From positions 248,001-312,000 of the forward strand of contig NZ_NEXX01000002.1 of NCBI RefSeq assembly GCF_002174125.1: a stretch of 64,000 nt of DNA, in the 5' to 3' direction. The translations under genes and the position numbers were made by a program. Of the stretch, positions 1 to 64,000 are shown one piece after another. Numbering within the stretch: the stretch's first letter is position 1; every line of letters starts with the position of its first letter. The notes beneath the pieces are model-generated. The model was given only the letters and a program-made list of their open reading frames with translations, was not told the DNA's origin and searched no databases. This stretch comes from Acinetobacter populi (lineage in GTDB: Bacteria; Pseudomonadota; Gammaproteobacteria; Pseudomonadales; Moraxellaceae).

Positions 1-1186
1 TTTCACGATTTGGCTCGATACCCACAGCACAGTGATCGTTAAAGCTATTGGCCGCATCACCCAACAACTGGATCGATTGCAACAAGTTAAATGCAATCAC
101 TGGCATAAACACATTCAGTTCAAAATTACCCGATGCGCCGGCAATATTAATGGTCGTATCGTTACCCAACACTTGTGCAACTACCATGGTCATGGCTTCA
201 CTTTGGGTTGGATTAACTTTACCCGGCATGATGCTTGAACCTGGTTCATTTTCCGGAATACGCAATTCACCCAAACCACAACGTGGACCACTCGCCAACC
301 AACGCACATCATTGGCAATTTTGTTTAAACTTGCTGCAATAGTTTTTAATGCACCGGAAGCAAATACCGCAGCATCACGCCCTGCCAAAGCTTCAAATTT
401 ATTTGGCGCCGTAATAAATGGTAAACCGGTTAATTCAGCCAGTTTTTCTGCGGCTTTCTCTGCATATTCGGGATGTGCATTTAACCCCGTACCAACCGCT
501 GTACCGCCTAAAGGCAATTCGTACAAACCACGAAGCGCATAATCCAGACGTTTTAAACCATGCTCAAGCTGGCTGACATAGCCACTAAACTCCTGACCTA
601 AAGTCAGTGGTGTGGCATCCTGTAAATGGGTACGACCAATTTTGACAATATCCTTGAACGCTTCGGATTTCTCTGCCAATGTATTTTTAAGTCGGGTAAT
701 CGCCGGAATCAATAATTCATTGATTTGAAGTGCGGCAGCAACATGAATTGCTGTTGGAAAGGAGTCATTGGTAGATTGTGCGCGATTGACATGATCATTT
801 GGATGCACCGGTTTTTGTGCACCAAGGGGTTGCCCTAATTTTTGATTGGCAACATTGGCAATCACTTCATTACAATTCATGTTACTTTGCGTACCAGAAC
901 CGGTTTGCCAAACGACAAGTGGGAATTGACTATCCCATCGTCCTGCAATCACTTCATCCGCCGCAGTTACAATTGAATCGGCAATCTCCTGTGGAATTTG
1001 ATTTAAAGATGCATTGGTAATGGCAGCAGATTTTTTCACTAAACCCATTGCTCGAATCATGGCACGAGGCAAGCGTTCTTGACCAATTCTAAAGTTTTGT
1101 AAACTACGTTGAGTTTGTGCCCCCCATAGTGCTTCACTTGGTACTTCGACATCACCCATAGTGTCATGTTCAATACGTGTTGACAT
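1..1186 (-). CDS. fumC: Class II fumarate hydratase, C-terminus cut by window edge
   Basis: FumC catalyses reversible hydration of fumarate to malate in the TCA cycle, in the cytoplasm and without an iron-sulfur cluster. About 395 of the usual ~460 residues are visible; the C-terminal part lies beyond base 1. The start ATG at 1184-1186 follows a GGAGAGG ribosome binding site. The fumarase/aspartase signature [11 protein letters not shown] is present, as are the substrate-site stretches [10 protein letters not shown] and [20 protein letters not shown]. The GxNAHPEYA region supports fumarase rather than aspartase or argininosuccinate lyase. It is followed upstream by the epimerase-like gene on the same strand with a 157-base gap, so shared transcription is possible but not shown. 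Confidence 0.96.
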
Positions 1187-1343
1187 TTCGTCCTCTCCAT
1201 TGTCTTGGGTTATTTGGATTGGCTGGCAACATGCAAAAAACATGTTTGGCTGGCTATAAGCAAATTAATGTTTCTGTTTGGATTAAGAAGCATTGATTTG
1301 CCTGTCTATGTTGGCAGAAACGCAAACAAAATGCGAGTGTGAA

Positions 1344-2351
1344 TTATTTTGCTAAGACCATTTGATAATATTTCCATTGATCCCGTATTGCGTCTTCAAC
1401 ACTTAAGTTTGCCGACCAGTCAATTTCTTTTTTCAGCTTTTGAGTATCTGCCCCCAAGCTGGCAATTTCCGCACTTGGTGCTTCATATGGGGCAGTGGTA
1501 ATGGTTGATTGTGTCACTTCTTCAACTTGTTCAATCAACTGTTTTAAACTGGTCAATTGATCACTGGCAACATTATAAGAATTTAAAAAATTCTTCTGAG
1601 TATTGGACCACAACATCAATTTATACACAGCATCCAGCACGTCCATGATATGAATATAGCTGCGTTCGGAGCTCCCATCTTGGGTATCCAGATTTTCATG
1701 GAATAGATCAAAAACGTCTTTTTGCTGTGCCGCAACCTGTAACAAATTAGGCAATACTGATTTTGGCAATAACGGTGTCCATTCTCCTAGTTGTGCATCA
1801 GTATATGCACCAATCACATTACTTAGGCGAAGATTAATGATCTGCCAAAAAGAGTCAGCCGTATAAGTATCCTGTAGAATATGTTCAATATTTTGTTGGG
1901 CACGAATATAAGGATTCTGATGCACGACATTAAAAGCCGAATCTTCCTGCCATGCAGTACCCGACTCGCCATATACTGCAATTGAGGATAGGTTGACCAG
2001 ACGTTTTACCCCGGTACGTTGTAGCGTTCGCAGCACACTCATCACACAACCTAGATTATTATTATAATATTCTAAGGGACGTAAGGTTGATTCGGATAAA
2101 TTTTTAAATCCGGCGGTATGGATGACATATTCAATTGGGTATTGGTCAAAGACTTTTTGCAAAACTGGCGTATTACGCACATCCAAACGAATAAAAGGAA
2201 TATATAATTTCGTGATATACTCTAGCCGTTCTAATGTTTCCATTGAGGATTGTGACAAATTATCCACCAAAACCACTTCATGCCCTTTAGACATTAAATA
2301 AAGTGCAATATGGCTACCAAGATAACCTAAACCACCTGTCACTAAAATCAT
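1344..2351 (-). CDS. GalE-like NAD-dependent nucleotide-sugar epimerase with altered catalytic motif
   Basis: Extended short-chain dehydrogenase of 335 residues, most like UDP-glucose 4-epimerase (GalE, ~338 residues). The N-terminal Rossmann motif TGGLGYLGS (5-13), DNL at 30-32, the PLEYYNNN segment and the active-site serine in NLSSIAVYG (Ser123) all match GalE. The YxxxK motif does not: the GalE sequence PYGKSK is replaced here by PYIRAQ, so Tyr148 is followed at +4 by Gln152 instead of the catalytic lysine. Known for the family: that lysine positions NAD and lowers the tyrosine pKa. The protein may be a weak epimerase, have another substrate or be non-catalytic. It lies alone, divergent from tusD. 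Confidence 0.75.
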   Translation of the reverse strand: MILVTGGLGYLGSHIALYLMSKGHEVVLVDNLSQSSMETLERLEYITKLYIPFIRLDVRNTPVLQKVFDQYPIEYVIHTAGFKNLSESTLRPLEYYNNNLGCVMSVLRTLQRTGVKRLVNLSSIAVYGESGTAWQEDSAFNVVHQNPYIRAQQNIEHILQDTYTADSFWQIINLRLSNVIGAYTDAQLGEWTPLLPKSVLPNLLQVAAQQKDVFDLFHENLDTQDGSSERSYIHIMDVLDAVYKLMLWSNTQKNFLNSYNVASDQLTSLKQLIEQVEEVTQSTITTAPYEAPSAEIASLGADTQKLKKEIDWSANLSVEDAIRDQWKYYQMVLAK

Positions 2352-2420
2352 GCTTTTTCCTCAACCTTCAAATGAACCATTATCGTATAACTTAACAAGA
2401 CCTATTTATCGAGTTTGTTT

Positions 2421-2792
2421 ATGTTACCAACATTGTTAATCATTACTGCGCCGCCTACATCACGATTAGCATTTCATGCCTTTCAACTGGCGCAAGCAAT
2501 GCAACAATCGTCACAATCATTTACAGTATTTTTTTATCAAGATGCTGTTCATGTTGCAAATCAGGATCTTTGGCGGTCAGATGATGAAATCAATCTTACC
2601 CGTCAATGGCAAAGTTTAAATATTCCCTTACCCGTATGTGTTAGTGCAGCGCTTAACCGCGGTATTAGCGATACAGAAAATGCAACAAGACATCATTTAA
2701 GTCATGCCAACCTTGCACAAGGCTTTCAGTTGATCGGCCTTGGAACGCTTGCCGAGGCAATACAGACTTCAGGTCATATTTTACAATTTTAA
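2421..2792 (+). CDS. tusD: Sulfur relay protein TusD (DsrE family)
   Basis: First gene of a four-gene tusDCBE run. TusD, with TusB and TusC, forms a cytoplasmic complex that passes persulfide sulfur from TusA to TusE for 2-thiouridine formation on tRNA wobble bases by MnmA. The 123-residue protein has the DsrE-like fold pattern (hydrophobic strand LLIITAPP, then a helix with FHAFQLAQA). The conserved sulfur-accepting cysteine sits in LPVCVSAALNRGI. ATG 2421 is preferred over the in-frame TTG at 2415, because family members start just before this first strand. A weak GAG lies upstream. It is divergent from the epimerase gene, so the 69 bases between them should hold both promoters. Confidence 0.88.
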   Translation: MLPTLLIITAPPTSRLAFHAFQLAQAMQQSSQSFTVFFYQDAVHVANQDLWRSDDEINLTRQWQSLNIPLPVCVSAALNRGISDTENATRHHLSHANLAQGFQLIGLGTLAEAIQTSGHILQF

Positions 2793-2825
2793 TATGATGA
2801 ACTACATATAGATGTGACGAATTCA

Positions 2826-3191
2826 ATGGTAATTTGTGTGAAAAATGTATTAATTATTTTAACCCAGAGTGATCAAAGCCAACTCAATGTCAATGAAAGC
2901 ATTGCGGCTTTGATGTTGTTTGCCAGTTTTAACATTCCCATCAGTATCTTATTTAAAGATGCCGCACTCAGTTTACTACTCACTCCGCATTATATTGATG
3001 AGTCTTTAAAGCATTTTTTAAAGCCTGCAAGCAAAATGGTAGATAGTTTTGAGTTCTATGACATCGAGAACCTTTATATTCTTGATCAAGATACAAAGCA
3101 TCCACTGGTTCAAGCCAGCCACCATCATGTTCAGCCAGTTCAGCTTGATGCAACATTTATTCATCAATTTGATCATGTGATTACTTGGTAA
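2826..3191 (+). CDS. tusC: Sulfur relay protein TusC
   Basis: TusC is the structural partner of TusD and TusB in the hexameric sulfur-relay complex. The protein has the family layout: a first strand KNVLIILTQ, an N-E-S-I-A-A-L helix, then FNIPISILFKDAA and a C-terminal IHQFDHVITW that matches the family end. The start is uncertain: ATG 2826 gives 121 residues, GTG 2838 gives 117 and fits the family N-terminus better, and GTG 2814 is also in frame. None has a strong ribosome binding site. It lies 33 bases after tusD, and its stop codon overlaps the ribosome binding site of tusB, suggesting coupled translation. Confidence 0.85.
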   Translation: MVICVKNVLIILTQSDQSQLNVNESIAALMLFASFNIPISILFKDAALSLLLTPHYIDESLKHFLKPASKMVDSFEFYDIENLYILDQDTKHPLVQASHHHVQPVQLDATFIHQFDHVITW

Positions 3192-3199
3192 GGTCAACA

Positions 3200-3499
3200 A
3201 TGCAGTCCATTTCTACACTTTATATTGTACAAGCCAGCTTTGCCAGAATCGAACAATGTTTGGTTGAACTTGAACATCTGATCCAACCACAGGACGCAGT
3301 AATTTTAATGGAGGATAGTGTTTTTGCATTAAGTCTTCCTGTAGAAAATCATCCTATGGAGAAATTACAGGTATTATATGTATTGGAATCCGATGCTCAT
3401 CTCATTCCTGCTCATCTATCAACACTTGTTAATATCATCAATTATGTTGATTTTGCCCAAATGGTGCAAAATGCAGAAAAAGTCATCACCTGGAAATAG
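3200..3499 (+). CDS. tusB: Sulfur relay protein TusB
   Basis: Third subunit of the TusBCD sulfur-transfer complex, 99 residues against about 95 in E. coli. The pattern STLYIVQAS, then DAVILMEDSVFAL, then INYVDFAQMV...VITW matches TusB/DsrH, a cytoplasmic protein. ATG 3200 is chosen over the in-frame TTG at 3185, because an AAGG ribosome binding site overlapping the tusC stop lies 7 bases before it. No conserved active cysteine is expected in TusB, and none of the family-type cysteine positions is filled. It is followed by tusE after 20 bases. Confidence 0.86.
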   Translation: MQSISTLYIVQASFARIEQCLVELEHLIQPQDAVILMEDSVFALSLPVENHPMEKLQVLYVLESDAHLIPAHLSTLVNIINYVDFAQMVQNAEKVITWK

Positions 3500-3519
3500 A
3501 AACATTTAAGGTTATTCTC

Positions 3520-3834
3520 ATGGTTGCGTTACAATTAGATCAAGATGGTCACTTGATCGACTATCAAATCTGGACACCGGACATTGCCAGACAAATTGCC
3601 CTTGGCCTTGATCTGGAACTGGAACCATGGCATTTTGAGATCCTGTTTGCTCTTCGAAACTTTTATTCTGAATATGGTTATGCACCTGCAACACGCCCTT
3701 TGATCAAATATTTAATCAAAACGGTCAATGCAGAAATTAGCAATCAGTTACTCATGGAGAAATTTAAAACTGGTTTGGTTGCACGTCATTTAACCCGTCT
3801 TGCCGGCCTACCAAAGCCACCAAACTGCTTATAA
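3520..3834 (+). CDS. tusE: Sulfur relay protein TusE (DsrC family)
   Basis: TusE (DsrC-like, 104 residues) takes persulfide from TusD and docks with the MnmA-tRNA complex in 2-thiouridine synthesis. The penultimate cysteine that carries the sulfur is present in the C-terminal GLPKPPNCL (Cys103). Other family signs are the DxDGHLxDYxxW start, EPWHFEILFALRNFY and the PATRPLIKYL helix. Having only the one C-terminal cysteine is normal for TusE and separates it from the two-cysteine DsrC of sulfur oxidisers. An AAGG ribosome binding site lies upstream. It ends the tusDCBE run; the next gene, aroQ, is 271 bases away. Confidence 0.92.
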   Translation: MVALQLDQDGHLIDYQIWTPDIARQIALGLDLELEPWHFEILFALRNFYSEYGYAPATRPLIKYLIKTVNAEISNQLLMEKFKTGLVARHLTRLAGLPKPPNCL

Positions 3835-4105
3835 TACATAGAGATAATAAAATATTTGAGCAATTTTGGTGAAAATGATCATCAATAAAATTGAGGTCAT
3901 GAATATGGCAAAAAAGATTAAAAAAGTATAATTTCAGTTGTCCAGTTCATGACAAAATCAAAATTAAAATTTATAAATTTTGATAGTTTTAAGCATTGTT
4001 TAAAGTTAAAATAATGCGTATCTTGCTACGATCATTCGGCATTTTAGCTTAAACTTGTCGTGATCTTGATATTTTTTCATTTCTCTTGTGTGTGGAATCG
4101 CAGTT

Positions 4106-4555
4106 ATGCAAGCGAGCATTTTAGTTGTTCATGGACCGAATTTAAATTTGCTGGGGCAACGTGAACCCGAAGTTTATGGACATGCAACACTCGAAGATAT
4201 CAATAACACTTTAAAAGCAAAAGCAAGTGCTGCCAATGTAGAGATTGTAACTTTCCAAAGCAATTGGGAAGGTGCCATCATCGACCAAATTCATCAAGCC
4301 TATACGCAAGGCATTCAATTCATTATCATCAATCCTGCTGCCCTCACGCATACTTCTGTTGGAATTCGTGATGCCTTATTAGGCGTTAATATTCCTTTTA
4401 TTGAAGTACATTTGTCCAATGTTCACGCACGTGAAGCATTTCGTCATCACTCCTACCTATCAGATAAAGCCGTAGCTGTGATTTGTGGACTTGGCGCATC
4501 GGGTTATGAATATGCTCTTGATTTCGCTTTGCAACGCATAAAACTGTCAACCTAA
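4106..4555 (+). CDS. aroQ: Type II 3-dehydroquinate dehydratase
   Basis: AroQ dehydrates 3-dehydroquinate to 3-dehydroshikimate in the shikimate pathway. The 149-residue size is normal. Family motifs are complete: [19 protein letters not shown] with the catalytic tyrosine, [13 protein letters not shown], the [16 protein letters not shown] loop (usually NPGAYTHTS), and [22 protein letters not shown] 4106 is chosen over the in-frame GTG 4088 because it fits the family N-terminus and has GGA 9-11 bases upstream. It sits 24 bases before accB; the aroQ-accB-accC order is common in gamma-proteobacteria and suggests one transcript. Confidence 0.95.
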
Positions 4556-4579
4556 TATTGCTTAAGGAACTCGACTACT

Positions 4580-4993
4580 ATGGATATCCGTAAAATCAAA
4601 AAGCTCATTGACCTTATGATTGAGTCTGATCTACAAGCAATAGAAGTCAAAGAAGGTGATCAGTCCATCTCGCTTACCCGGCGTACACCGGTAATTGCAG
4701 GTGCTGCACCGATTGCTACCGTACCTAGTGAAGCGCCTGTGGTTAAATCTTCCCGTGGTGCCATAGAAACCGCCCCTATGGTCGGTGTATTTTATGCTGC
4801 TCCAAGTCCGGGTGAAGCACCATTTGTTAAGGTCGGTCAAACCATTTCTGCTGGTGAAAGCCTAGGCATTATCGAAGCCATGAAAATCATGAACCCGATT
4901 GAAGCAACACAAAGTGGTGTAATCGAAGAAATACTCGTTAAAAATGGAGATGTGGTGCAGTTTGGGCAGCCTTTATTCCGCTACCGTGCCTAA
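4580..4993 (+). CDS. accB: Acetyl-CoA carboxylase biotin carboxyl carrier protein
   Basis: BCCP subunit of acetyl-CoA carboxylase, the first committed step of fatty acid synthesis. It carries the biotin that AccC carboxylates. The 137-residue protein has the usual N-terminal helix [16 protein letters not shown], a short Ala/Pro-rich linker and a C-terminal biotinyl domain. The biotinylation motif EAMKIMN is intact, with the lysine in AMK as the attachment site. The linker is shorter than in the 156-residue E. coli protein. An AAGGAA ribosome binding site lies upstream. It is 17 bases ahead of accC. Confidence 0.97.
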
Positions 4994-5010
4994 ACCCTGA
5001 GGATGCATCC

Positions 5011-6369
5011 ATGTTAAAAAAGATTTTAATTGCAAATCGTGGTGAGATTGCCCTGCGCATCACCCGAGCATGTAAAGCCTTGGGCATACAAACGGTTGGT
5101 GTTTATTCCGATGCCGATAAAGACCTGATGCATTTACGTTTTGTTGATGAAGCAGTCTGTATTGGTCCAAGTACCACAAGCGAAAGTTATCTGAATATTC
5201 CCGCGATTATTACCGCAGCCGAAGTCACCGGAGCTGATGCCATTCATCCGGGTTATGGCTTCTTGTCAGAAAATGCAGAATTTGCAGAAATCGTCGAGAA
5301 TTCAGGCTTTACCTTTATCGGTCCACGCCCAGAACATATCCGCTTGATGGGAAATAAAGTGTCTGCCATTGTCGCCATGAAAAAGGCAGGTGTCCCTACT
5401 GTACCCGGTTGTGATCATGCAGTAACGCCACAAAATGCACTTGCAGAAGCAAAGGAAATCGGTTTTCCCTTGATCGTCAAGGCAGCCTCTGGTGGTGGCG
5501 GTCGTGGTATGCGTATTGTTGAACGTGTCGATACCCTACTGGAATCTGTACAGGCTGCTCAGCGTGATGCAGAAATGTGGTTTGGTGATGATACCGTTTA
5601 TATGGAGCGCTTTTTACAAAAGCCACGTCATGTTGAAGTACAAGTTTTGGGTGATGGAAATGGCCATGCGATTCATTTGTATGACCGTGACTGTTCATTA
5701 CAACGTCGTCATCAGAAAGTTCTGGAAGAAGCACCTGCGCCTGATTTACCGCCTGAAGCACGTGCCAACATTCTGGAAGCCTGTGTCAATGCCTGTAAAC
5801 TGATTCAATATCGCGGTGCAGGTACATTTGAATTTTTGTATGAAGATGGCGAATTTTTCTTTATCGAAATGAATACCCGGGTTCAGGTCGAACATCCAGT
5901 AACCGAAATGGTGACAGGCATTGACATTATTGAACAACAAATCCGGGTTGCCGCAGGTCTGGGACTAGAACTGCAACAGGAAGATATTGAAGTTCGTGGA
6001 CATGCGATTGAATGTCGTATCAATGCCGAAGATCCGCAAACATTTATGCCATCTGCCGGTAAAATCGAACAATATTTTGTACCTGGCGGTGCAGGTGTGC
6101 GTGTTGATTCCCATCTTTATGCAGGCTATAGCATTCCGCCGTTTTACGATTCCATGATTGCCAAACTGATTGTTCATGGCAAAAATCGTGAAACAGCCAT
6201 TGCCCGATTACGTCAGGCATTGGATGAGTTTGTATTAACAGGTATCAAGACCAATATCCCATTGCATAAAAATGTCATTCTTCAGGATAAAAAATTCTGT
6301 GAAACGGCGATGGATATTCATTATCTGGAAAAACATCTGCTCAAGCCTTTTGTAAAAGAAGATAAATAA
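5011..6369 (+). CDS. accC: Acetyl-CoA carboxylase biotin carboxylase subunit
   Basis: AccC carboxylates BCCP-biotin using ATP and bicarbonate. It is 452 residues, the standard length (E. coli 449). The N-terminal biotin carboxylase motif [14 protein letters not shown] is followed by the ATP-grasp glycine-rich loop [12 protein letters not shown], the [12 protein letters not shown] segment, and [18 protein letters not shown] with the metal-binding glutamate and asparagine. The C-terminal domain contains [13 protein letters not shown]. It ends the aroQ-accB-accC unit and is followed within 12 bases by a strong intrinsic terminator. Confidence 0.98.
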
Positions 6370-6380
6370 TCCTTCTAATC

Positions 6381-6426
6381 CACCCTTTAAGTTGATGTTT
6401 TTTGACTTAGAGGGTGTTTTTTTTCT
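6381..6426 (+). terminator. Intrinsic terminator after accC
   Basis: A 12-base-pair stem (6381-6392 with 6405-6416, one G-U pair) encloses a 12-base loop and is followed directly by a T-rich tract from 6417. It is placed just after the accC stop and so should end the aroQ-accBC transcript. Confidence 0.9.
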
Positions 6427-6604
6427 TGCTGATTTTGTGCTGAATGTACAATGAATAGCAGTATAATAAGAACCATAATGATCTATTGATTAAAACTAAA
6501 CAATGCATAAACATCGCCTTAAAGTATCTTTGCAAAATTATTTTTTTCGCATTCTCACCGCAATTTTATCCTGTCATCGATTATTGACACTTCGTCGCTA
6601 TATC

Positions 6605-7357
6605 ATGAAATCTTTACCTTTCTTAAAACTCAAAAGTGAAGTACATGATGTTGTATATTTATCTTGGCTGGTAGATGTTGATCAGCTTAAAAATCATTTC
6701 CCCGATCATGTGCCATTATGGGAAAAAAACGGAAAAACAATTTTTACCATTCTCAGCTATCAGCATCAACATTTTGGCTTTGCTTTCTTTCATCGGTTAA
6801 GAAGTTTATTTCCCTCACCAAAGCAAAGTAACTGGCGTTTTTATTTAGATAGCAATACACATCCTCAAACCGTCATTTTTGAACAGGTGCTGATGGATCA
6901 ATGGCTCTATATTATTGCTGGCCGTTTGTTTAGTGATGTCATGCCTGCACAGTTTTGCAAAATCTTTCAACATAACAAAGAAGACTTAAATTCCAATACT
7001 CAAATCCACACCAAAATTTTTCTGGATCAAAACTATCATCTTGAAAGCGAAATACACATAACGGATGAGAAAAAACTACCTAGCAATTGGACGACATTAT
7101 TTCCAACATGGGACAGTGCAATCAATTTTCTTGTTGAGCAAAACTTTGCTTGGTCAGAATGGGTTGATCAAGCCAATCATTTTTCTCAGGGCGAGATTCA
7201 TATGCCCATTGATACTAAAAATATCAAGCCTGCAAAAATCCAGACATTGATTCCACCTACTCTATTAAAGCAGTGGAATATTGCCGAGGATCAACAGCCT
7301 TTAGTTTTTGTTATTTCAAAACTTGATTTTAATGTTTTAGCCGAAAAACCACTTTAA
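6605..7357 (+). CDS. DUF2071 (YqjF-like) family protein
   Basis: Protein of 250 residues resembling the DUF2071/YqjF family, which is structurally related to acetoacetate decarboxylase-like barrels. No function is established. The recognisable part is the N-terminal block VVYLSWLVDVDQLKNHFPDHVPL, matching the family pattern of a tryptophan strand followed by a 'V-D-x-x-x-L-x-x-x-x-P' motif, then TIFTILSYQHQHFGFAFFHRLRSLFPSPKQSNWRFYL (split strands). The start is uncertain: ATG 6605 matches the family N-terminus, while ATG 6503 would add 34 basic and hydrophobic residues. Neither has a clear ribosome binding site. It converges on the next gene with 31 bases between. Confidence 0.6.
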   Translation: MKSLPFLKLKSEVHDVVYLSWLVDVDQLKNHFPDHVPLWEKNGKTIFTILSYQHQHFGFAFFHRLRSLFPSPKQSNWRFYLDSNTHPQTVIFEQVLMDQWLYIIAGRLFSDVMPAQFCKIFQHNKEDLNSNTQIHTKIFLDQNYHLESEIHITDEKKLPSNWTTLFPTWDSAINFLVEQNFAWSEWVDQANHFSQGEIHMPIDTKNIKPAKIQTLIPPTLLKQWNIAEDQQPLVFVISKLDFNVLAEKPL

Positions 7358-7388
7358 TCTAAACATATACGTTAAATACCAAGCAAGA

Positions 7389-7889
7389 TTACGGCAATTG
7401 CTTATTTAAAGTCGCAAAACACTTTTCACCTTTATCGGTACCACAAAATTCGATTTGTTGCGGATTAATCCATTTCACAAAAAATTGCTGAATTTCACCG
7501 GTTTGGTCTTCCTGATAACCTGAACAATCTTTTTCATTATTATCATATTGAATTTGCATGATTAAAGCAGGCAATTGTTCACTGCGATTATTGGGAACCT
7601 GATATTGATATTGTCCAATTGACCACTCTTTATCACTTTTAATCACCACTTCATTATTGCCCCGAAAATTATAATATTCGGTACATTGACGATTATTCGG
7701 AATTTTCATGCCCCATTGCCCTAAAATTTCCGGACGGGTAATGACCTGAATTGTATTCTCATTTGTACTTGGTGTGAGAACAGCCGAATCATCTGCATTT
7801 GCATTGTCTTGTTGCGGTGCTGCGGATGTTTGTGCCAAAAGCATCGTTGAGGTGAGCAAGCAAGATATTGTTAAAATAAATGTTTTCAT
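7389..7889 (-). CDS. Secreted hypothetical protein
   Basis: I do not recognise a family. Of 166 residues, the first ~20 form a signal peptide (MKTFILTISCLLTSTMLLAQ), with cleavage likely near AQT|SAA. A Gln/Asn/Asp-rich linker follows, then a compact domain of about 110 residues. That domain has four cysteines (QCTEYY, DCSGYQ, EFCGTDKGEKC), which could form two disulfides in the periplasm. Its mix of beta strands and short loops (LGQWGMKIPNN ... WSIGQYQYQVPNN) suggests a small lipocalin- or stress-response-like fold, but this is a guess. The start at 7889 is chosen because the signal peptide begins there; the frame is open upstream to 8066. Confidence 0.6.
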   Translation of the reverse strand: MKTFILTISCLLTSTMLLAQTSAAPQQDNANADDSAVLTPSTNENTIQVITRPEILGQWGMKIPNNRQCTEYYNFRGNNEVVIKSDKEWSIGQYQYQVPNNRSEQLPALIMQIQYDNNEKDCSGYQEDQTGEIQQFFVKWINPQQIEFCGTDKGEKCFATLNKQLP

Positions 7890-8207
7890 AGATCGTTTAG
7901 ATAACAACTGTATTTCCAGTAAATTAGCACACTTTCGTAGAAAATACCTATGCATTAACGATATATAACAATCCAGACGAATCTCTTCATTATCCCTTTT
8001 AATGACAAGCCTAGAGCAGCTATAAAGTACGGTACAGCATAGATTATATTTCAGATGATTACGCAACTATCCAGTCGGACTGACTTTATCATGGAATCAA
8101 CACAACACATGGTAAAGGCTCGTATCAAGCCAATCAGCATCACTTTTATAGCGCTATGTTTTTACTCGCTCTACACGGAATAAATGAATAGAATTTCTAA
8201 ATCAAAT
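7890..8207. other. Gene-free stretch
   Basis: 318 bases between the secreted protein gene (minus) and the BLUF gene (minus). An open frame runs leftward through part of it, but its composition is unlike that of a protein. A 30-codon plus-strand frame at about 8092 has no ribosome binding site. I see no hairpin-T-tract terminator and no clear promoter hexamers. Confidence 0.5.
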
Positions 8208-8645
8208 TTAACGACGAGAATCCACTTCATAATGTGGCTCTTGTGCCAACACATGAATAAATGGCAATGTGGTGTTTTCTGTCAGAAGATAAGGATTAAA
8301 TTCATCCAGATGATAATCTTCAAAAAAATCTTTAATATTTTTATTCACCGGAGCAAACTTCATACTCCATTGATCAAATAACAAAGTATCAATATCCTCT
8401 GCATACAATATCTCACAATGATGATGACGAGGATCTTTTAGGATCTTCTGATAAAATAAATGCTCTACAACGGGTTTATCTCCTTCTAGACATTGAACAA
8501 AAAATCCATGGCCATAATACAACACACCTGTAATATTATTCTCGGAATTGAATGCGACGGCTTCACTAATAATATCCATTAACACCGGATCCAGTGTTTG
8601 CCAAGCTTGCTGTGCTTTACTGACATAGAGTAATCGGTGTTTCAT
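8208..8645 (-). CDS. BLUF-domain blue-light sensor
   Basis: A stand-alone BLUF photoreceptor of 145 residues, of the short type known in Acinetobacter as BlsA. BLUF proteins bind FAD, and blue light rearranges hydrogen bonds around the flavin. The key residues are visible: Tyr7 in RLLYVSKA, Asn33 in AFNSENNITGVLYY, Gln51 in FFVQCLEG, and the Trp92/Met94 region FDQWSMKFAP. The C-terminal ~45 residues would form the usual capping helices. No output domain is fused, so the signal probably passes by protein-protein contact. An AAGGGGG run lies just before the ATG at 8645. The next gene upstream on the same strand is 348 bases away, so it is likely monocistronic. Confidence 0.9.
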   Translation of the reverse strand: MKHRLLYVSKAQQAWQTLDPVLMDIISEAVAFNSENNITGVLYYGHGFFVQCLEGDKPVVEHLFYQKILKDPRHHHCEILYAEDIDTLLFDQWSMKFAPVNKNIKDFFEDYHLDEFNPYLLTENTTLPFIHVLAQEPHYEVDSRR

Positions 8646-8873
8646 TTTCTCCCCCTTAATATAAATTTTCTTTCAAGTAATTAATGATTTAAGGCATTAG
8701 AATAAAGCTAAAATCATATTGCATCTGTCGTCATGTTGTAATTCTGTATGCAACGACAATGATGTATTAAGACAAAATCACCTCAACCATCAAAAAATAT
8801 TGTAGCAGCTCTTATCGTTTCTTACCCAAGCATTTTAATCAGTTTCTTTCTAGGTATTTTTATTGCTTTCGGA

Positions 8874-8964
8874 TATACTGAGCTCAGTATGAGATGAGCC
8901 TTATATAGTTTATTGCTAGATCAATGAACGACTAAGCCCTTTGCTTTTAGCAAGGGCTTTTTTA
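8874..8964 (+). ncRNA. Candidate small RNA with own terminator
   Basis: In the 348-base gap between two minus-strand genes there is a strong plus-strand intrinsic terminator (8934-8964) with no plus-strand gene before it. A TATACT hexamer at 8874-8879 could be a -10 element; no good -35 is seen. A transcript from about 8886 would be roughly 80 nt, with a small 5' hairpin (GCTCA...TGAGC, 8882-8899), an A/T-rich single-stranded middle and the terminator. This is the usual shape of a trans-acting small RNA. Alternatively it is only a leftover terminator. Confidence 0.4.
8934..8964 (+). terminator. Orphan intrinsic terminator
   Basis: Stem AAGCCCTT(T)GC / GCAAGGGCTT (8934-8944 with 8950-8959, one bulged T) with a 5-base loop, followed by a run of T from 8958. 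The T-run is only on the plus strand. There is no plus-strand protein gene within 1.5 kb upstream, so it is best explained by a non-coding transcript. Confidence 0.75.
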
Positions 8965-8993
8965 TTGTCATCTCAAACAGAATCAAAACGCAC

Positions 8994-9194
8994 TCAAAAG
9001 AACGACCATAGTGTATTTTGATCCTTATCATTTAAAATAAAGGTACGGTCTTGATCATCTCTGACCACCACATGATCATTCGAGATCATCATGACTTTTA
9101 ATAAAGTCCCTTTTTCATAGACCAGATCAGAAAATCCTGCCTTACTCAGCACCAATTGTTGATTTAACAATACCAAGCCATTTTCTTCAGACAT
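8994..9194 (-). CDS. Small hypothetical protein
   Basis: A 66-residue acidic protein with no recognised family. The start ATG at 9194 has a GGAG ribosome binding site 6 bases upstream, which supports it as a real gene. The sequence alternates hydrophobic and charged residues (LVYEKGTLLKVMMISNDHVVVRD), as in a small beta-barrel of SH3 or KOW type, ending in NTLWSFF. It has no cysteine, signal peptide or membrane segment. Neighbours are the candidate small RNA downstream and a putative outer-membrane protein upstream; neither suggests a job. Confidence 0.5.
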   Translation of the reverse strand: MSEENGLVLLNQQLVLSKAGFSDLVYEKGTLLKVMMISNDHVVVRDDQDRTFILNDKDQNTLWSFF

Positions 9195-9349
9195 AAATTC
9201 TCCACGTCCTCATCAAAAGTTTAAAATTCTTTGCGCAGCCGCCATTAAAAAACATTTCTTTGCTAATATCTATAAACAATATTAGATAAAATGCTGTATT
9301 CTCGTATCTATTCGATTACATAACATTACAATACCCGATGATTCAATGG

Positions 9350-9808
9350 CTAAAAACGATAGCGCCAAAACAATCGTATAGATTGCCCGCGATCATAGGG
9401 AAATGCAGATAAATACTCATAACCCCAACTTTGATTATGACTGACACGAAACTCCATACCATAACCAAGCGAGATGGATAAATCAGACAGTGTTAATTGT
9501 TCCATTTGTGTTGGACTAAATTTACTCGTGGCATGTTCAAAATTATATTGGGTTTTATTATAAATACGAAAATGATCATTCTGGAAAAAATCATTTTGTA
9601 GAAAGCTATGTTCTTCAAGCGGTTGATCCTCTCCCACATACCGTTGTTTTTTCTGCAACTCAAGTTGGCTTAGATCATCTGGAAAACCATTGCTCTCTTC
9701 GGCAATCATCTGCTGTTCAGACACCGCAAAAAAATCTGGTAAGCGACTCATTTCAGCCCAGACCATACCACTAAATAAAAATACACCATATCCTACGATG
9801 ATACGCAT
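9350..9808 (-). CDS. Putative small outer-membrane or exported protein
   Basis: An unrecognised 152-residue protein with a signal peptide (MRIIVGYGVFLFSGMVWA|E). The middle is acidic and Gln-rich. The last ~45 residues alternate in a beta-strand pattern (ISLGYGMEFRVSH, WGYEYLSAF, QSIRLFWRYRF). They end in phenylalanine preceded by aromatic and basic residues, as in proteins recognised by the BAM machinery, so an outer-membrane location is inferred. It is too short for a full 8-strand barrel unless it oligomerises. ATG 9808 is preferred over TTG 9811. Confidence 0.5.
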   Translation of the reverse strand: MRIIVGYGVFLFSGMVWAEMSRLPDFFAVSEQQMIAEESNGFPDDLSQLELQKKQRYVGEDQPLEEHSFLQNDFFQNDHFRIYNKTQYNFEHATSKFSPTQMEQLTLSDLSISLGYGMEFRVSHNQSWGYEYLSAFPYDRGQSIRLFWRYRF

Positions 9809-9864
9809 CAAATCACTGATTCCATATTTTTTTATTTCTCAGAAACATTGTACTTTAAATAAAA

Positions 9865-9890
9865 AAGGTAGCCTAGACTACCTTACAAAA
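9865..9890 (-). terminator. Intrinsic terminator of the urease operon
   Basis: Stem AAGGTAG/CTACCTT (9865-9871 with 9878-9884) with a 6-base loop, and a run of A at 9861-9866 that reads as a T-run on the minus strand. It lies about 50 bases beyond the end of the ureJ-type gene and should end the ure transcript. Confidence 0.8.
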
Positions 9891-9935
9891 TTAACTTTTA
9901 TGGCCAAAGCCTTGGCACTTTTTAAAGTTTCAGCC

Positions 9936-10505
9936 CTAAGCCAATCCAAGTAATGCAACTGCCGCGGCACAGGCTGCCACCATTTTATCGCCATAAGGTA
10001 CATAACGACGAATCACTTCGCCCAACCCCAGACCAGCAAGATAAATCAAAGCCATTGCCACAATCATACCACTGGCGACATAAACTGCATTGCCGGAATG
10101 CGCCAACTCATACCCATGCGCTGCACCATGAAACATGGTTAAACCGATGGCAGATATTGCCAACAAGACTTGATGACGCACACATAAAGCCACGGCAAGT
10201 ACGATCAAAGAGGCCACAATACCATATTCAAACGTTGCAGCAAAAATCCCCTGCATGCCCAATACAAAACCAAAAGATAATGCCATGATAAAAGCAATCA
10301 CCCCAGTAATTTTCCATTGTTTGGCAAATTTTGAAAACAATACTCCCAATGCAATGGCCATCATTAAATGATCCAGTCCGGTAAAAGGGTGAATAAAGCC
10401 AGCCATAAAACCTGAATGCGCACTTTCATGACCGGGATGTGCCATTGCCAGCGTCGGCAGAGTAAGTAATACACCTGCCAAAATTTTTGTTTTTAAATGA
10501 TGCAT
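9936..10505 (-). CDS. ureJ: HupE/UreJ family membrane protein, probable nickel transporter
   Basis: HupE/UreJ proteins are inner-membrane proteins associated with urease or hydrogenase and are thought to import nickel. This 189-residue protein starts with a cleavable-looking leader (LTLPTLAMAHPGH) that exposes an N-terminal His motif. It then carries the family signature HPFTGLDHLMMAIALG, in which the HP and DH residues are the proposed metal site. About six membrane segments follow, including FHGAAHGYELAHS, also His-rich. The start at 10505 has an AGGAG ribosome binding site. It is the last gene of the urease operon, 10 bases after ureG, which supports a role in nickel supply. Confidence 0.88.
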   Translation of the reverse strand: MHHLKTKILAGVLLTLPTLAMAHPGHESAHSGFMAGFIHPFTGLDHLMMAIALGVLFSKFAKQWKITGVIAFIMALSFGFVLGMQGIFAATFEYGIVASLIVLAVALCVRHQVLLAISAIGLTMFHGAAHGYELAHSGNAVYVASGMIVAMALIYLAGLGLGEVIRRYVPYGDKMVAACAAAVALLGLA

Positions 10506-10515
10506 ATACTTTCTC

Positions 10516-11130
10516 CTAACCTTTGAGTAAGCCTTGTTTTTCAATAAACTGAATAATGTCCTGCAAACCATCTTCAGTTTTCATATTAGAGAAGATAAAA
10601 GGTTTATCTCCACGCATACGTTTTGCATCCTGATCCATCACATCCAGATTCGCACCGACCATGGGCGCAAGATCAGTTTTATTGATGATCAACAAATCAG
10701 ATTTGGTAATGCCGGGGCCACCCTTACGTGGAATTTTTTCGCCACCACCAACATCAATCACATATAAGGTCAGATCAGAAAGCTCAGGACTAAATGTTGC
10801 TGCCAGATTATCACCACCGCTTTCAATGATAATTAATTCCAGTCCATCAAATTTTTCACATAAATCATCAATCGCTGCCAGATTGATAGATGCATCTTCA
10901 CGAATAGCTGTGTGTGGACAGCCACCTGTTTCCACGCCCACGATACGTTCAGGCGACATCGCTTCATTACGGGTTAAAAAATTTGAATCTTCTTTGGTAT
11001 AAATATCATTGGTCACAACTGCCATATTGTATTTATCACGTAATGCACGGCATAAATTTAGCGTCAGGGCTGTTTTACCTGACCCTACCGGACCACCGAT
11101 TCCTACACGTAACGGACTACGTTCTGACAT
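10516..11130 (-). CDS. ureG: Urease accessory GTPase UreG
   Basis: UreG is the SIMIBI-class GTPase that hands nickel to apo-urease together with UreD, UreE and UreF. At 204 residues it is standard length. The P-loop [14 protein letters not shown] is near the N-terminus. The metal-binding CPH motif is in [31 protein letters not shown] follows, and the guanine-specificity motif is INKTDLAP. The gene lies 14 bases after ureF and 10 bases before the ureJ-type gene in one operon. Confidence 0.97.
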
Positions 11131-11144
11131 CTCTCATTCCTTCT

Positions 11145-11807
11145 TTATGATCTAAATAATCTTGAATATTGTGTTTCATGCTGCATACTCAGCATTGCAT
11201 AACGTGGTAAAGCACTACTCATCTGTTGATCTTCAAGTTGCAGCGCACGTTCAATGGCATCCGGGACACGTTGATGCATATGCCATAGAATCCTTTGTCC
11301 GCTCATTTGGCCAAGCGGAACTGTTTTTACCGCAGCCAATACCTGATTTTCCAGTACGGTAAAGGTATATGCAGTCAACACATCTGCAACATCGAGCTGT
11401 AAACGGCCACATAACTGGGCATAGACAGGTACAAACCCCAATTGTTTTTTGACCGTGACCGGCATTTTCAATACATCTTTAATCCATGCATTCAAGGAAA
11501 ATGCCAATTGTTGTGACTCTGCTAATAACTCTTTACTTTCACGGCTGGCCTTATACATATTGGCCCAATATAAAAATTGTGCATCATCAGCATGGCTTTG
11601 CAGCATACGTTTTAAAATCGGCAATTCAAAACGCAGCAACAACATCTCCAATACTTCCTCGAAATAGGCAATACTGCTTGCTTCATCATGTAGCAAACCA
11701 ATTTCGATAGCCGTCTCAACCCCTTGTGAATAGCAATAGGCGCCCACAGGTAATGCTGTTGAAGATAAAGCCAGCAGTTTTAATAACTGTGTTGCATTAA
11801 TTGACAT
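11145..11807 (-). CDS. ureF: Urease accessory protein UreF
   Basis: UreF is an all-helical chaperone that bridges UreD and UreG in the nickel-loading complex. The 220-residue protein shows the family start [24 protein letters not shown] (split here for length) and the conserved [11 protein letters not shown] segment near residue 165-175, a C-terminal region important for UreG contact. Its ATG at 11807 overlaps the 3' end of ureE by 11 bases, pointing to coupled translation. Confidence 0.95.
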
Positions 11808-12276
11808 GATGCAATGATTTAATCGGACTTAAACGATGATCATGGCTGTGCTGTGCATAAGCACCGCTTTCCGGTTCAAACGGATGCTCAACCTCATAAA
11901 CCTCCAGACCCAAGCCCTTCACCATTTCTGCCAGCACATGGTCTGGTTCGAAATATAAAGCAAATGGCGTCAGCATTAACGGCACATGACGATTCCCTAG
12001 ATGATAGGCAGCTTTTAACAATTCAAAATCTGTTTTGGCCCGGATTTGCATTAATTTTTCAGCTTTGGCATCAATACGTAATACTTCCCCGTCTTGCGTT
12101 GCAATAAAAGAACCACCTCGTAAAATACCAGTACGGGGTAAATCTGCACCAATATCGGTACCATCATTTAATGTCGCGCGAAAACGGGATTTCTGCCGGG
12201 TATCAAAAGTTAATTCAAGCGTTTTAAATTGCTGATCAGATTCCACCGATTCAAGTCGTTGGGTATAAATTTTCAT
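11797..12276 (-). CDS. ureE: Urease accessory nickel chaperone UreE
   Basis: UreE binds and delivers nickel to the urease maturation complex. It is 159 residues with an N-terminal peptide-binding domain (MKIYTQRL ... [12 protein letters not shown]). The C-terminal metal-binding domain includes [12 protein letters not shown] with the interface histidine, then [26 protein letters not shown]. The His-rich tail is modest compared with Klebsiella. ATG 12276 matches the family start; ATG 12288, two bases after the ureC stop, is the alternative and would add four residues. Confidence 0.95.
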
Positions 12277-12290
12277 AGGATTAACCATGT

Positions 12291-13997
12291 TTAAAACAAG
12301 AAATATCGTTGTGCCATCGGTAACACTTCCGCTGGCTCGCATGTTAATAACTGACCATCAGCACGTACTTCATAAGTTTCCGGATGCACATCCATCACAG
12401 GCGTATAGGTATTATGTTTCATATCTTTTTTGCTGATATTACGGGTATTTTTACATGGACTAATCATTTTTTTCAGCCCCAGTTTCTCCGGCACCCCATC
12501 ATCAATGGCATATTGTGATAAGAAGGTAAAGCAGGTGCGATGTACACCGCGCGGGAACGCGCCAAACATTGGCCGATAATGGACAGGCTGTGGTGTTGGA
12601 ATAGAGGCATTAATATCCCCCATCGGTGCGGCTGCAATCATGCCGCCTTTAATGATCATTGAAGGTTTCACTCCAAAAAATGCTGGCTTCCATAGCACCA
12701 GATCAGCAAGTTTACCTTCTTCAACCGAACCCACTTCATGGCTTAAGCCATGGGTAATCGCCGGATTGATGGTATATTTGGCAATATAGCGTTTCACCCG
12801 CTGATTATCATGTTGTGCTGCATCACCTTCTAAAGCACCACGTTGTATTTTCATTTTATGTGCTGTTTGCCAGGTACGAATAATCACTTCACCAACTCGA
12901 CCCATTGCCTGTGAGTCCGAGGACATCATGGCAATTGCACCCAAATCCTGCAAAATATCTTCGGCAGCAATGGTTTCCCGACGGATACGACTTTCAGCAA
13001 AAGCCACATCTTCGGCAATGGCTGGATCAAGATGGTGACACACCATCAGCATATCCAGATGCTCGTCAATGGTATTGACGGTATATGGACGAGTCGGATT
13101 GGTTGAAGATGGCAACACATTGGCTTGTCCAATGGCTTTTAAAATGTCCGGTGCATGTCCACCACCTGCACCTTCGGTATGATAAGTATGAATCGTACGA
13201 TTTTTAAAAGCAGCCAGTGTTTCTTCCAAAAAGCCGCTTTCATTTAAAGTATCAGTATGAATCGCCACCTGTACATCAAACTCTTCGGCAACACTTAGAC
13301 AGTTATCAATTGCTGCTGGCGTTGAACCCCAGTCTTCATGCAATTTTAGACCAACCACACCAGCTTTGATTTGTTCACGTACTGGTTCAGGCAAGCTTAA
13401 ATTACCTTTACCAAGTAAACCAATATTCATCGGTAAATCATCAATCGCTTGTAACATAGTGCCAATATGCCAAGGTCCCGGTGTTACAGTTGTCGCAGAA
13501 GTGCCAGCAGCCGGTCCTGTACCACCACCAATCATGGTGGTTACACCCGACATCAAAGCAGTTTCAACCTGCTGTGGACAAATCCAGTGTATATGTGTAT
13601 CAATCCCGCCAGCAGTCAGAATTTGCCCTTCTCCAGCGATTACTTCCGTCGCGGCACCTAATGGAATGGTAATATCAGGTTGAATATCCGGGTTACCAGC
13701 TTTACCAATTTTCCAGATTCGACCATTTTTTAATCCTACATCGGCTTTAACAATGCCCCACCAATCGACAATTAAAGCATTGGTAATCACGGTATCGGCC
13801 ACTTCATCTGCGAGGAGTTGTGATTGTCCCATACCATCACGAATTACCTTACCACCGCCAAATTTGACTTCTTCGCCATAGGTGGTCAGGTCTTTTTCCA
13901 CCTCAATAAACAGTTCGGTATCGGCAAGACGAACCCGATCGCCAACAGTTGGACCAAACATTTCGCTATAAGCTTTACGTGATATTTTAATAGTCAT
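12291..13997 (-). CDS. ureC: Urease alpha (catalytic) subunit
   Basis: UreC hydrolyses urea to ammonia and carbamate at a di-nickel centre. It has 568 residues, standard for three-subunit ureases. All metal ligands are present: His135 and His137 in DTHIHW, the carbamylated Lys218 in [11 protein letters not shown], His247 in VAIHTDT, His273 in [10 protein letters not shown], and Asp361 in [12 protein letters not shown]. The mobile flap carries Cys320-His321-His322 (MVCHHLDP). A divergence from the usual gene order is the unknown gene between ureB and ureC. Confidence 0.98.
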
Positions 13998-14013
13998 ATC
14001 TTTATTACACCAC

Positions 14014-14430
14014 CTAACTATAATTTCTAATGAATGAGTCTAATTCTCTTAGTTTTTCAATAACTAAACTAATAAGATCAAACGGCAAAGAAAATGTTGT
14101 CTTAAATTCCGTAACAACAATATGATTATTTATAAATGATTGTTTCCTCATTTTAACATCAATCATAAATGCCTCCATACGTGAATAAAATACAAGTTCT
14201 AAATCATCTTGAGTTAATGCGTTGAGCTTGATCTGATCATCAGAATATTGTCTCAGCAGTTTTAATTGTGTAATCACCTGTTCAATCTCTGCAGGAAATA
14301 AATACACATCTATCGCCATTGAAAAAGTATGATTATTTTCAACTCGACAATGAGTGTATAAATCCGAATCGCAAGTAATTGGATCAAATGCTAAATATTG
14401 TTGATCATAGTTGATTAAAACAATCTGCAT
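14014..14430 (-). CDS. Unknown protein inserted between ureB and ureC
   Basis: A 138-residue acidic protein that I do not recognise. It lies in frame with the operon direction, 15 bases after ureB and 16 bases before ureC, where urease operons normally have no gene. It appears more AT-rich than its ure neighbours. The predicted structure alternates strands and helices: [15 protein letters not shown], then [18 protein letters not shown], then [17 protein letters not shown], then [10 protein letters not shown] and a final helix [15 protein letters not shown]. This layout loosely recalls WapI-type immunity or DUF6228-like proteins, but that is a weak resemblance. ATG 14430 is preferred over ATG 14436 because GGA is better spaced. 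It is probably an insertion that kept the operon transcribed. Confidence 0.7.
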
Positions 14431-14445
14431 ATTCATTCCAAAAAA

Positions 14446-14754
14446 TTAATCCAGCTTACCCATCACTCGTGCAGCAAAACCGTAGACTTCTCGTTTGCCT
14501 GCCAAGGCCACCAGTTCAACATCTCTCACCTGCCCCGGTTCAAACCGTACCGCAGTACCCGCGGCAATATTTAGCCGAAAACCTTTGGCTGCATCACGAT
14601 CAAATGCTAACGCATCATTGGCTTCAAAAAAATGAAAATGTGAACCGACCTGAATCGGACGATCGCCAGTATTGGCAACACTTAAGCGTAAGGTTTCCCG
14701 ACCATCATTGAGTTCAATCTCTGTATCAGGCGTGATAATTTCACCAGGAATCAT
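14446..14754 (-). CDS. ureB: Urease beta subunit
   Basis: Structural subunit of the (UreABC)3 urease enzyme. Its 102 residues match the separate-beta architecture of Klebsiella-type ureases. The motifs [36 protein letters not shown] and [23 protein letters not shown] (as separate segments) are diagnostic. It lies 11 bases after ureA. Confidence 0.97.
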
Positions 14755-14765
14755 GATCTACTCCT

Positions 14766-15068
14766 TTAAACAATTGGCTGATGAACAGTCACCAGTTTTG
14801 AACCATCCGGAAAAGTTGCTTCGACTTGCACTTCGGCAATCATTTCTGCCACACCATCCATCACATCTGCACGGGTCAATAAGGTGGTCCCGTAGTGCAT
14901 TAATTCGGCCACAGTCATACCATCTCGGGCACCTTCCAGCAAGGCTGCCGAAATAAAAGCAATCGCTTCGGGATAATTCAACTTTAAACCCCGTGCCTTA
15001 CGACGTTCTGCCACCAGTCCGGCAGTAAAAATCAGCATTTTATCTTTTTCGGTGGGATTGAGTTCCAT
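14766..15068 (-). CDS. ureA: Urease gamma subunit
   Basis: Smallest urease subunit, exactly 100 residues as in Klebsiella. Family segments are [58 protein letters not shown] and the C-terminal [15 protein letters not shown]. Translation is tightly coupled with ureB. It is separated from ureD by 109 bases that contain a hairpin, so it may be the first gene of a more strongly expressed structural segment. Confidence 0.97.
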
Positions 15069-15116
15069 ATCTCGTTCCTAAATCGCAATAGCGTTTGTTT
15101 ATAAAAAGGATTAAGC

Positions 15117-15148
15117 AAAATATATGCTCAAACATAGCATATATTTTT
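15117..15148. repeat. Inverted repeat between ureD and ureA
   Basis: A 10-base-pair AT-rich hairpin (AATATATGCT / AGCATATATT, 15119-15128 with 15136-15145) lies in the 109-base ureD-ureA gap. On the minus strand, the direction of the operon, it is followed by TTTTGC, a weak T-tract. It could be an attenuator or mRNA processing site that sets ureABC levels apart from ureD. Its T-run is better on the plus strand, where there is no gene to end. Confidence 0.4.
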
Positions 15149-15177
15149 TATCTGTTTTGAAAATATAAGATTTTGCG

Positions 15178-16050
15178 TTATGTCCGCCAGATTCGGGGAA
15201 ACTCTTCCTCCAGTCCATACCAGTAATTTCTTAAACGGGCACGAATTGCAGCAAAGGCATCATGGCATTGTCTGGCATCATCACCCAGAAATCTGGCACA
15301 TAACACATCATCCAGCAAGGTGATGCGTACTGGTAAATCCATACGCATTAACAATTCGCGAACTAACTCCAGCTGCTGTTCTAGATCAATACTGGCGCGA
15401 AACTGTTCCGGTGCCACAGCCCATAAACTGCCCATCACGGCGTTGCCATTCATGCCCAGACACGAGTTTAAAAAGCGGTCATTACCCGTAAAATTTAATA
15501 CATCAGAAACCAGCAACTTATCATTTCTCAACAATTTAAAATGATTATGATAAGCACCTTGTGCAAAGGTTTCAGCTCTGGCCTGACGCCCGATAACCAG
15601 CATATCCCAGCCAATAAAACTGGCTTTTTGTTCCAGATGAACGATAGTTTCAGAATGCGCGTTGGCACCATCAAATAACATGGTTTCCTGTGGTAACCAT
15701 TCCAAAATGGCATCGTCTTTTACCGTTAAATAAATATGCTGGTGGGCTGCCTTGGCATTGCTGCGATACCATTTCCCTGCACCGGGCGTAGTAATCACTG
15801 CATGTGCATGTTGACTGGCTTGTATCTCAAAAGTTAGATGATCCCCGCCAGCAATTCCGGCAGGTGGATGCACCAAAATCGCATGACAAACGCCGGTTTT
15901 CTCCGGCCATAACATTTTTTGCACCCGAATAGGACCATGATGTTTTCTATGCACCATAATGGTACGTTGATCACGGTAAATAAAACCTAGCTCTAGCCGT
16001 GCAAACCATTGTTGTGCATCTTGTTGCTTTATTGCCAAGCCATTGCTCAT
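15178..16050 (-). CDS. ureD: Urease accessory protein UreD
   Basis: UreD binds apo-urease and, with UreF and UreG, forms the nickel-insertion chaperone. It is 290 residues, the normal size. Recognisable segments are [43 protein letters not shown] and a C-terminal [15 protein letters not shown]. It is the first gene of the operon. The 283 bases between it and csrA should contain the ure promoter; no hexamers there are clear enough to call. Confidence 0.95.
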
Positions 16051-16260
16051 ACCACTCTCATTTTTAGATCATTTTTCACTATTCATCATGATAAGCAATT
16101 ATTGCACCTAAAAATATCGCGATAGAGATATAACGCACAATCAATGTTCAAATGAGTATGATTTGATAATGTATGTCATCTAAGAATAGATATATTAATT
16201 TAAAAATAACAGGCTTATTACGATCATCGTATCTTATGATGCTGTAATTTTTGACCAATA

Positions 16261-16290
16261 AAAAACGAGCTATAGAAATAGCTCGTTTTT
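16261..16290 (-). terminator. Intrinsic terminator after csrA
   Basis: A 12-base-pair stem (16261-16272 with 16279-16290) with a 6-base loop and A/T tracts on both sides, so it can work in both directions. On the minus strand it lies about 45 bases beyond the csrA stop and ends that transcript. In the other direction it could insulate csrA from ureD-side transcription. Confidence 0.88.
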
Positions 16291-16333
16291 TATCCAAAAT
16301 AAACCAAGTCTATGATGGAAGAATGAACATATT

Positions 16334-16585
16334 TTAACGATTGTTAAAATGGGAGTAATCGTCGTCATTAAAATTCGGCGTATAATCATCATCAAGATGT
16401 TGTAAATGTTCGTGCATGGCACGCTCGTGTTGAATCCGTTGATAGATTTCTTCACGATGAACAGATACTTCCTTTGGTGCGTTTACACCAATACGGACTT
16501 GATTACCTTTAACGCCTAATACGGTTACGCTCACCTGATCACCGATCATAAGAGTTTCACCAACACGACGAGTCAAAATTAGCAT
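16334..16585 (-). CDS. csrA: Carbon storage regulator CsrA/RsmA, extended tail
   Basis: RNA-binding post-transcriptional regulator that blocks or stabilises mRNAs at GGA motifs. Residues 1-60 are the canonical CsrA domain: [48 protein letters not shown] (split), with Arg44 of the RNA-binding VHREE region conserved. The protein is 83 residues instead of ~61. The extra C-terminal 20 residues ([20 protein letters not shown]) are acidic and Asn-rich. Long acidic CsrA tails are known in Acinetobacter-type genomes; the effect on RNA binding is not evident from sequence. The lysC-csrA order is conserved in gamma-proteobacteria (alaS-csrA in E. coli). Confidence 0.95.
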
Positions 16586-16712
16586 ACTGCCTCCTTGCTA
16601 AATGTGCTTCATTCGCTGTTGAACGGCAAATTATTTACAAAACATCATTAAACTTCTTTTGCACAACCGCTTAAATGTGTTTGTAAACAGTTCTGTCTGA
16701 CAAATATAACAG

Positions 16713-16736
16713 AGCCACTATATAAAGATAGTGGCT
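16713..16736 (-). repeat. Hairpin between lysC and csrA
   Basis: A perfect 9-base-pair inverted repeat (AGCCACTAT / ATAGTGGCT, 16713-16721 with 16728-16736) lies 58 bases after the lysC stop. No good T-run follows on the minus strand, so it may be a weak or Rho-dependent terminator, or an mRNA 3'-end stabiliser, rather than a classic intrinsic terminator. Confidence 0.4.
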
Positions 16737-16793
16737 GCTTGTCAGGCAAAGGTCAAATAAATTGCAAATTTATGTATCACAAATGCCTATTTT

Positions 16794-18074
16794 TTAAGCA
16801 CGCGCGCTACTTTCACCATGTTCACGGTCTAAACCAAAGGCTGTATGTAATGAACGAACCGCAAGTTCCAGATAATTTTCTTCGATCAAAACAGAGATTT
16901 TGATTTCTGAAGTTGAGATCATCAGGATATTAATGCCTTCATCTGCCAGTGCAGTAAACATTTTGCTAGCCACACCTGCATGTGAACGCATACCGACACC
17001 GACGATAGATACTTTGACAATATCATCACGGGTTGCAACTTCACGGGCACCGATTTTTGCTGCAGTTTCTTCCAGAATTTTTTTGGCTTTGGCAATGTCA
17101 CCACGATTTACAGTGAAGGTAAAATCGGTAGTACCATCTTCTTCAACATTCTGGATAATCATATCCACTTCAACATTTGCCGCACCAATCGGTGACAAAA
17201 TTTTTGAAGCAATACCCGGTTCATCAGGTACACCCAGAATCGTTAATTTGGCTTCGTCACGGTTAAATGCAATACCTGAGATAATTGGTTGTTCCATAGT
17301 GTCTTCCGCTTCAGTCGTGATCAGTGTACCCACTGTTTGTTTAAATGTTTCGTCAAATGCACCATCATCGTCATTATCAAAACTGGATAAGACCCGTAAA
17401 GGTACCTGATATTTGCCTGCAAATTCAACCGAACGAATTTGAAGTACTTTTGAACCCAGAGATGCCATTTCCAGCATTTCTTCAAACGAAATACGATCCA
17501 CTTTTTTGGCTTTTGGTGCAACACGAGGGTCTGTGGTATAAACACCATCGACATCAGTATAAATCTGGCATTCATCGGCTTTAAGCGCAGCAGCAAGTGC
17601 AACACCAGTGGTATCAGAACCACCACGGCCCAGTGTCGTGGTATTACCCTGATCATCAACACCCTGGAAACCTGCAACAACCAGCACACGACCGGCATTT
17701 AAATCCTGCGTCATGGCATCGGTATCAATTGCTTCAATACGTGCCTTGGTAAATGCCATATCGGTATGAATACCCACCTGACGGCCTGTCAGTGATTTTG
17801 CTTCAACACCAATCGAATTAAGCGCCATTGCCAGCATTGCAATCGTTACTTGTTCGCCCGTAGAAACCATTTGATCAAGCTCGCGTGGATCTGGGGTTTC
17901 AGTAATTGCCTTGGCAAGGGCAAGCAAGCGGTTGGTTTCACCACTCATTGCAGACACCACCACAACCACTTGATGTCCGTGATCATGCCAGCGTTTGACA
18001 CGACGAGCCACATTTAAAATGCGCTCGGGTGTACCCATTGAAGTTCCACCGTATTTCTGAACGATTAATGCCAT
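16794..18074 (-). CDS. lysC: Aspartate kinase
   Basis: Phosphorylates aspartate at the head of the lysine, threonine and methionine pathway. It is 426 residues, like the Pseudomonas/Corynebacterium-type LysC. The N-terminal kinase motif KYGGTSMG is at residues 7-14, and FQGVDDQGNTTTLGRGGSDTTGVALAAAL (split) and YTDVDGVYTTDPR follow. Two C-terminal ACT domains (LTILGVPDEPGIASKI and VSIVGVGMRSHAGVASKMF) form the allosteric site, consistent with feedback control by lysine and/or threonine. An internal start for a beta subunit is possible but not assignable here. It lies 63 bases downstream of alaS on the same strand. Confidence 0.96.
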   Translation of the reverse strand: MALIVQKYGGTSMGTPERILNVARRVKRWHDHGHQVVVVVSAMSGETNRLLALAKAITETPDPRELDQMVSTGEQVTIAMLAMALNSIGVEAKSLTGRQVGIHTDMAFTKARIEAIDTDAMTQDLNAGRVLVVAGFQGVDDQGNTTTLGRGGSDTTGVALAAALKADECQIYTDVDGVYTTDPRVAPKAKKVDRISFEEMLEMASLGSKVLQIRSVEFAGKYQVPLRVLSSFDNDDDGAFDETFKQTVGTLITTEAEDTMEQPIISGIAFNRDEAKLTILGVPDEPGIASKILSPIGAANVEVDMIIQNVEEDGTTDFTFTVNRGDIAKAKKILEETAAKIGAREVATRDDIVKVSIVGVGMRSHAGVASKMFTALADEGINILMISTSEIKISVLIEENYLELAVRSLHTAFGLDREHGESSARA

Positions 18075-18137
18075 AGTTGTTCCATATTAGCCATCATGCA
18101 AATCTGTTTTGCATCAGTTACACAAAAATGAAGTCGA

Positions 18138-20783
18138 TTATTTTGCAAGCCATTGTGTCAGGCTTGTCATTACAGCGTCTAACTTCTCGTTAAGTGGTGC
18201 ACCACCTTGTGCCAGATCAGGTTTACCACCACCTTTACCACCAAGTTCAGCAGCCAAATGTTTGATAATATCGCCTGCTTTCACCACAGCCTGATGCTCT
18301 TTCGCCACCGAAGCAATTAAGCTCACTTTATCGGCATCCACACCTGCCAGCACAATCACTGCATTATCCAGTTTAGATTTGACACTGTCATGTAAATGAC
18401 GCAGTGATTTTGCATCTGCCTGCACTTGTGCAATCAGGGTACGACGACCTGCAATCTCTTGTACTTGGCCAAGTAATTCACTGGCTTGGAAATTGGCCAA
18501 TTTCTGATTCAGTTGCTCAAGCTGTTTTTGCAGTTGTGCTGCATGTTCTGCTGTTGCCTGAACTTTTTCAAGCGTTTGTTCTTTTTGTGCTTTTAAGATC
18601 GCATTAATACTGTTAATTGTCGCATCTGCTTTCTGGATCACATCAACAGCTTTGGTACCGGTCACAGCTTCGATACGACGGATACCAGCAGCAACGCCAC
18701 CTTCGGAAATAATTTTAAATAAACCGATATCACCCGTACGTTTGACATGAATACCACCACATAGCTCAATCGAGAATGGAATCTCATTGCTTACTGTGCC
18801 CATGGTCAGTACACGTACTGTTTCGCCATATTTTTCACCAAACAGCATCATGGCACCTTTGGCTTTAGCCGATTCAATATCCAGAATTTCAGTTTGTACA
18901 GGACTATTGGCAATCACTTCACGATTAACCAGCCGTTCGATTTCCTGTAATTGTTCAAATGTCACAGGCTGATCATTGGCAAAGTCAAAACGTAATAGAT
19001 CAGAAGCGACCAGTGAACCTTTTTGCTGCACATGCGTACCTAATACTTGACGCAATGCGGCATGCAGTAAGTGTGTGGCGGAATGGTTGCGGGAAATTGC
19101 TGCACGCAAATCAGCCTTGACAATGGCTTTAACCGGTTGAGTAACTTTCAGATTACCCATGGTCACAACACCTTGATGAACAAAGGCACTGCCTGATTTT
19201 TTGGTATCCTGAACCTCAAAAATCCCGGTATCATTTTTGAATAGACCGGTATCACCAATTTGACCACCACTCTCGGCATAAAATGGCGTCTGACTTAAAA
19301 TGATTAAGGCTTCATCACCTTCTGAAACTTCATCCACTTGCTCGCCATCTTTGTAAATGGCAACAATTTGTCCCTGACCCTGTGTGGCATCATAGCCATC
19401 GAACTGGGTTGCACCTTCAACTTTAACAATACTGTTATAATCTACATTGAATTTGCCAGCATCACGAGCACGTTGACGTTGGGCTGCCATTTCACGTTCA
19501 AAACCGACTTCATCAATACTTAAATCACGTTCGCGGGCAATATCTGCGGTTAAATCTGTCGGGAAACCGTAAGTATCATAGAGTTTAAAGACAACTTCAC
19601 CCGGAATCACTTTACTTTTTAATTGTGCCAATTCCCCTTCCAGCAGTTTCAGACCTTGCTCTAGGGTTTTGGCAAATTGTTCTTCTTCCTTAATTAATGT
19701 CGCTTCAATACGATCCTGATTGGCAGCAAGTTCAGGATAAGCTTGTCCCATGACTTCAATCAATGGTTGCAACATTTTATAGAAGAATGTACCACTTGCA
19801 CCGAGTTTATTACCATGGCGTACTGCACGGCGAATAATACGACGCAAAACATAGCCACGACCTTCATTAGAAGGATTAACACCATCGGCAATCAGGAAGC
19901 AACAGGAACGGGCATGATCGGCTAGAACACGTAACGAAGGCTGACCTTCATCTTGGATACCCACAATCTCGGCAGCAGCTTTTAACAAGTATTGGAACAA
20001 ATCGATGTCATAGTTGGAATTGACATGCTGTAATACCGCGGAAATACGCTCAAGTCCCATACCGGTATCAACCGAAGGTGCTGGCAACGCGTGTAATACA
20101 CCATCAGCAGTACGGTTAAACTGCATAAAGACGTTATTCCAGATTTCGATATAACGGTCGCCATCTTCTTCCGGCGTGCCCGGTAAACCGCCCCAGATAT
20201 GATCACCGTGATCATAAAAAATTTCCGAACATGGACCACAAGGACCGGTATCACCCATCGCCCAGAAATTATCTGAGGCGTATTTTTCGCCTTTATTATC
20301 ACCAATACGAATAATACGTTCTGCCGCCAGACCGACTTCCTTATTCCAGATATCAAAAGCTTCATCATCAGTATGATAAACCGTGACATACAATTTATCT
20401 TTATCTAGACCTAGCCATTGCTCAGAGGTCAGAAATTCCCAGGCATAGGTAATTGCTTCACGTTTGAAGTAATCGCCAAATGAGAAGTTACCCAACATTT
20501 CAAAGAAAGTATGATGGCGTGCGGTATAACCGACATTATCCAGATCGTTATGCTTACCGCCTGCGCGCACACATTTTTGTGAAGTGGTGGCACGGGTATA
20601 ATCACGTTTTTCCAGCCCCAAAAAACAGTCTTTAAACTGATTCATACCGGCATTGGTAAACAATAAGGTTGGATCATTGGCAGGTACGAGTGAACTCGAC
20701 GCGACACGTGTATGACCTTTGGTTTCAAAGAAATGCAAAAAGGCTTCACGAATTTCAGCGGACGTCATAAAACGTGTACTCAC
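18138..20783 (-). CDS. alaS: Alanyl-tRNA synthetase
   Basis: Class II aminoacyl-tRNA synthetase that charges tRNA-Ala and edits Ser/Gly mischarging. It is 881 residues, standard length. Seen in order: the catalytic core ([24 protein letters not shown], split), the tRNA-recognition region, the editing domain with zinc-type motifs [11 protein letters not shown] and CGGIHV, and a C-terminal coiled coil plus C-Ala domain ([15 protein letters not shown]). GTG 20783 has a GGAG ribosome binding site; the in-frame ATG at 20768, five residues later, matches the start of some relatives but lacks one. Confidence 0.97.
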
Positions 20784-21016
20784 AACAAGTCACTCCATAC
20801 AAATATTAGTGGCGTATGATTCAATGCACACCTAATGCACCAGCTTGAATCATTGGCTTTAAGATTAAGGCGACAAATTATAGCGAAGTTTTACCCTTAG
20901 ACCAATGTTTTTACAGATTTAAGCAAATTAAATTATTCGGCAAAATATTTTCCTTTTCATGACACTTGCTTTAACATGCGCAACTGATGTATCGCTGAAT
21001 AATTTTGAGGTCAATC

Positions 21017-22060
21017 ATGCAACGTGTTGCGATTAACGGATTTGGTCGGATTGGACGCAACGTATTACGTGCATGGTTTGAAACGCCTAGGCAACAATTA
21101 CAACAACAGATTATTGCCATCAATGATATTGCCGATATTGAAACACTGGCTCATCTATTACGCTTTGATACCACTCACGGACGTTTTGCTGGTACGGTTG
21201 AAATCTTGCAGCAGGATTCGCAGCACGGTCAGGAAAATTTTTTAGTCGTGAATGCTTTGGGTTCACAACTTAAAATTCAAGTATTTCAACAGGCCAGGCC
21301 GCAGGATTTACCTTGGCAACAACTGGATATAGATGTTGCACTAGAATGTAGCGGATTCTTCCGTTCGCGTGAAGCCGCCAGTCAACACCTCGTTGCTGGT
21401 GCAAAACGGGTTATTATCGGTGCAGCACCGTTTGATAGCGTGGATGCAGCAATTGTTTACGGCGTTAATCATCAGGATTTAAAATTAACCGATCAAGTGA
21501 TTTCCAGCGTGTCCTGTACCACACAGGCACTGGTCCCTATGGTAAAAATTTTGGATGATGCCTTTGGTATTGAAAGTGCCATGATGACCGAAATCCATGC
21601 TGTCACCACCGATCAGGCTGTGCTGGACCATGTTCATCGAGATTTACGCCGTGCCCGAGCTTCTGGACATAATATTATTCCTACCACGTCCAGCGCATTA
21701 GGTGCCTTAAAACGCGTTATGCCACATATGCAGGATAGAATTGAGGGATATTCCATTCGTGTGCCCACCTTGAATGTTGCTGCCATTGATTTGACTATCG
21801 TCATGCCCAAAGCACATCACATTGCAGAGATTAACCAGAGTTTTGCAGAGGCTATTCGTGGACAATATGCCAACATTATGGCCATGACAGATCAACCCCT
21901 GGTGTCCAGTGATTTTAATCATTCTCCTTATTCCCTTATTGTTGATAGCCTGCAAACCATGACTGCTGGCAGACAGGCTAAAGTCTTTGCCTGGTATGAT
22001 AACGAATGGGGTTATGCCAATCGCTTGCTGGATCTAGTCGGCTGTTTAAATCGGTTATAG
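21017..22060 (+). CDS. epd: Erythrose-4-phosphate dehydrogenase-like GAPDH-family enzyme
   Basis: GAPDH superfamily member of 347 residues, closer to Epd than to glycolytic GapA. LAHLLRFDTTHGRF, DLRRARASG.NIIP and PLVSSDFNHSPYSLIVDSLQT match Epd. Epd makes 4-phosphoerythronate for pyridoxal phosphate synthesis. The NAD motif INGFGRIGRNVLRAW is at 6-20. The nucleophile Cys167 is present in SCTTQAL, where the family norm is SCTTNCI; Gln170 replaces the usual Asn. The catalytic His in EIHAVTTDQ is kept. ATG 21017 has a GAGG ribosome binding site; TTG 21005 is rejected. The substrate is inferred, not shown. It is divergent from alaS. Confidence 0.75.
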   Translation: MQRVAINGFGRIGRNVLRAWFETPRQQLQQQIIAINDIADIETLAHLLRFDTTHGRFAGTVEILQQDSQHGQENFLVVNALGSQLKIQVFQQARPQDLPWQQLDIDVALECSGFFRSREAASQHLVAGAKRVIIGAAPFDSVDAAIVYGVNHQDLKLTDQVISSVSCTTQALVPMVKILDDAFGIESAMMTEIHAVTTDQAVLDHVHRDLRRARASGHNIIPTTSSALGALKRVMPHMQDRIEGYSIRVPTLNVAAIDLTIVMPKAHHIAEINQSFAEAIRGQYANIMAMTDQPLVSSDFNHSPYSLIVDSLQTMTAGRQAKVFAWYDNEWGYANRLLDLVGCLNRL

Positions 22061-22077
22061 CAGATTTATACTTACAT

Positions 22078-22103
22078 TAAAAAGCCACTGCATATGCAAC
22101 GGC
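22078..22103 (-). terminator. Probable intrinsic terminator of the adhesin gene
   Basis: An 8-base-pair stem with two G-U pairs (22084-22091 with 22096-22103), a 4-base loop and a run of A at 22079-22083 that reads as T on the minus strand. It is placed 28 bases beyond the adhesin stop codon. Confidence 0.65.
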
Positions 22104-22130
22104 CCAATGATTCAAACAGATTTTCACAGC

Positions 22131-25100
22131 TTACCAGCTAAAGCCAACACCAACACCTGCCGAACCTTCTTCTTTGGTCAGTGCGCCACTTAAACTTAAA
22201 CTGGTATTTTCATTCACCATACGTTGATAACCCACCGCTACGGCCTGTTCCTGCCCCTGAAAACCGGCACCAACACCTATACGATTTTGACCACGTAAAC
22301 CTGCCGTACTCACTGCCATATTCATCATTGCAGCACTCATCGCACCCTGACGGTCAAAACGCTCATCCACCTGTTTAAAGCGCTGCTCTGTTTCCAGACG
22401 ATAATCTTTAAAACTACTTTCCAGACTGGCAAACTTGGTGTCTGTATAAGTATTGGCATTGGATAATGTCGTGGCACTTGCAGTATTAAGCTGGGCCACA
22501 TTCACCGCATCGGTATCTTCTGTACCCGCAGCAACATGCGTGATTTGTCGTAAGTTGCTAGCCGAACCAACGGAAACCGTATTATCCCGATCATTGGTGG
22601 AATTATTACCGAGTACCACTGCATTTTTTGCTTCGGTCTCCACATTATTCCCTAGCACAAAAGTTCCATCACCAGTAACCGTATTGTCATTACCGATTGC
22701 ATAGCTAGCATTGCCAGTTACAGTATTGGGATCACCAAATGCCCCTGAACGATCACCTGACACTTGATTGCCTTTACCGACCGCAGTGGATTGATCGCCT
22801 GAAACCTGTGTACCCTCACCGATCGCAGTAGATTGATCACCACTGGCTAGCGCACCTTCACCAATAGCAATAGAACCTGTTCCGGTCGCTTGCGCAGAAG
22901 AACCTGCATCACCACTTGATGTACTAATATCAATATATGGATTGGTTTGTGCAGATAACCAATCCTGTTCTGATCCGCTAAAGCCATTTTCAACTGCAAT
23001 TTCAAAAGCACTTAAACCACGTTCCCCCTGATCGCCTTTTTCTCCCTGTAAACCTTGTTCCCCTTGCGATCCGGTGGCACCTGTTAATCCGGTATCACCT
23101 TTATCTCCCTTATCACCTTTGGCACCATCAAGACCATTTAAACCATCTAAGCCATCTTTACCATCCAGACCGTTTAAGCCATCTTTACCATCAACACCTG
23201 CTATGCCCTGATCGCCTTTTTCTCCGGTTGCACCTGTTAATCCGGTATCACCTTTATCGCCTTTGGCACCATCAAGACCATTTAAACCGTCTAATCCGTC
23301 TTTGCCATCCAGACCGTTTAAACCATCTTTACCATCGACACCTGCTATGCCCTGATCGCCTTTTTCTCCGGTTGCACCTGTTAATCCGATATCACCTTTA
23401 TCGCCTTTGGCACCATCAAGGCCATTTAAACCGTCTAATCCGTCTTTACCATCCAGACCGTTTAAGCCATCTTTACCATCAACACCTGCTATACCCTGAT
23501 CGCCTTTTTCTCCGGTTGCACCCGTTAGACCTTGTTCGCCTTGATCACCCTTATCACCTTTTAGGGAAGCCAACCAATCTGTTTCCGAACCAGTATAGCC
23601 ATTAGATTGTGCAACTTCATAGGCACTTTTACCATTTGCCCCTGTGCCATTATTTTGTACTGTGGTTAAACGGGTGTCCAGATCGGTAAGTTTGCTATCC
23701 ACCGCTGCAAAAGCACTCCCAACATCGCTATAGTTTGAACTTTGAATGGTGTAAGTTGGGGCAGTAAATACCCCATTATTAAATGCAGCACCTCCGCCCA
23801 ATACACTGGTAAATGTCGTTGCAGCTGAAGTGATAGTGGTTTCTGCTACACCAATACGGCTATCTAAGGCTGTTACATCATTCTGAGCAGAAGTTAAATC
23901 GGTTTGAAGATTGCCAATATTGGTCTCTGCTGTGCCAACTCGAGTATCCAATGTGGTGATATCGCTTTCTGCTGTGCCAACCCGAGTATCCAATGCTGTA
24001 ATATCGCTTTCAGTTTGTCCAACCCGAGTATCCAATGCAGTAATATCGCTTTCAGTTTGATCAACTCGTCCATCTAATGCAGTAATGTCAGTTTCGGTTT
24101 GATTAACCCGAGTATCCAATGCAGTAATGTCAGTTTCGGTTTGATCGACTCGTCCATCTAATGCACTAATGTCAGTTTCAGTTTGATCAACTCGTCCATC
24201 TAATGCTGTAATATCGCTTTCAGTTTGTCCAACCCGAGTATCCAATGCAGTGATGTCGCTTTCTGCTGTGCCAACCCGAGTATCCAATGCTGTAATATCG
24301 CTTTCAGTTTGATTAACTCGTCCATCCAATGCAGTAACGTCGGTTTCGGTTTGATCAACTCGTCCATCTAATGCAGTAATGTCAGTTTCAGTTTGATCAA
24401 CTCGTCCATCTAATGCCGTGATGTCACTTTCTGCTGTGCCAACCCGAGTATCCAATGCTGTAATATCACTTTCAGTTTGATTAACTCGTCCATCCAATGC
24501 AGTAATGTCGGTTTCTGCTGTGCCAACCCGAGTATCTAATGCACCAATGTCGGTTTCGGTTTGATCAACTCGTCCATCTAATGCAATAATGTCGGTTTCT
24601 GCTGTGCCAACCCGAGTATCCAATGCAGTAATGTCAGTTTCGGTTTGATCAACCCGAGTATCTAATGCAGTAATGTCAGTTTCAGTTTGATCAACTCGTC
24701 CATCTAATGCCGTGATGTCGCTTTCTGCTGTGCCAACCCGAGTATCTAATGCACTAATGTCGGTTTCAGTTTGATCAACTCGTCCATCTAATGCACTAAT
24801 GTCAGTTTCAGTTTGTCCAACTCGTCCATCTAATGCACCAATGTCGGTTTCGGTTTGATTAACTCGTCCATCTAATGCAGTAATGTCGGTTTCAGTTTGA
24901 TCAACTCGTCCATCTAATGCAGTAATGTCAGTTTCAGTTTGTCCAACTCGTCCATCTAATGCACCAATGTCGGTTTCGGCTTGATCGACACGTCCATCTA
25001 ATGCACTAATGTCGGTTTCGGTTTGATTAACCCGAGTATCCAATGCACTAATGTCAGTTTCGGCTTGATCGACACGTCCATCCAGTAAATCCAAATCCGA

Positions 25101-27164
25101 CTGTGAAGCTTTGGCAGCCAAACCTGTATCTACATAATCTTTATTGGCAGCATCAGTTGCTTTGGTAGGCGTTGCCACATTGGTAATGCGTTTTTCTACA
25201 CCTGTCGCACCTACGGACACGGTATTGGCTTCATCAGCAATTGAACCTGCACCCAAAGCAACACTATTATCAGCATAGGCTTTACTTTCTGCACCGATTG
25301 CTGTGGACTTATCGCCAAAAGCAGTTGAACGTGACCCTGCGGCAAGTGCCTGTTCTCCGACAGCAATTGCACCGCCTACCTGAACAGTTTGCATAAATGC
25401 CTGTAATTCCTCTGTCGTCAGTTGTTTTCCACCAATCGTGATACTAGGATTAGATGGATCTGTATTATCTATAACCACATCCAAACCATCTATTTTTGTT
25501 AGCATCACGGCTTGCTGATCAATTTCAATCTCTCGACCACTTATCGTTGTTATGGACTGAGTAGGATCAAAAGTAGACATATCTATTAAAGCACCGCCCA
25601 TGGTTGAGCTGCCATTACCTAATGCTGCGCCGCCTACACCACTTGCACTACTCATTTTTCCACTTGCGGTGTTGCTTGTACCACTTGCACTGCTATACTC
25701 GCCCAATGCGGTATTGTAAAAACCCAGCGCACTGCTATATTCACCTGATGCTGTATTCTGATAACCTACAGCACTGCTAGCCTCACCCGAGGCGATATTT
25801 TCAGAACCCAACGCACTGCTCTCAGAACCCGAGGCGGTATTCTCAGAACCTACAGCACTGCTATCATAACCTGATGCAGTATTCCATGCACCCAATGCAC
25901 TGCTATAATCACCTGAAGCAGTATTCAGAGAACCCACCGCACTACTATCACCACCCGATGCGATATTATTATAACCCAGCGCACTGCTACCAAAATCTAA
26001 TGCAGTATTCTCATAACCTACAGCACTGCTAGATTCACCCAATGCCACATTTGCAACACCTACTGCACTGCTTAATGTACCCACCGCAATATTACCGCCT
26101 TGCTTTGCAGCATTAATAAAGTCTGTAACTTGCGTAGCATCTGTAATTTCTGTCCCATCCGTTAAAGTAAATGAAGTAATATCATCAATATCCAGACCTG
26201 TGGCAGTTACAGTAATGCCTGCCACTTTGGTTAATGTTAATCCATCATCTTCGGTGGAGTGTTCCCAACCTGATGCCGAACCTAATGCTGTATCATTGTT
26301 ATCGTATGCATAATTATCTGTGGCAACGGTACCTACACTGGCAATCGCTGTATCCAGTTGCAGTTTATTGACTGCATCAGTATCAGCTGTGCCTGCTTTT
26401 ACATTGCTGATCGTGGTTCCACCTGTACCTGCAAGAGTAATTTTTTGACTATTTACAGCGTCATATAACACAGCGCCTGTTGTACCACCGCCTAAAATCA
26501 GACTTTGTACCTGCGTTAAATTCACAGCATCTGTGCCACTTGTAGCTGCTGCTACATTAGTAATTTGTCGCTGAGTGGTGCTATTTCCAACTGAAAAACT
26601 ATTATCTCTATTTGCAATAGATCCTGCACCAATGGCGATACTATTGATTCCGATTGCCTCTGCTTGATTGCCAATCGCAACATTACCAATCCGATATGCC
26701 CACGCACCTGTTCCCATCGCTACCCCGTTTACCGCCGCTGCCGCACCACCAATTGCCACAGCATGATCTAATGCCCAAGTGAAATTTGTACAATCCCCCC
26801 CAATTGCCACAGCACCATCAAAAGTAAGAAAAGGTGAGCCAGCTTCAGCGGAGATACTTCTATTAACGGCTGTAGTAAACGATCCATTCGCCTCTTCCAA
26901 GGTTTTATTAACATTAAAAGAACTGCAACTAACACCCTGAACAATATTATCCGCCCTGACATTTTCCCCCATGATAATGGCAATACTGAGCACCAGAGTT
27001 TGCAAACCTAATGTTTTAAGCGACACTGTCTGAATAGATTGGCGATCCGTACTTGTAACTTTACCAGTAGTATTATCTTTTTTCCCTGCACTTTTTGCAT
27101 GTTCTGAAACCACCACCATGCATCCAAGCGATTTATTCCAGATTTTTTTAAAAATGTGATTCAT
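22131..27164 (-). CDS. Trimeric autotransporter adhesin with coiled-coil and collagen-like stalk
   Basis: Type Vc secreted adhesin of 1677 residues. Residues 1-71 are an extended signal peptide (ESPR motif MNHIFKKIWN...GCMVVVSEHAKS, cleavage near VRA|DN). Two YadA-like beta-roll heads follow (about 110-200 and 355-660); the second contains ten or so 14-residue SSAxG..NTASG repeats. Next are 28 tandem 14-residue coiled-coil units (ALDGRVDQTETDI type, about 691-1083). Residues 1203-1385 are 61 uninterrupted Gly-X-Y triplets, bracketed by SAYEVAQSNGYTGSETDWLA and SAFEIAVENGFSGSEQDWLS. Another short head with VNVAQLN neck and the C-terminal YadA anchor ending FSW complete it. Ata of A. baumannii is the functional analogue, but the stalk differs. 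A regulator-like site lies 67 bases upstream. Confidence 0.95.
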   Translation of the reverse strand: MNHIFKKIWNKSLGCMVVVSEHAKSAGKKDNTTGKVTSTDRQSIQTVSLKTLGLQTLVLSIAIIMGENVRADNIVQGVSCSSFNVNKTLEEANGSFTTAVNRSISAEAGSPFLTFDGAVAIGGDCTNFTWALDHAVAIGGAAAAVNGVAMGTGAWAYRIGNVAIGNQAEAIGINSIAIGAGSIANRDNSFSVGNSTTQRQITNVAAATSGTDAVNLTQVQSLILGGGTTGAVLYDAVNSQKITLAGTGGTTISNVKAGTADTDAVNKLQLDTAIASVGTVATDNYAYDNNDTALGSASGWEHSTEDDGLTLTKVAGITVTATGLDIDDITSFTLTDGTEITDATQVTDFINAAKQGGNIAVGTLSSAVGVANVALGESSSAVGYENTALDFGSSALGYNNIASGGDSSAVGSLNTASGDYSSALGAWNTASGYDSSAVGSENTASGSESSALGSENIASGEASSAVGYQNTASGEYSSALGFYNTALGEYSSASGTSNTASGKMSSASGVGGAALGNGSSTMGGALIDMSTFDPTQSITTISGREIEIDQQAVMLTKIDGLDVVIDNTDPSNPSITIGGKQLTTEELQAFMQTVQVGGAIAVGEQALAAGSRSTAFGDKSTAIGAESKAYADNSVALGAGSIADEANTVSVGATGVEKRITNVATPTKATDAANKDYVDTGLAAKASQSDLDLLDGRVDQAETDISALDTRVNQTETDISALDGRVDQAETDIGALDGRVGQTETDITALDGRVDQTETDITALDGRVNQTETDIGALDGRVGQTETDISALDGRVDQTETDISALDTRVGTAESDITALDGRVDQTETDITALDTRVDQTETDITALDTRVGTAETDIIALDGRVDQTETDIGALDTRVGTAETDITALDGRVNQTESDITALDTRVGTAESDITALDGRVDQTETDITALDGRVDQTETDVTALDGRVNQTESDITALDTRVGTAESDITALDTRVGQTESDITALDGRVDQTETDISALDGRVDQTETDITALDTRVNQTETDITALDGRVDQTESDITALDTRVGQTESDITALDTRVGTAESDITTLDTRVGTAETNIGNLQTDLTSAQNDVTALDSRIGVAETTITSAATTFTSVLGGGAAFNNGVFTAPTYTIQSSNYSDVGSAFAAVDSKLTDLDTRLTTVQNNGTGANGKSAYEVAQSNGYTGSETDWLASLKGDKGDQGEQGLTGATGEKGDQGIAGVDGKDGLNGLDGKDGLDGLNGLDGAKGDKGDIGLTGATGEKGDQGIAGVDGKDGLNGLDGKDGLDGLNGLDGAKGDKGDTGLTGATGEKGDQGIAGVDGKDGLNGLDGKDGLDGLNGLDGAKGDKGDKGDTGLTGATGSQGEQGLQGEKGDQGERGLSAFEIAVENGFSGSEQDWLSAQTNPYIDISTSSGDAGSSAQATGTGSIAIGEGALASGDQSTAIGEGTQVSGDQSTAVGKGNQVSGDRSGAFGDPNTVTGNASYAIGNDNTVTGDGTFVLGNNVETEAKNAVVLGNNSTNDRDNTVSVGSASNLRQITHVAAGTEDTDAVNVAQLNTASATTLSNANTYTDTKFASLESSFKDYRLETEQRFKQVDERFDRQGAMSAAMMNMAVSTAGLRGQNRIGVGAGFQGQEQAVAVGYQRMVNENTSLSLSGALTKEEGSAGVGVGFSW
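23010..23558 (-). repeat. Collagen-like Gly-X-Y repeat with 144-bp tandem units
   Basis: Within the adhesin gene, 61 Gly-X-Y triplets without interruption. A 144-base unit (16 triplets, starting GLTGATGEKGDQGIAGVDGK) is repeated three times with near-identical sequence; equivalent positions are 23221, 23365 and 23509. Such repeats can expand or contract by recombination or slippage in steps of 144 bases, which keeps the frame. Charged GDK/GEK/GKD triplets replace the hydroxyproline used in animal collagen. Confidence 0.93.
23915..25094 (-). repeat. Array of 28 tandem 42-bp coiled-coil repeats
   Basis: Each 42-base unit encodes 14 residues, two heptads of the form [STG]ALD[GT]RV..[TA]E[ST]DI, predicting a long parallel trimeric coiled coil. 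Twenty-eight units are clear, with two degenerate ones at the promoter-distal end. Units are near-identical in DNA and fall into sub-types (DQT, NQT, GTA, GQT), arranged in a mosaic that suggests repeated duplication and conversion. Unit number is likely to vary between strains. Confidence 0.93.
25630..26070 (-). repeat. 42-bp head-domain repeats of the adhesin
   Basis: About ten consecutive 14-residue YadA-head repeats of the form SSA[VL]G..NTASG.., each 42 bases. They form left-handed parallel beta-rolls in known YadA heads. Unlike the stalk array they are diverged at the variable positions, which would be surface loops. Confidence 0.85.
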
Positions 27165-27230
27165 ATGTTTAACCTATGTATGTTTTGTATAGAAAATAGG
27201 TTAATTAAAGGTGTTTTTTTGTACGTTGCA

Positions 27231-27252
27231 TATCACTGAAATTGGGTATTTT
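27231..27252 (-). promoter_or_regulatory. Putative response-regulator site A (adhesin)
   Basis: On the minus strand this reads ATACCCAATTTCAGTGATA with AAA before it. It is one of three copies of a shared motif with a TACCCA core like the NarL heptamer (TACYYMT). It lies 67 bases upstream of the adhesin ATG and in the same orientation as that gene. The right arm is the weakest of the three copies. Possible -10 elements are TATTTT (27198-27193) or TATACA (27191-27186). Confidence 0.55.
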
Positions 27253-27358
27253 GACTTTTAATTTTTTAGATTAATAGTTGATGTTACTCATCTATCTAGT
27301 GTGCAATGCAAGGATTTTTATCCCTAAGGGGCATTAGCCTAAAGGAATCATACAATAT

Positions 27359-27530
27359 CTATAGCAAAATTCGATTATTAAGCGCCATATAATGATCTAA
27401 AGCAAAGTTCGGAATCGGAAATTGTTAATACCTAGGTTTTAGAATCTGATTGTAAGATATGTAAACTCTGGATGTCTGCCTTGCGAGATACATCTCTCAC
27501 GGCATGACATAAATGTATTTTGAATTTTGC
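27359..27530. mobile_element. MITE-like repeat, copy 1
   Basis: A ~170-base non-coding element bounded by ATAGCAAAATTC on the left and GAATTTTGC on the right, i.e. imperfect terminal inverted repeats. It shares an inner block with a second copy at 28240-28446 (ACTCTGGATG, GCGAGATACATCTCTC, GCATGACA.AAATGTA, TTTTGAATTTTGC). It encodes no protein. It looks like a miniature inverted-repeat transposable element or a similar dispersed intergenic repeat; no target duplication could be assigned. Confidence 0.55.
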
Positions 27531-27771
27531 GCAAGTAATGCTTCATCATAAAAAATAAGTATAAATTTCAACCTTTTTAATTAACTCACTTCGCTGCCGA
27601 AAGCAACGAAGTGAAAAGTGTCGCTTTACAAATGGACAAAGCCCTTGTGAGGTAGGTCTTTCACCGCTACATTTTTTATTGCAGTAGCGGACAAAAAATA
27701 GATTTATTAAAAGTTTATATGTAAACTTTGGTTTTGATAAAGTTGTGATTGGCTTATATTTAGTTGAAATT
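27531..27771. other. Structured gene-free stretch
   Basis: Contains two separate inverted repeats: CACTTCG/CGAAGTG (27587-27593 with 27607-27613) and CCGCTAC/GTAGCGG (27664-27670 with 27684-27690). On the minus strand the second is preceded by TTTTTTGT. A minus-strand frame runs through but shows no ribosome binding site or protein-like composition. It may be remnant repeat sequence or part of a 3' untranslated region of the 27772 gene. Confidence 0.4.
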
Positions 27772-28122
27772 TCAATCAGCTTCCTTGTCTCCTTGAATAA
27801 CACTTAGGCTAATTTTAAATTTTTCTGTTGCATTGATTGGATCTGCAACATAGATTTTCTTTTTCCCTTTCAATTCTACAGTGGCTTTAGTCCCATTGGC
27901 AATGTGTTCCTGCACAACAGGATCTTTACCGACTACGTCTTCTTTAATAGAGAAAATAACGCCAGGAGGCGCAGAAAATATCCAGTCGTAATTTTGATCT
28001 AACTGGGTCAAATCATAGTTTGGACTAGAGCGATGCTTTTGTCCATCTAATGGAGCAAGTTGAGACTCAAAGGTAACACTGGTAAAATAACCTTTAGGTC
28101 CTTGGGTTAAATCTTCACTCAT
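27772..28122 (-). CDS. Unknown small protein next to the adhesin
   Basis: A 116-residue soluble protein with no recognised family, no signal peptide, no cysteine and a mixed charge. It is probably real: it has an AAAGGA ribosome binding site 6 bases before ATG 28122, a TATAAT -10 box at 28160-28155 and the shared regulatory motif 61 bases upstream. The sequence has strand-like segments (GYFTSVTFESQL, DWIFSAPPGVIFSI, KATVELKGKKKIYVADP, FKISLSVIQGD), suggesting an all-beta fold. MITE-like repeats flank it on both sides. The shared operator suggests co-regulation with the adhesin and response regulator. Confidence 0.65.
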   Translation of the reverse strand: MSEDLTQGPKGYFTSVTFESQLAPLDGQKHRSSPNYDLTQLDQNYDWIFSAPPGVIFSIKEDVVGKDPVVQEHIANGTKATVELKGKKKIYVADPINATEKFKISLSVIQGDKEAD

Positions 28123-28182
28123 AATATTTCCTTTAAAGTATTTAATGGAAATTGATTATAAAATGATTATTTTTATTAAAAA

Positions 28183-28204
28183 TATCCCTGAAATTGGGTA
28201 TTTT
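28183..28204 (-). promoter_or_regulatory. Putative response-regulator site B (27772 gene)
   Basis: Minus-strand copy of the shared motif, ATACCCAATTTCAGGGATA, with partial dyad symmetry (TACCC...GGGaTA). It is centred about 45 bases upstream of the start expected from the TATAAT box at 28160-28155, a typical activator position. Confidence 0.6.
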
Positions 28205-28239
28205 TATAATTTTTTCACTATAACGACAAAATTTAAATT

Positions 28240-28446
28240 ATAGAGCAAAATTTGATTTTTGGGCTACATTCACTTCGTCATACTTGCCTTGCGAGATACA
28301 TCTCTCAACGTATCCAGAGTAAAGTTCAAGAGTTGTTAAGGTCTAGGCTTTAGCTTTTAGAGTTTAATTTAGGATACGTTAACTCTGGATGCTGGATCAA
28401 GTCCAGCATGACACAAATGTAGCTTACATTTTGAATTTTGCTATAG
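28240..28446. mobile_element. MITE-like repeat, copy 2
   Basis: A ~205-base relative of the element at 27359-27530, with end sequences TATAGAGCAAAATTTG and GAATTTTGCTATAG. It contains an internal palindrome (ATGCTGGATCAAGTCCAGCAT, 28389-28409) missing from copy 1, and the small hairpin GAGAT.AC.ATCTC that both copies share. Fills most of the 365-base gap before the PAS kinase gene. Confidence 0.55.
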
Positions 28447-28487
28447 ATTAAAGTTGAGATTGCTAAGATTATATGAATTTTTATGAC

Positions 28488-29513
28488 TCATTTTACCACT
28501 TTAATAAGCGTCTTACCATTTTGTGATGAAATATACATTTTTGCATTAATCCTTTCAAGTCGGGTTTTCATACTACGCAAACCAACACTGATCCCTGAGT
28601 GAAAGACTGCATCGACATCAAACCCCATACCATCGTCTTCAATTTCTAAAATCAGTTGTCGTTCCTCATTAAAAAATAAGTTAATGGAAACCTGTTGTGC
28701 ATGACTATGTTTAATGATATTGGTGAGTGATTCTTCAATCACCCGTAATAAGGTCAAACATTCTAGTGTCGTCGGCTGAACAAGCCATTCCTGAGGAAAA
28801 CACCAACTAGACTTAATACCCAGTTCATCAAAAATCTGCATGAATCGGTAGCGTATAGCTGCACCCCAGATAATTGGTGTTTCAGGGATTTTTGTCCCTG
28901 AACTTGAACCTGTATCGATAATCTGTCTTAAATCATCACGTAACAATTTAAGCATAGATAAGAATTGCGAATTACTTAGATTTTCCTTACTTTGATCTAC
29001 CAATGCTATAGAACGTACCAAAGAACCACCCAAACCATCATGTAACTCATGTGCCAGATCAATTCTTTGCTGAAGTCTGGTATTTTCCAACTCAAGTTGA
29101 TGCCGAACCTGAAGTGAAAGTGCCAACTCCTCTTCTTTCTTTTTACGCTCACTAATGTCAAACATAAAACCAATCAACGATTGTGTTTCATCATTATAGC
29201 GAATAACATGTACTACTTCACGCACCCAAATATAAGTACCATCTGCTTTTAAAGCACGATAATCTGCTTCGTGGTCAATTCCATTTTTTGATAGCTCAAT
29301 ACAGTTTTTCACAACTCGTTCACGATCTTCGGGATGCATACGCTCTGCCCAATCATCTACAGTAGCCCAAGTATCATCTGACCAACCAAGCAACTCCTGA
29401 ATTTGTGGACCGACATATGTATAACGTGAGGTTTTCCAGTCAATTTGCCAAGGAATAGCATTAGTTGATTCCAAAAGTGTCTTATAAAATGCAGTATTTA
29501 GACTCTGGTTCAT
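28488..29513 (-). CDS. Soluble PAS-domain sensor histidine kinase (NarX/LiaS type)
   Basis: Cytoplasmic two-component kinase of 341 residues. A PAS fold with PAC end occupies about 10-128 (STNAIPWQIDWKTSRYTYVGP ... GFMFDISERKKKEEE). Next is a short coiled coil, then a HisKA_3 dimerisation domain with the phospho-His in [16 protein letters not shown], and a HATPase domain (NIIKHSHAQQVSI, LEIEDDGMGFD). It has no membrane segment. The kinase half is strikingly similar to that of the membrane kinase at 31857-33803, including the unusual block [24 protein letters not shown]. It lies 34 bases after the unknown gene at 29548-30489, so they may be co-transcribed. Its likely partner is the response regulator at 31261. 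Confidence 0.9.
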   Translation of the reverse strand: MNQSLNTAFYKTLLESTNAIPWQIDWKTSRYTYVGPQIQELLGWSDDTWATVDDWAERMHPEDRERVVKNCIELSKNGIDHEADYRALKADGTYIWVREVVHVIRYNDETQSLIGFMFDISERKKKEEELALSLQVRHQLELENTRLQQRIDLAHELHDGLGGSLVRSIALVDQSKENLSNSQFLSMLKLLRDDLRQIIDTGSSSGTKIPETPIIWGAAIRYRFMQIFDELGIKSSWCFPQEWLVQPTTLECLTLLRVIEESLTNIIKHSHAQQVSINLFFNEERQLILEIEDDGMGFDVDAVFHSGISVGLRSMKTRLERINAKMYISSQNGKTLIKVVK

Positions 29514-29547
29514 TTATTAAAGTCCGCTATAAAAAGGCATAGATAAA

Positions 29548-30489
29548 TCAAAGATGAGGGCGGCGGTGAACAGTTGGTTTTTTATTCCAATACCAGTCAA
29601 ATGTTTTAGAATCAGGTTCCAATAGGGTATGGGTAAGTATACTGTTTTTGCATAGTTTGTCCCAGCATGCCCGTGCAGAGTTACGATTATTATGTAAATC
29701 CACACAGTCTAAACCAGCATAAACTGTACTTGGTGGTACATATAAAGCATTTCCTTGCGCTAACCATAAATCTGCCAAACGAATTTTATGTTGCTTTGGC
29801 CAATATCTGGCGACCGAGATGACTAAAGGCATATCGGCATCAGTAGAAGCAAAAATATGCGGAAAATCATGACATTCTAAATCTGTGCATACCATCGTCA
29901 ATAATTCATGGTTACCTTCTTTACCCTGATAAGGTGACCAATGTCCTGCATACACCCCATATTCATATTGAATCTGATATAATGTCGATGTTTGCGGACT
30001 CAGTATTTTAACCGCCTGATACGGTTTAACTAAAGTCATGCCAAATGCTGCGGCAATATCCCGAGTTACCCAGAAAGCATCATATTCTATCTGTTCCCCT
30101 ACAAAATCAAGTTGGGTCTGTTTCCCATACTCTTTCCTTACTGTTTCTATCACTTTAGCAACCACATATTCTTTACCTATTGCGATTTGCGGATCAGGAA
30201 TAGCTGGTTGAAGTGGTATGGCAAATTCAGGTAAAGTTTTGAGATAAGCTGGTTTACCTTGATCATTATAAAAAAATGGTGTTTTTTGAATGTCTACTTT
30301 TGCTATATCATGATCTACAATAAAAAGCGGCGCATCAAAATATTCAAACATATTTGCCCCTATCACATCGTCTATTATTTTCAATGATAATAGCATACAG
30401 TTTAAACTCTCGGATATCCATGAAGGTAATGCTCCTAATGAATAACGCTTATTTTTATTCACAAATCGAATAAAATATTCGCCATCCAA
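29548..30489 (-). CDS. Unknown protein, start uncertain, possibly 5'-truncated
   Basis: A 313-residue protein that I cannot place. It has no signal peptide or membrane helix. It is rich in aromatic residues and has blocks such as YGVYAGHWSPYQGKEGNHELL, LVISVARYWPKQHKIRLADLW and a basic C-terminus NKKPTVHRRPHL. The frame is open to an upstream stop at 30532, but there is no ATG or GTG: only TTG at 30489 (no well-placed ribosome binding site) or the internal ATG at 30396. It abuts a decayed region with a toxin pseudogene, so loss of the true 5' end by rearrangement is plausible. It is followed by the PAS kinase on the same strand. Confidence 0.55.
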   Translation of the reverse strand: MDGEYFIRFVNKNKRYSLGALPSWISESLNCMLLSLKIIDDVIGANMFEYFDAPLFIVDHDIAKVDIQKTPFFYNDQGKPAYLKTLPEFAIPLQPAIPDPQIAIGKEYVVAKVIETVRKEYGKQTQLDFVGEQIEYDAFWVTRDIAAAFGMTLVKPYQAVKILSPQTSTLYQIQYEYGVYAGHWSPYQGKEGNHELLTMVCTDLECHDFPHIFASTDADMPLVISVARYWPKQHKIRLADLWLAQGNALYVPPSTVYAGLDCVDLHNNRNSARACWDKLCKNSILTHTLLEPDSKTFDWYWNKKPTVHRRPHL

Positions 30490-30673
30490 TAGGACATATG
30501 TAATACACCCCTTGTGGGTAAACGCCAGCTTTTAGGGCGGATGTCAATCTCAACATTTCGCCAGCTTGTTTGGTCTATTTAGCATGATAAATTCATTCGA
30601 CTAGAACAGCTGCATGTTAAAAATAGCTGAAAAATTAAGCAAATTTATCTTAACACAATTCAATAATGTATAG

Positions 30674-31158
30674 ACATTCGGATTTATCCCGATTATCCAT
30701 ACAATTTATGAAAGAACTCGAACTGCTGTCATTTCTGCTTTTCTAAAAAAGAATACCAGTATTTATGATATTAAAATTACAGGTCGTAAAACCCTAAAAA
30801 TTAAATTTGAAGTCGATACTCAGTCACCACTATTATTTAACACCGAGAAAAAGCTACTCTTACAACCTTTTTCATTCTATGTGAAATGTTTTACAATTGA
30901 AAACTTATATCTGGGTAAAATGCATACCTTACTATTTAGGCAATGGAAAAATCGTATTAAAGGTCGTGACTGGATTAAATCTGATTTAAGCCAGCAAGAT
31001 TTTTTGACATTGCTACGCAAAAAAAAAATTGACTCTGTTGATTTTGAACATGCAAAGCAGGATAGGATGTGCGACCATTTATTCAAGATATAACATCGCT
31101 AGATGTATGGTCTAATCAATATTTCCAACAACTTGCAGAGCGCATAATATATCAATAA
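30674..31158 (+). pseudogene. Degraded AbiEii/AbiGii-family nucleotidyltransferase toxin
   Basis: Remnant of an AbiE-type toxin. One frame from 30674 (no start codon) reads KFEVDT, then ENLYLGKMHTLLFRQWKNRI and KGRDW, the hallmark central region of AbiEii proteins. After GRDW about 25 residues are missing. QDFLTLLRKKKIDSVDFEHA resumes the family pattern, then a frameshift near 31064 moves the C-terminus to another frame: DVRPFIQDITSLDVW, then SNQYFQQLAERI, stop at 31158. The N-terminal nucleotidyltransferase catalytic part is absent and no AbiEi antitoxin is seen. It has therefore suffered a 5' deletion, an internal deletion and a frameshift and cannot be functional. The frame 30881-31093 alone should not be annotated as a gene. 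Confidence 0.85.
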
Positions 31159-31180
31159 AAACTAATATTTTATTTAGATC

Positions 31181-31202
31181 AAAATACCCAGTTTCAGGGA
31201 TA
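31181..31202 (+). promoter_or_regulatory. Putative response-regulator site C (regulator gene)
   Basis: Plus-strand copy of the shared motif, ATACCCAGTTTCAGGGATA preceded by AAA. It lies 58 bases before the response-regulator ATG. A TATAAA box at 31229-31234 would place the site at about -50. This predicts autoregulation of the response regulator and links it to sites A and B. Confidence 0.6.
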
Positions 31203-31260
31203 GCATAATCAATCACTATTTTCTATGCTATAAAAGACCACCCAGATCACAAGGCAATAG

Positions 31261-31947
31261 ATGGTGTCCAATCAGGAACTTACTTTACCTATTCCGGTAC
31301 TTATTGTTGAAGATGATGCCGCTATACAACATCGCTTAAAGGACTTGTTACTCAATCTGGGTTATCAACAGGATATGCTTATTTTTGTCCAGACCCTGCA
31401 AGCAGCGCTGGATACATTAAAACAGCAACCAGTTTCTTTTGCACTGGTGGATTTGGGTTTGCCCGATGGCAATGGTAAAACATTGATTGAAGCATTACGG
31501 CATTTGGATCCATCCTGTCCAATTTTGGTGATTTCGGCATGGAGTACACAAGATGCCATTTTGGGTGCGATTCAGGCAGGCGCAACCGGATATGTCCTCA
31601 AGGAACGTGATGATCTGGAAGTGTCCATGTCTATCCGCAGTATTTTACGTGGTGGCGCACCGATTGATCCCTTTATCGCCCAGCAAATCTTAAGCAGACT
31701 AATTTTACCCTCGTCAAGTGCCCCCCCTGCAACTGAAAATATTGCGGAAAAAGGTTTGCTTTCACATCGTGAACATGAGATTTTAGAACTGGTCGCCAAG
31801 GGTATGAGCAATAAGGAAATTGCCGAATTTATTCACCTTTCAAGATATACTGTCGAATGTCATATCAAACATATTTATCGCAAGCTGTCTGTATCCAGTC
31901 GCGCAAAAGCCATCAATACTGCCCGCTCTTTAGGCATATTACCTTAA
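31261..31947 (+). CDS. NarL/LuxR-family response regulator
   Basis: Two-component response regulator of 228 residues. The receiver domain has the acidic pair in LIVEDDAAI, phospho-acceptor Asp64 in ALVDLGLPDGNG, the Ser/Thr position in VISAWS and Lys114 in GYVLKERDD. A C-terminal LuxR helix-turn-helix follows: LSHREHEILELVAKGMSNKEIA ending [16 protein letters not shown]. It sits directly before the membrane kinase gene, whose ATG overlaps its 3' end by 91 bases. Its probable targets are the three shared motif sites at 27231, 28183 and 31181. The signal is unknown. Confidence 0.93.
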   Translation: MVSNQELTLPIPVLIVEDDAAIQHRLKDLLLNLGYQQDMLIFVQTLQAALDTLKQQPVSFALVDLGLPDGNGKTLIEALRHLDPSCPILVISAWSTQDAILGAIQAGATGYVLKERDDLEVSMSIRSILRGGAPIDPFIAQQILSRLILPSSSAPPATENIAEKGLLSHREHEILELVAKGMSNKEIAEFIHLSRYTVECHIKHIYRKLSVSSRAKAINTARSLGILP

Positions 31948-33803
31948 TTGTATCGTGTATTTTATGTTTGATCGCATCTACAACTTACGCAGCCCAGCCA
32001 TCCGCATGTACGACAAATATTCAGCATATCGCTGTTGCACAAGCAATAGGTGATGGTACACAACGCCCGTTACAGGGCTGGCATACGATAAAACAATTTC
32101 CCGATTTTATTGATGATCACTGGAAACTGTATTCAGGGAGTGTCTGGTATAAAATCCAATGGGATTATCATTGCCCGATCACCCAGAAAAATCCGGTAAC
32201 ACTGGTGATTAGCTATATCAATATGGCAGGACAAGTTTATATTAATGATGATTTACTCTGGCAGGATCAATCATTAGTCGAACCTTTATCACGTAGCTGG
32301 AATATGCCCCGTTACTGGAATATTCCTGCGTCTGCACTGAAACAAGGTGAAAATATCATCTGGATTCGGGTTGTGGCAGTGGCTACGCAGACCTCAGGTC
32401 TGGGTCAGGTCGTTTTGGGTGATGCGAGTCAAGTCATGCCACGATATCAGAATTTCTGGCGTGAACAACGCGTCTTGATGTTTTTTAACCTGATTTTTTC
32501 CCTGACACTGGGCGTAATTGCCTTTCTGGTCTGGTTATTTCAGCCTAAGGAATATGTATTTGGCTGGTTTGCCCTCAATTCACTGGCATGGGTTCTCATT
32601 ATTTACAATGTTCTGGCTCTTGAACCACCTTTTGGACTGGACACCTTACAACTGGCACGAATCAGTATTATCCCTATATTTGCCTATGTAGTATTTTCAT
32701 GTTTATATGCATGGCGACTGGCACAGCGACGTTTTCCATATCTGGAACGAAGTTTAATTTTAATATTATTGGGTGTTGCTTTGTTAGCAATTTTTCTACC
32801 TGATCATATTGCAATCCTCAATACTTTTTTATTCATTACCTTTATCGTGGCAATATTGATATTGGTTATTCATTTTATCAGTTATCTCTGGATTGCCAAA
32901 AAATCCGCACTATTGGAAGCCTATCTTCTAGCAAGCGTATTTATTATCTATCTTCTAGTGCTCACTCACGATATTTTATATATGTTTCATGTGATCCATG
33001 ATTTTCCATTGGCTGCCTATACAGCACCGTTAACCACACTTCTTATTGCGATTATTCTGGCTATGCGTCTGTCCAAAAATGTTAAACGCATCGAAGGCTT
33101 CAATAAAACTTTAAAAGAAAATGTCTTACAGGCCAAAGAAGAATTAACCACTTCGTTAAATATTCAGCATAAATTGGCATTGGAAAATACCAGATTGCAG
33201 GAAAGAATGGACCTTTCCCATGATCTACATGATGGACTAGGCGGCTCGTTGGTACGCTCCATGGCAATTGTTGATCAAAGCAAGCACAATCTCACCAATC
33301 CACAATTCTTATCCATGTTAAAACTATTACGTGATGATTTAAGACAAATCATTGATAGCGGTTCCAGTGCGGGCGCCAAGGTTCCCGAAACACCAATGAT
33401 ATGGGGCGCTCCAGTACGTTACCGTTTTACTCAGATTTTTGATGAATTGGATATTCAATCCTCATGGTCATTTCCGACAGTCTGGCAAAGTAAACCTACG
33501 GCATTGGAATGTTTAACTTTATTACGTGTAATTGAAGAAGCATTAACTAATATTCTTAAGCATAGTCAGGCAACACAGGTGAATGTTCATCTCTATTACA
33601 GGCTTCCCACCCAGCTTGTTTTAGAGATTGAAGATAACGGCATTGGTTTTGATGTGGACGCTGTACTTGAATCTGGAATCAGTGTTGGAATTCGAAGCAT
33701 GCAGATTCGATTAGCAAAAATTCAGGCAAATATGCACATCGAATCGCAAACGGGTCGAACCTTCATTCAGGTAATTAAAGATTTTAAGCCGATTCAACCT
33801 TAA
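31857..33803 (+). CDS. Membrane sensor histidine kinase with 7TMR-DISM input
   Basis: A 648-residue kinase. The only ATG (31857) lies inside the regulator gene and gives a long n-region before a signal-like helix ([19 protein letters not shown]). Residues ~50-200 form a periplasmic jelly-roll (7TMR-DISMED-like: [28 protein letters not shown]), a fold that often binds carbohydrate. About 205-400 hold seven membrane helices. Next are a coiled coil, HisKA_3 with [16 protein letters not shown], and HATPase ([24 protein letters not shown]). The kinase half is nearly the same as that of the PAS kinase at 28488, indicating duplication with exchange of the sensor. Its end overlaps rnhB by 20 bases, convergently. 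Confidence 0.9.
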
Positions 33804-34374
33804 CCGTTTCGAACTGCTCCAGTATTAAGCGTACCGGTTTATAACTGCGACGATGCTGGATCAAGACACCATGTCGCTGGATTGCGTCCAGATGAGCTTT
33901 GGTCGGATAACCGTTATGTCTGGCAAAGCCATAATCTGGATAAAGTTGATCCAGCGCCTGCATCTGACGATCGCGTGTGACTTTTGCCAGAATACTGGCT
34001 GCACTGATTTCGGCATGTAGAGCATCACCACCAATTACTGCTTCACACTTTAATGCAATATCTGGACATTTATTACCATCAATTCGCACTAGATCGGGTG
34101 TAATCTTTAAAGCTTCCACTGCCCGCTTCATAGCCAACATTGTAGCTTGCAGGATATTTATTGCATCAATTTCTTCATGGGTAGCTTCGGCAATTGACCA
34201 TGCCAATGCTTTTTCCTGAATTTCCAGAAATAATTTTTCCCGTTTTTTTGCGCTTAATTTCTTGGAATCATTTAATCCTTCAATCGGATTATTTGGGTCT
34301 AAAATCACCGCAGCAGTCACCACCGAACCAATTAATGGACCACGTCCAGCTTCATCTACACCTGCAATCTTCAT
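33784..34374 (-). CDS. rnhB: Ribonuclease HII
   Basis: Cleaves RNA in RNA-DNA hybrids and single ribonucleotides in DNA. At 196 residues it is of normal size. The type-2 RNase H motif [19 protein letters not shown] holds catalytic Asp6 and Glu7. [15 protein letters not shown] and [15 protein letters not shown] supply the remaining acidic residues, and the C-terminal [18 protein letters not shown] is typical. It overlaps the end of the convergent kinase gene by 20 bases. Confidence 0.97.
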
Positions 34375-34388
34375 ATTATTTCCCGAAG

Positions 34389-34796
34389 TTAAAACTTTTT
34401 AAAGTTCATCACATTAATTAAACCCAAATGCTGCACAAATGGTAAAAAATCACGATCTACAAATAACAATGGTAAATGATGCTCAATACAATAACTCGCA
34501 ATAATCACATCGGTTGTTTTACGAATCGTTATGCCTTTCTTGCGCAAAAAAACGATAATTTTCTGTGCATCGCTCAACCATATTACCCTCAAAAACACGA
34601 TATTGATCTAATATTTGTAAGGCTTGTTTTGCTTGTTCATAATCTTTATCTGCTTTAAATCCCTACAATATTTCAAGAAAAATCAAATCAGCAATCGCAA
34701 CACTACTTTCTGTCAATGCCAGATCAAGCAAATCTGTATGTGCTGATTTTTTCCATTAAAGTAATCGATCCATACACTTGTATCCACCAGTATCAC
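34389..34796 (-). pseudogene. vapC: Inactivated VapC-type PIN-domain toxin
   Basis: Reading from GTG 34796, which overlaps the vapB stop, the product starts VILVDTSVWIDYFNGKN, a PIN-domain start with the catalytic Asp. A frameshift in the A-run near 34750 shifts to HTDLLDLALTESSVAIADL. That frame then meets a TAG where family members have glutamine (LEIL*GFKAD). A second frameshift near 34570 leads to RKKGITIRKTTDVIIASY and the C-terminal LFVDRDFLPFVQHLGL. Together these segments rebuild a whole ~135-residue VapC, so the gene was recently intact. Three separate lesions make it non-functional. The 69-residue frame at its 3' end is only a fragment. Confidence 0.88.
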
Positions 34797-34993
34797 TGCT
34801 GTATACCATCACGCATTTCATCCAGCTGACCTTCCCATTGCAATTTGCCACGTAACTCACGAATTGCTTGTTGTTTGTGTCGCTGAATAATTAACTTTAA
34901 CCCTTCTTCAACCACTTCTTTCTTGGTGTTTAGACCACTCGCTTGTAAAGCCTGCATCATCAAATTGTCATCAATCACAATATTGGTTCGCAT
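34793..34993 (-). CDS. vapB: VapB-family antitoxin, toxin partner broken
   Basis: A 66-residue antitoxin of the VapB (DUF2191-type) family. The N-terminal ribbon-helix-helix (MRTNIVIDDNLMMQALQASG, then TKKEVVEEGLKLIIQRHKQQ) binds DNA and represses its own operon. The C-terminal LRGKLQWEGQLDEMRD is the usual toxin-neutralising tail. It is intact, while the overlapping vapC downstream carries three inactivating lesions, so it is now an orphan. It may still repress related vapBC loci elsewhere. Confidence 0.85.
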   Translation of the reverse strand: MRTNIVIDDNLMMQALQASGLNTKKEVVEEGLKLIIQRHKQQAIRELRGKLQWEGQLDEMRDGIQQ

Positions 34994-35122
34994 ATGATCA
35001 CCTGTGTATAAATATTTGTAATATACACATTAGCATAATTCTCGAAGAGAGATTAAATCAATTTAAAAAAGCGATCCATAGACCGCTTCTTTGATCACAA
35101 TTGCCTATTATTGAACGATAAG

Positions 35123-35518
35123 TTATTTGCCAACAAATTCTGAATAGCAAGCTGTTAAAGTTTTTGCCACAGTATTGGCAACAATTTGTGTACGTGCGTT
35201 AGCATCAACAGCAGCCTGCGCTAACTCTACCGCAGAGACGTTTTGTAATGCTTTTTCACTGACACAACCACAAACTTTAGTTTCAAGTGCATCTTGCTGT
35301 TCAGCCGTCATGGTTAACGCAATCGCACGAAACGCATTGTTGGCATTCAACTCGGTACGACATTGATTATCCACAGCCATTTTTAAGACATTGCCACCAA
35401 TCGCTGCTGCTGTACCTACGGTACCATTACCATTTGCTGTTGTTGTTCCAGTCGTCGGTGTAGCACATCCGGTTAATGCTACCGCAGCACATGCTGCGGC
35501 CAATAAAAATTTTTTCAT
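35123..35518 (-). CDS. Small alanine/threonine-rich lipoprotein
   Basis: A 131-residue lipoprotein with no named family. The signal peptide MKKFLLAAACAAVALTGC ends in a clear lipobox (L-T-G-C18), so it should be lipidated by Lgt/LspA. The residue after Cys18 is Ala, which favours outer-membrane sorting. A Thr/Gly-rich linker precedes an Ala-rich helical domain with four further cysteines (NQCRTEL, KVCGCVSEK, LTACYSEF), possibly paired in the periplasm. ATG 35518 is chosen over TTG 35524. Confidence 0.75.
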   Translation of the reverse strand: MKKFLLAAACAAVALTGCATPTTGTTTANGNGTVGTAAAIGGNVLKMAVDNQCRTELNANNAFRAIALTMTAEQQDALETKVCGCVSEKALQNVSAVELAQAAVDANARTQIVANTVAKTLTACYSEFVGK

Positions 35519-35593
35519 AATCAACCCATTTAATTTTCGATTTTACAATGTTGCATCAAGCAAACCTTGGACACTATACAAGGCTTTTATATG

Positions 35594-36647
<1,054 letters not shown>

Positions 36648-36741
36648 GTGGGGCGTTATTTACCCCAAACTGATTTTATAAAATCAGTGTTAACTGTTAA
36701 AAGCTGTAATAAAGCACAGTACAAAAATTTAACCAGCAAAC

Positions 36742-38061
36742 TTAACCACCAAAGACTGCAAATTTAAATGCCCATAACCCAGCAATGATCCAGACCATAT
36801 ACGGTACAGTTGCTGCTTTACCTGTCAATAACTTGATCAGCGCATAACTAATAAATCCCACTGCAATACCATCGGCAATCGAATAGGTAAATGGCATAAA
36901 AATCATGGTTAAAAAGGCAGGAACTGCTTCGGTAATGTCATCCCAGTCAATGCCTGTTACGCCATGAATCATCAATACACCAACATACAACAAGGCAGGT
37001 GCAGTGGCAAAAGCAGGAACACTTTGTGCTAGTGGAAACAAAAATAGTGCCAAAATAAACAGTACTGCCACCACTACCGCAGTTAAACCAGTACGACCGC
37101 CTGCCGCAACCCCGGAAGCCGATTCGATATAAGGTGTAGTCGATGAGGTACCCAATGCTGCACCGGCAATAATTGCTGTTGAATCTGCCATCAGTGCACG
37201 TTTTAAACGTGGTAATTTGCCATCTTGTAACAAGCCTGCGCGTTGTGACACGCCGACCAATGTTCCAGTGCTATCAAATAAATCAACCAGAAAGAAAACA
37301 AAAATCACCCCAATCATTGAGGCATTAAACAATCCCTGAAAATCCATCTGCAACAAGGTCGGTGCAATTAACGGAATACTCCCCACCACACCCTGAAATT
37401 CATTATGACCCAGTACAGTTGATAAAATGGTGACAGCCAAAATACTGATGATAATTGCGCCACGAATCTGATAATGATGCATCACCACAATCAACAAAAA
37501 CCCGAGGCTAGCATACAATACCGAAGGTGAAGACAGTACGCCCATTTTCACCAGCGTTGCTTCATTTCCAACCACCACACCAGCCGATTTTAAGGCGATG
37601 AGTGCCAGAAAAAAGCCGATCCCGCCTGCAATGGATAATTTTAATGACATCGGAATGGCATTAATCATTGCCTCACGGAATTTAAACAGGCTTACGAATA
37701 AAAACACCAGTCCTGAAACAAACACAGCCGCCAGGGCAGTTTGCCACGGTACGCCCATGCCCATACACACAGAAAAGGTAAAATAGGCATTTAATCCCAT
37801 GCCCGGTGCCAGTGCAATCGGATAATTCGCAACAATTCCCATCACCAGACAGCCAATCGCTGCGGCAATACAGGTTGCCACGAATACAGCACCCTGATCC
37901 ATGCCAGTTAAAGACAGAATACTTGGGTTAACAATGATGATGTAACACATCGCCAAAAACGTGGTGAATCCTGCCAGAATTTCACGACGAACATTGGTAT
38001 TATTTTGTTCGAGATGAAATACCCGTTGCAGCAATCCCGGTGATGAGTGTGTGTCTTGCAT
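36742..38061 (-). CDS. NCS2/AzgA-type purine permease
   Basis: Inner-membrane nucleobase transporter of 439 residues from the AzgA-like branch (guanine/hypoxanthine or adenine permeases). It has 12-14 hydrophobic helices. Diagnostic blocks are REILAGFTTFLAMCYIIIVNP, ALAPGMGLNAYFTFSV, FFLVDLFDSTGTLVGVS, TSSTTPYIESASGVAAGGRTG and FMPFTYSIADGIAVGFISY. ATG 38061 is used because AGAGGA lies just upstream and the protein aligns from there; the frame extends to 38211 without family resemblance. The adjacent deaminase suggests adenine or hypoxanthine as substrate. Confidence 0.9.
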   Translation of the reverse strand: MQDTHSSPGLLQRVFHLEQNNTNVRREILAGFTTFLAMCYIIIVNPSILSLTGMDQGAVFVATCIAAAIGCLVMGIVANYPIALAPGMGLNAYFTFSVCMGMGVPWQTALAAVFVSGLVFLFVSLFKFREAMINAIPMSLKLSIAGGIGFFLALIALKSAGVVVGNEATLVKMGVLSSPSVLYASLGFLLIVVMHHYQIRGAIIISILAVTILSTVLGHNEFQGVVGSIPLIAPTLLQMDFQGLFNASMIGVIFVFFLVDLFDSTGTLVGVSQRAGLLQDGKLPRLKRALMADSTAIIAGAALGTSSTTPYIESASGVAAGGRTGLTAVVVAVLFILALFLFPLAQSVPAFATAPALLYVGVLMIHGVTGIDWDDITEAVPAFLTMIFMPFTYSIADGIAVGFISYALIKLLTGKAATVPYMVWIIAGLWAFKFAVFGG

Positions 38062-38270
38062 GATGAATCCTCTTATGGACACTTGTCTTGCAACATGAGA
38101 GCAATATCTCGCAGATTTTTTAAGGTTGCATAGACAAATATCGCACCAAATTAAACCAATATTTGATCCTGACATGCATTTTGTTAGCAATGTGCATGCC
38201 ATCCTGAGCAAAAATGTTCAAGTTTGATGCAATAATAGATACGAAAAACGTGAATTCTTGGGAAAATAAA

Positions 38271-38300
38271 AGTCCCGACAACTGTCAGGACTTAAATCCA
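38271..38300 (-). terminator. Intrinsic terminator after aroC
   Basis: A 10-base-pair stem with one mismatch (38271-38280 with 38285-38294) and a 4-base loop, followed on the minus strand by TTTTATTTT. It is placed 13 bases beyond the aroC stop. Confidence 0.8.
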
Positions 38301-38306
38301 GCTAAA

Positions 38307-39398
38307 TTATGGTGCAATTGCCTGAAATGGTGCGACAACATCTGCATTTTGTGCCCGGTGCCGTAAAAAGTGATCCATTAAGACAATTGCCAGCATTGCT
38401 TCGGCAATTGGCGTTGCACGAACACCCACACATGGATCATGCCGACCTTTAGTGATCACATCGGTTGCTTCACCCTGTAAATTAATGGTTTTGCCTGCGG
38501 TGGTGATACTTGCAGTCGGTTTGAGTGCAATTGCCACACGAATATCCTGACCACTTGAAATTCCACCAAGAATCCCACCAGCATGATTGGCATTAAAACC
38601 TTCAGGTGTTAATTCATCGCGGGATTGATGACCAAACTGTCCTGCCACGGCAAAACCATCACCAATTTCCACACCTTTGACCGCATTAATGCTCATCATG
38701 GCATGTGCAATATCGGCATCCAGACGATCAAAAACCGGTTCACCCCAACCAACAGGGACATTTTCTGCCAAAATTTCTAATTTTGCACCACAACTGGTCC
38801 CCTGTTCACGCAGTGCAGTAACCAACGCCTCAAACCGTGCAACTGCATCAACATCACCACAAAAGAACGGATTATTCGGTACTTCACTCCAATCCAGTTT
38901 GGTGGCATATTCCGTTCCGATTTGGGTCACATGACCACGAATCAGAATACCAAATTTTTCTGCCAGATATTTTTTGGCAATCGCCCCTGCTGCGACCCGC
39001 ATGGCAGTTTCACGCGCACTGGAACGTCCGCCACCACGGTAATCACGAAAACCGTATTTTTGTGTATAGGTATAATCTGCATGGCCCGGACGGAAAGTCT
39101 GGGCAATATTGCCATAATCCTTGGATTTCTGGTCGGTATTACGAATCAACAAACCAATCGGTGTTCCTGTGGTCTTGCCTTCAAATACACCTGAAATAAT
39201 TTCGACTTGATCTGGTTCTTTGCGTTGTGTGGCAAATTTTGAAGTGCCGGGTTTACGGCGATCTAGATCATGCTGTAAATCTGCTTCTGACAGTGCCAAA
39301 TCTGGCGGTACACCATCAACAATTGCCATCAAGCCAGCGCCATGTGACTCACCACAGGTAGTGACACGGAATAATTGACCAATACTATTACCTGCCAT
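38307..39398 (-). CDS. aroC: Chorismate synthase
   Basis: Last step of the shikimate pathway, converting EPSP to chorismate using reduced FMN. 363 residues, normal length. Family signatures are [17 protein letters not shown], then [35 protein letters not shown] (split) and GGISSGQDI with the ending [16 protein letters not shown]. It lies 51 bases after prmB on the same strand; the prmB-aroC pairing is common in gamma-proteobacteria. Confidence 0.98.
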
Positions 39399-39449
39399 GT
39401 ATTTTTACTCCTGATATTCCCACTTTTTCACAGGGGGTTAGGGGGATTT

Positions 39450-40457
39450 CTATTCAATCGCTTGCTGAAAAATGGCCTGATACTCACGGCATTGTTGTGC
39501 AGTTAAGGCAAAAATACCCGAACCGCCATTTTGGAAAGTTAACCAGTGAAAATCAATTTTATTAAAATTCTGTTTTAATGCCCATTCACTATTGCCTACT
39601 TCAATCACCAGTAAACCATCTTCACTGAGATAGTCTGCGGCAACCGCGAGCATTTTACGCACCAGATCCAGACCGTCCTGTCCTGCGGCAAGTGCCAGTT
39701 CCGGCTCATGATGGAATTCTGCCGGTAAATCTGCCATATCTTCGGCATCCACATAAGGCGGATTGGATACGATCAAATCATATTGACGTTCTGCTGGCAC
39801 ACGATCAAACAAATCCGATTCTAGCAAAGCCACCTGATATTGTTTGTTATGATGTTCGACATTTATGGCTGCCACTTCCAATGCGTCCTTGGAAATATCT
39901 GTGGCATCTACTGCGGCATCTGGATAGGCATATGCCAGCGCAATCGCAATACAGCCCGAACCTGTACACAAGTCTAAAATACGTTCCGGAATTTTCGGAC
40001 TGGTATTCTGTGGTAACTGATGAATATCTTGATGCATTTGCCCAAGTTCATCGAGAAAATAGGGCGCAAAGCGTGACTGAATCAATTCTGCAATCGGTGA
40101 ACGAGGAATCAATACACGCTCATCGACATAAAAAGGCTTACCATCAAAATAAGATAGATTTAATAAATACGAGGTTGGAATGCGTTCATTAATTCGACGC
40201 GCCAATAACTGTAGAAATTCTTGTTTTTCTGAAGCCAGTAATTTGGCATCTAGAATTTCAGGATCGGCTGACCAGTCCAGAGAAAGTGTTTGCATCACTA
40301 GCGCCGAACTCTCCGCAAAAAAATCTTCTGTACCCTGCCCCAAATGTGCATCATATTGACGTAAGGCAGTGACACCAAAACGGATAAAATCCCGAATTGT
40401 ACTCAGTTGATCGGCAGCTTCTTGTAAACTTTCCTGGCTAATCAATGGATGATCCAC
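39450..40457 (-). CDS. prmB: Ribosomal protein L3 N5-glutamine methyltransferase
   Basis: SAM-dependent methyltransferase of the HemK/PrmB family that methylates a glutamine of ribosomal protein L3. The NPPY catalytic motif is present in DLIVSNPPYVDAEDM. The SAM-binding loop is ILDLCTGSGCIAIALAYAYP, and YFDGKPFYVDERVLIPRSPIAELI (split) is the PrmB-type substrate region, which separates it from PrmC. GTG 40457 (335 residues) is preferred, with GGAG 9 bases upstream; TTG 40475 is the farther alternative. Confidence 0.93.
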   Translation of the reverse strand: MDHPLISQESLQEAADQLSTIRDFIRFGVTALRQYDAHLGQGTEDFFAESSALVMQTLSLDWSADPEILDAKLLASEKQEFLQLLARRINERIPTSYLLNLSYFDGKPFYVDERVLIPRSPIAELIQSRFAPYFLDELGQMHQDIHQLPQNTSPKIPERILDLCTGSGCIAIALAYAYPDAAVDATDISKDALEVAAINVEHHNKQYQVALLESDLFDRVPAERQYDLIVSNPPYVDAEDMADLPAEFHHEPELALAAGQDGLDLVRKMLAVAADYLSEDGLLVIEVGNSEWALKQNFNKIDFHWLTFQNGGSGIFALTAQQCREYQAIFQQAIE

Positions 40458-40788
40458 GCAGAGACACTCCAACAATAGAAAAATAGCGTTATATTCTACT
40501 GTTTTTCTGCAACCGATATAAGGTTACAACGCAAATTAAGCACATATATCGTTTGAATCTGGCGTTTTATTCTTCATCAGAGCATGCGAAATAAAATTTG
40601 CCGCCTAATTTAATTTGATCTCGACGATTTTATAAACCCCGTAAACAATTATTTGTCATTTTTTCCCCACACGCAGCCAAAAAACTTTATAGTTTGTATC
40701 TGAGCCTACTGTTTTTATACGCAAACCATTGCCAGTTTAGTGTACACTTCTGCATTGCATGTTTCTCAATTTTCAGGATTTTGCATTT
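40458..40788. other. Divergent intergenic region prmB / aarF-like
   Basis: 331 bases between divergent genes and so presumably with both promoters. I see AT-rich sequence but no hexamer pair convincing enough to call, no terminator and no small gene with a ribosome binding site. Confidence 0.4.
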
Positions 40789-42165
40789 ATGTCAGATCAA
40801 AATGACAAATTAGACAATCTCAAAACATCAGCTTTTGACCGTCGTTTATCTATCGCAAAAGCATCACTGCTGGCGGGTACACGCTGGGCAACTGCCAATG
40901 CCACCAGTATGTTTTCCAGTGAAACTGAAAAAGAGAAAAAACGTAAACAGGCAATGACTGAACAAGCCAATTATCTGGTACAGGAAATTGGTAAACTCAA
41001 AGGTTCGGTGGTTAAAATCGGACAAATGATGGCGCTGTATGGCGAACATTTTTTACCCGAAGAAATTACCACCGCCCTAAATACGCTCAATGATAAAACT
41101 GTTGCCTTATCTTGGTCTGCGATTGAACCGCATTTGCGTAGCCAGTTAGGTAGCAAACTTGATGAATTAAATGTTGATCGTGAACCAATCGGGACTGCAT
41201 CACTGGCACAAGTGCATCGTGCCACGCGTAAATCCGATGGTCTGGAACTGGTCTTAAAAATACAATATCCCGGTGTTGCAGAAGCCATCGACTCCGATAT
41301 GAGCCTGTTTCGCAGCATGCTCAAACTTACCCGCATGGTGCCACAAACCCGTGAGTTTGATGAATGGTACGAAGAAGTCCGCAGTATGATGCATCGTGAA
41401 GTCGATTATCATATGGAAGCTGCAACCACCAAACGTTTTGCCGAACGTCTAGCCAAAGATGATCGCTACATCGTACCGCATATTGTCGATGATTATAGTA
41501 ATAATCGCATTTTGTGTATGACCTTTGAGCGTGGTGTACCAATCAATAGCCCTGCCATGTTGACCTTGCCTCAAGCACGTCGTAATGCACTGGGTGAAGC
41601 ATCACTTGATATTGCAGTTCGTGAATTGTTTGAATGGGGCGAAATGCAGACCGATCCGAACTTTGGTAATTATCTGGTTCGTCTGGGTAATGGTGCAGAT
41701 ATTAAAGACAAAATTGTATTATTAGATTTTGGCGCCATTCGTCAGTTTGATGATCATCTGCTAAATGTCGCACGTCACCTGATTATTGCCGGCTATCATC
41801 ACGATAAAGCACAGATGGTTGCAGCCATGACCGGTTATCATTTCTTTGATTCCATTCCAGCATCAATCAAACCAGATATGGCAGAAGTATTTTTGCTGGC
41901 AACTGAGGCTTTTAGCACACCGCAAAACAATCCTCAAATGCCGGAAGGTTTAATGGATGCAGAACATCGTTATGATTGGAAAAAAAGCCAGTTGCATAGT
42001 CGGGTCATTCAACAAGCCAGTAAATCTATGGCATCACGTTATTTTTCCGTACCGCCCAAGGAATTTATGTTTATTAGCCGTAAATTTATTGGTGCCTATA
42101 CTTTTATGACCGTAATTGATGCCAAAACCAATATCCGAGATATGGTAACGCCATTTTTAAAATAA
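40789..42165 (+). CDS. ABC1/UbiB-family atypical kinase
   Basis: ABC1/ADCK/UbiB family protein of 458 residues. Family members are atypical protein-kinase-like ATPases linked to ubiquinone synthesis or lipid homeostasis. Seen here: the KxGQ motif in LKGSVVKIGQMMALYGE, the Ala-rich nucleotide loop PIGTASLAQVHRA, the conserved lysine in LVLKIQYPG, TDPNFGNYLV in place of the usual HxDxHPGN, and the metal-binding LLDFGAIRQ. No C-terminal membrane helix is evident, unlike the main ubiquinone UbiB, so it is a paralogue. ATG 40789 has AGGA upstream; ATG 40759 would add ten residues. Confidence 0.88.
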   Translation: MSDQNDKLDNLKTSAFDRRLSIAKASLLAGTRWATANATSMFSSETEKEKKRKQAMTEQANYLVQEIGKLKGSVVKIGQMMALYGEHFLPEEITTALNTLNDKTVALSWSAIEPHLRSQLGSKLDELNVDREPIGTASLAQVHRATRKSDGLELVLKIQYPGVAEAIDSDMSLFRSMLKLTRMVPQTREFDEWYEEVRSMMHREVDYHMEAATTKRFAERLAKDDRYIVPHIVDDYSNNRILCMTFERGVPINSPAMLTLPQARRNALGEASLDIAVRELFEWGEMQTDPNFGNYLVRLGNGADIKDKIVLLDFGAIRQFDDHLLNVARHLIIAGYHHDKAQMVAAMTGYHFFDSIPASIKPDMAEVFLLATEAFSTPQNNPQMPEGLMDAEHRYDWKKSQLHSRVIQQASKSMASRYFSVPPKEFMFISRKFIGAYTFMTVIDAKTNIRDMVTPFLK

Positions 42166-42186
42166 ATCTCCTGCACAGGATAGATC

Positions 42187-42213
42187 ACACGTGCATCTTT
42201 TGTACGTGTGTAA
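42187..42213. repeat. Inverted repeat after the ABC1-type gene
   Basis: CACACGT/ACGTGTG hairpin about 25 bases beyond the stop codon. It lacks a T-run, so it is at best a Rho-assisted or weak terminator. The rest of the 295-base gap up to 42460 shows only AT-rich sequence. Confidence 0.35.
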
Positions 42214-42460
42214 ATCAATACAGAATATATGATTGCACGGTCAGTTAAATGCTTACTGTGTCATTTCTACCAATTCAATACTTTTTCAAAAAGCAAATAA
42301 CATAAGATTTTAATTATAAATTAATAGCTTAATAGAATTTAAACTTTAAGCAAAAATGTCAGAAAAACTTTTTCCAATAGTCACGGATGCGATAGTTTTT
42401 TTTCATACTTATGCCAAGATAAAAACAAAGATCAATCAAATTTTCACTCAGGGATTGCAC

Positions 42461-43771
42461 ATGAGTCATATGATAAATAAAGTCCAAGGTTTAGGATTAG
42501 CCGCATTAACAAAATTGGCTTCCAGCGAGGTACTTGATCAACTACGATTACGTAAATTCATCGAACGCTCACTATATCAGGGTTCAAAAACCAGTTTTAG
42601 TGCCCTTTCCAAAAGTCAAAAATTATTAAAAAGTAAACAGCAACAAAAAAAAACGTCAGACAGTAAACAACGGCTCAATCCACAATCCAAAAATTTATTT
42701 GATTTGGGATTAACCGAAGAACAGACCATGTTACGTGAAGCCTTACAAAGTTTTGCTTCGGAAGTGATCTATCCTGCCGCGGCTCAAGCGGATAATGCTG
42801 CCAAATTTCCTGCCCCATTGTGGACTCAAGCACAGGAACTAGGGTTAAATTTCTATGCCTTGCCCGAATCGTATGGCGGTGTGGCAGCAGAACAAAGTGT
42901 GGTAAGCAATGTACTCATTGCCGAAGATCTGGCACGTGGTGATTATAGTCTTGCCGCAGGATTACTCAGTACTTTCAGTGTCGTCAATGCCATTACCCGT
43001 TGGGGCAATATTGAAATTCAAAGCAAATATTTAACTGCCTTTGCCGAAGATAGTGAGATTCAGGCCAGCATCGCCAGTCAGGAAGCGACCCCAGCATTTA
43101 ATCCCCTACAACTCAAAACCAAAGCCAGCAAACTTGATCACGGCTATGAAATTACTGGTGATAAAACCTTGGTGATTCTGGGAGAATCTGCCGACCTATT
43201 ACTGGTCACTGCCGATTTAAATGGTAAGCCGGAAGTCTTTATTGTCGAACCAGATCAAAGTATTGCCAGCAAACCAACGCCAGCAATGGGCTTAAAAGCT
43301 GCCGAAACCGTCACACTGCGTTTTAATCAAACGCCAGCACAGCGTTTAGGCGATGATGATTTTAATTATCAGGAATTTCTGGATCTCGGTAATCTGATGT
43401 GGTGTGCCATGGCTGTTGGGACAGCCGAAGCAGTCAAAGCCTATTGTATCGAGTATGCCAATCAACGCATTGCCTTTGGCGAACCGATTTCGCATCGGCA
43501 AAGTGTGGCATTTATGATCGCAGATATAGCCATCGAAATTGATGCCATGCGTATGCTGGTCTGGAATGCAGCAAGTCTTGCCGAAGCAGGACAGAATTTT
43601 CATCGGGAAGCTTATCTCGCGCGTTTACTCTGTGCAGAAAAATCAATGAAAATCGGTACCGATGGCGTCCAAATTTTAGGTGGACATGGCTTTACCAAGG
43701 AACATCCTGTGGAACGCTGGTATCGTGATTTACGTGCAACCGCCATTATGCAATCAGGTTTACATGCCTAA
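42461..43771 (+). CDS. Acyl-CoA dehydrogenase-like subunit lacking the catalytic glutamate
   Basis: Acyl-CoA dehydrogenase family protein of 436 residues, with a Lys/Gln-rich N-terminal extension of about 75 residues before the fold begins at LGLTEEQTMLREALQ. The FAD-binding and acyl-binding blocks are present (ALPESYGGVAAEQSV, ITGDKTLVILGESADLLLV, ANQRIAFGEPISHRQSVAFM, GTDGVQILGGHGF). At the C-terminus the usual RD..IYEGT becomes RDLRATAIMQSGLHA, and the catalytic Glu is replaced by Gln431, near the very end. It lies 15 bases before a second, complete dehydrogenase gene, so it may be the non-catalytic half of a heteromer. ATG 42461 has AGGGA upstream. Confidence 0.85.
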   Translation: MSHMINKVQGLGLAALTKLASSEVLDQLRLRKFIERSLYQGSKTSFSALSKSQKLLKSKQQQKKTSDSKQRLNPQSKNLFDLGLTEEQTMLREALQSFASEVIYPAAAQADNAAKFPAPLWTQAQELGLNFYALPESYGGVAAEQSVVSNVLIAEDLARGDYSLAAGLLSTFSVVNAITRWGNIEIQSKYLTAFAEDSEIQASIASQEATPAFNPLQLKTKASKLDHGYEITGDKTLVILGESADLLLVTADLNGKPEVFIVEPDQSIASKPTPAMGLKAAETVTLRFNQTPAQRLGDDDFNYQEFLDLGNLMWCAMAVGTAEAVKAYCIEYANQRIAFGEPISHRQSVAFMIADIAIEIDAMRMLVWNAASLAEAGQNFHREAYLARLLCAEKSMKIGTDGVQILGGHGFTKEHPVERWYRDLRATAIMQSGLHA

Positions 43772-43786
43772 TTCTGGAGAATAACA

Positions 43787-44992
43787 ATGAATTTACAAAA
43801 TCCGAAAAAGTTTAAAATGCTGATTGATCAGGCACATGAAGTAGCATTAAACGTATTACGCCCGATTTCACGTAAATATGATAAAGCTGAACATGCTTAT
43901 CCAAAAGAACTGGATATGCTGTCTGCATTGGTCGATGGCATGAATGAAGGCGGTGAAGGTATGAATGCCGGTGCTGCTGGTGCAGGTAAACGTAGTGATA
44001 CGGCAAATGAAGGCAATCGCAATGGTACCAATCTATCCACGGCACTCAGTATCATCGAGATGTGCTATGGCGATACCGGATTGTTATTATCCATGCCACG
44101 TCAAGGACTAGGCAACTCTGCCATTGCAGCAGTTGCCAATGATGAGCAACTACAACGATTTAAAGGCACATGGGCAGCCATGGCCATTACCGAACCGAAT
44201 TGCGGTTCAGACTCTGCGGCGATCCGTACCACAGCCACCAAAGATGGTGATGACTACATTCTTAACGGTGAGAAAATTTTTGTCACTTCCGGTGAACGTG
44301 CCGATAGTGTTGTGGTCTGGGCAACATTGGATCGTAATGCAGGACGTGCGGCAATTAAATCTTTCGTGGTACCAAAAGGCACGCCCGGCATGACGGTAGA
44401 ACGCCTTGAACATAAATTGGGCATCAAAGCTTCTGATACTGCTTCTATTCGTTTTATTGATTGCCGTGTGCCCGCTGCAAACTTATTGGGGAATGCAGAA
44501 GTCGATGTAGCTAAAGGTTTTGCCGGTGTTATGGAGACATTTGATAATACCCGTCCACTGGTTGCAGCAATGGCAATTGGCTGTGCCAAAGCATCACTAG
44601 AGCGTATTAAAGAAATTTTCCATGATCAATTGGAAGACGACTATGCAACGCCTTACTTACAAACCTCGAATATTGCTGCACAAATCTATCATATGGAAGC
44701 AGAATGGGAAGCTGCACGCCTATTAACCTTAAAAGCCTGCTGGATGGCAGACAATAAGAAACCTAATTCCAAAGAGGCATCAATTGCCAAGGCCAAAGCT
44801 GGACGTATTGGCAATGCAATTACATTGAAATGTGTCGAACTGGCGACCAGTGTCGGCTACAATGAAGATGAATTATTAGAAAAATGGGCCAGAGATTCCA
44901 AAATTCTGGATATTTTTGAAGGTACACAGCAAATTCAGCAATTAATTATTGCCCGTCGCGAACTAGGAAAATCCTCCAGTGAATTAAAATAA
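43787..44992 (+). CDS. Acyl-CoA dehydrogenase
   Basis: FAD-dependent acyl-CoA dehydrogenase of 401 residues, introducing the alpha-beta double bond in fatty acyl-CoA beta-oxidation or a related route. Motifs: AMAITEPNCGSDSAAIRTTA, YILNGEKIFVTSGERADSVV, KLGIKASDTASIRF and the catalytic glutamate in ILDIFEGTQQIQQLI. A GGAG ribosome binding site precedes the ATG. It is translated right behind the dehydrogenase-like gene at 42461, probably as its partner subunit. The chain-length preference cannot be read from sequence. A strong terminator follows. Confidence 0.92.
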   Translation: MNLQNPKKFKMLIDQAHEVALNVLRPISRKYDKAEHAYPKELDMLSALVDGMNEGGEGMNAGAAGAGKRSDTANEGNRNGTNLSTALSIIEMCYGDTGLLLSMPRQGLGNSAIAAVANDEQLQRFKGTWAAMAITEPNCGSDSAAIRTTATKDGDDYILNGEKIFVTSGERADSVVVWATLDRNAGRAAIKSFVVPKGTPGMTVERLEHKLGIKASDTASIRFIDCRVPAANLLGNAEVDVAKGFAGVMETFDNTRPLVAAMAIGCAKASLERIKEIFHDQLEDDYATPYLQTSNIAAQIYHMEAEWEAARLLTLKACWMADNKKPNSKEASIAKAKAGRIGNAITLKCVELATSVGYNEDELLEKWARDSKILDIFEGTQQIQQLIIARRELGKSSSELK

Positions 44993-45017
44993 CCAACATT
45001 TATCCCAATGATACAAG

Positions 45018-45047
45018 TTGCCAGATATTATTTCTGGCAATTTTTTT
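45018..45047 (+). terminator. Intrinsic terminator after the acyl-CoA dehydrogenase pair
   Basis: A perfect 8-base-pair stem (TTGCCAGA/TCTGGCAA, 45018-45025 with 45033-45040) with a 7-base loop, then seven T. It ends the 42461-44992 transcript and separates it from fadE. Confidence 0.92.
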
Positions 45048-45259
45048 GTCAGTCAGAAAATCCGTTTGCGTCCAAATTACGTATCTTCACAAAACGCAAC
45101 TGATTAAACCATGTACAACCCCAACAAAAAAATGTTAAAAATTAAATTACTAAATTCTTTTTCCTCAATAAATACCTTTCAAAAATTTTTAAAGCTCGAT
45201 TGATTACGCTGTGTTCCATATCCCTTGCTGGGATCAGGATTTTCTGGGAGTAAGTGTAT

Positions 45260-47716
45260 ATGTGGTTTATTTTAAGTCTTTTGATCATTGTTTTTAGCCT
45301 GTGGGCTATTTTCTATTTTGAACTGTCTCGTCCTGTTGGCTCAGGCGTGATTATTGCAGTGTCCATCATCAGTGCATTTATTTCGGCATGGTCATTAATC
45401 CTCGGATTACCTTTAATTGTGGTCGGCACGGTATTGCTTATTGCACCTTTACGCATGGGATTTTATACCCGACCTGCATTTAATACACTGGCCAATGCCA
45501 TGCCAAGTATGAGCACGACTGAACGAGAAGCGCTGGATGCTGGCACGAGCTGGTGGGAAAAAGATCTTTTCATGGGTGCGCCCGACTGGGAAAAATTTGA
45601 GCAATATCCTTATCCGACTTTATCTGAAGAAGAACAGTCCTTTTTGGACAATGAGGTCGAGCAACTTTGCCAGATGCTGGATGAATGGCAGATTCATCAT
45701 GAATTAAAAGACCTGCCACCCGAAGCATGGCAATTTATTAAAGATAAAGGTTTTCTGGGACTCATTATTCCCAAAGAATACGGCGGCAAGGCATTTAGCT
45801 CATTTGCCCAGAGTCGGATCATGAGCAAGATTGCTTCTCGTTCATTGACTGCTGCGGTGAGTTGTATGGTGCCTAACTCTCTAGGACCAGGCGAGCTTTT
45901 ATTACATTACGGTACAGAGGCACAAAAAGATCAATACTTGCCGGGATTGGCAAAAGGTGTAGAAATTCCCTGTTTTGGTTTAACCAGCCCCGAAGCAGGA
46001 TCCGATGCAGGATCGATTCCGGATACAGGTATTGTCTGTATGGGTGAATATCAAGGCCAACAGGTGCTTGGGCTAAACATGAATTTTTCCAAACGCTGGA
46101 TCACCCTAGCGCCGATTGCAACTGTGATTGGCGTTGCCTTTAAACTCTATGATCCGGAAGGCTTATTAGGTGATGCGTCCAAACAAGAATATGGTATTAC
46201 TTGTGCCTTGATTCCGGCCAGTCATGAAGGGATTGAAACCGGTGTACGGCATCATCCCGGCTCGCCTTTTATGAATGGTACAGTCGAGGCACGTGATGTA
46301 TTTATTCCAATTGACTGGATCATTGGTGGTGTAGTCAATGCTGGCAAAGGCTGGCGTATGCTGATGGAATGTTTAAGTGTCGGACGTGGTATTTCCCTAC
46401 CTGCACTTTCTACCGCGGCAGGTGAAATGACCTATTTAAATGTCGGCGCATTTGCCAAGATTCGCCAGCAATTCAAACTCTCGGTGGGTAAATTTGAAGG
46501 CGTTCAAGAAGCCACCAGCGATATCGCCAGTGATGCCTATATGCTGGAAGCATTTCGTTATCTGGTTACTTGCGGTCTAAATCAAGGTGGCAAACCTGCC
46601 ATGATGACTGCAATCGCCAAATATTATGCCACCGAAACCATGCGTAAAATGGTCAATCATGGTATGGATGTGGTGGGTGGACGTGCTATCCAAATGGGAC
46701 CACGTAATTTCCTCGCCTTAATGTACCAAGCCATTCCGGTTTCCATTACGGTAGAAGGTGCAAATATTCTAAGTCGCTCTTTGATGATCTTTGGTCAAGG
46801 GTCAATGCGCAGCCATCCTTATTTGTTTGAAGAATTACAATTGCTGCAAGCCCCAGATAAAGACAAGGCATTAAAGCAATTTGACCAGATTTTTTATCAA
46901 CATCTGGGCTATACCTTTAACCGAACTGCACGTTCATTTGCTTACGCATTTACTGGTGGTCCTGCTGATGCCACGCAAGCTGCCGATGACTTTTCCCGCC
47001 CATTCTACAAACACATTAACCGCTTAAGTGCAAATTTTGCCTTAACCGCCGACTTGTGTTTGGGCTTGCTGGCAGGTGATATTAAGCGCAAGGAAATGCT
47101 GTCTGGACGTCTTGCAGATATTGTTGCCTACCTGTTTATTGCAACAGCCATTCTAAAATTTTATGAACATGGCCAACGTAGTAAAGCCGAACAGCTTCAT
47201 GCACAACTTGCACTGGAAAAATCATTATTTAATGTTCAAGAGGCATTTTATGATCTCTATCAAAATTTCCCGATGCCACTTCCTGCCACACTGGTGAAAT
47301 GGATTTGCTTCCCGTTTGGTCGCCCGATTGCCAAACCGGATGATCAACTCAAACTTAAACTGGGCGAATTGGTTATGCAAAATCATGCCTTTAGGGAGCA
47401 ATTAAAACAGCACGTGTTCTCTTCATCGGATGCAGATGATGTCAATGGCCGAATGGAATCGACCTTCCAGATGTTATTGGAGATTGAACCCCTTTGGGAC
47501 AAATTCAAAAAAGCTGAGAATAAAGGTCAATTTGATGGCCTAAGTTTTGAGGCGCATATTGAACATGCCGTTGAAACCGGTTTTATCAGTGAGGAAGAAG
47601 CCAGCACATTATTAAAATATAATGCCAAACGCTTTGACAGTATGCTGACAGATATTTTTGATATGCAATTGCAACAGGTAGAGCCTCTACACAATCCACA
47701 TCAGCAATATCTTTAA
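45260..47716 (+). CDS. fadE: FadE-type acyl-CoA dehydrogenase
   Basis: Large (818-residue) FadE-type enzyme for the first step of fatty acid beta-oxidation. Two N-terminal membrane helices (WFILSLLIIVFSLWAIFYF and VIIAVSIISAFISAW) anchor it in the inner membrane, as in E. coli FadE (814 residues). The dehydrogenase core includes GFLGLIIPKEYGGKAFSSFA, TSPEAGSDAGSIPDTG and MVNHGMDVVGGRAIQMGPRN. A C-terminal ~230-residue DUF1974 domain follows (FADLCLGLLAGDIKRKEMLSGR region). ATG 45260 is favoured by GGGAG spacing over GTG 45254. It is transcribed alone, between two terminators. Confidence 0.94.
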   Translation: MWFILSLLIIVFSLWAIFYFELSRPVGSGVIIAVSIISAFISAWSLILGLPLIVVGTVLLIAPLRMGFYTRPAFNTLANAMPSMSTTEREALDAGTSWWEKDLFMGAPDWEKFEQYPYPTLSEEEQSFLDNEVEQLCQMLDEWQIHHELKDLPPEAWQFIKDKGFLGLIIPKEYGGKAFSSFAQSRIMSKIASRSLTAAVSCMVPNSLGPGELLLHYGTEAQKDQYLPGLAKGVEIPCFGLTSPEAGSDAGSIPDTGIVCMGEYQGQQVLGLNMNFSKRWITLAPIATVIGVAFKLYDPEGLLGDASKQEYGITCALIPASHEGIETGVRHHPGSPFMNGTVEARDVFIPIDWIIGGVVNAGKGWRMLMECLSVGRGISLPALSTAAGEMTYLNVGAFAKIRQQFKLSVGKFEGVQEATSDIASDAYMLEAFRYLVTCGLNQGGKPAMMTAIAKYYATETMRKMVNHGMDVVGGRAIQMGPRNFLALMYQAIPVSITVEGANILSRSLMIFGQGSMRSHPYLFEELQLLQAPDKDKALKQFDQIFYQHLGYTFNRTARSFAYAFTGGPADATQAADDFSRPFYKHINRLSANFALTADLCLGLLAGDIKRKEMLSGRLADIVAYLFIATAILKFYEHGQRSKAEQLHAQLALEKSLFNVQEAFYDLYQNFPMPLPATLVKWICFPFGRPIAKPDDQLKLKLGELVMQNHAFREQLKQHVFSSSDADDVNGRMESTFQMLLEIEPLWDKFKKAENKGQFDGLSFEAHIEHAVETGFISEEEASTLLKYNAKRFDSMLTDIFDMQLQQVEPLHNPHQQYL

Positions 47717-47732
47717 GCTGCATTAAAAAACT

Positions 47733-47760
47733 TAAGCCAGTCATACGACTGGCTTAGGAC
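47733..47760 (-). terminator. Intrinsic terminator between fadE and the DUF2057 gene
   Basis: A 9-base-pair stem (TAAGCCAGT/ACTGGCTTA, 47733-47741 with 47748-47756) with a 6-base loop. An A-run at 47725-47730 reads as T on the minus strand, so it best serves the DUF2057 gene; as it lies between convergent genes it may also stop fadE transcription. Confidence 0.75.
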
Positions 47761-47774
47761 ATGACAATAAATTT

Positions 47775-48470
47775 TTATTTTGATGCCTGTTCCGTTAGCC
47801 ATGTCATAAAACGCTGGCGTTCGTTTGGTGTCGCCGATTTCCACAGGTCTATTAATTGTTGATCTTTACTGCCCTGTACTGTCGTTGTCGCAGCTGTGCT
47901 TACTGTCGTTGCCGTTGCAACAGGCTGTGTGCTTGCAGGCTGAATCATTGATGACTGGTTTGGATTGGTATTTTTATCATCTTTTTGACGTAAATCCAGA
48001 ATCGAACCAAAAATACCCTGACTTAACCATGGCTTGGATTTACTGGTTGCACCTGCTTGTTGTGCAATCAATTGCCCTTTGGCATCTTTTAAACCAATCA
48101 CCGGTTGTTCTGCAAATTTTTGACCATCTTCAAAAGTTTTCGGCGCATTCACCAAAGTGAGCTGATAAGTCTGCCCATCTTTTAATTCAAGCTGATTCAG
48201 CGTCACAATATTTGATTTTAAAACATCATGTTCACCATCATTATGGTTAAAAATTTCCTGATATTTAACCGAAATACTATGTTGACCAGCATCAATCTTA
48301 TATTGGCTCAACTTACCACGAAAGATGCTTCCCCCAACTTCCTGATCATCAATTGCTACAACGACAATTTCTTCCGGTGCTTCAACAATTACTGCTGCGA
48401 GTGCAGAAAAACTTACACTGCCCAATACCAAAGCGATCAACCCTTGCTTAAACATACTCAACCTTTTCAT
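47775..48470 (-). CDS. DUF2057 (YccT/CsgI-like) periplasmic protein
   Basis: A 231-residue exported protein with a signal peptide (MKRLSMFKQGLIALVLGSVS...ALA|AVIVEAP). The DUF2057 domain at about 27-150 has the family pattern: IVVVAIDDQEV, then GKLSQYKIDAGQHSISVKYQEIF (split), and GQTYQLTLVNAP. The E. coli relative YccT (CsgI) inhibits curli subunit assembly; whether this protein does anything similar is unknown. A Thr/Gln-rich linker leads to a C-terminal helical segment (IDLWKSATPNERQRFMTWL), seen in Acinetobacter-type members. ATG 48470 is chosen over TTG 48473. Confidence 0.75.
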   Translation of the reverse strand: MKRLSMFKQGLIALVLGSVSFSALAAVIVEAPEEIVVVAIDDQEVGGSIFRGKLSQYKIDAGQHSISVKYQEIFNHNDGEHDVLKSNIVTLNQLELKDGQTYQLTLVNAPKTFEDGQKFAEQPVIGLKDAKGQLIAQQAGATSKSKPWLSQGIFGSILDLRQKDDKNTNPNQSSMIQPASTQPVATATTVSTAATTTVQGSKDQQLIDLWKSATPNERQRFMTWLTEQASK

Positions 48471-48571
48471 CAAACTGTCATTTTAAAACTATATGAACTA
48501 TGCTGCTAAAAGATGACGTTTTTATGACATTTATACAAATCATTATTTTTGCTTTACTTTGCAGGATAAAA

Positions 48572-48600
48572 CAAAAGCCGAACAATGTCGGCTTTTGAAA
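48572..48600 (-). terminator. Intrinsic terminator after ftsY
   Basis: A perfect 10-base-pair stem (CAAAAGCCGA/TCGGCTTTTG, 48572-48581 with 48588-48597) with a 6-base loop, followed on the minus strand by TTTTATCC. It lies 13 bases beyond the ftsY stop. Confidence 0.85.
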
Positions 48601-48609
48601 GAATTCATG

Positions 48610-49740
48610 TTATTTTTCATCTGTCTGGAATAATGCTGCTACAAAAGACTTGGCAGAAAACGGACGTAAATCATCAATTTTTTCACCGACACCAATATAA
48701 CGAATCGGCACATGGGTTTTACTGGCAATATTAAACAGCACGCCACCTTTTGCGGTGCCATCAAGTTTGGTGATGGTCAATCCGGTTAAACCCACTGCTT
48801 CATCAAACATTTGCACCTGATTAATGGCATTTTGCCCTGTACCTGCATCCACCACCAACATAATTTCATGAGGCGCCGTAGCATCAATTTTTTGCATGAC
48901 CCGTTTTACCTTGGTCAATTCGTCCATTAAATGAGATTTATTATGTAAACGCCCTGCTGTATCGGCAATGAGTACATCGATACCTTTGGCTCTGGCACTT
49001 TCAAAGGCATCAAAAATCACCGATGCACTGTCGGCACCATGACCTTGTGCCACGACAGCAATATTATTGCGTTCCCCCCAAATCTGTAACTGTTCAGTTG
49101 CAGCAGCACGGAACGTATCCCCTGCGGCAAGCATCACTTTTTTACCTTCACCCTGTAAGCGTTTTGCCAGTTTACCGATGGTGGTGGTTTTACCAACACC
49201 ATTTACCCCAACCACCAAAATTACAAAAGGTTGTTTATTGGGATCGATATGCAAAGGTTTTACCCGTGGGGCTAACAATGTGACCAGTTCTTCCTGTAAT
49301 GCCTTATAAAGGGAATGGGAGTAAATCAAATCGCCACGTTCGGTACGCTCGGTTAAATTTTTAATAATGGTTTTGGTGGCATCAACCCCAATATCAGCCA
49401 CTAGCAATTGGTCTTCAACTTCTTCGAGCAATTCATCATCAATTTCCTTGCCTCCGACCAAAATATTGACCATACCATCTGCAAGGTTTTTACGGGTTTT
49501 ACTCAAGCCGGATTTCATGCGACTAAAGAAACCACCTGATTTTTCGCCCTGTTCTTCTTTAGACTGGCGATCTTCTTCTGCAATTGCAGTTTCTATGCTT
49601 TTAACAGGTTGGGTTTGCTGTACCCGTGGACTTTCAATCACCGGTATATTGACAGCGGCTAGACTCGGCAAAGTCACATCATCATCAGCAATATCAGCAT
49701 CAATCAAAATCTTTTGTTGTGAATTTAACGGTTGTTGCAT
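48610..49740 (-). CDS. ftsY: Signal recognition particle receptor FtsY
   Basis: SRP receptor GTPase that brings ribosome-nascent chain complexes to the membrane translocon. At 376 residues it has a short acidic A-domain (1-~75), then the N domain (FFSRMKSGLSKTRKNLADGM) and the G domain. GTPase motifs are GVNGVGKTTTIGKLA (P-loop), AAGDTFRAAATEQL, LIADTAGRLHN (G3) and TITKLDGTAKGG (G4). ATG 49740 has an AAGGA ribosome binding site; the upstream in-frame start at 49770 does not. It is divergent from the M16 peptidase genes. Confidence 0.96.
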   Translation of the reverse strand: MQQPLNSQQKILIDADIADDDVTLPSLAAVNIPVIESPRVQQTQPVKSIETAIAEEDRQSKEEQGEKSGGFFSRMKSGLSKTRKNLADGMVNILVGGKEIDDELLEEVEDQLLVADIGVDATKTIIKNLTERTERGDLIYSHSLYKALQEELVTLLAPRVKPLHIDPNKQPFVILVVGVNGVGKTTTIGKLAKRLQGEGKKVMLAAGDTFRAAATEQLQIWGERNNIAVVAQGHGADSASVIFDAFESARAKGIDVLIADTAGRLHNKSHLMDELTKVKRVMQKIDATAPHEIMLVVDAGTGQNAINQVQMFDEAVGLTGLTITKLDGTAKGGVLFNIASKTHVPIRYIGVGEKIDDLRPFSAKSFVAALFQTDEK

Positions 49741-50124
49741 GCGAAGTCCTTGATGCCTAAATAGAGTCAAATAATTGTTTTATTGTAGCACATTTACTTT
49801 TTTCAACTAGGCATGTTGAGATGTGATCTTTATCATAAAAAATGCAATATAGCGCGTTCTACTTTTGAGCTAAATTCAGAGCACGTCAAAAATTAATCAC
49901 ATGTTAAATTAAAGTTAAAAATGAAGAATCTTGCATTGCAAAGATTACATCTCAAAAACCGAAGTGGTGATTAGTTCTTAAACATGTCCATCTATTTACC
50001 AAACGAAACGTAATTGCCTTGCGAACACATCATTTTTATCGAAAAATGGCTTAAAGCTTATTTCACTTTGATCTATAGTAACTGTTTATTTTTCTATTTT
50101 ACTCAATGACCTGACTGTTGGCAC
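49741..50124. other. Divergent intergenic region ftsY / M16 peptidase
   Basis: 384 AT-rich bases between divergent genes. I see no terminator, no small gene with a ribosome binding site and no promoter pair strong enough to call. Confidence 0.4.
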
Positions 50125-51531
50125 ATGAAATTTTTAATTCGAATTCTCTCTACAATATTATTGAATGCCCTATTGCTATGCAGTTGGAGTCATGCAAAAA
50201 ATGCCGAACTCAGTACAACCTTATATAACGGGTTAAAAGTCATTATCCGGGAAGATCATCGAGCGCCACTGGCGATGGTGCAAATCTGGTACAAAGTTGG
50301 TGGCGCAGACGAACCTGAGCAATTGCTGGGAATCTCTCATGCACTCGAACATATGATGTTTAAAGGCACGACCCGTGTGCCCAATGATGAATTAAAAAGA
50401 ATTAACGCCCAGTATGGCGGCAGTTTAAATGCCTTTACCAGTAACAATTACACCTATTATTATCAGCTTTTCCCCAAGGATTACCTTAATCTTGCGCTAG
50501 AACTTGAAGCAGATCGCATGAGCAACCTGTATTTGCGACAACAGGATTTTGCAACAGAAATCCGTGTCGTCATGGAAGAACGTCGGCAACGTACCGACGA
50601 TAACCCACAAGCCCTTGCTTTTGAGAAATTCCGTTATCTTGCCTATCCGACTAGTCCTTATCGCAATCCTGTAATTGGTCCAATGTCTAGCATTGAGCAG
50701 CTCGGCCTAAATGATTTGCAAAACTGGTATAACACTTGGTATGCACCCAATAATGCTATTGTAGTGGTAGTCGGGGATGTTGATGCCAAACAAACGCTAT
50801 TACAGGTACAACGCTTCTTTGGTGACATTAGCAAAAAAAACTTGCTGGCTAAACCTACTTTAAATGAAAAAATAAATTCCGGTTATCGCCATCTAGATGA
50901 ATACTCCCACATTCAGGTTCCCAACTTATATATGGCATGGAATGTACCCAGTCTGGTGACTGCGTCGCAACCGCAACAGGCTTATGCTTTAAGTTTGCTT
51001 AAAAATATTCTCGACGGTAGTATTTCCTCACGATTAAACAGTGAATTGGTGCGTAAAAAGAAAATTTTAACCACAGTCAATGTCAATTACGACATGATCA
51101 ATCGGGGTGATACCTTATTTAGTATTACCGCAATTCCTGCTGCGAAAACCAGTTTGGCAGATGCACAGGCAGCCATTGAAAAAGTCATCAATCAACTCAA
51201 AACAGAGCTGGTTTCTCCCGAAGAATTACAACGCGTACAATCTGTCACATTATCGCAACTCATATTCAGTCAGGATACTTTGCAAGGTCAGGCACAGTTG
51301 ATTGGTAGCTTGGAAGTGAATAGTATCAATCATCATATCATTGACCAATTTCCTGTTTTATATGACAGTATCACGGCACTGGATATTCAGAATGTCGTAC
51401 AGCAATACTTTAATCGGGACAATCTGGCGACTTTATACCTGCAATCCGAAGATAAAAAACCTAAACCCAAAGAAACTGAAGTTGCTGAACCTCCTGTTGC
51501 AGCAGAAGATATACAGGAGATTAATCCATGA
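50125..51531 (+). CDS. M16 zinc peptidase, catalytic subunit
   Basis: Secreted or periplasmic insulinase-family peptidase of 468 residues with signal peptide MKFLIRILSTILLNALLLCSWSHA|K. The inverted zinc motif HxxEH is intact in GISHALEHMMFKGT, and the distal Glu lies in LALELEADRMSNL. The C-terminal M16C half lacks the substrate-binding Arg/Tyr pair: LVRKKKILTTVNVNY has no 'GLTY'. That pair is present in the next gene, so the two products probably form one heterodimeric enzyme like the mitochondrial processing peptidase. Its stop codon overlaps the next start (ATGA, 51528-51531). Confidence 0.92.
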   Translation: MKFLIRILSTILLNALLLCSWSHAKNAELSTTLYNGLKVIIREDHRAPLAMVQIWYKVGGADEPEQLLGISHALEHMMFKGTTRVPNDELKRINAQYGGSLNAFTSNNYTYYYQLFPKDYLNLALELEADRMSNLYLRQQDFATEIRVVMEERRQRTDDNPQALAFEKFRYLAYPTSPYRNPVIGPMSSIEQLGLNDLQNWYNTWYAPNNAIVVVVGDVDAKQTLLQVQRFFGDISKKNLLAKPTLNEKINSGYRHLDEYSHIQVPNLYMAWNVPSLVTASQPQQAYALSLLKNILDGSISSRLNSELVRKKKILTTVNVNYDMINRGDTLFSITAIPAAKTSLADAQAAIEKVINQLKTELVSPEELQRVQSVTLSQLIFSQDTLQGQAQLIGSLEVNSINHHIIDQFPVLYDSITALDIQNVVQQYFNRDNLATLYLQSEDKKPKPKETEVAEPPVAAEDIQEINP

Positions 51532-53069
51532 AAAATTTAACGCCTTGTTTATTCCTGTGTTCAATACTGGCAAGTCCATTTACAGCTGCACAAGAGTTAG
51601 AAGAAGATTTCAATCTGAATTCAGATTCACAGCAACAGCCAATTACCGCAACCCAATATCTGCAAAGCCTGCATGATTTGCCATCGCATCAAAGTTTTAG
51701 TGCACCTTATGTACAGGAAATATATAGCGACAATAAAGTACGCACGCTCTTTGCCGAATCACATAGTTTACCGATTGTCGATATTCAGCTAACCTTTAAT
51801 GCAGGTTCAGCCCGCGACCAGAGTATTGGTAGTGGCTTGTATGGTCTAGCAAACCTGACTGCACAACTACTCAATGAAGGTACTGCGACTCAATCTGCCG
51901 ATGATATTGCCCGAACCTTTGAAAATCTGGGCGCACAATATAGTGCTCAGGCCTATCGGGATATGTTTATTATCAAGTTACGTGTCATGTCCGATGAGAA
52001 ACGCCTGACGCCGGCGATCAATCAACTGATTTTATTATTAAAAGGCGCAAATTTTCCACAATCAAGTATTGATCGCTTATTTAGTAATGCTCAGGTTGGC
52101 CAACAACAGGTACAGGAAAACCCAAGTCGAACCATGAGTGTACGCTTTTATCGGGCAATTTATGGCAAACACCCTTATGCAGAACCTGTTACTGGCACCA
52201 TTCAAAGTTTACGCAGGATTTCCTCACGGGATATTCAGGCATTTAAAAATCGCTATCTGGTTGCCAATAACATGAATATCGCCATTACTGGTGATCTTAA
52301 TGCCATTCAAGTCAAAAAAATTGCCAATCAGATCAGTCATAATCTGCCATTAGGTGAACCCGCAGCGGCATTACCTGATGCCAAGCCACTGGAAAAATCA
52401 ACCATTATCAATTTGGCTTTTAACTCTTCACAAGCACATGTCATGATGGGTGAAATCGGCATTCAACAGTCAAATCCAGATCGTTTTGCACTACAGGTCG
52501 GCAATGAAATTCTCGGCAGTGGCGGATTTAATTCATTACTGATGAAAGAACTAAGGGAAAAACGCGGGCTGACATATTCCGTGTCCAGCCGTTTAAACAG
52601 TATGCAATCGCAGGGACTATTTTCACTCAATTACTCGACCAGTCGTGAACAGCTCTTGACCAGCATTGAGGTTGCTTATCAAACCTTGCTGGATTTTCTT
52701 TATCAGCCACTCGATGAAACGCTGGTCGAGAACACAAAAATCGGTATGCTTCGAGCTTTCCCGCAAATTCTCAGCAGTAATGCCAGTATTAATGGACAAC
52801 TTGGCATGATGGGTTTTTATCACTTGCCTAGCAATTATTTAAGTGAATATCCCACTTATATTTCCAGTGTCACTGCCGAAGATATTCAAGCCGCATGGCA
52901 ACGTCATTTCGATCCACAAAAAATGCTCACCATTACTGCGGGCGAAGATATCGATGGCACAGCCATTGCCAAAATTTACCGTGACGTATTACAACGCCAT
53001 CTCGACAATAGCCAGCTCACAAATATTTCCCCGACCGAATCAGAACAACAGCCAATGCAGCAACAATAA
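51528..53069 (+). CDS. M16 peptidase-like, non-catalytic partner
   Basis: M16 family protein of 513 residues with a signal peptide (MKNLTPCLFLCSILASPFTAA|Q). The zinc-motif region reads GLANLTAQLLNEGT, so HxxEH is lost and it cannot hydrolyse alone. It keeps the C-terminal substrate-binding segment LREKRGLTYSVSSRLNS with the conserved Arg and Tyr. This is the pattern of the regulatory alpha subunit in M16B heterodimers. The ATGA overlap with the catalytic gene suggests coupled translation in equal amounts. Confidence 0.92.
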   Translation: MKNLTPCLFLCSILASPFTAAQELEEDFNLNSDSQQQPITATQYLQSLHDLPSHQSFSAPYVQEIYSDNKVRTLFAESHSLPIVDIQLTFNAGSARDQSIGSGLYGLANLTAQLLNEGTATQSADDIARTFENLGAQYSAQAYRDMFIIKLRVMSDEKRLTPAINQLILLLKGANFPQSSIDRLFSNAQVGQQQVQENPSRTMSVRFYRAIYGKHPYAEPVTGTIQSLRRISSRDIQAFKNRYLVANNMNIAITGDLNAIQVKKIANQISHNLPLGEPAAALPDAKPLEKSTIINLAFNSSQAHVMMGEIGIQQSNPDRFALQVGNEILGSGGFNSLLMKELREKRGLTYSVSSRLNSMQSQGLFSLNYSTSREQLLTSIEVAYQTLLDFLYQPLDETLVENTKIGMLRAFPQILSSNASINGQLGMMGFYHLPSNYLSEYPTYISSVTAEDIQAAWQRHFDPQKMLTITAGEDIDGTAIAKIYRDVLQRHLDNSQLTNISPTESEQQPMQQQ

Positions 53070-53104
53070 CGATACAATAAATATGAGCAAGAAATCAGCT
53101 CAGC

Positions 53105-53440
53105 TTAATCTTCATCCTTTTGAAAATGGATACGATGACGCTCAAAATGCAAAATGCGTAAAAACTTAAAATATTGATATTGGTTAATCGGTTGCGTTTG
53201 CTCTAACAAATCCGTTGCCAGCCCTTGCGTATGTGGATACAGATATTGTGCGGTATATTGTGCAACTTCTTGCTGCTGTTGAGTTGCAATCGGACGATCC
53301 AGTAAATGTATCGCCCATGACAGAATCATGGCAATAATGACATACATCACAATACATTGATAACGATCAATTACAGCAGAATGCGTTGCCAGAAACGCTT
53401 TGAATGTGTGTTTTAACTGATAGATAGCATTGGTTTTCAT
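53105..53440 (-). CDS. Small single-span membrane protein, unknown
   Basis: A 111-residue protein with one membrane helix (CIVMYVIIAMILSWAIHLL, about 29-47), flanked by a basic N-terminus and a Gln-rich periplasmic or cytoplasmic C-terminal part (QQQQEVAQYTAQYLYPHTQG). The C-terminus is rich in His, Arg and aromatic residues (RILHFERHRIHFQKDED). I do not recognise a family. It converges on the M16 operon, with 35 bases between. Confidence 0.55.
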   Translation of the reverse strand: MKTNAIYQLKHTFKAFLATHSAVIDRYQCIVMYVIIAMILSWAIHLLDRPIATQQQQEVAQYTAQYLYPHTQGLATDLLEQTQPINQYQYFKFLRILHFERHRIHFQKDED

Positions 53441-53513
53441 AAATGGAGTTTAACCAGCAACGCACCTTCCCTCAAGCTTTGTATATTATTTTTTACATGC
53501 ATAGCGACAACTA

Positions 53514-53542
53514 TTGACACATAAGACAATCTAAAGTATAAG
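53514..53542 (+). promoter_or_regulatory. Strong sigma-70 promoter with long leader
   Basis: Perfect -35 TTGACA (53514-53519), 17-base spacer and -10 TATAAG (53537-53542). It points at the Sel1-like gene, whose ATG is about 225 bases from the expected start. The leader contains an 8-base-pair hairpin (AGACTTTA/TAAAGTCT, 53601-53608 with 53624-53631) followed by CTTTTTTATTG about 30 bases later. A second TTGACA occurs near 53686. Confidence 0.6.
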
Positions 53543-53773
53543 AGATAAAGATAAGTAAGACTTATCAAGCGATATGCTTTGATTATTCAAATAAATTGTT
53601 AGACTTTAGCTCCCAATAAATATTAAAGTCTCTCAACACTCTTGCTACAGCGTTCTTTTTTATTGTCATATAGGTGTCATGTTCTTTTGACATAGTAAAA
53701 GTCGCTAGAAAAAGCATATCCAAATGATAATGATGATGTTATCCATTTATTACAAATATAAAGGAGTCGAAAG

Positions 53774-54010
53774 ATGAAATTTACAAATACTGCTATTCAC
53801 CAACTTGAGCATCTATACTCAACAGGTGTCAACACAGTACAAACAGAAATGGATTACCGTAATGGTATTTCTCAACTGGAAACCGCAGCCCGTGCTGGTC
53901 ATGGTAAAGCGGCAATGTTCTTGTCACAATTGTATTATCAGGGATTTCGTGTAGAACGAGATTCGCTTAAAGCACAATATTGGCAAGACTTAGCATGCCA
54001 AGAAGCTTAG
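53774..54010 (+). CDS. Small Sel1-like repeat protein
   Basis: A 78-residue helical protein. Its second half GHGKAAMFLSQLYYQGFRVERDSLKAQYW (split) matches a Sel1/TPR-like repeat (A-x-x-x-L-g-x-l-Y-x-x-G-x-x-V-x-x-D-x-x-K-A). Sel1 repeats mediate protein-protein contact. There is no signal peptide, so it is probably a cytoplasmic adaptor. An AAAGGAG ribosome binding site lies 8 bases before the ATG, and a strong upstream promoter and downstream terminator support an independent gene. Confidence 0.75.
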   Translation: MKFTNTAIHQLEHLYSTGVNTVQTEMDYRNGISQLETAARAGHGKAAMFLSQLYYQGFRVERDSLKAQYWQDLACQEA

Positions 54011-54026
54011 GTTAATCAACACATCC

Positions 54027-54058
54027 AATGCCACATATCGTGGCATTTTTGGTTTTTA
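54027..54058 (+). terminator. Intrinsic terminator after the Sel1-like gene
   Basis: A perfect 8-base-pair stem (AATGCCAC/GTGGCATT, 54027-54034 with 54040-54047) with a 5-base loop and TTTGGTTTTT after it. Confidence 0.88.
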
Positions 54059-54100
54059 TAAGTGCCATATTTCATGACCAAATAGCAAATACATTTCAAA

Positions 54101-54133
54101 ATCAAAAAAATGCCAGCACAAAGGCTGACATTT
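54101..54133 (-). terminator. Intrinsic terminator of the acetoin operon
   Basis: A 10-base stem with one mismatch (54108-54117 with 54124-54133) and a 6-base loop. The minus strand continues into a run of T (A-run at 54104-54110). It lies about 20 bases beyond the reductase stop codon and should end the acoA-to-reductase transcript. Confidence 0.82.
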
Positions 54134-54153
54134 ACCAATGACAATAGAATCGC

Positions 54154-54939
54154 TTACCGATACACAATACCACCATCGGTCAAAATGGATTGACCAGTAA
54201 TATAATCTGAATCTTCGCTGGCAAGGAATGCAACCAATGCAGCAACATCATCAGGGGTTTCAACACGACCGAGGGCAATACCTGCCACGTATTTTTCATA
54301 GGTTGCGCCAATCGGTGCACCAGTGATTTCAGAGAAACGCTTGTCGATCTCAACCCACATATCTGTACCCACAATACCAGGACAATAGGCATTCACGGTA
54401 ATGCCAGAACTTGCATATTCTTTTGCAGCAGCTTGAGTTAATGCACGCACAGCAAATTTAGTTGATGAATAAACACCGAGTAAAGCAAAACCATCATGTC
54501 CTGCAATTGAACAGGCATTTACAATTTTACCTTTTTGTTTTAATGCTTGAAATTTCTTGGCTGCGGCCTGAATTCCCCATAACACACCACCGACATTAAT
54601 ATCAGTAATACGACGGAACTCTTCTGGGGTGACATCGCTTAAAGGCTGAACCTGTGCGATACCAGCATTATTAATAATAATGTCAAACCCACCCAAGGTG
54701 CTATAAGTATGTTCAATTGCTGCGGTAATCTGTTCAAGTTTACTAATATCCGCAACAAAAGTTGTTGCTTTGACATTCAAGGCTTCTACTTCTGCCTGTG
54801 TCGCATTTAATTTATCCTGATTCAAATCAACTAATGCAACATTTACCCCTTCTTCGGCAAGTCGTAGCGCAATGCCTCGACCAATGCCTTGTGCTGCACC
54901 TGTAACTAAAGCAACTTTTCCAGTTAATCCTCTTGGCAT
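54154..54939 (-). CDS. budC: Acetoin reductase / 2,3-butanediol dehydrogenase (SDR)
   Basis: Classical short-chain dehydrogenase of 261 residues, most like (S)-acetoin-forming diacetyl reductase/meso-2,3-butanediol dehydrogenase. The NAD motif is [19 protein letters not shown] is conserved, and the catalytic Ser-Tyr-Lys is in [20 protein letters not shown]. The insertion [24 protein letters not shown] (split) is typical of BudC/ButA. Oxidation of 2,3-butanediol to acetoin would feed the acetoin dehydrogenase encoded upstream on the same strand. ATG 54939 follows GAGAGCGAG. The exact stereospecificity is not evident. Confidence 0.85.
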
Positions 54940-55029
54940 TTTCTCGCTCTCTTTTGTGACATATAAATTTTGTAAAATAACCATAACCCTCAGACCAGAA
55001 AGGCACAATAAAATTATGGTTATTGTTTG

Positions 55030-56430
55030 TTAAATGTGAATTGCCCGTTGCATACTTGCCAAAATAGATTCATGCATGGCTTCGGATAAGGTTGGATGTG
55101 GAAAAATCACTTCAGCCAGACTTTCATCAGTGGCTTCAAGATGCTTGGCAATGGCAAAGCCCTGAATCTGTTCGGTCACTTCATGTCCAACCATATGTGC
55201 GCCGAGTAACTCCCCAGTTTCGCTATTGATGATGGTTTTAACAAAACCTTCGGCAACACCGAGCGCTAACGCCTTGCCATTGGCAGACAATGGAAATTTA
55301 CCAACTTGAATACGATATCCTTCTGCCTTGGCTTTTTGCTCGGTTAAACCAATACTCGCCACTTGCGGATGGGTAAAAATACAGCCTGGAATTTGAGTAC
55401 GATCCAATGCATGAACATGTTTGACACCAGCAATTTTTTCGACGCACAAAATTGCTTCATGACTAGCCTTATGCGCCAGACAAGGTGCGCCAGCAACATC
55501 ACCAATGGCATATACACCAACCACATTGGTTTTACACCATTGATCTGTTTTGATAAAGCCACGATCAAACTCAATACCCAAGGCTTCGAGTCCCAGATCA
55601 CTGGAATTAGGTCGTACACCAATCGCAGATAACACCCGATCAAATACCTGTGTTTCTACACCATTGGCGCCTTCAATTTCACATGTGACCTGATTATCCT
55701 GAACTGTCACAGCATTCACTACCGATTCAGTCAATATTTTCATGCCACGTTGTTCAAACTGCTTTTGCACATATTGAGCAACTTCAGCATCTTCAGTCGG
55801 TAAAATCTGTTTGGCAATATCAATCAAAGTCACTTCACAACCCAAGTCCTGATATAGACTGGCAAACTCGCTGCCAATTGCACCTGACCCAATCACCAGT
55901 AAAGATTTTGGTAATGCCTTTGGTACAAGCGCTTCCTTATAACTCCAGACGTATTCACCATCGACAGGCACTTGTGGCAAGGTTGCTGCCTTAGCACCTG
56001 TGGCAACAATAATATGCGGTGCGGAAAGTTTTTGAGTTTTACCCTCTGCATCGGTGAGTTGCAACTGTTCTTTAGCAATAAATTTTGCTTTGGCATTAAA
56101 TACTGTGACATTGTTTTTCTTTAACAAATGACCAATACCCTGTACCAGTTGTGCCGAGACCTGACGACTATGTTGGACCAGTTGACTCATATCAAAATCG
56201 ACTTGCGACACCTGAAAACCAAACTGCCCTGCATGTTGAATTTGATGTGCCAACTCTGCACCTGCAAGCAATGCCTTAGTCGGAATACAGCCCCAGTTAA
56301 GACAAATACCGCCTAAATGACTGGCTTCTACCACAGCGGTTTTTAGCCCGAGCTGGGCTGCACGAATTGCAGCCACATACCCACCAGGACCAGCACCAAT
56401 CACGATTAAATCAAATTGTGTGTCTGACAT
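55030..56430 (-). CDS. lpdA: Dihydrolipoyl dehydrogenase of the acetoin complex
   Basis: E3 component: reoxidises dihydrolipoyl groups on AcoC using FAD and NAD. 466 residues, standard. The N-terminal FAD motif is VIGAGPGGYVAAIRAAQLG (split), the redox disulfide GGICLNWGCIPTKALL, the NAD motif VIGSGAIGSEFASLYQDLG, and the dimer-interface HPTLSEAMHES with the catalytic His-Glu. It lies 10 bases after acoC, so it is the dedicated E3 rather than the pyruvate or 2-oxoglutarate complex copy. Confidence 0.95.
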   Translation of the reverse strand: MSDTQFDLIVIGAGPGGYVAAIRAAQLGLKTAVVEASHLGGICLNWGCIPTKALLAGAELAHQIQHAGQFGFQVSQVDFDMSQLVQHSRQVSAQLVQGIGHLLKKNNVTVFNAKAKFIAKEQLQLTDAEGKTQKLSAPHIIVATGAKAATLPQVPVDGEYVWSYKEALVPKALPKSLLVIGSGAIGSEFASLYQDLGCEVTLIDIAKQILPTEDAEVAQYVQKQFEQRGMKILTESVVNAVTVQDNQVTCEIEGANGVETQVFDRVLSAIGVRPNSSDLGLEALGIEFDRGFIKTDQWCKTNVVGVYAIGDVAGAPCLAHKASHEAILCVEKIAGVKHVHALDRTQIPGCIFTHPQVASIGLTEQKAKAEGYRIQVGKFPLSANGKALALGVAEGFVKTIINSETGELLGAHMVGHEVTEQIQGFAIAKHLEATDESLAEVIFPHPTLSEAMHESILASMQRAIHI

Positions 56431-56440
56431 GCTGATCCTC

Positions 56441-57997
56441 CTACACTAAAATTAACGCAGGATTTTCAACGAATTGTTTAAAACTCGCCAAGAATTTTGC
56501 ACCCACGGCACCATCAATCACCCGATGATCACAAGATAATGTAGCAGTGACGATCTGACGAATCACAATTTCACCGTTTTCCACCACAGTACGCTGTTCT
56601 GATGCACCGAGTGCCAAAATCGCACCTTGTGGCGGATTAATAATGGCATCAAACTGCTTGATACCCAACATGCCAAGATTGGAAATACTAAAGCTACCAC
56701 CCTGAAACTCGTCGGGACTTAACTTGCCAGTTTTGGCACGGGTTGCCAGATCACGCATTTCAGTGGAAATTTCTGCCAGAGATTTCTTGTTGGCAGCCTT
56801 GATAATTGGCGTAATCAAACCATTATCAATGGCAACCGCAACCGAAATATCAGCTTGGGAAAATTGCAGAATTTCCTGCTTTTCCTCATCGTATTGCACA
56901 TTGACCGCAGGGACTTTGATCAGTGCAGCACTGGCTGCTTTAATCAACATATCGTTAATTGACAATTTCACCTGCGGCACAGTGGCATTGATTTGTGCCC
57001 GTAACTGCTGGATTTCATCGACATTTAGATCGACAATTAAACGGAAATGCGGTGCATTGCGTTTGGCTGCCTGTAAACGCGAAGCAATGGCACGGCGCAT
57101 CCCATTCATAGCAATGGCAGTGACTGTTGCCGCTGGTGCAGATGGATTCTCCTGCCCTTCAGCTTGCACTACAGGTGGATTTTCACGTAAATATGCTGCT
57201 TCCACATCCTCTTTACACACTCGACCACGAGAACCCGAAGCACGGCAATCATGCAGATTGATGCCCCATTCCTTCGCCAGACGACGTGCCACAGGCGTTG
57301 CGGCAATCTGACTGTCATCAGCACTGGATTTGACAATTTTACCGCTCGCCTGATTTTTTACATCGGGCCAACTACCACCCGCCGATTGCACCGCTGCCTG
57401 AATATCGTTAACACTAATCCGATTTTCACGTCCTGTACCTGTTACCTTGGCAAGATTAACATTATATTTTTCTGCCAGTTTTAAGGCATGCGGCGTAGCA
57501 AATAACCCATCAGCAGCCTGATAACCCTGTAATTCCGACGGTACTCGATAGCCACCCTGTACCACAGACGCAGATGTTTTGGTCGCAATTTCTGCATTTT
57601 TTTGTACTGGCGCAGTCGTTGTTGTTCCTGCTGTTTCAGCGACTTTTGTTGGTTGCTGTGCAGGAGCAGCCTGTTCAGTTTTGGTAGGCTGTTCAGCAGT
57701 TTGAGTACCACCTAATGATTGCACATAGGCATCAATCTCGGCATCAGATACATCAGCATCGGCACAGACTGCGATTAACCCACCGACAGGTAGCGTATCG
57801 CCATCTTTTGCCAGAATTTTTCGCAAGGTACTATCAAAAGGTGCTTCCAGCACATTGACGATTTTTGTGGTTTCAATCTCACAAATTTCCTGTCCCTTAC
57901 TAAAGCTACTACCTTCCTGAATCAACCACTGGGCAATGGTGCCTTCTTCCATGGATAATCCCCATTTTGGGATTTCCAGTGTTTTAATCTCGCTCAT
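56441..57997 (-). CDS. acoC: Acetoin dehydrogenase E2 (dihydrolipoamide acetyltransferase) with two E3-binding domains
   Basis: AcoC transfers the acetyl group from lipoyl to CoA. In the 518 residues: a lipoyl domain (1-~80, Lys45 in EIETTKIV), an Ala/Gln/Thr linker, then two peripheral-subunit-binding domains instead of one. The first (about 167-203) reads ATPHALKLAEKYNVNLAKVTGTGREN and the second (233-269) ATPVARRLAKEWGINLHDCRASGSRGR (both split). The catalytic domain follows, with the HxxxDG motif in LSCDHRVIDGAVGAKF. It lies 1 base before acoB in reverse order of transcription and 10 bases before lpd. Two binding domains could hold E1 and E3 separately. Confidence 0.94.
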   Translation of the reverse strand: MSEIKTLEIPKWGLSMEEGTIAQWLIQEGSSFSKGQEICEIETTKIVNVLEAPFDSTLRKILAKDGDTLPVGGLIAVCADADVSDAEIDAYVQSLGGTQTAEQPTKTEQAAPAQQPTKVAETAGTTTTAPVQKNAEIATKTSASVVQGGYRVPSELQGYQAADGLFATPHALKLAEKYNVNLAKVTGTGRENRISVNDIQAAVQSAGGSWPDVKNQASGKIVKSSADDSQIAATPVARRLAKEWGINLHDCRASGSRGRVCKEDVEAAYLRENPPVVQAEGQENPSAPAATVTAIAMNGMRRAIASRLQAAKRNAPHFRLIVDLNVDEIQQLRAQINATVPQVKLSINDMLIKAASAALIKVPAVNVQYDEEKQEILQFSQADISVAVAIDNGLITPIIKAANKKSLAEISTEMRDLATRAKTGKLSPDEFQGGSFSISNLGMLGIKQFDAIINPPQGAILALGASEQRTVVENGEIVIRQIVTATLSCDHRVIDGAVGAKFLASFKQFVENPALILV

Positions 57998-57998
57998 C

Positions 57999-59018
57999 CT
58001 AAGCCTCCAGAGTTTTACGTACAGCCTGTTCGATACGTTCTACACTCGGCAACCACTCTTTTTCCAATACAGGTGAGAATGGCACAGGCGTGTGCGGTGG
58101 CGTGACCAGTTCAATCGGTGCTTTCAGATAGTTAAAGCCTTTTTGTGCAATCAGTGCAGCCACATCATGCGCAAAGCCACAACGAGCTGCCGATTCATCA
58201 ACAATGACCACACGTCCAGTTGAAGCAACGGATTCCAAAATACCCTCTTCATCCAGTGGTGAAATGGTACGTGGATCGACCACTTCGACTGAAATACCCT
58301 CTTTAGCCAGTTTATCGGCAACTTCATTGGCACGATGTACCATTAAACTTAAGGCAATAATGGTGACATCAGTCCCTTCACGGGTATAGTTCGCCACACC
58401 AAATGGAATGGTATAAGCCTCATCAGGTGCATCACCCTTGACGTCATATAACAGTTTATGTTCACAGAAGATCACTGGATCATCATCACGAATGGCTTGA
58501 ATCAATAGACCTTTTACATCATATGGATTTGATGGCACCACGACTTTCAAGCCGGGTACAGAGGCAAATACGTTATAAGGTGATTGTGAATGTTGCGCTG
58601 CGGCAGAAAAACCTGCACCGATCATGCCGCGCACCACCATGGGTGCTTTGGCCTTACCACCAAACATATAGCGGAATTTTGCGGCTTGGTTATACATCAT
58701 GTCATAGCAAACACCGTAAAAATCCATAAACATCAAGTCGGCAACCGGACGCAAACCTGTTGCTGCGGCACCTGCTGCCATCCCAATGATGGCAGATTCG
58801 GTAATTGGGGTATCAATTACCCGTTCTGAACCAAATTCGGTCCATAGACCTTTGGTGACGCCAAGTACACCACCAAAACCTTCTAACTTATTATCATCGG
58901 TATTTTTACCACCATGACCACCACGAACATCTTCACCCACCACAATGACGGCTGGATCACGACGCATTTCCAATTCGATGGCTTCTTTAATGGCATTTCG
59001 ATAGCTTTTAACTGGCAT
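57999..59018 (-). CDS. acoB: Acetoin dehydrogenase E1 beta subunit
   Basis: Beta subunit of the thiamin-diphosphate E1 component, forming a heterotetramer with AcoA. 339 residues. Family blocks: YRNAIKEAIELEMRRDP, GEDVRGGHGGKNTDDNKL, RVIDTPITESAIIGMAAGAA, and AAQHSQSPYNVFASVPGLKVV (with the His that contacts the cofactor). EHKLLYD and the C-terminal transketolase-type domain VEVVDPRTISPLDEE follow. It lies 14 bases after acoA. Confidence 0.95.
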   Translation of the reverse strand: MPVKSYRNAIKEAIELEMRRDPAVIVVGEDVRGGHGGKNTDDNKLEGFGGVLGVTKGLWTEFGSERVIDTPITESAIIGMAAGAAATGLRPVADLMFMDFYGVCYDMMYNQAAKFRYMFGGKAKAPMVVRGMIGAGFSAAAQHSQSPYNVFASVPGLKVVVPSNPYDVKGLLIQAIRDDDPVIFCEHKLLYDVKGDAPDEAYTIPFGVANYTREGTDVTIIALSLMVHRANEVADKLAKEGISVEVVDPRTISPLDEEGILESVASTGRVVIVDESAARCGFAHDVAALIAQKGFNYLKAPIELVTPPHTPVPFSPVLEKEWLPSVERIEQAVRKTLEA

Positions 59019-59032
59019 GATTTACTATTCCT

Positions 59033-59995
59033 TTAGTAAGACACATAAACGTCTGTAAGAAGTTGCGATGTTTCTGGATATTTTGCGGCGCGGGCTTTTG
59101 CCACGGCATCATCGACATTGGCTTTTGACTCAACATCAATCGCATCCAGTTTGGCTTCATCAATTTTTCCTTTGACTTTTTCACGGAAAATTTTTAATGG
59201 ATCCTTATTTTCCTTGACATAATCCAGCTCTTCTTTAGAACGGATCAAGCCCGGATCACCTTCAAAGTGCCCGTAGAAACGGTTGGTCACGGTTTCAATA
59301 ACACTTGGTCCTTCACCCCGACGAGCCCGTTCGATGGCGGCATTGGCGGCTTCATAGACTGCGAAAAAATCTGTGCCATCAACTTTTTGTGCTGGCATAC
59401 CAAACGCTGCTGCACGACCTGCAATGTCTTTGCTACCCACAGCATAGTCATGCGCGGTTCCTTCACCGAAGCCATTATTTTCAAACACAAAAACCACAGG
59501 CAGTTTAAGTACCACAGCCATATTCATGGCTTCAAAAGTCAAGCCCTGATTGGAACCACCATCACCTGTAAATGACAGCCCAACACCACCGGTTTTTAAG
59601 GTTTTGGCTGTCAATGCTGCGCCAATTGCCAAAGGAGGCCCACCGCCAACGATACCATTGGCACCTAACATGCCTTTATCCAGATCGGCAATATGCATGG
59701 AACCACCCTTACCACGACATAAACCATCATCTTTACCAAAAATTTCCAGCATCATGCCGTGAATATCACAACCTTTGGCAATACAGTGTCCATGTCCACG
59801 GTGGGTTGAAGTAATGTAATCCTTGTCGGTTAAATTCTCACAAATCCCGACAGCGACTGCTTCTTCTCCACTATATAAGTGAATAAAGCCAGGAATATCA
59901 CCTGTGTTATTTTCATCGTGAAGTCGATCTTCAAATTCACGAATATCACGCATACGTCGGTATGCAGTCAGCAATTGTTCTTCCGTTAATTGCAT
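59033..59995 (-). CDS. acoA: Acetoin dehydrogenase E1 alpha subunit
   Basis: Alpha subunit of the TPP-dependent acetoin:lipoamide oxidoreductase, which cleaves acetoin to acetaldehyde and acetyl-lipoyl. 320 residues. The TPP/magnesium motif GDG(x)nN is seen as SFTGDGGSNQG...ENNGFGEGT, preceded by THRGHGHCIAKG and GKGGSMHIADLDKGMLGAN. It is the first gene of the acoA-acoB-acoC-lpd-budC operon. ATG 59995 has AAGGA 8 bases upstream. Confidence 0.95.
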   Translation of the reverse strand: MQLTEEQLLTAYRRMRDIREFEDRLHDENNTGDIPGFIHLYSGEEAVAVGICENLTDKDYITSTHRGHGHCIAKGCDIHGMMLEIFGKDDGLCRGKGGSMHIADLDKGMLGANGIVGGGPPLAIGAALTAKTLKTGGVGLSFTGDGGSNQGLTFEAMNMAVVLKLPVVFVFENNGFGEGTAHDYAVGSKDIAGRAAAFGMPAQKVDGTDFFAVYEAANAAIERARRGEGPSVIETVTNRFYGHFEGDPGLIRSKEELDYVKENKDPLKIFREKVKGKIDEAKLDAIDVESKANVDDAVAKARAAKYPETSQLLTDVYVSY

Positions 59996-60050
59996 ATCAA
60001 TGATCCTTCTTTACTCAATTAAAAAGCAATGATTCATATTAAACTGGGTA

Positions 60051-60080
60051 TTTATAGATCCGCTTAAACACCCATGTCTT
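60051..60080 (-). promoter_or_regulatory. Possible sigma-70 promoter for acoA
   Basis: On the minus strand, AAGACA (60080-60075) and TATAAA (60056-60051) are separated by 18 bases, giving an expected start near 60044 and a ~50-base leader. No sigma-54 -24/-12 element (GG-N10-GC) is seen in the gap, in contrast to AcoR-controlled aco operons. The other parts of the 361-base acoA-lipA gap are very AT-rich, with no gene. Confidence 0.4.
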
Positions 60081-60356
60081 TATATAAATTTATTTTAAAT
60101 AAATAAGCTATTAGACTAAAAAAATATTTTTATAAAAATTATAATAAAAACCAGTAAAACAACGATTTAAAACACTTAAAATAATTGTTACTTTTTATTA
60201 TTTATCATTTACTTATAAAAACAAACCTTCAACCAACCTTTATTTAATATAATGATCTATTTAATTATTAAAAACCAATCTATAATGATTAAAAAATAGT
60301 TTGACATTATAATTAAATTTCGCTTTATTAGATATATATTTTAAAAGGAATTTAAA

Positions 60357-61442
60357 ATGTATCAATTATTAAATACAACGCCCGATATACAGCAACTTAA
60401 TAGGCAAAAAAATCTGCACTCTGCAATATTGCCTGCTGGCACACCAGTTGATGGAAATTCTGCACATAGCCAGCCAAAAACACAGCAAAATCATAATACA
60501 GGTATCAAATTACGTGGTGCAGAAAAAGTTGCCAGAATCCCGGTCAAAGTGATTCCAACTACAACTATTCCAGAAAAACCTCGCTGGATTCGTGCCAGAA
60601 TTAGTCAGCCTGAAGAAATTAAACGCATCAAGAATTTATTACGCCAACAAAAATTGCATACTGTATGTGAAGAAGCCGCCTGTCCAAACCTGCCACAATG
60701 TTTTGGTGGCGGCACAGCAACATTTATGATCATGGGCGATATCTGCACTCGCCGCTGTCCGTTTTGTGATGTGGCACATGGCCGGCCCAATGCGCTTGAT
60801 CCGGAAGAACCCCGCCATCTGGCAGAAACAGTGGCAAATTTAAAACTCAAATATGTGGTGATTACATCTGTTGATCGTGATGATCTATTAGATGGTGGAG
60901 CCCAGCATTTTGTTGAATGTATCAAGGAAATTCGTAAAAGTAGTCCCGATACTTTAATTGAAATTCTGGTGCCAGATTTTCGTGGACGACTAGACATCGC
61001 CCTTAATATTTTGGCGGAAACACCACCGGATGTGTTTAACCATAATATCGAAACCGTACCCAGACTTTACAAAGCCATGCGTCCTGGTTCGGATTATCAA
61101 CATTCACTTGATTTATTGAAAAAATTTAAAGCCCTACGTCCGGATTTAGTTACCAAATGCGGATTGATGGTTGGGCTAGGTGAAATCGAAGCGGAAGTTT
61201 TTGCACTGCTTAACGACCTAGATGATCACCATATCGATCTGGTCACGATTGGACAGTATTTGCAGCCGAGTAAATCGCATGCAGCCATTCACCGCTTTGT
61301 TTCTCTGGAAGAATTTAAACGCTATGAAAAGCATGGCAAGCAACTGAATTTTAAAAATATATGGAGTTCACCCATGGTTCGTTCCAGCTATTATGCAGAT
61401 CGGCAATATCATGGTGAATCCGCACCAGATTCGTTGGTTTAA
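60357..61442 (+). CDS. lipA: Lipoyl synthase, acetoin-cluster copy
   Basis: Radical-SAM enzyme that inserts two sulfurs into octanoyl groups to make lipoate, here most likely for AcoC. Both iron-sulfur sites are present: the auxiliary cluster motif [12 protein letters not shown] and the SAM cluster CTRRCPFC, plus the C-terminal RSSY motif (MVRSSYYAD). At 361 residues it is about 40 longer than usual because of an N-terminal Gln/Asn-rich extension before [18 protein letters not shown] precedes the ATG. It is divergent from the aco operon, and a house-keeping lipA with lipB would be expected elsewhere in the genome. Confidence 0.93.
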
Positions 61443-61655
61443 TTTTGATCAAATTTGCCAATGTATCCCTATCCAGTTTTTGTTTGAATAGGTCTGTATC
61501 GCTCTCTTAGTAAAATTAAATTGCAAAACGATAAAACTTGCTACAGCAATCATACATTGATCGACTATCGTTAAATTTGTGATTTATCCTAATATGTTAA
61601 CCTCTTCACGACTCTACGGATTTGGAGTCGTCAATCAGTGATCAGGAAGTATTGT

Positions 61656-62759
61656 ATGGATACTCAACGTTCTAAATCACAGTCTTATACCCAGCAGCCT
61701 ACACATCATTACACGCCTTTGGCAAATGTTGAAGCAGCACCTATTTTAGCCCTGACGCAAGACTGGCAATCTTCTGTGTTTGGCAATGCAATCGCTTTAA
61801 ACCAATCCAGTCTAGCCGATATTGCCGAAGATGCCGGTATGGCAATTGGCGTTACCGATCCTTGTGGCACGTTACTCTGGACATGGAGCAGCCGGGCAAT
61901 GCGCACTTCTGCCGAACAGGTACACTTTGTTGAAGGTGGTCAATGGGATTTGCAATCTGTTGGCACCAATGCTCTGGGATTGGCATTGCATACACACACC
62001 ACAAGCTGTGTCTATTCTCACGAAAATGCCATGCAAAGCGTTCGAGACTGGGTCTGTTATGCGACACCCATTATCGATAAAATGACCAAACAATATTATG
62101 GCATTGTCAACTTATCGACCAAGTATAAAAAGCACAGTATTCTAGGTAAACTTGCGGTTGAACGCTGCTCAGATATTATTCTGGGAACCTTGCAGCTGAT
62201 TAAACAGGACCGTCTGATCATTCATGCTTTTGGCACACCACAAATATCGTTTAATCATCAACCTTTAACACTTACGCACCGGCAAATAGAAATCCTGTGT
62301 ATTCTGGCCCTTTGCCCTGCCGGAATTAGTCTGGATGAATTGCATTATGCCTTGTATGGTGATCGTGAGGTCAGTAGTAAAACCTTAAAATCAGAAATTT
62401 CCCAGTTGCGTCATCTATTAAATGATCAGATTCAATCCCGTTCCTATCGTTTGACCTGTGAAGTACAATGTGACTTTATCACTGCCGAGCAATCACTTAA
62501 TTCAGGCTGCTTCTCGACGGCATGTAATCTATATAAGGGAAATTTTTTATCTAAATCGGATAGTCCTTTTTTAAGAGCATGGCGCGAATCCTTTGATGCC
62601 AGACTCAGCTATCATATTCATCAATCACATGATGTCGAACAATTACTCGCGCTGGTACAACGAGCACCCGACCGTATAGATGCAGTCGAGCGTTTACTGG
62701 ATCTTTTACCTGTCAATAGTCCGTATCGGGATAAAATCGCTGCACTTTTGATGCTATAG
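61656..62759 (+). CDS. GAF-winged-helix transcriptional regulator, probable acetoin regulator
   Basis: An unusual 367-residue regulator. Residues ~45-190 form a GAF sensor like that of AcoR activators: GMAIGVTDPCGTLLWTWSSR, then GGQWDLQSVGTNALGLALHT and WVCYATPIIDKMTKQYYGIV. Instead of the AAA+ sigma-54 domain, residues ~215-300 hold an OmpR/SARP-like winged helix (LTLTHRQIEILCILALCPAG, then SSKTLKSEISQLRHLLND). A C-terminal helical region follows (LYKGNFLSKSDSPFLRAW), resembling a short BTAD-type repeat. By position and GAF type it probably senses acetoin or butanediol and controls the aco operon and lipA. ATG 61656 has AGGAAG upstream. Confidence 0.8.
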   Translation: MDTQRSKSQSYTQQPTHHYTPLANVEAAPILALTQDWQSSVFGNAIALNQSSLADIAEDAGMAIGVTDPCGTLLWTWSSRAMRTSAEQVHFVEGGQWDLQSVGTNALGLALHTHTTSCVYSHENAMQSVRDWVCYATPIIDKMTKQYYGIVNLSTKYKKHSILGKLAVERCSDIILGTLQLIKQDRLIIHAFGTPQISFNHQPLTLTHRQIEILCILALCPAGISLDELHYALYGDREVSSKTLKSEISQLRHLLNDQIQSRSYRLTCEVQCDFITAEQSLNSGCFSTACNLYKGNFLSKSDSPFLRAWRESFDARLSYHIHQSHDVEQLLALVQRAPDRIDAVERLLDLLPVNSPYRDKIAALLML

Positions 62760-62811
62760 CTCACCCCTTCCATGCACATGACTGGAAAATCCGGATGACA
62801 TGGCATGGATC

Positions 62812-62834
62812 ATTATCCAAGATATATGGATAAT
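62812..62834. repeat. Inverted repeat after the GAF regulator gene
   Basis: ATTATCCA/TGGATAAT (62812-62819 with 62827-62834) with a 7-base loop, 53 bases past the regulator stop. No T-run follows, so it is a doubtful terminator. It may be a protein-binding palindrome just upstream of the rpsF promoter. Confidence 0.35.
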
Positions 62835-62870
62835 CCATTCTCTATTCAGATAAAATCAAACATGTTTTAC

Positions 62871-62899
62871 TTGAAATTTACTGTCAAATTCATTAAAAT
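62871..62899 (+). promoter_or_regulatory. Sigma-70 promoter of the rpsF operon
   Basis: -35 TTGAAA (62871-62876), 17-base spacer, -10 TAAAAT (62894-62899), followed by the GC-rich CGCCCTCGC that often marks stringently controlled ribosomal promoters. The expected start is near 62906, giving an ~87-base leader before rpsF. Confidence 0.75.
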
Positions 62900-62919
62900 T
62901 CGCCCTCGCACTTATGCGA

Positions 62920-62992
62920 CACAACTATTTTGGTTGTGACTCCTTGCTTCTGACACATTGTCAGGGGCTGTTTAAACCGTAAGGAGCTGACA
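62920..62992 (+). promoter_or_regulatory. Structured rpsF leader, candidate S6:S18 autoregulatory element
   Basis: The leader can form a hairpin CACAAC/GTTGTG (62920-62938). A second stem, CTCCTT (62940-62945) with AAGGAG (62981-62986), would hide the rpsF ribosome binding site. Inside it lies a small hairpin CTGACA/TGTCAG (62950-62964), and CCG at 62977-62979 lies next to the closing stem. Known for the family: an S6:S18 complex binds a CCG-containing leader structure in many bacteria and represses its own operon. The assignment here is by inspection only. Confidence 0.5.
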
Positions 62993-63379
62993 ATGCGTCA
63001 CTACGAAATCGTGCTTTTGGTACATCCAGACCAAAGCGATCAGGTTGTGGGTATGGTTGAACGCTATATCGCACAAATCAAAGAAGCCGGTGGTCAAATC
63101 CATCGTTTAGAAGATTGGGGCCGTCGCCAATTGGCTTACCCAATTAACAAAATTCACAAAGCACACTACATTTTAATGAATGTTGAATGTGGTCAAACTA
63201 CGCTTGATGAATTAGAAGAATTATTCCGTTATAACGACGCAATCATTCGTAATATTATCATTCGTCGTGAACATGCGATTACTGAAGAATCTTTATTGGC
63301 TAAGAGTGCTGAAGAAAAACGTGCCCGTAAGGCGCAACGTGAAGAAGCACAACAAGCTCAAGAATCTGTTGAAGGATAA
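62993..63379 (+). CDS. rpsF: 30S ribosomal protein S6
   Basis: Ribosomal protein of the small-subunit platform that binds 16S rRNA with S18. 128 residues, including an Ala/Gln/Glu-rich C-terminal tail ([18 protein letters not shown]). The fold starts [18 protein letters not shown] and includes [19 protein letters not shown] and [15 protein letters not shown] lies just upstream and may be sequestered in the leader structure. First gene of rpsF-rpsR-rplI. Confidence 0.97.
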
Positions 63380-63390
63380 GGAGAACACAC

Positions 63391-63618
63391 ATGGCACGTT
63401 TTTACCGTCGTCGCAAGTTCTGCCGCTTCACAGCTGAGAATGTTGCATACATCGACTACAAAGATATCGACACTTTAAAACAGTACATCACTGAAAATGG
63501 CAAAATTGTTCCTAGCCGTATCACTGGTACTCGTGCGCGTTATCAACGTCAATTAGCGCTTGCAATCAAACAAGCTCGCTACTTGTCTTTGATTCCTTAC
63601 ACTGACAACCATAAGTGA
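63391..63618 (+). CDS. rpsR: 30S ribosomal protein S18
   Basis: Small-subunit protein that pairs with S6 on the platform. 75 residues, as in E. coli. Typical blocks are [39 protein letters not shown] and [20 protein letters not shown]. It lies 11 bases after rpsF with a GGAG ribosome binding site. Confidence 0.98.
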
Positions 63619-63626
63619 GGTGAGCT

Positions 63627-64000
63627 GTGGACATTATTCTATTACAACGCATTAAAAACCTGGGTAAATTAGGTGACAAAGTTGCAGTTAAAGCTGGCTA
63701 TGGTCGTAACTTCCTAATTCCTCAAGGTAAAGCTGTTGCTGCAACTGAAGCAAATACTGCTGCTTTTGAAGCTCGTCGTGCAGAACTCGAGAAACAAGAA
63801 GCTGAAGTATTGGCTGCTGCGAATGCCCGTGCTGAACAATTGAACGAAGTGAATATCGTTATTACTGCAAAAGCTGGTGATGAAGGTAAACTTTTCGGTT
63901 CTATCGGTACGCGTGATATCGCTGATGCCTTAACTGCTGCTGGTCTTACAGTAGACCGTTCAGAAGTTCGTCTTCCAAACGGTGCACTTCGTCATACTGG
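63627..64000 (+). CDS. rplI: 50S ribosomal protein L9, cut by window end
   Basis: First ~124 residues of L9 (usual length ~148). The start is GTG 63627, eight bases after the rpsR stop, with GAGGTGAG upstream. The N-terminal domain [20 protein letters not shown], then [15 protein letters not shown], is diagnostic. The long connecting helix ([20 protein letters not shown]) and the start of the C-terminal rRNA-binding domain ([15 protein letters not shown]) follow. The rest lies beyond the window. Confidence 0.97.

Follow-up and report, generated by a model that had tools for sequence, protein, structure and literature searches.

The gene at 61656..62759 of the window (the whole stretch of Acinetobacter populi DNA analysed here, 64,000 nucleotides) encodes a regulator in which a GAF sensor part is joined to a SARP-like DNA-binding part, next to a complete aco operon. 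We consider it probable that this regulator is a one-component, SARP-like activator whose predicted operator drives the lipA-like gene and the regulator gene and, most likely, acoABC, with no need for sigma-54. The finding is sound, and it is more general than the sequence-only reading that was followed up here, which had seen a hybrid of an AcoR-type GAF sensor and a winged helix at an acetoin operon. The regulator gene and its parts are located as follows.

61656..62759, plus strand: GAF-SARP-type regulator gene, 367 aa (open reading frame, profile matches, model and structure comparison)
61755..62204, plus strand: GAF sensor part of the DhaR/AcoR type, residues 34-183 (4lrx match over 12-183; partial DhaR match over 55-161)
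62205..62471, plus strand: OmpR/SARP-type winged helix, about residues 184-272 (Trans_reg_C, model, structure match)
62472..62756, plus strand: BTAD-like helical part, about residues 273-367 (AfsR and EmbR aligned over 184-367)

The ATG at 61656 is preceded by AGGAAG, and a GTG at 61638 is another possible start. The AcoR-style GAF signature that had been read in the N-terminal half is present. NCBIfam DhaR matched in part over residues 55-161 (E 3.5e-11), and residues 12-183 of an AlphaFold2 model (built on a 34-sequence alignment; mean pLDDT 83.6, pTM 0.62) superpose on E. coli DhaR(N), 4lrx, with Z 20.3 and an rmsd of 2.6 Å over 170 residues. We take the likeness of this part to AcoR to rest on the motif. 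For the C-terminal half, Pfam Trans_reg_C matched residues 202-261 at E 2.7e-4 and 21.4 bits, below the cut-off of 26.2, and model residues 184-367 superpose on the SARP parts of AfsR (8k60; Z 14.4, 183 residues, 4.8 Å) and EmbR (2ff4; Z 13.0, 184 residues, 5.3 Å), which bears out an OmpR/SARP-like winged helix in place of the sigma-54 parts. The AAA+ and Fis domains are missing, as had been claimed, with no such model found in the protein by Pfam or NCBIfam and none in the structure model. The C-terminal part, previously called short and BTAD-like, is BTAD-like by its fold match but not short, with about 95 residues and six helices of at least 4 residues in the AlphaFold2 model; the Pfam BTAD model matched 0 of the 34 members of the regulator alignment at E 0.01. 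A sequence search of solved structures with the regulator gave nothing significant. Residues T243, L244, K245 and S249 of the recognition helix are identical in 45 of 45 aligned rows, as expected if all of these proteins read the same site.

The regulator's position next to a complete aco operon held up, with the following genes and sites as neighbours.

60357..61442, plus strand: lipoyl synthase (lipA-like), first gene downstream of the predicted operator (TIGR00510, 394 bits)
59033..59995, minus strand: acoA, E1 alpha (profile matches)
57999..59018, minus strand: acoB, E1 beta (profile matches)
56441..57997, minus strand: acoC, E2 (profile matches)
55030..56430, minus strand: dihydrolipoyl dehydrogenase, E3 (profile matches)
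54154..54936, minus strand: acetoin reductase / butanediol dehydrogenase (SDR; TIGR02415, 357 bits)
60222..60239, plus strand: predicted operator CAAACCT-TCAA-CCAACCT, two heptamers 11 bp apart (one of two exact sites in the A. populi genome)
60248..60253, plus strand: TATAAT, a -10-like element starting 8 bp after the operator, toward lipA and the regulator gene
60109..60122, minus strand: conserved acoA-side box TTTTTAGTCTAATA, 14 bases, a possible acoA -10 region without a visible -35

An Rfam scan of 59900-63100 gave no match. The lipA-like gene has a longer N-terminus (60357-60560 region), with 361 aa compared to 328 aa in its A. pittii counterpart.

A relative of the regulator is present in 103 of 119 sampled Acinetobacter genomes, so the protein is no chance fusion. 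The aco-linked branch A shares 54-100% identity with the window regulator, one copy 50%, and acoA adjoins it in all 39 intact genus loci with long flanks, with lipA in between in 37 of them and not in the other two, L071 and L072. A close acoA (at least 87% identity) occurs in 41 of the 119 genomes, exactly the 41 with a branch-A regulator. In G109 the regulator (on a 3.4-kb contig) and acoA are on separate contigs, and G103 has only an acoA-like match of 53%, with no regulator relative. Branch B is 44-51% identical to the window regulator and adjoins an aldehyde dehydrogenase gene in all 22 genus loci examined (20 retrieved for the branch plus L004 and L069; extra third copies or fragments in G048, G061, G079 and G115 were left out). 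In A. populi itself, the branch-B neighbour is ExaC acetaldehyde dehydrogenase by NCBIfam (968.9 bits, cut-off 900), and the dehydrogenases at other branch-B loci were recognised by their similarity to this ExaC. The GAF-SARP regulator is not peculiar to acetoin, as the branch found more often adjoins an aldehyde dehydrogenase gene. The earlier claim of a distinct control of acetoin catabolism stands for the domains, the SARP likeness, the missing sigma-54 parts and the aco link, all kept in the genus, but not for acetoin specificity. Acetoin cleavage releases acetaldehyde, and through it branches A and B may serve a single pathway. A broken branch-A regulator (L073:7690-8699) was also observed, in a genome without a close acoA and with no aco genes in 17 kb.

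The predicted operator was found by aligning 40 acoA upstream regions, which share one strongly conserved block. Its consensus is CMAACCT-N4-CMAACCT, with the branch-A form CAAACCT-N4-CCAACCT on the lipA strand. Among 41 branch-A gaps (the window, 39 genus loci and L125; G109 was left out for its contig split), 35 were exact at period 11 and 6 had one mismatch, and the mean was 0.15 mismatches; other periods between 8 and 15 gave means of 2.05-4.78. Markov resamples of the window gap (n = 2000) contained an exact site in 0 cases, one with one mismatch in 1 and one with at most three mismatches in 94. Branch-B gaps (n = 22) gave 20 exact sites, 1 with one mismatch and 1 with two. Sites were weaker in the 13 gaps from outside Acinetobacter, with 1 exact, 7 with one mismatch, 2 with two and 3 with three; L126 (two mismatches) and L127 (none) are Acinetobacter loci counted in neither of these two sets.

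The A. populi genome (3.69 Mb) holds exactly two exact sites, at the window gap and at the paralogue/exaC gap. The listing of exact genus matches covers 150 sites in 95 of the 101 genomes that have any; a regulator gene is at most 3.5 kb away from 121 of these sites and not nearby for the other 29. Nearly all stray matches listed differ in the spacer or the second heptamer, and 115 of the 116 matches listed with spacer TTNN and second heptamer CCAACCT are near a regulator gene. The 16 genomes without a regulator match contributed five listed sites, one of them (G106) of operator type; it lies inside a predicted hydrolase gene and was rejected as a chance match. A backwards control pattern had 0 exact matches in the A. 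populi genome but matches in 75 of 119 genus genomes, and it is not an independent control because the operator itself matches backwards in 17 of the 22 branch-B gaps. In A. pittii, a second exact operator (L191:4154-4171) lies 66 bp upstream of an alpha/beta hydrolase gene that adjoins a branch-B regulator.

The arrangement of operator and -10-like element follows that of SARP promoters, at which direct repeats stand 11 or 22 bp apart with the 3' repeat 8 bp from the -10 element (available text of PMC10936776), heptamers in 11-bp units being classical (available text of PMC10972967). The predicted operator of the window has this layout in heptamers, 11-bp units and the 8 bp to the -10. Across the 41 branch-A loci, the best TATAAT-like hexamer at 5-12 bp after the operator lies at 8 bp in 21, at 9 bp in 11 and at 5-6 bp in 9. 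Together, the repeat layout and the fold indicate a mechanism of the SARP-like, main-sigma class. With TATAAT 8 bp beyond the operator, the most direct targets would be lipA and the regulator gene; in L071 and L072 the operator faces the regulator gene itself.

On the other side, the box TTTTTAGTCTAATA lies 113 bp upstream of the acoA start in the window. It occurs exactly once in the A. populi genome and is near-identical in 40 of 40 aligned loci, with GGTCTAATA in L040 and a deviation in the T run of L049. The distance from the operator to the last nine bases of the box is 103-105 bp in 40 of 41 loci, which are related to each other and are not 41 independent observations, and 82 bp in L072, about two helical turns less. 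In 15 representatives less than 75% identical to each other, the DNA between box and operator averages 49% identity (ungapped). Without L071 and L072 (13 loci), the standard deviation was 0.8 bp for operator to box, 12.3 bp for operator to lipA and 6.9 bp for box to acoA; with them (15 loci), the values were 5.5, 106.9 and 21.8 bp, respectively. This near-fixed operator-box distance is a sign that the operator-bound protein also works on acoA, and acoABC is most likely activated from the same operator as lipA. The putative control of acoA rests on the conserved spacing and the co-occurrence of the genes. Against it, the operator faces away from acoA, and SARPs are not known to act over 100 bp. 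A look by eye through the aligned gaps showed no second operator facing acoA.

A survey of the GAF plus SARP-type winged helix pair across genomes, as the sequence-only reading had suggested, revealed a conserved family with relatives in several phyla. The alignment query matched 24 of the 119 genomes sampled in the family, which fall in 2 of 16 genera (E 1e-15), and 3 of 293, 7 of 369 and 5 of 398 in the order, class and phylum samples (E 1e-30), with the A. populi genome included in each count. An aldehyde dehydrogenase lies within a few kb in 13 of 15 loci from outside Acinetobacter, three of these loci being from one genome. The two loci without such a dehydrogenase nearby, L128 and L130, were scanned separately for the operator. 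In L128, from a gammaproteobacterium, the relative lies between pqqC/pqqE-like genes and a PQQ-type alcohol dehydrogenase (named by eye from translations), with one-mismatch operator-like repeats shortly upstream of the pqqC-like (2646) and dehydrogenase (6213) genes; no such repeat was found in L130. A plasmid collection added relatives over 75-87% of the query from Deinococcus (39.7%), Mycobacterium/Mycolicibacterium (33-34%), Nocardia (34%) and Streptomyces (31%). Among five of these plasmid loci, an annotated aldehyde dehydrogenase is near in L196 and L199, L198 has no annotation, and the operator scan gave no site in these three. The L195 relative (Deinococcus aetherius) adjoins an ABC transporter, and an exact operator starts 143 bp upstream of its gene. 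In Mycolicibacterium chubuense NBB4, the GAF-SARP relative (L197:4794-6032) adjoins a particulate-type monooxygenase cluster, and a one-mismatch operator site (9278) lies 131 bp upstream of a further monooxygenase gene.

In a maximum-likelihood tree of 45 rows, branch A forms a single clade with support 100/100, next to branch B and one relative from another genus of the family, and the other relatives fall outside. The root is a midpoint only, and a long-branch warning applies to the outer rows. The rows had been thinned from 79 to 45 at 93% similarity, with stops written as X; the broken copy L073 was left out of alignment A1 and the tree, and L130, with one stop, was left out of the tree. 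Outside branch A, most relatives neighbour exaC-like genes, so the link to aco looks derived, and the aco-linked branch looks like one derived clade. Positions 99, 124 and 152 (window numbering), all within the GAF part, differ between the branches: branch B has E, H and D there (at least 14 of 15 rows), as do all 12 outer rows, and branch A has T, N and N (at least 17 of 18 rows), the window regulator having L at 99. These branch-specific residues may mean that the aco branch has switched ligand, perhaps from acetaldehyde to acetoin.

Sigma-54 promoters carry the -24/-12 consensus TGGCACG-N4-TTGCW. Scanning the acoA-lipA gap 59996-60356 with this consensus at up to 3 mismatches gave no match, in agreement with the statement made from the sequence that the aco operon shows no sigma-54 element; over the whole window, the scan gave 119 matches versus 110 expected. 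A 662-aa sigma-54 activator with a GAF part on contig 6 was rejected as the aco regulator, as it adjoins acetophenone carboxylase-related genes and not aco.

The gene is not wholly new. Its orthologue by gene order in A. baumannii ATCC 17978, A1S_1697, beside lipA and acoA, is in print as an acoR-like putative activator, and A. baumannii relatives are 62.8% identical to the window regulator. The available part of PMC6595428 describes a cluster with A1S_1697 as gene 1, lipoyl synthase as gene 2, acoA onwards and AcoN as gene 10. A1S_1697 is called homologous to the activator acoR there; its transcript was measured and responded neither to light nor to AcoN loss, and this part of the paper mentions neither the missing sigma-54 parts nor an architecture, operator or mutant of A1S_1697. 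AcoN is presented as a negative regulator that is antagonised by the photoreceptor BlsA and whose deletion alone derepresses acoA-C more than 100-fold (available part of PMC6595428). An annotated A. baumannii record filed as a plasmid (L194) has the same gene order and an exact operator, gene 1 being the regulator orthologue and gene 10 coding for a sigma-54-dependent Fis family regulator. From this gene order, A1S_1697 appears to be a GAF-SARP protein and AcoN a sigma-54-type regulator. A separate AcoR with sigma-54 promoters, which the sequence-only reading had named as evidence against itself, thus has a partial counterpart in the A. baumannii AcoN, but AcoN acts negatively there. A repressing sigma-54 activator would be odd. 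The AcoN-type gene (L188:5264-6535; L194:1289-2560) adjoins genes for an MBL-fold hydrolase and a sulfide-quinone-reductase-like protein, a setting reminiscent of FisR. A literature search found no description of the GAF-SARP architecture.

The A. baumannii genes most strongly induced by ethanol are A1S_2102, an aldehyde dehydrogenase (13.2-fold), and A1S_2098, an ethanol dehydrogenase (12.6-fold), in the available text of PMC2848557. In A. pittii (G004), with the same gene order, a branch-B regulator stands next to the dehydrogenase. If A1S_2102 corresponds to that exaC, as the A. pittii gene order would suggest, this induction agrees with activation at the sister site.

The sequence shows the architecture, the conserved repeats, the conserved spacing and the co-occurrence, and we infer the binding, the ligand, the sign of control, the polymerase contact and the direct action on acoA. 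The N-terminal GAF part would sense a small pathway metabolite, either acetoin or the acetaldehyde from its cleavage. The C-terminal SARP-type winged helix would bind both heptamers at 60222-60239, probably as a side-by-side pair, and the BTAD-like part would contact RNA polymerase with the main sigma factor, as judged from AfsR. Expression of lipA and the regulator gene would respond most directly, with acoABC most likely activated from the same operator. We regard it as rather unlikely that the regulator controls only its own unit, lipA plus the regulator gene, and that acoABC is under others such as the sigma-54-type AcoN. Such an arrangement would suit the TATAAT on the lipA side, the operator facing the regulator itself in L071 and L072, and the more than 100-fold rise of acoA-C upon AcoN deletion (available part of PMC6595428). 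However, coupling to acoA is suggested by the 103-105 bp that separate operator and acoA box in 40 of 41 loci and by the joint occurrence in 41 of 119 genomes, and the AcoN relative nearest to it in the A. populi genome is on another contig than aco.

A repressor that leaves the operator once acetoin or acetaldehyde binds appears improbable. Bound at this site, a protein would also occlude the -35 region, and the ethanol induction of the sister genes (available text of PMC2848557) would fit derepression too. Direct repeats of 11 bp that keep the distance to the -10 element published for SARPs fit an activator, however, and the BTAD-like part has been retained. Elsewhere, aco operons are under AcoR control, which, with the DhaR-like GAF part, could suggest that the protein is an AcoR-type sigma-54 activator in decay, its ATPase lost and little of its function left. 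This is largely excluded and very improbable: the SARP-like fold of the C-terminal half is complete and conserved, relatives are found in several phyla, and the operator is kept across the genus.

The activator proposed here combines features of several known systems. With the SARP family (AfsR, EmbR, ActII-ORF4), it has the winged helix, the BTAD-like helices and the 11-bp repeats in common, and by analogy it would fit the use of the main sigma factor. Its SARP part is C-terminal behind a GAF sensor instead of N-terminal, it lacks a Pfam BTAD match, and it is found in Gammaproteobacteria next to catabolic genes. With the DhaR/AcoR sigma-54 activators, it has the N-terminal GAF part in common through the DhaR fold match, and the exaC-linked branch B also keeps the N-terminal SSWQRS motif; the window regulator lacks the AAA+ ATPase and the Fis helix-turn-helix, and 59996-60356 lacks a -24/-12 promoter. 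Unlike OmpR/PhoB response regulators, it has no receiver domain match, with the GAF part in that position instead.

Our results point to a largely overlooked switch for alcohol, aldehyde and acetoin breakdown. Tentatively, and with confidence a little short of even, we propose that GAF-SARP proteins are cross-phylum one-component activators (Pseudomonadota, Actinomycetota, Deinococcota), mostly of ethanol, acetaldehyde and acetoin catabolism, many of which would read an approximate CCAACCT direct repeat through main-sigma promoters. At the aco locus, the operator would drive lipA and the regulator gene close by and acoABC over a 104-bp spacer in helical phase, which is not a known mode of activation for SARPs. 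If true, SARP-type activation would extend to catabolic regulation and beyond Actinobacteria, Acinetobacter acetoin and ethanol use without an AcoR-type sigma-54 activator beside the genes would be explained, and a defined operator and target set would be at hand for direct tests. The predicted operator may also be of use as a building block for acetoin or acetaldehyde sensors.

Both branches were also observed on Acinetobacter plasmids. An aco cluster with a branch-A regulator and an exact operator lies between insertion sequences on a plasmid of Acinetobacter sp. YWS30-1 (L193:3538-13026), one of 13 listed plasmid records with a regulator match of 58-61%. A plasmid of A. lwoffii (L200:4141-8721) carries an aldehyde dehydrogenase, a branch-B regulator, an iron-type alcohol dehydrogenase and an exact operator, and 14 listed A. 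lwoffii plasmid records have a regulator match.
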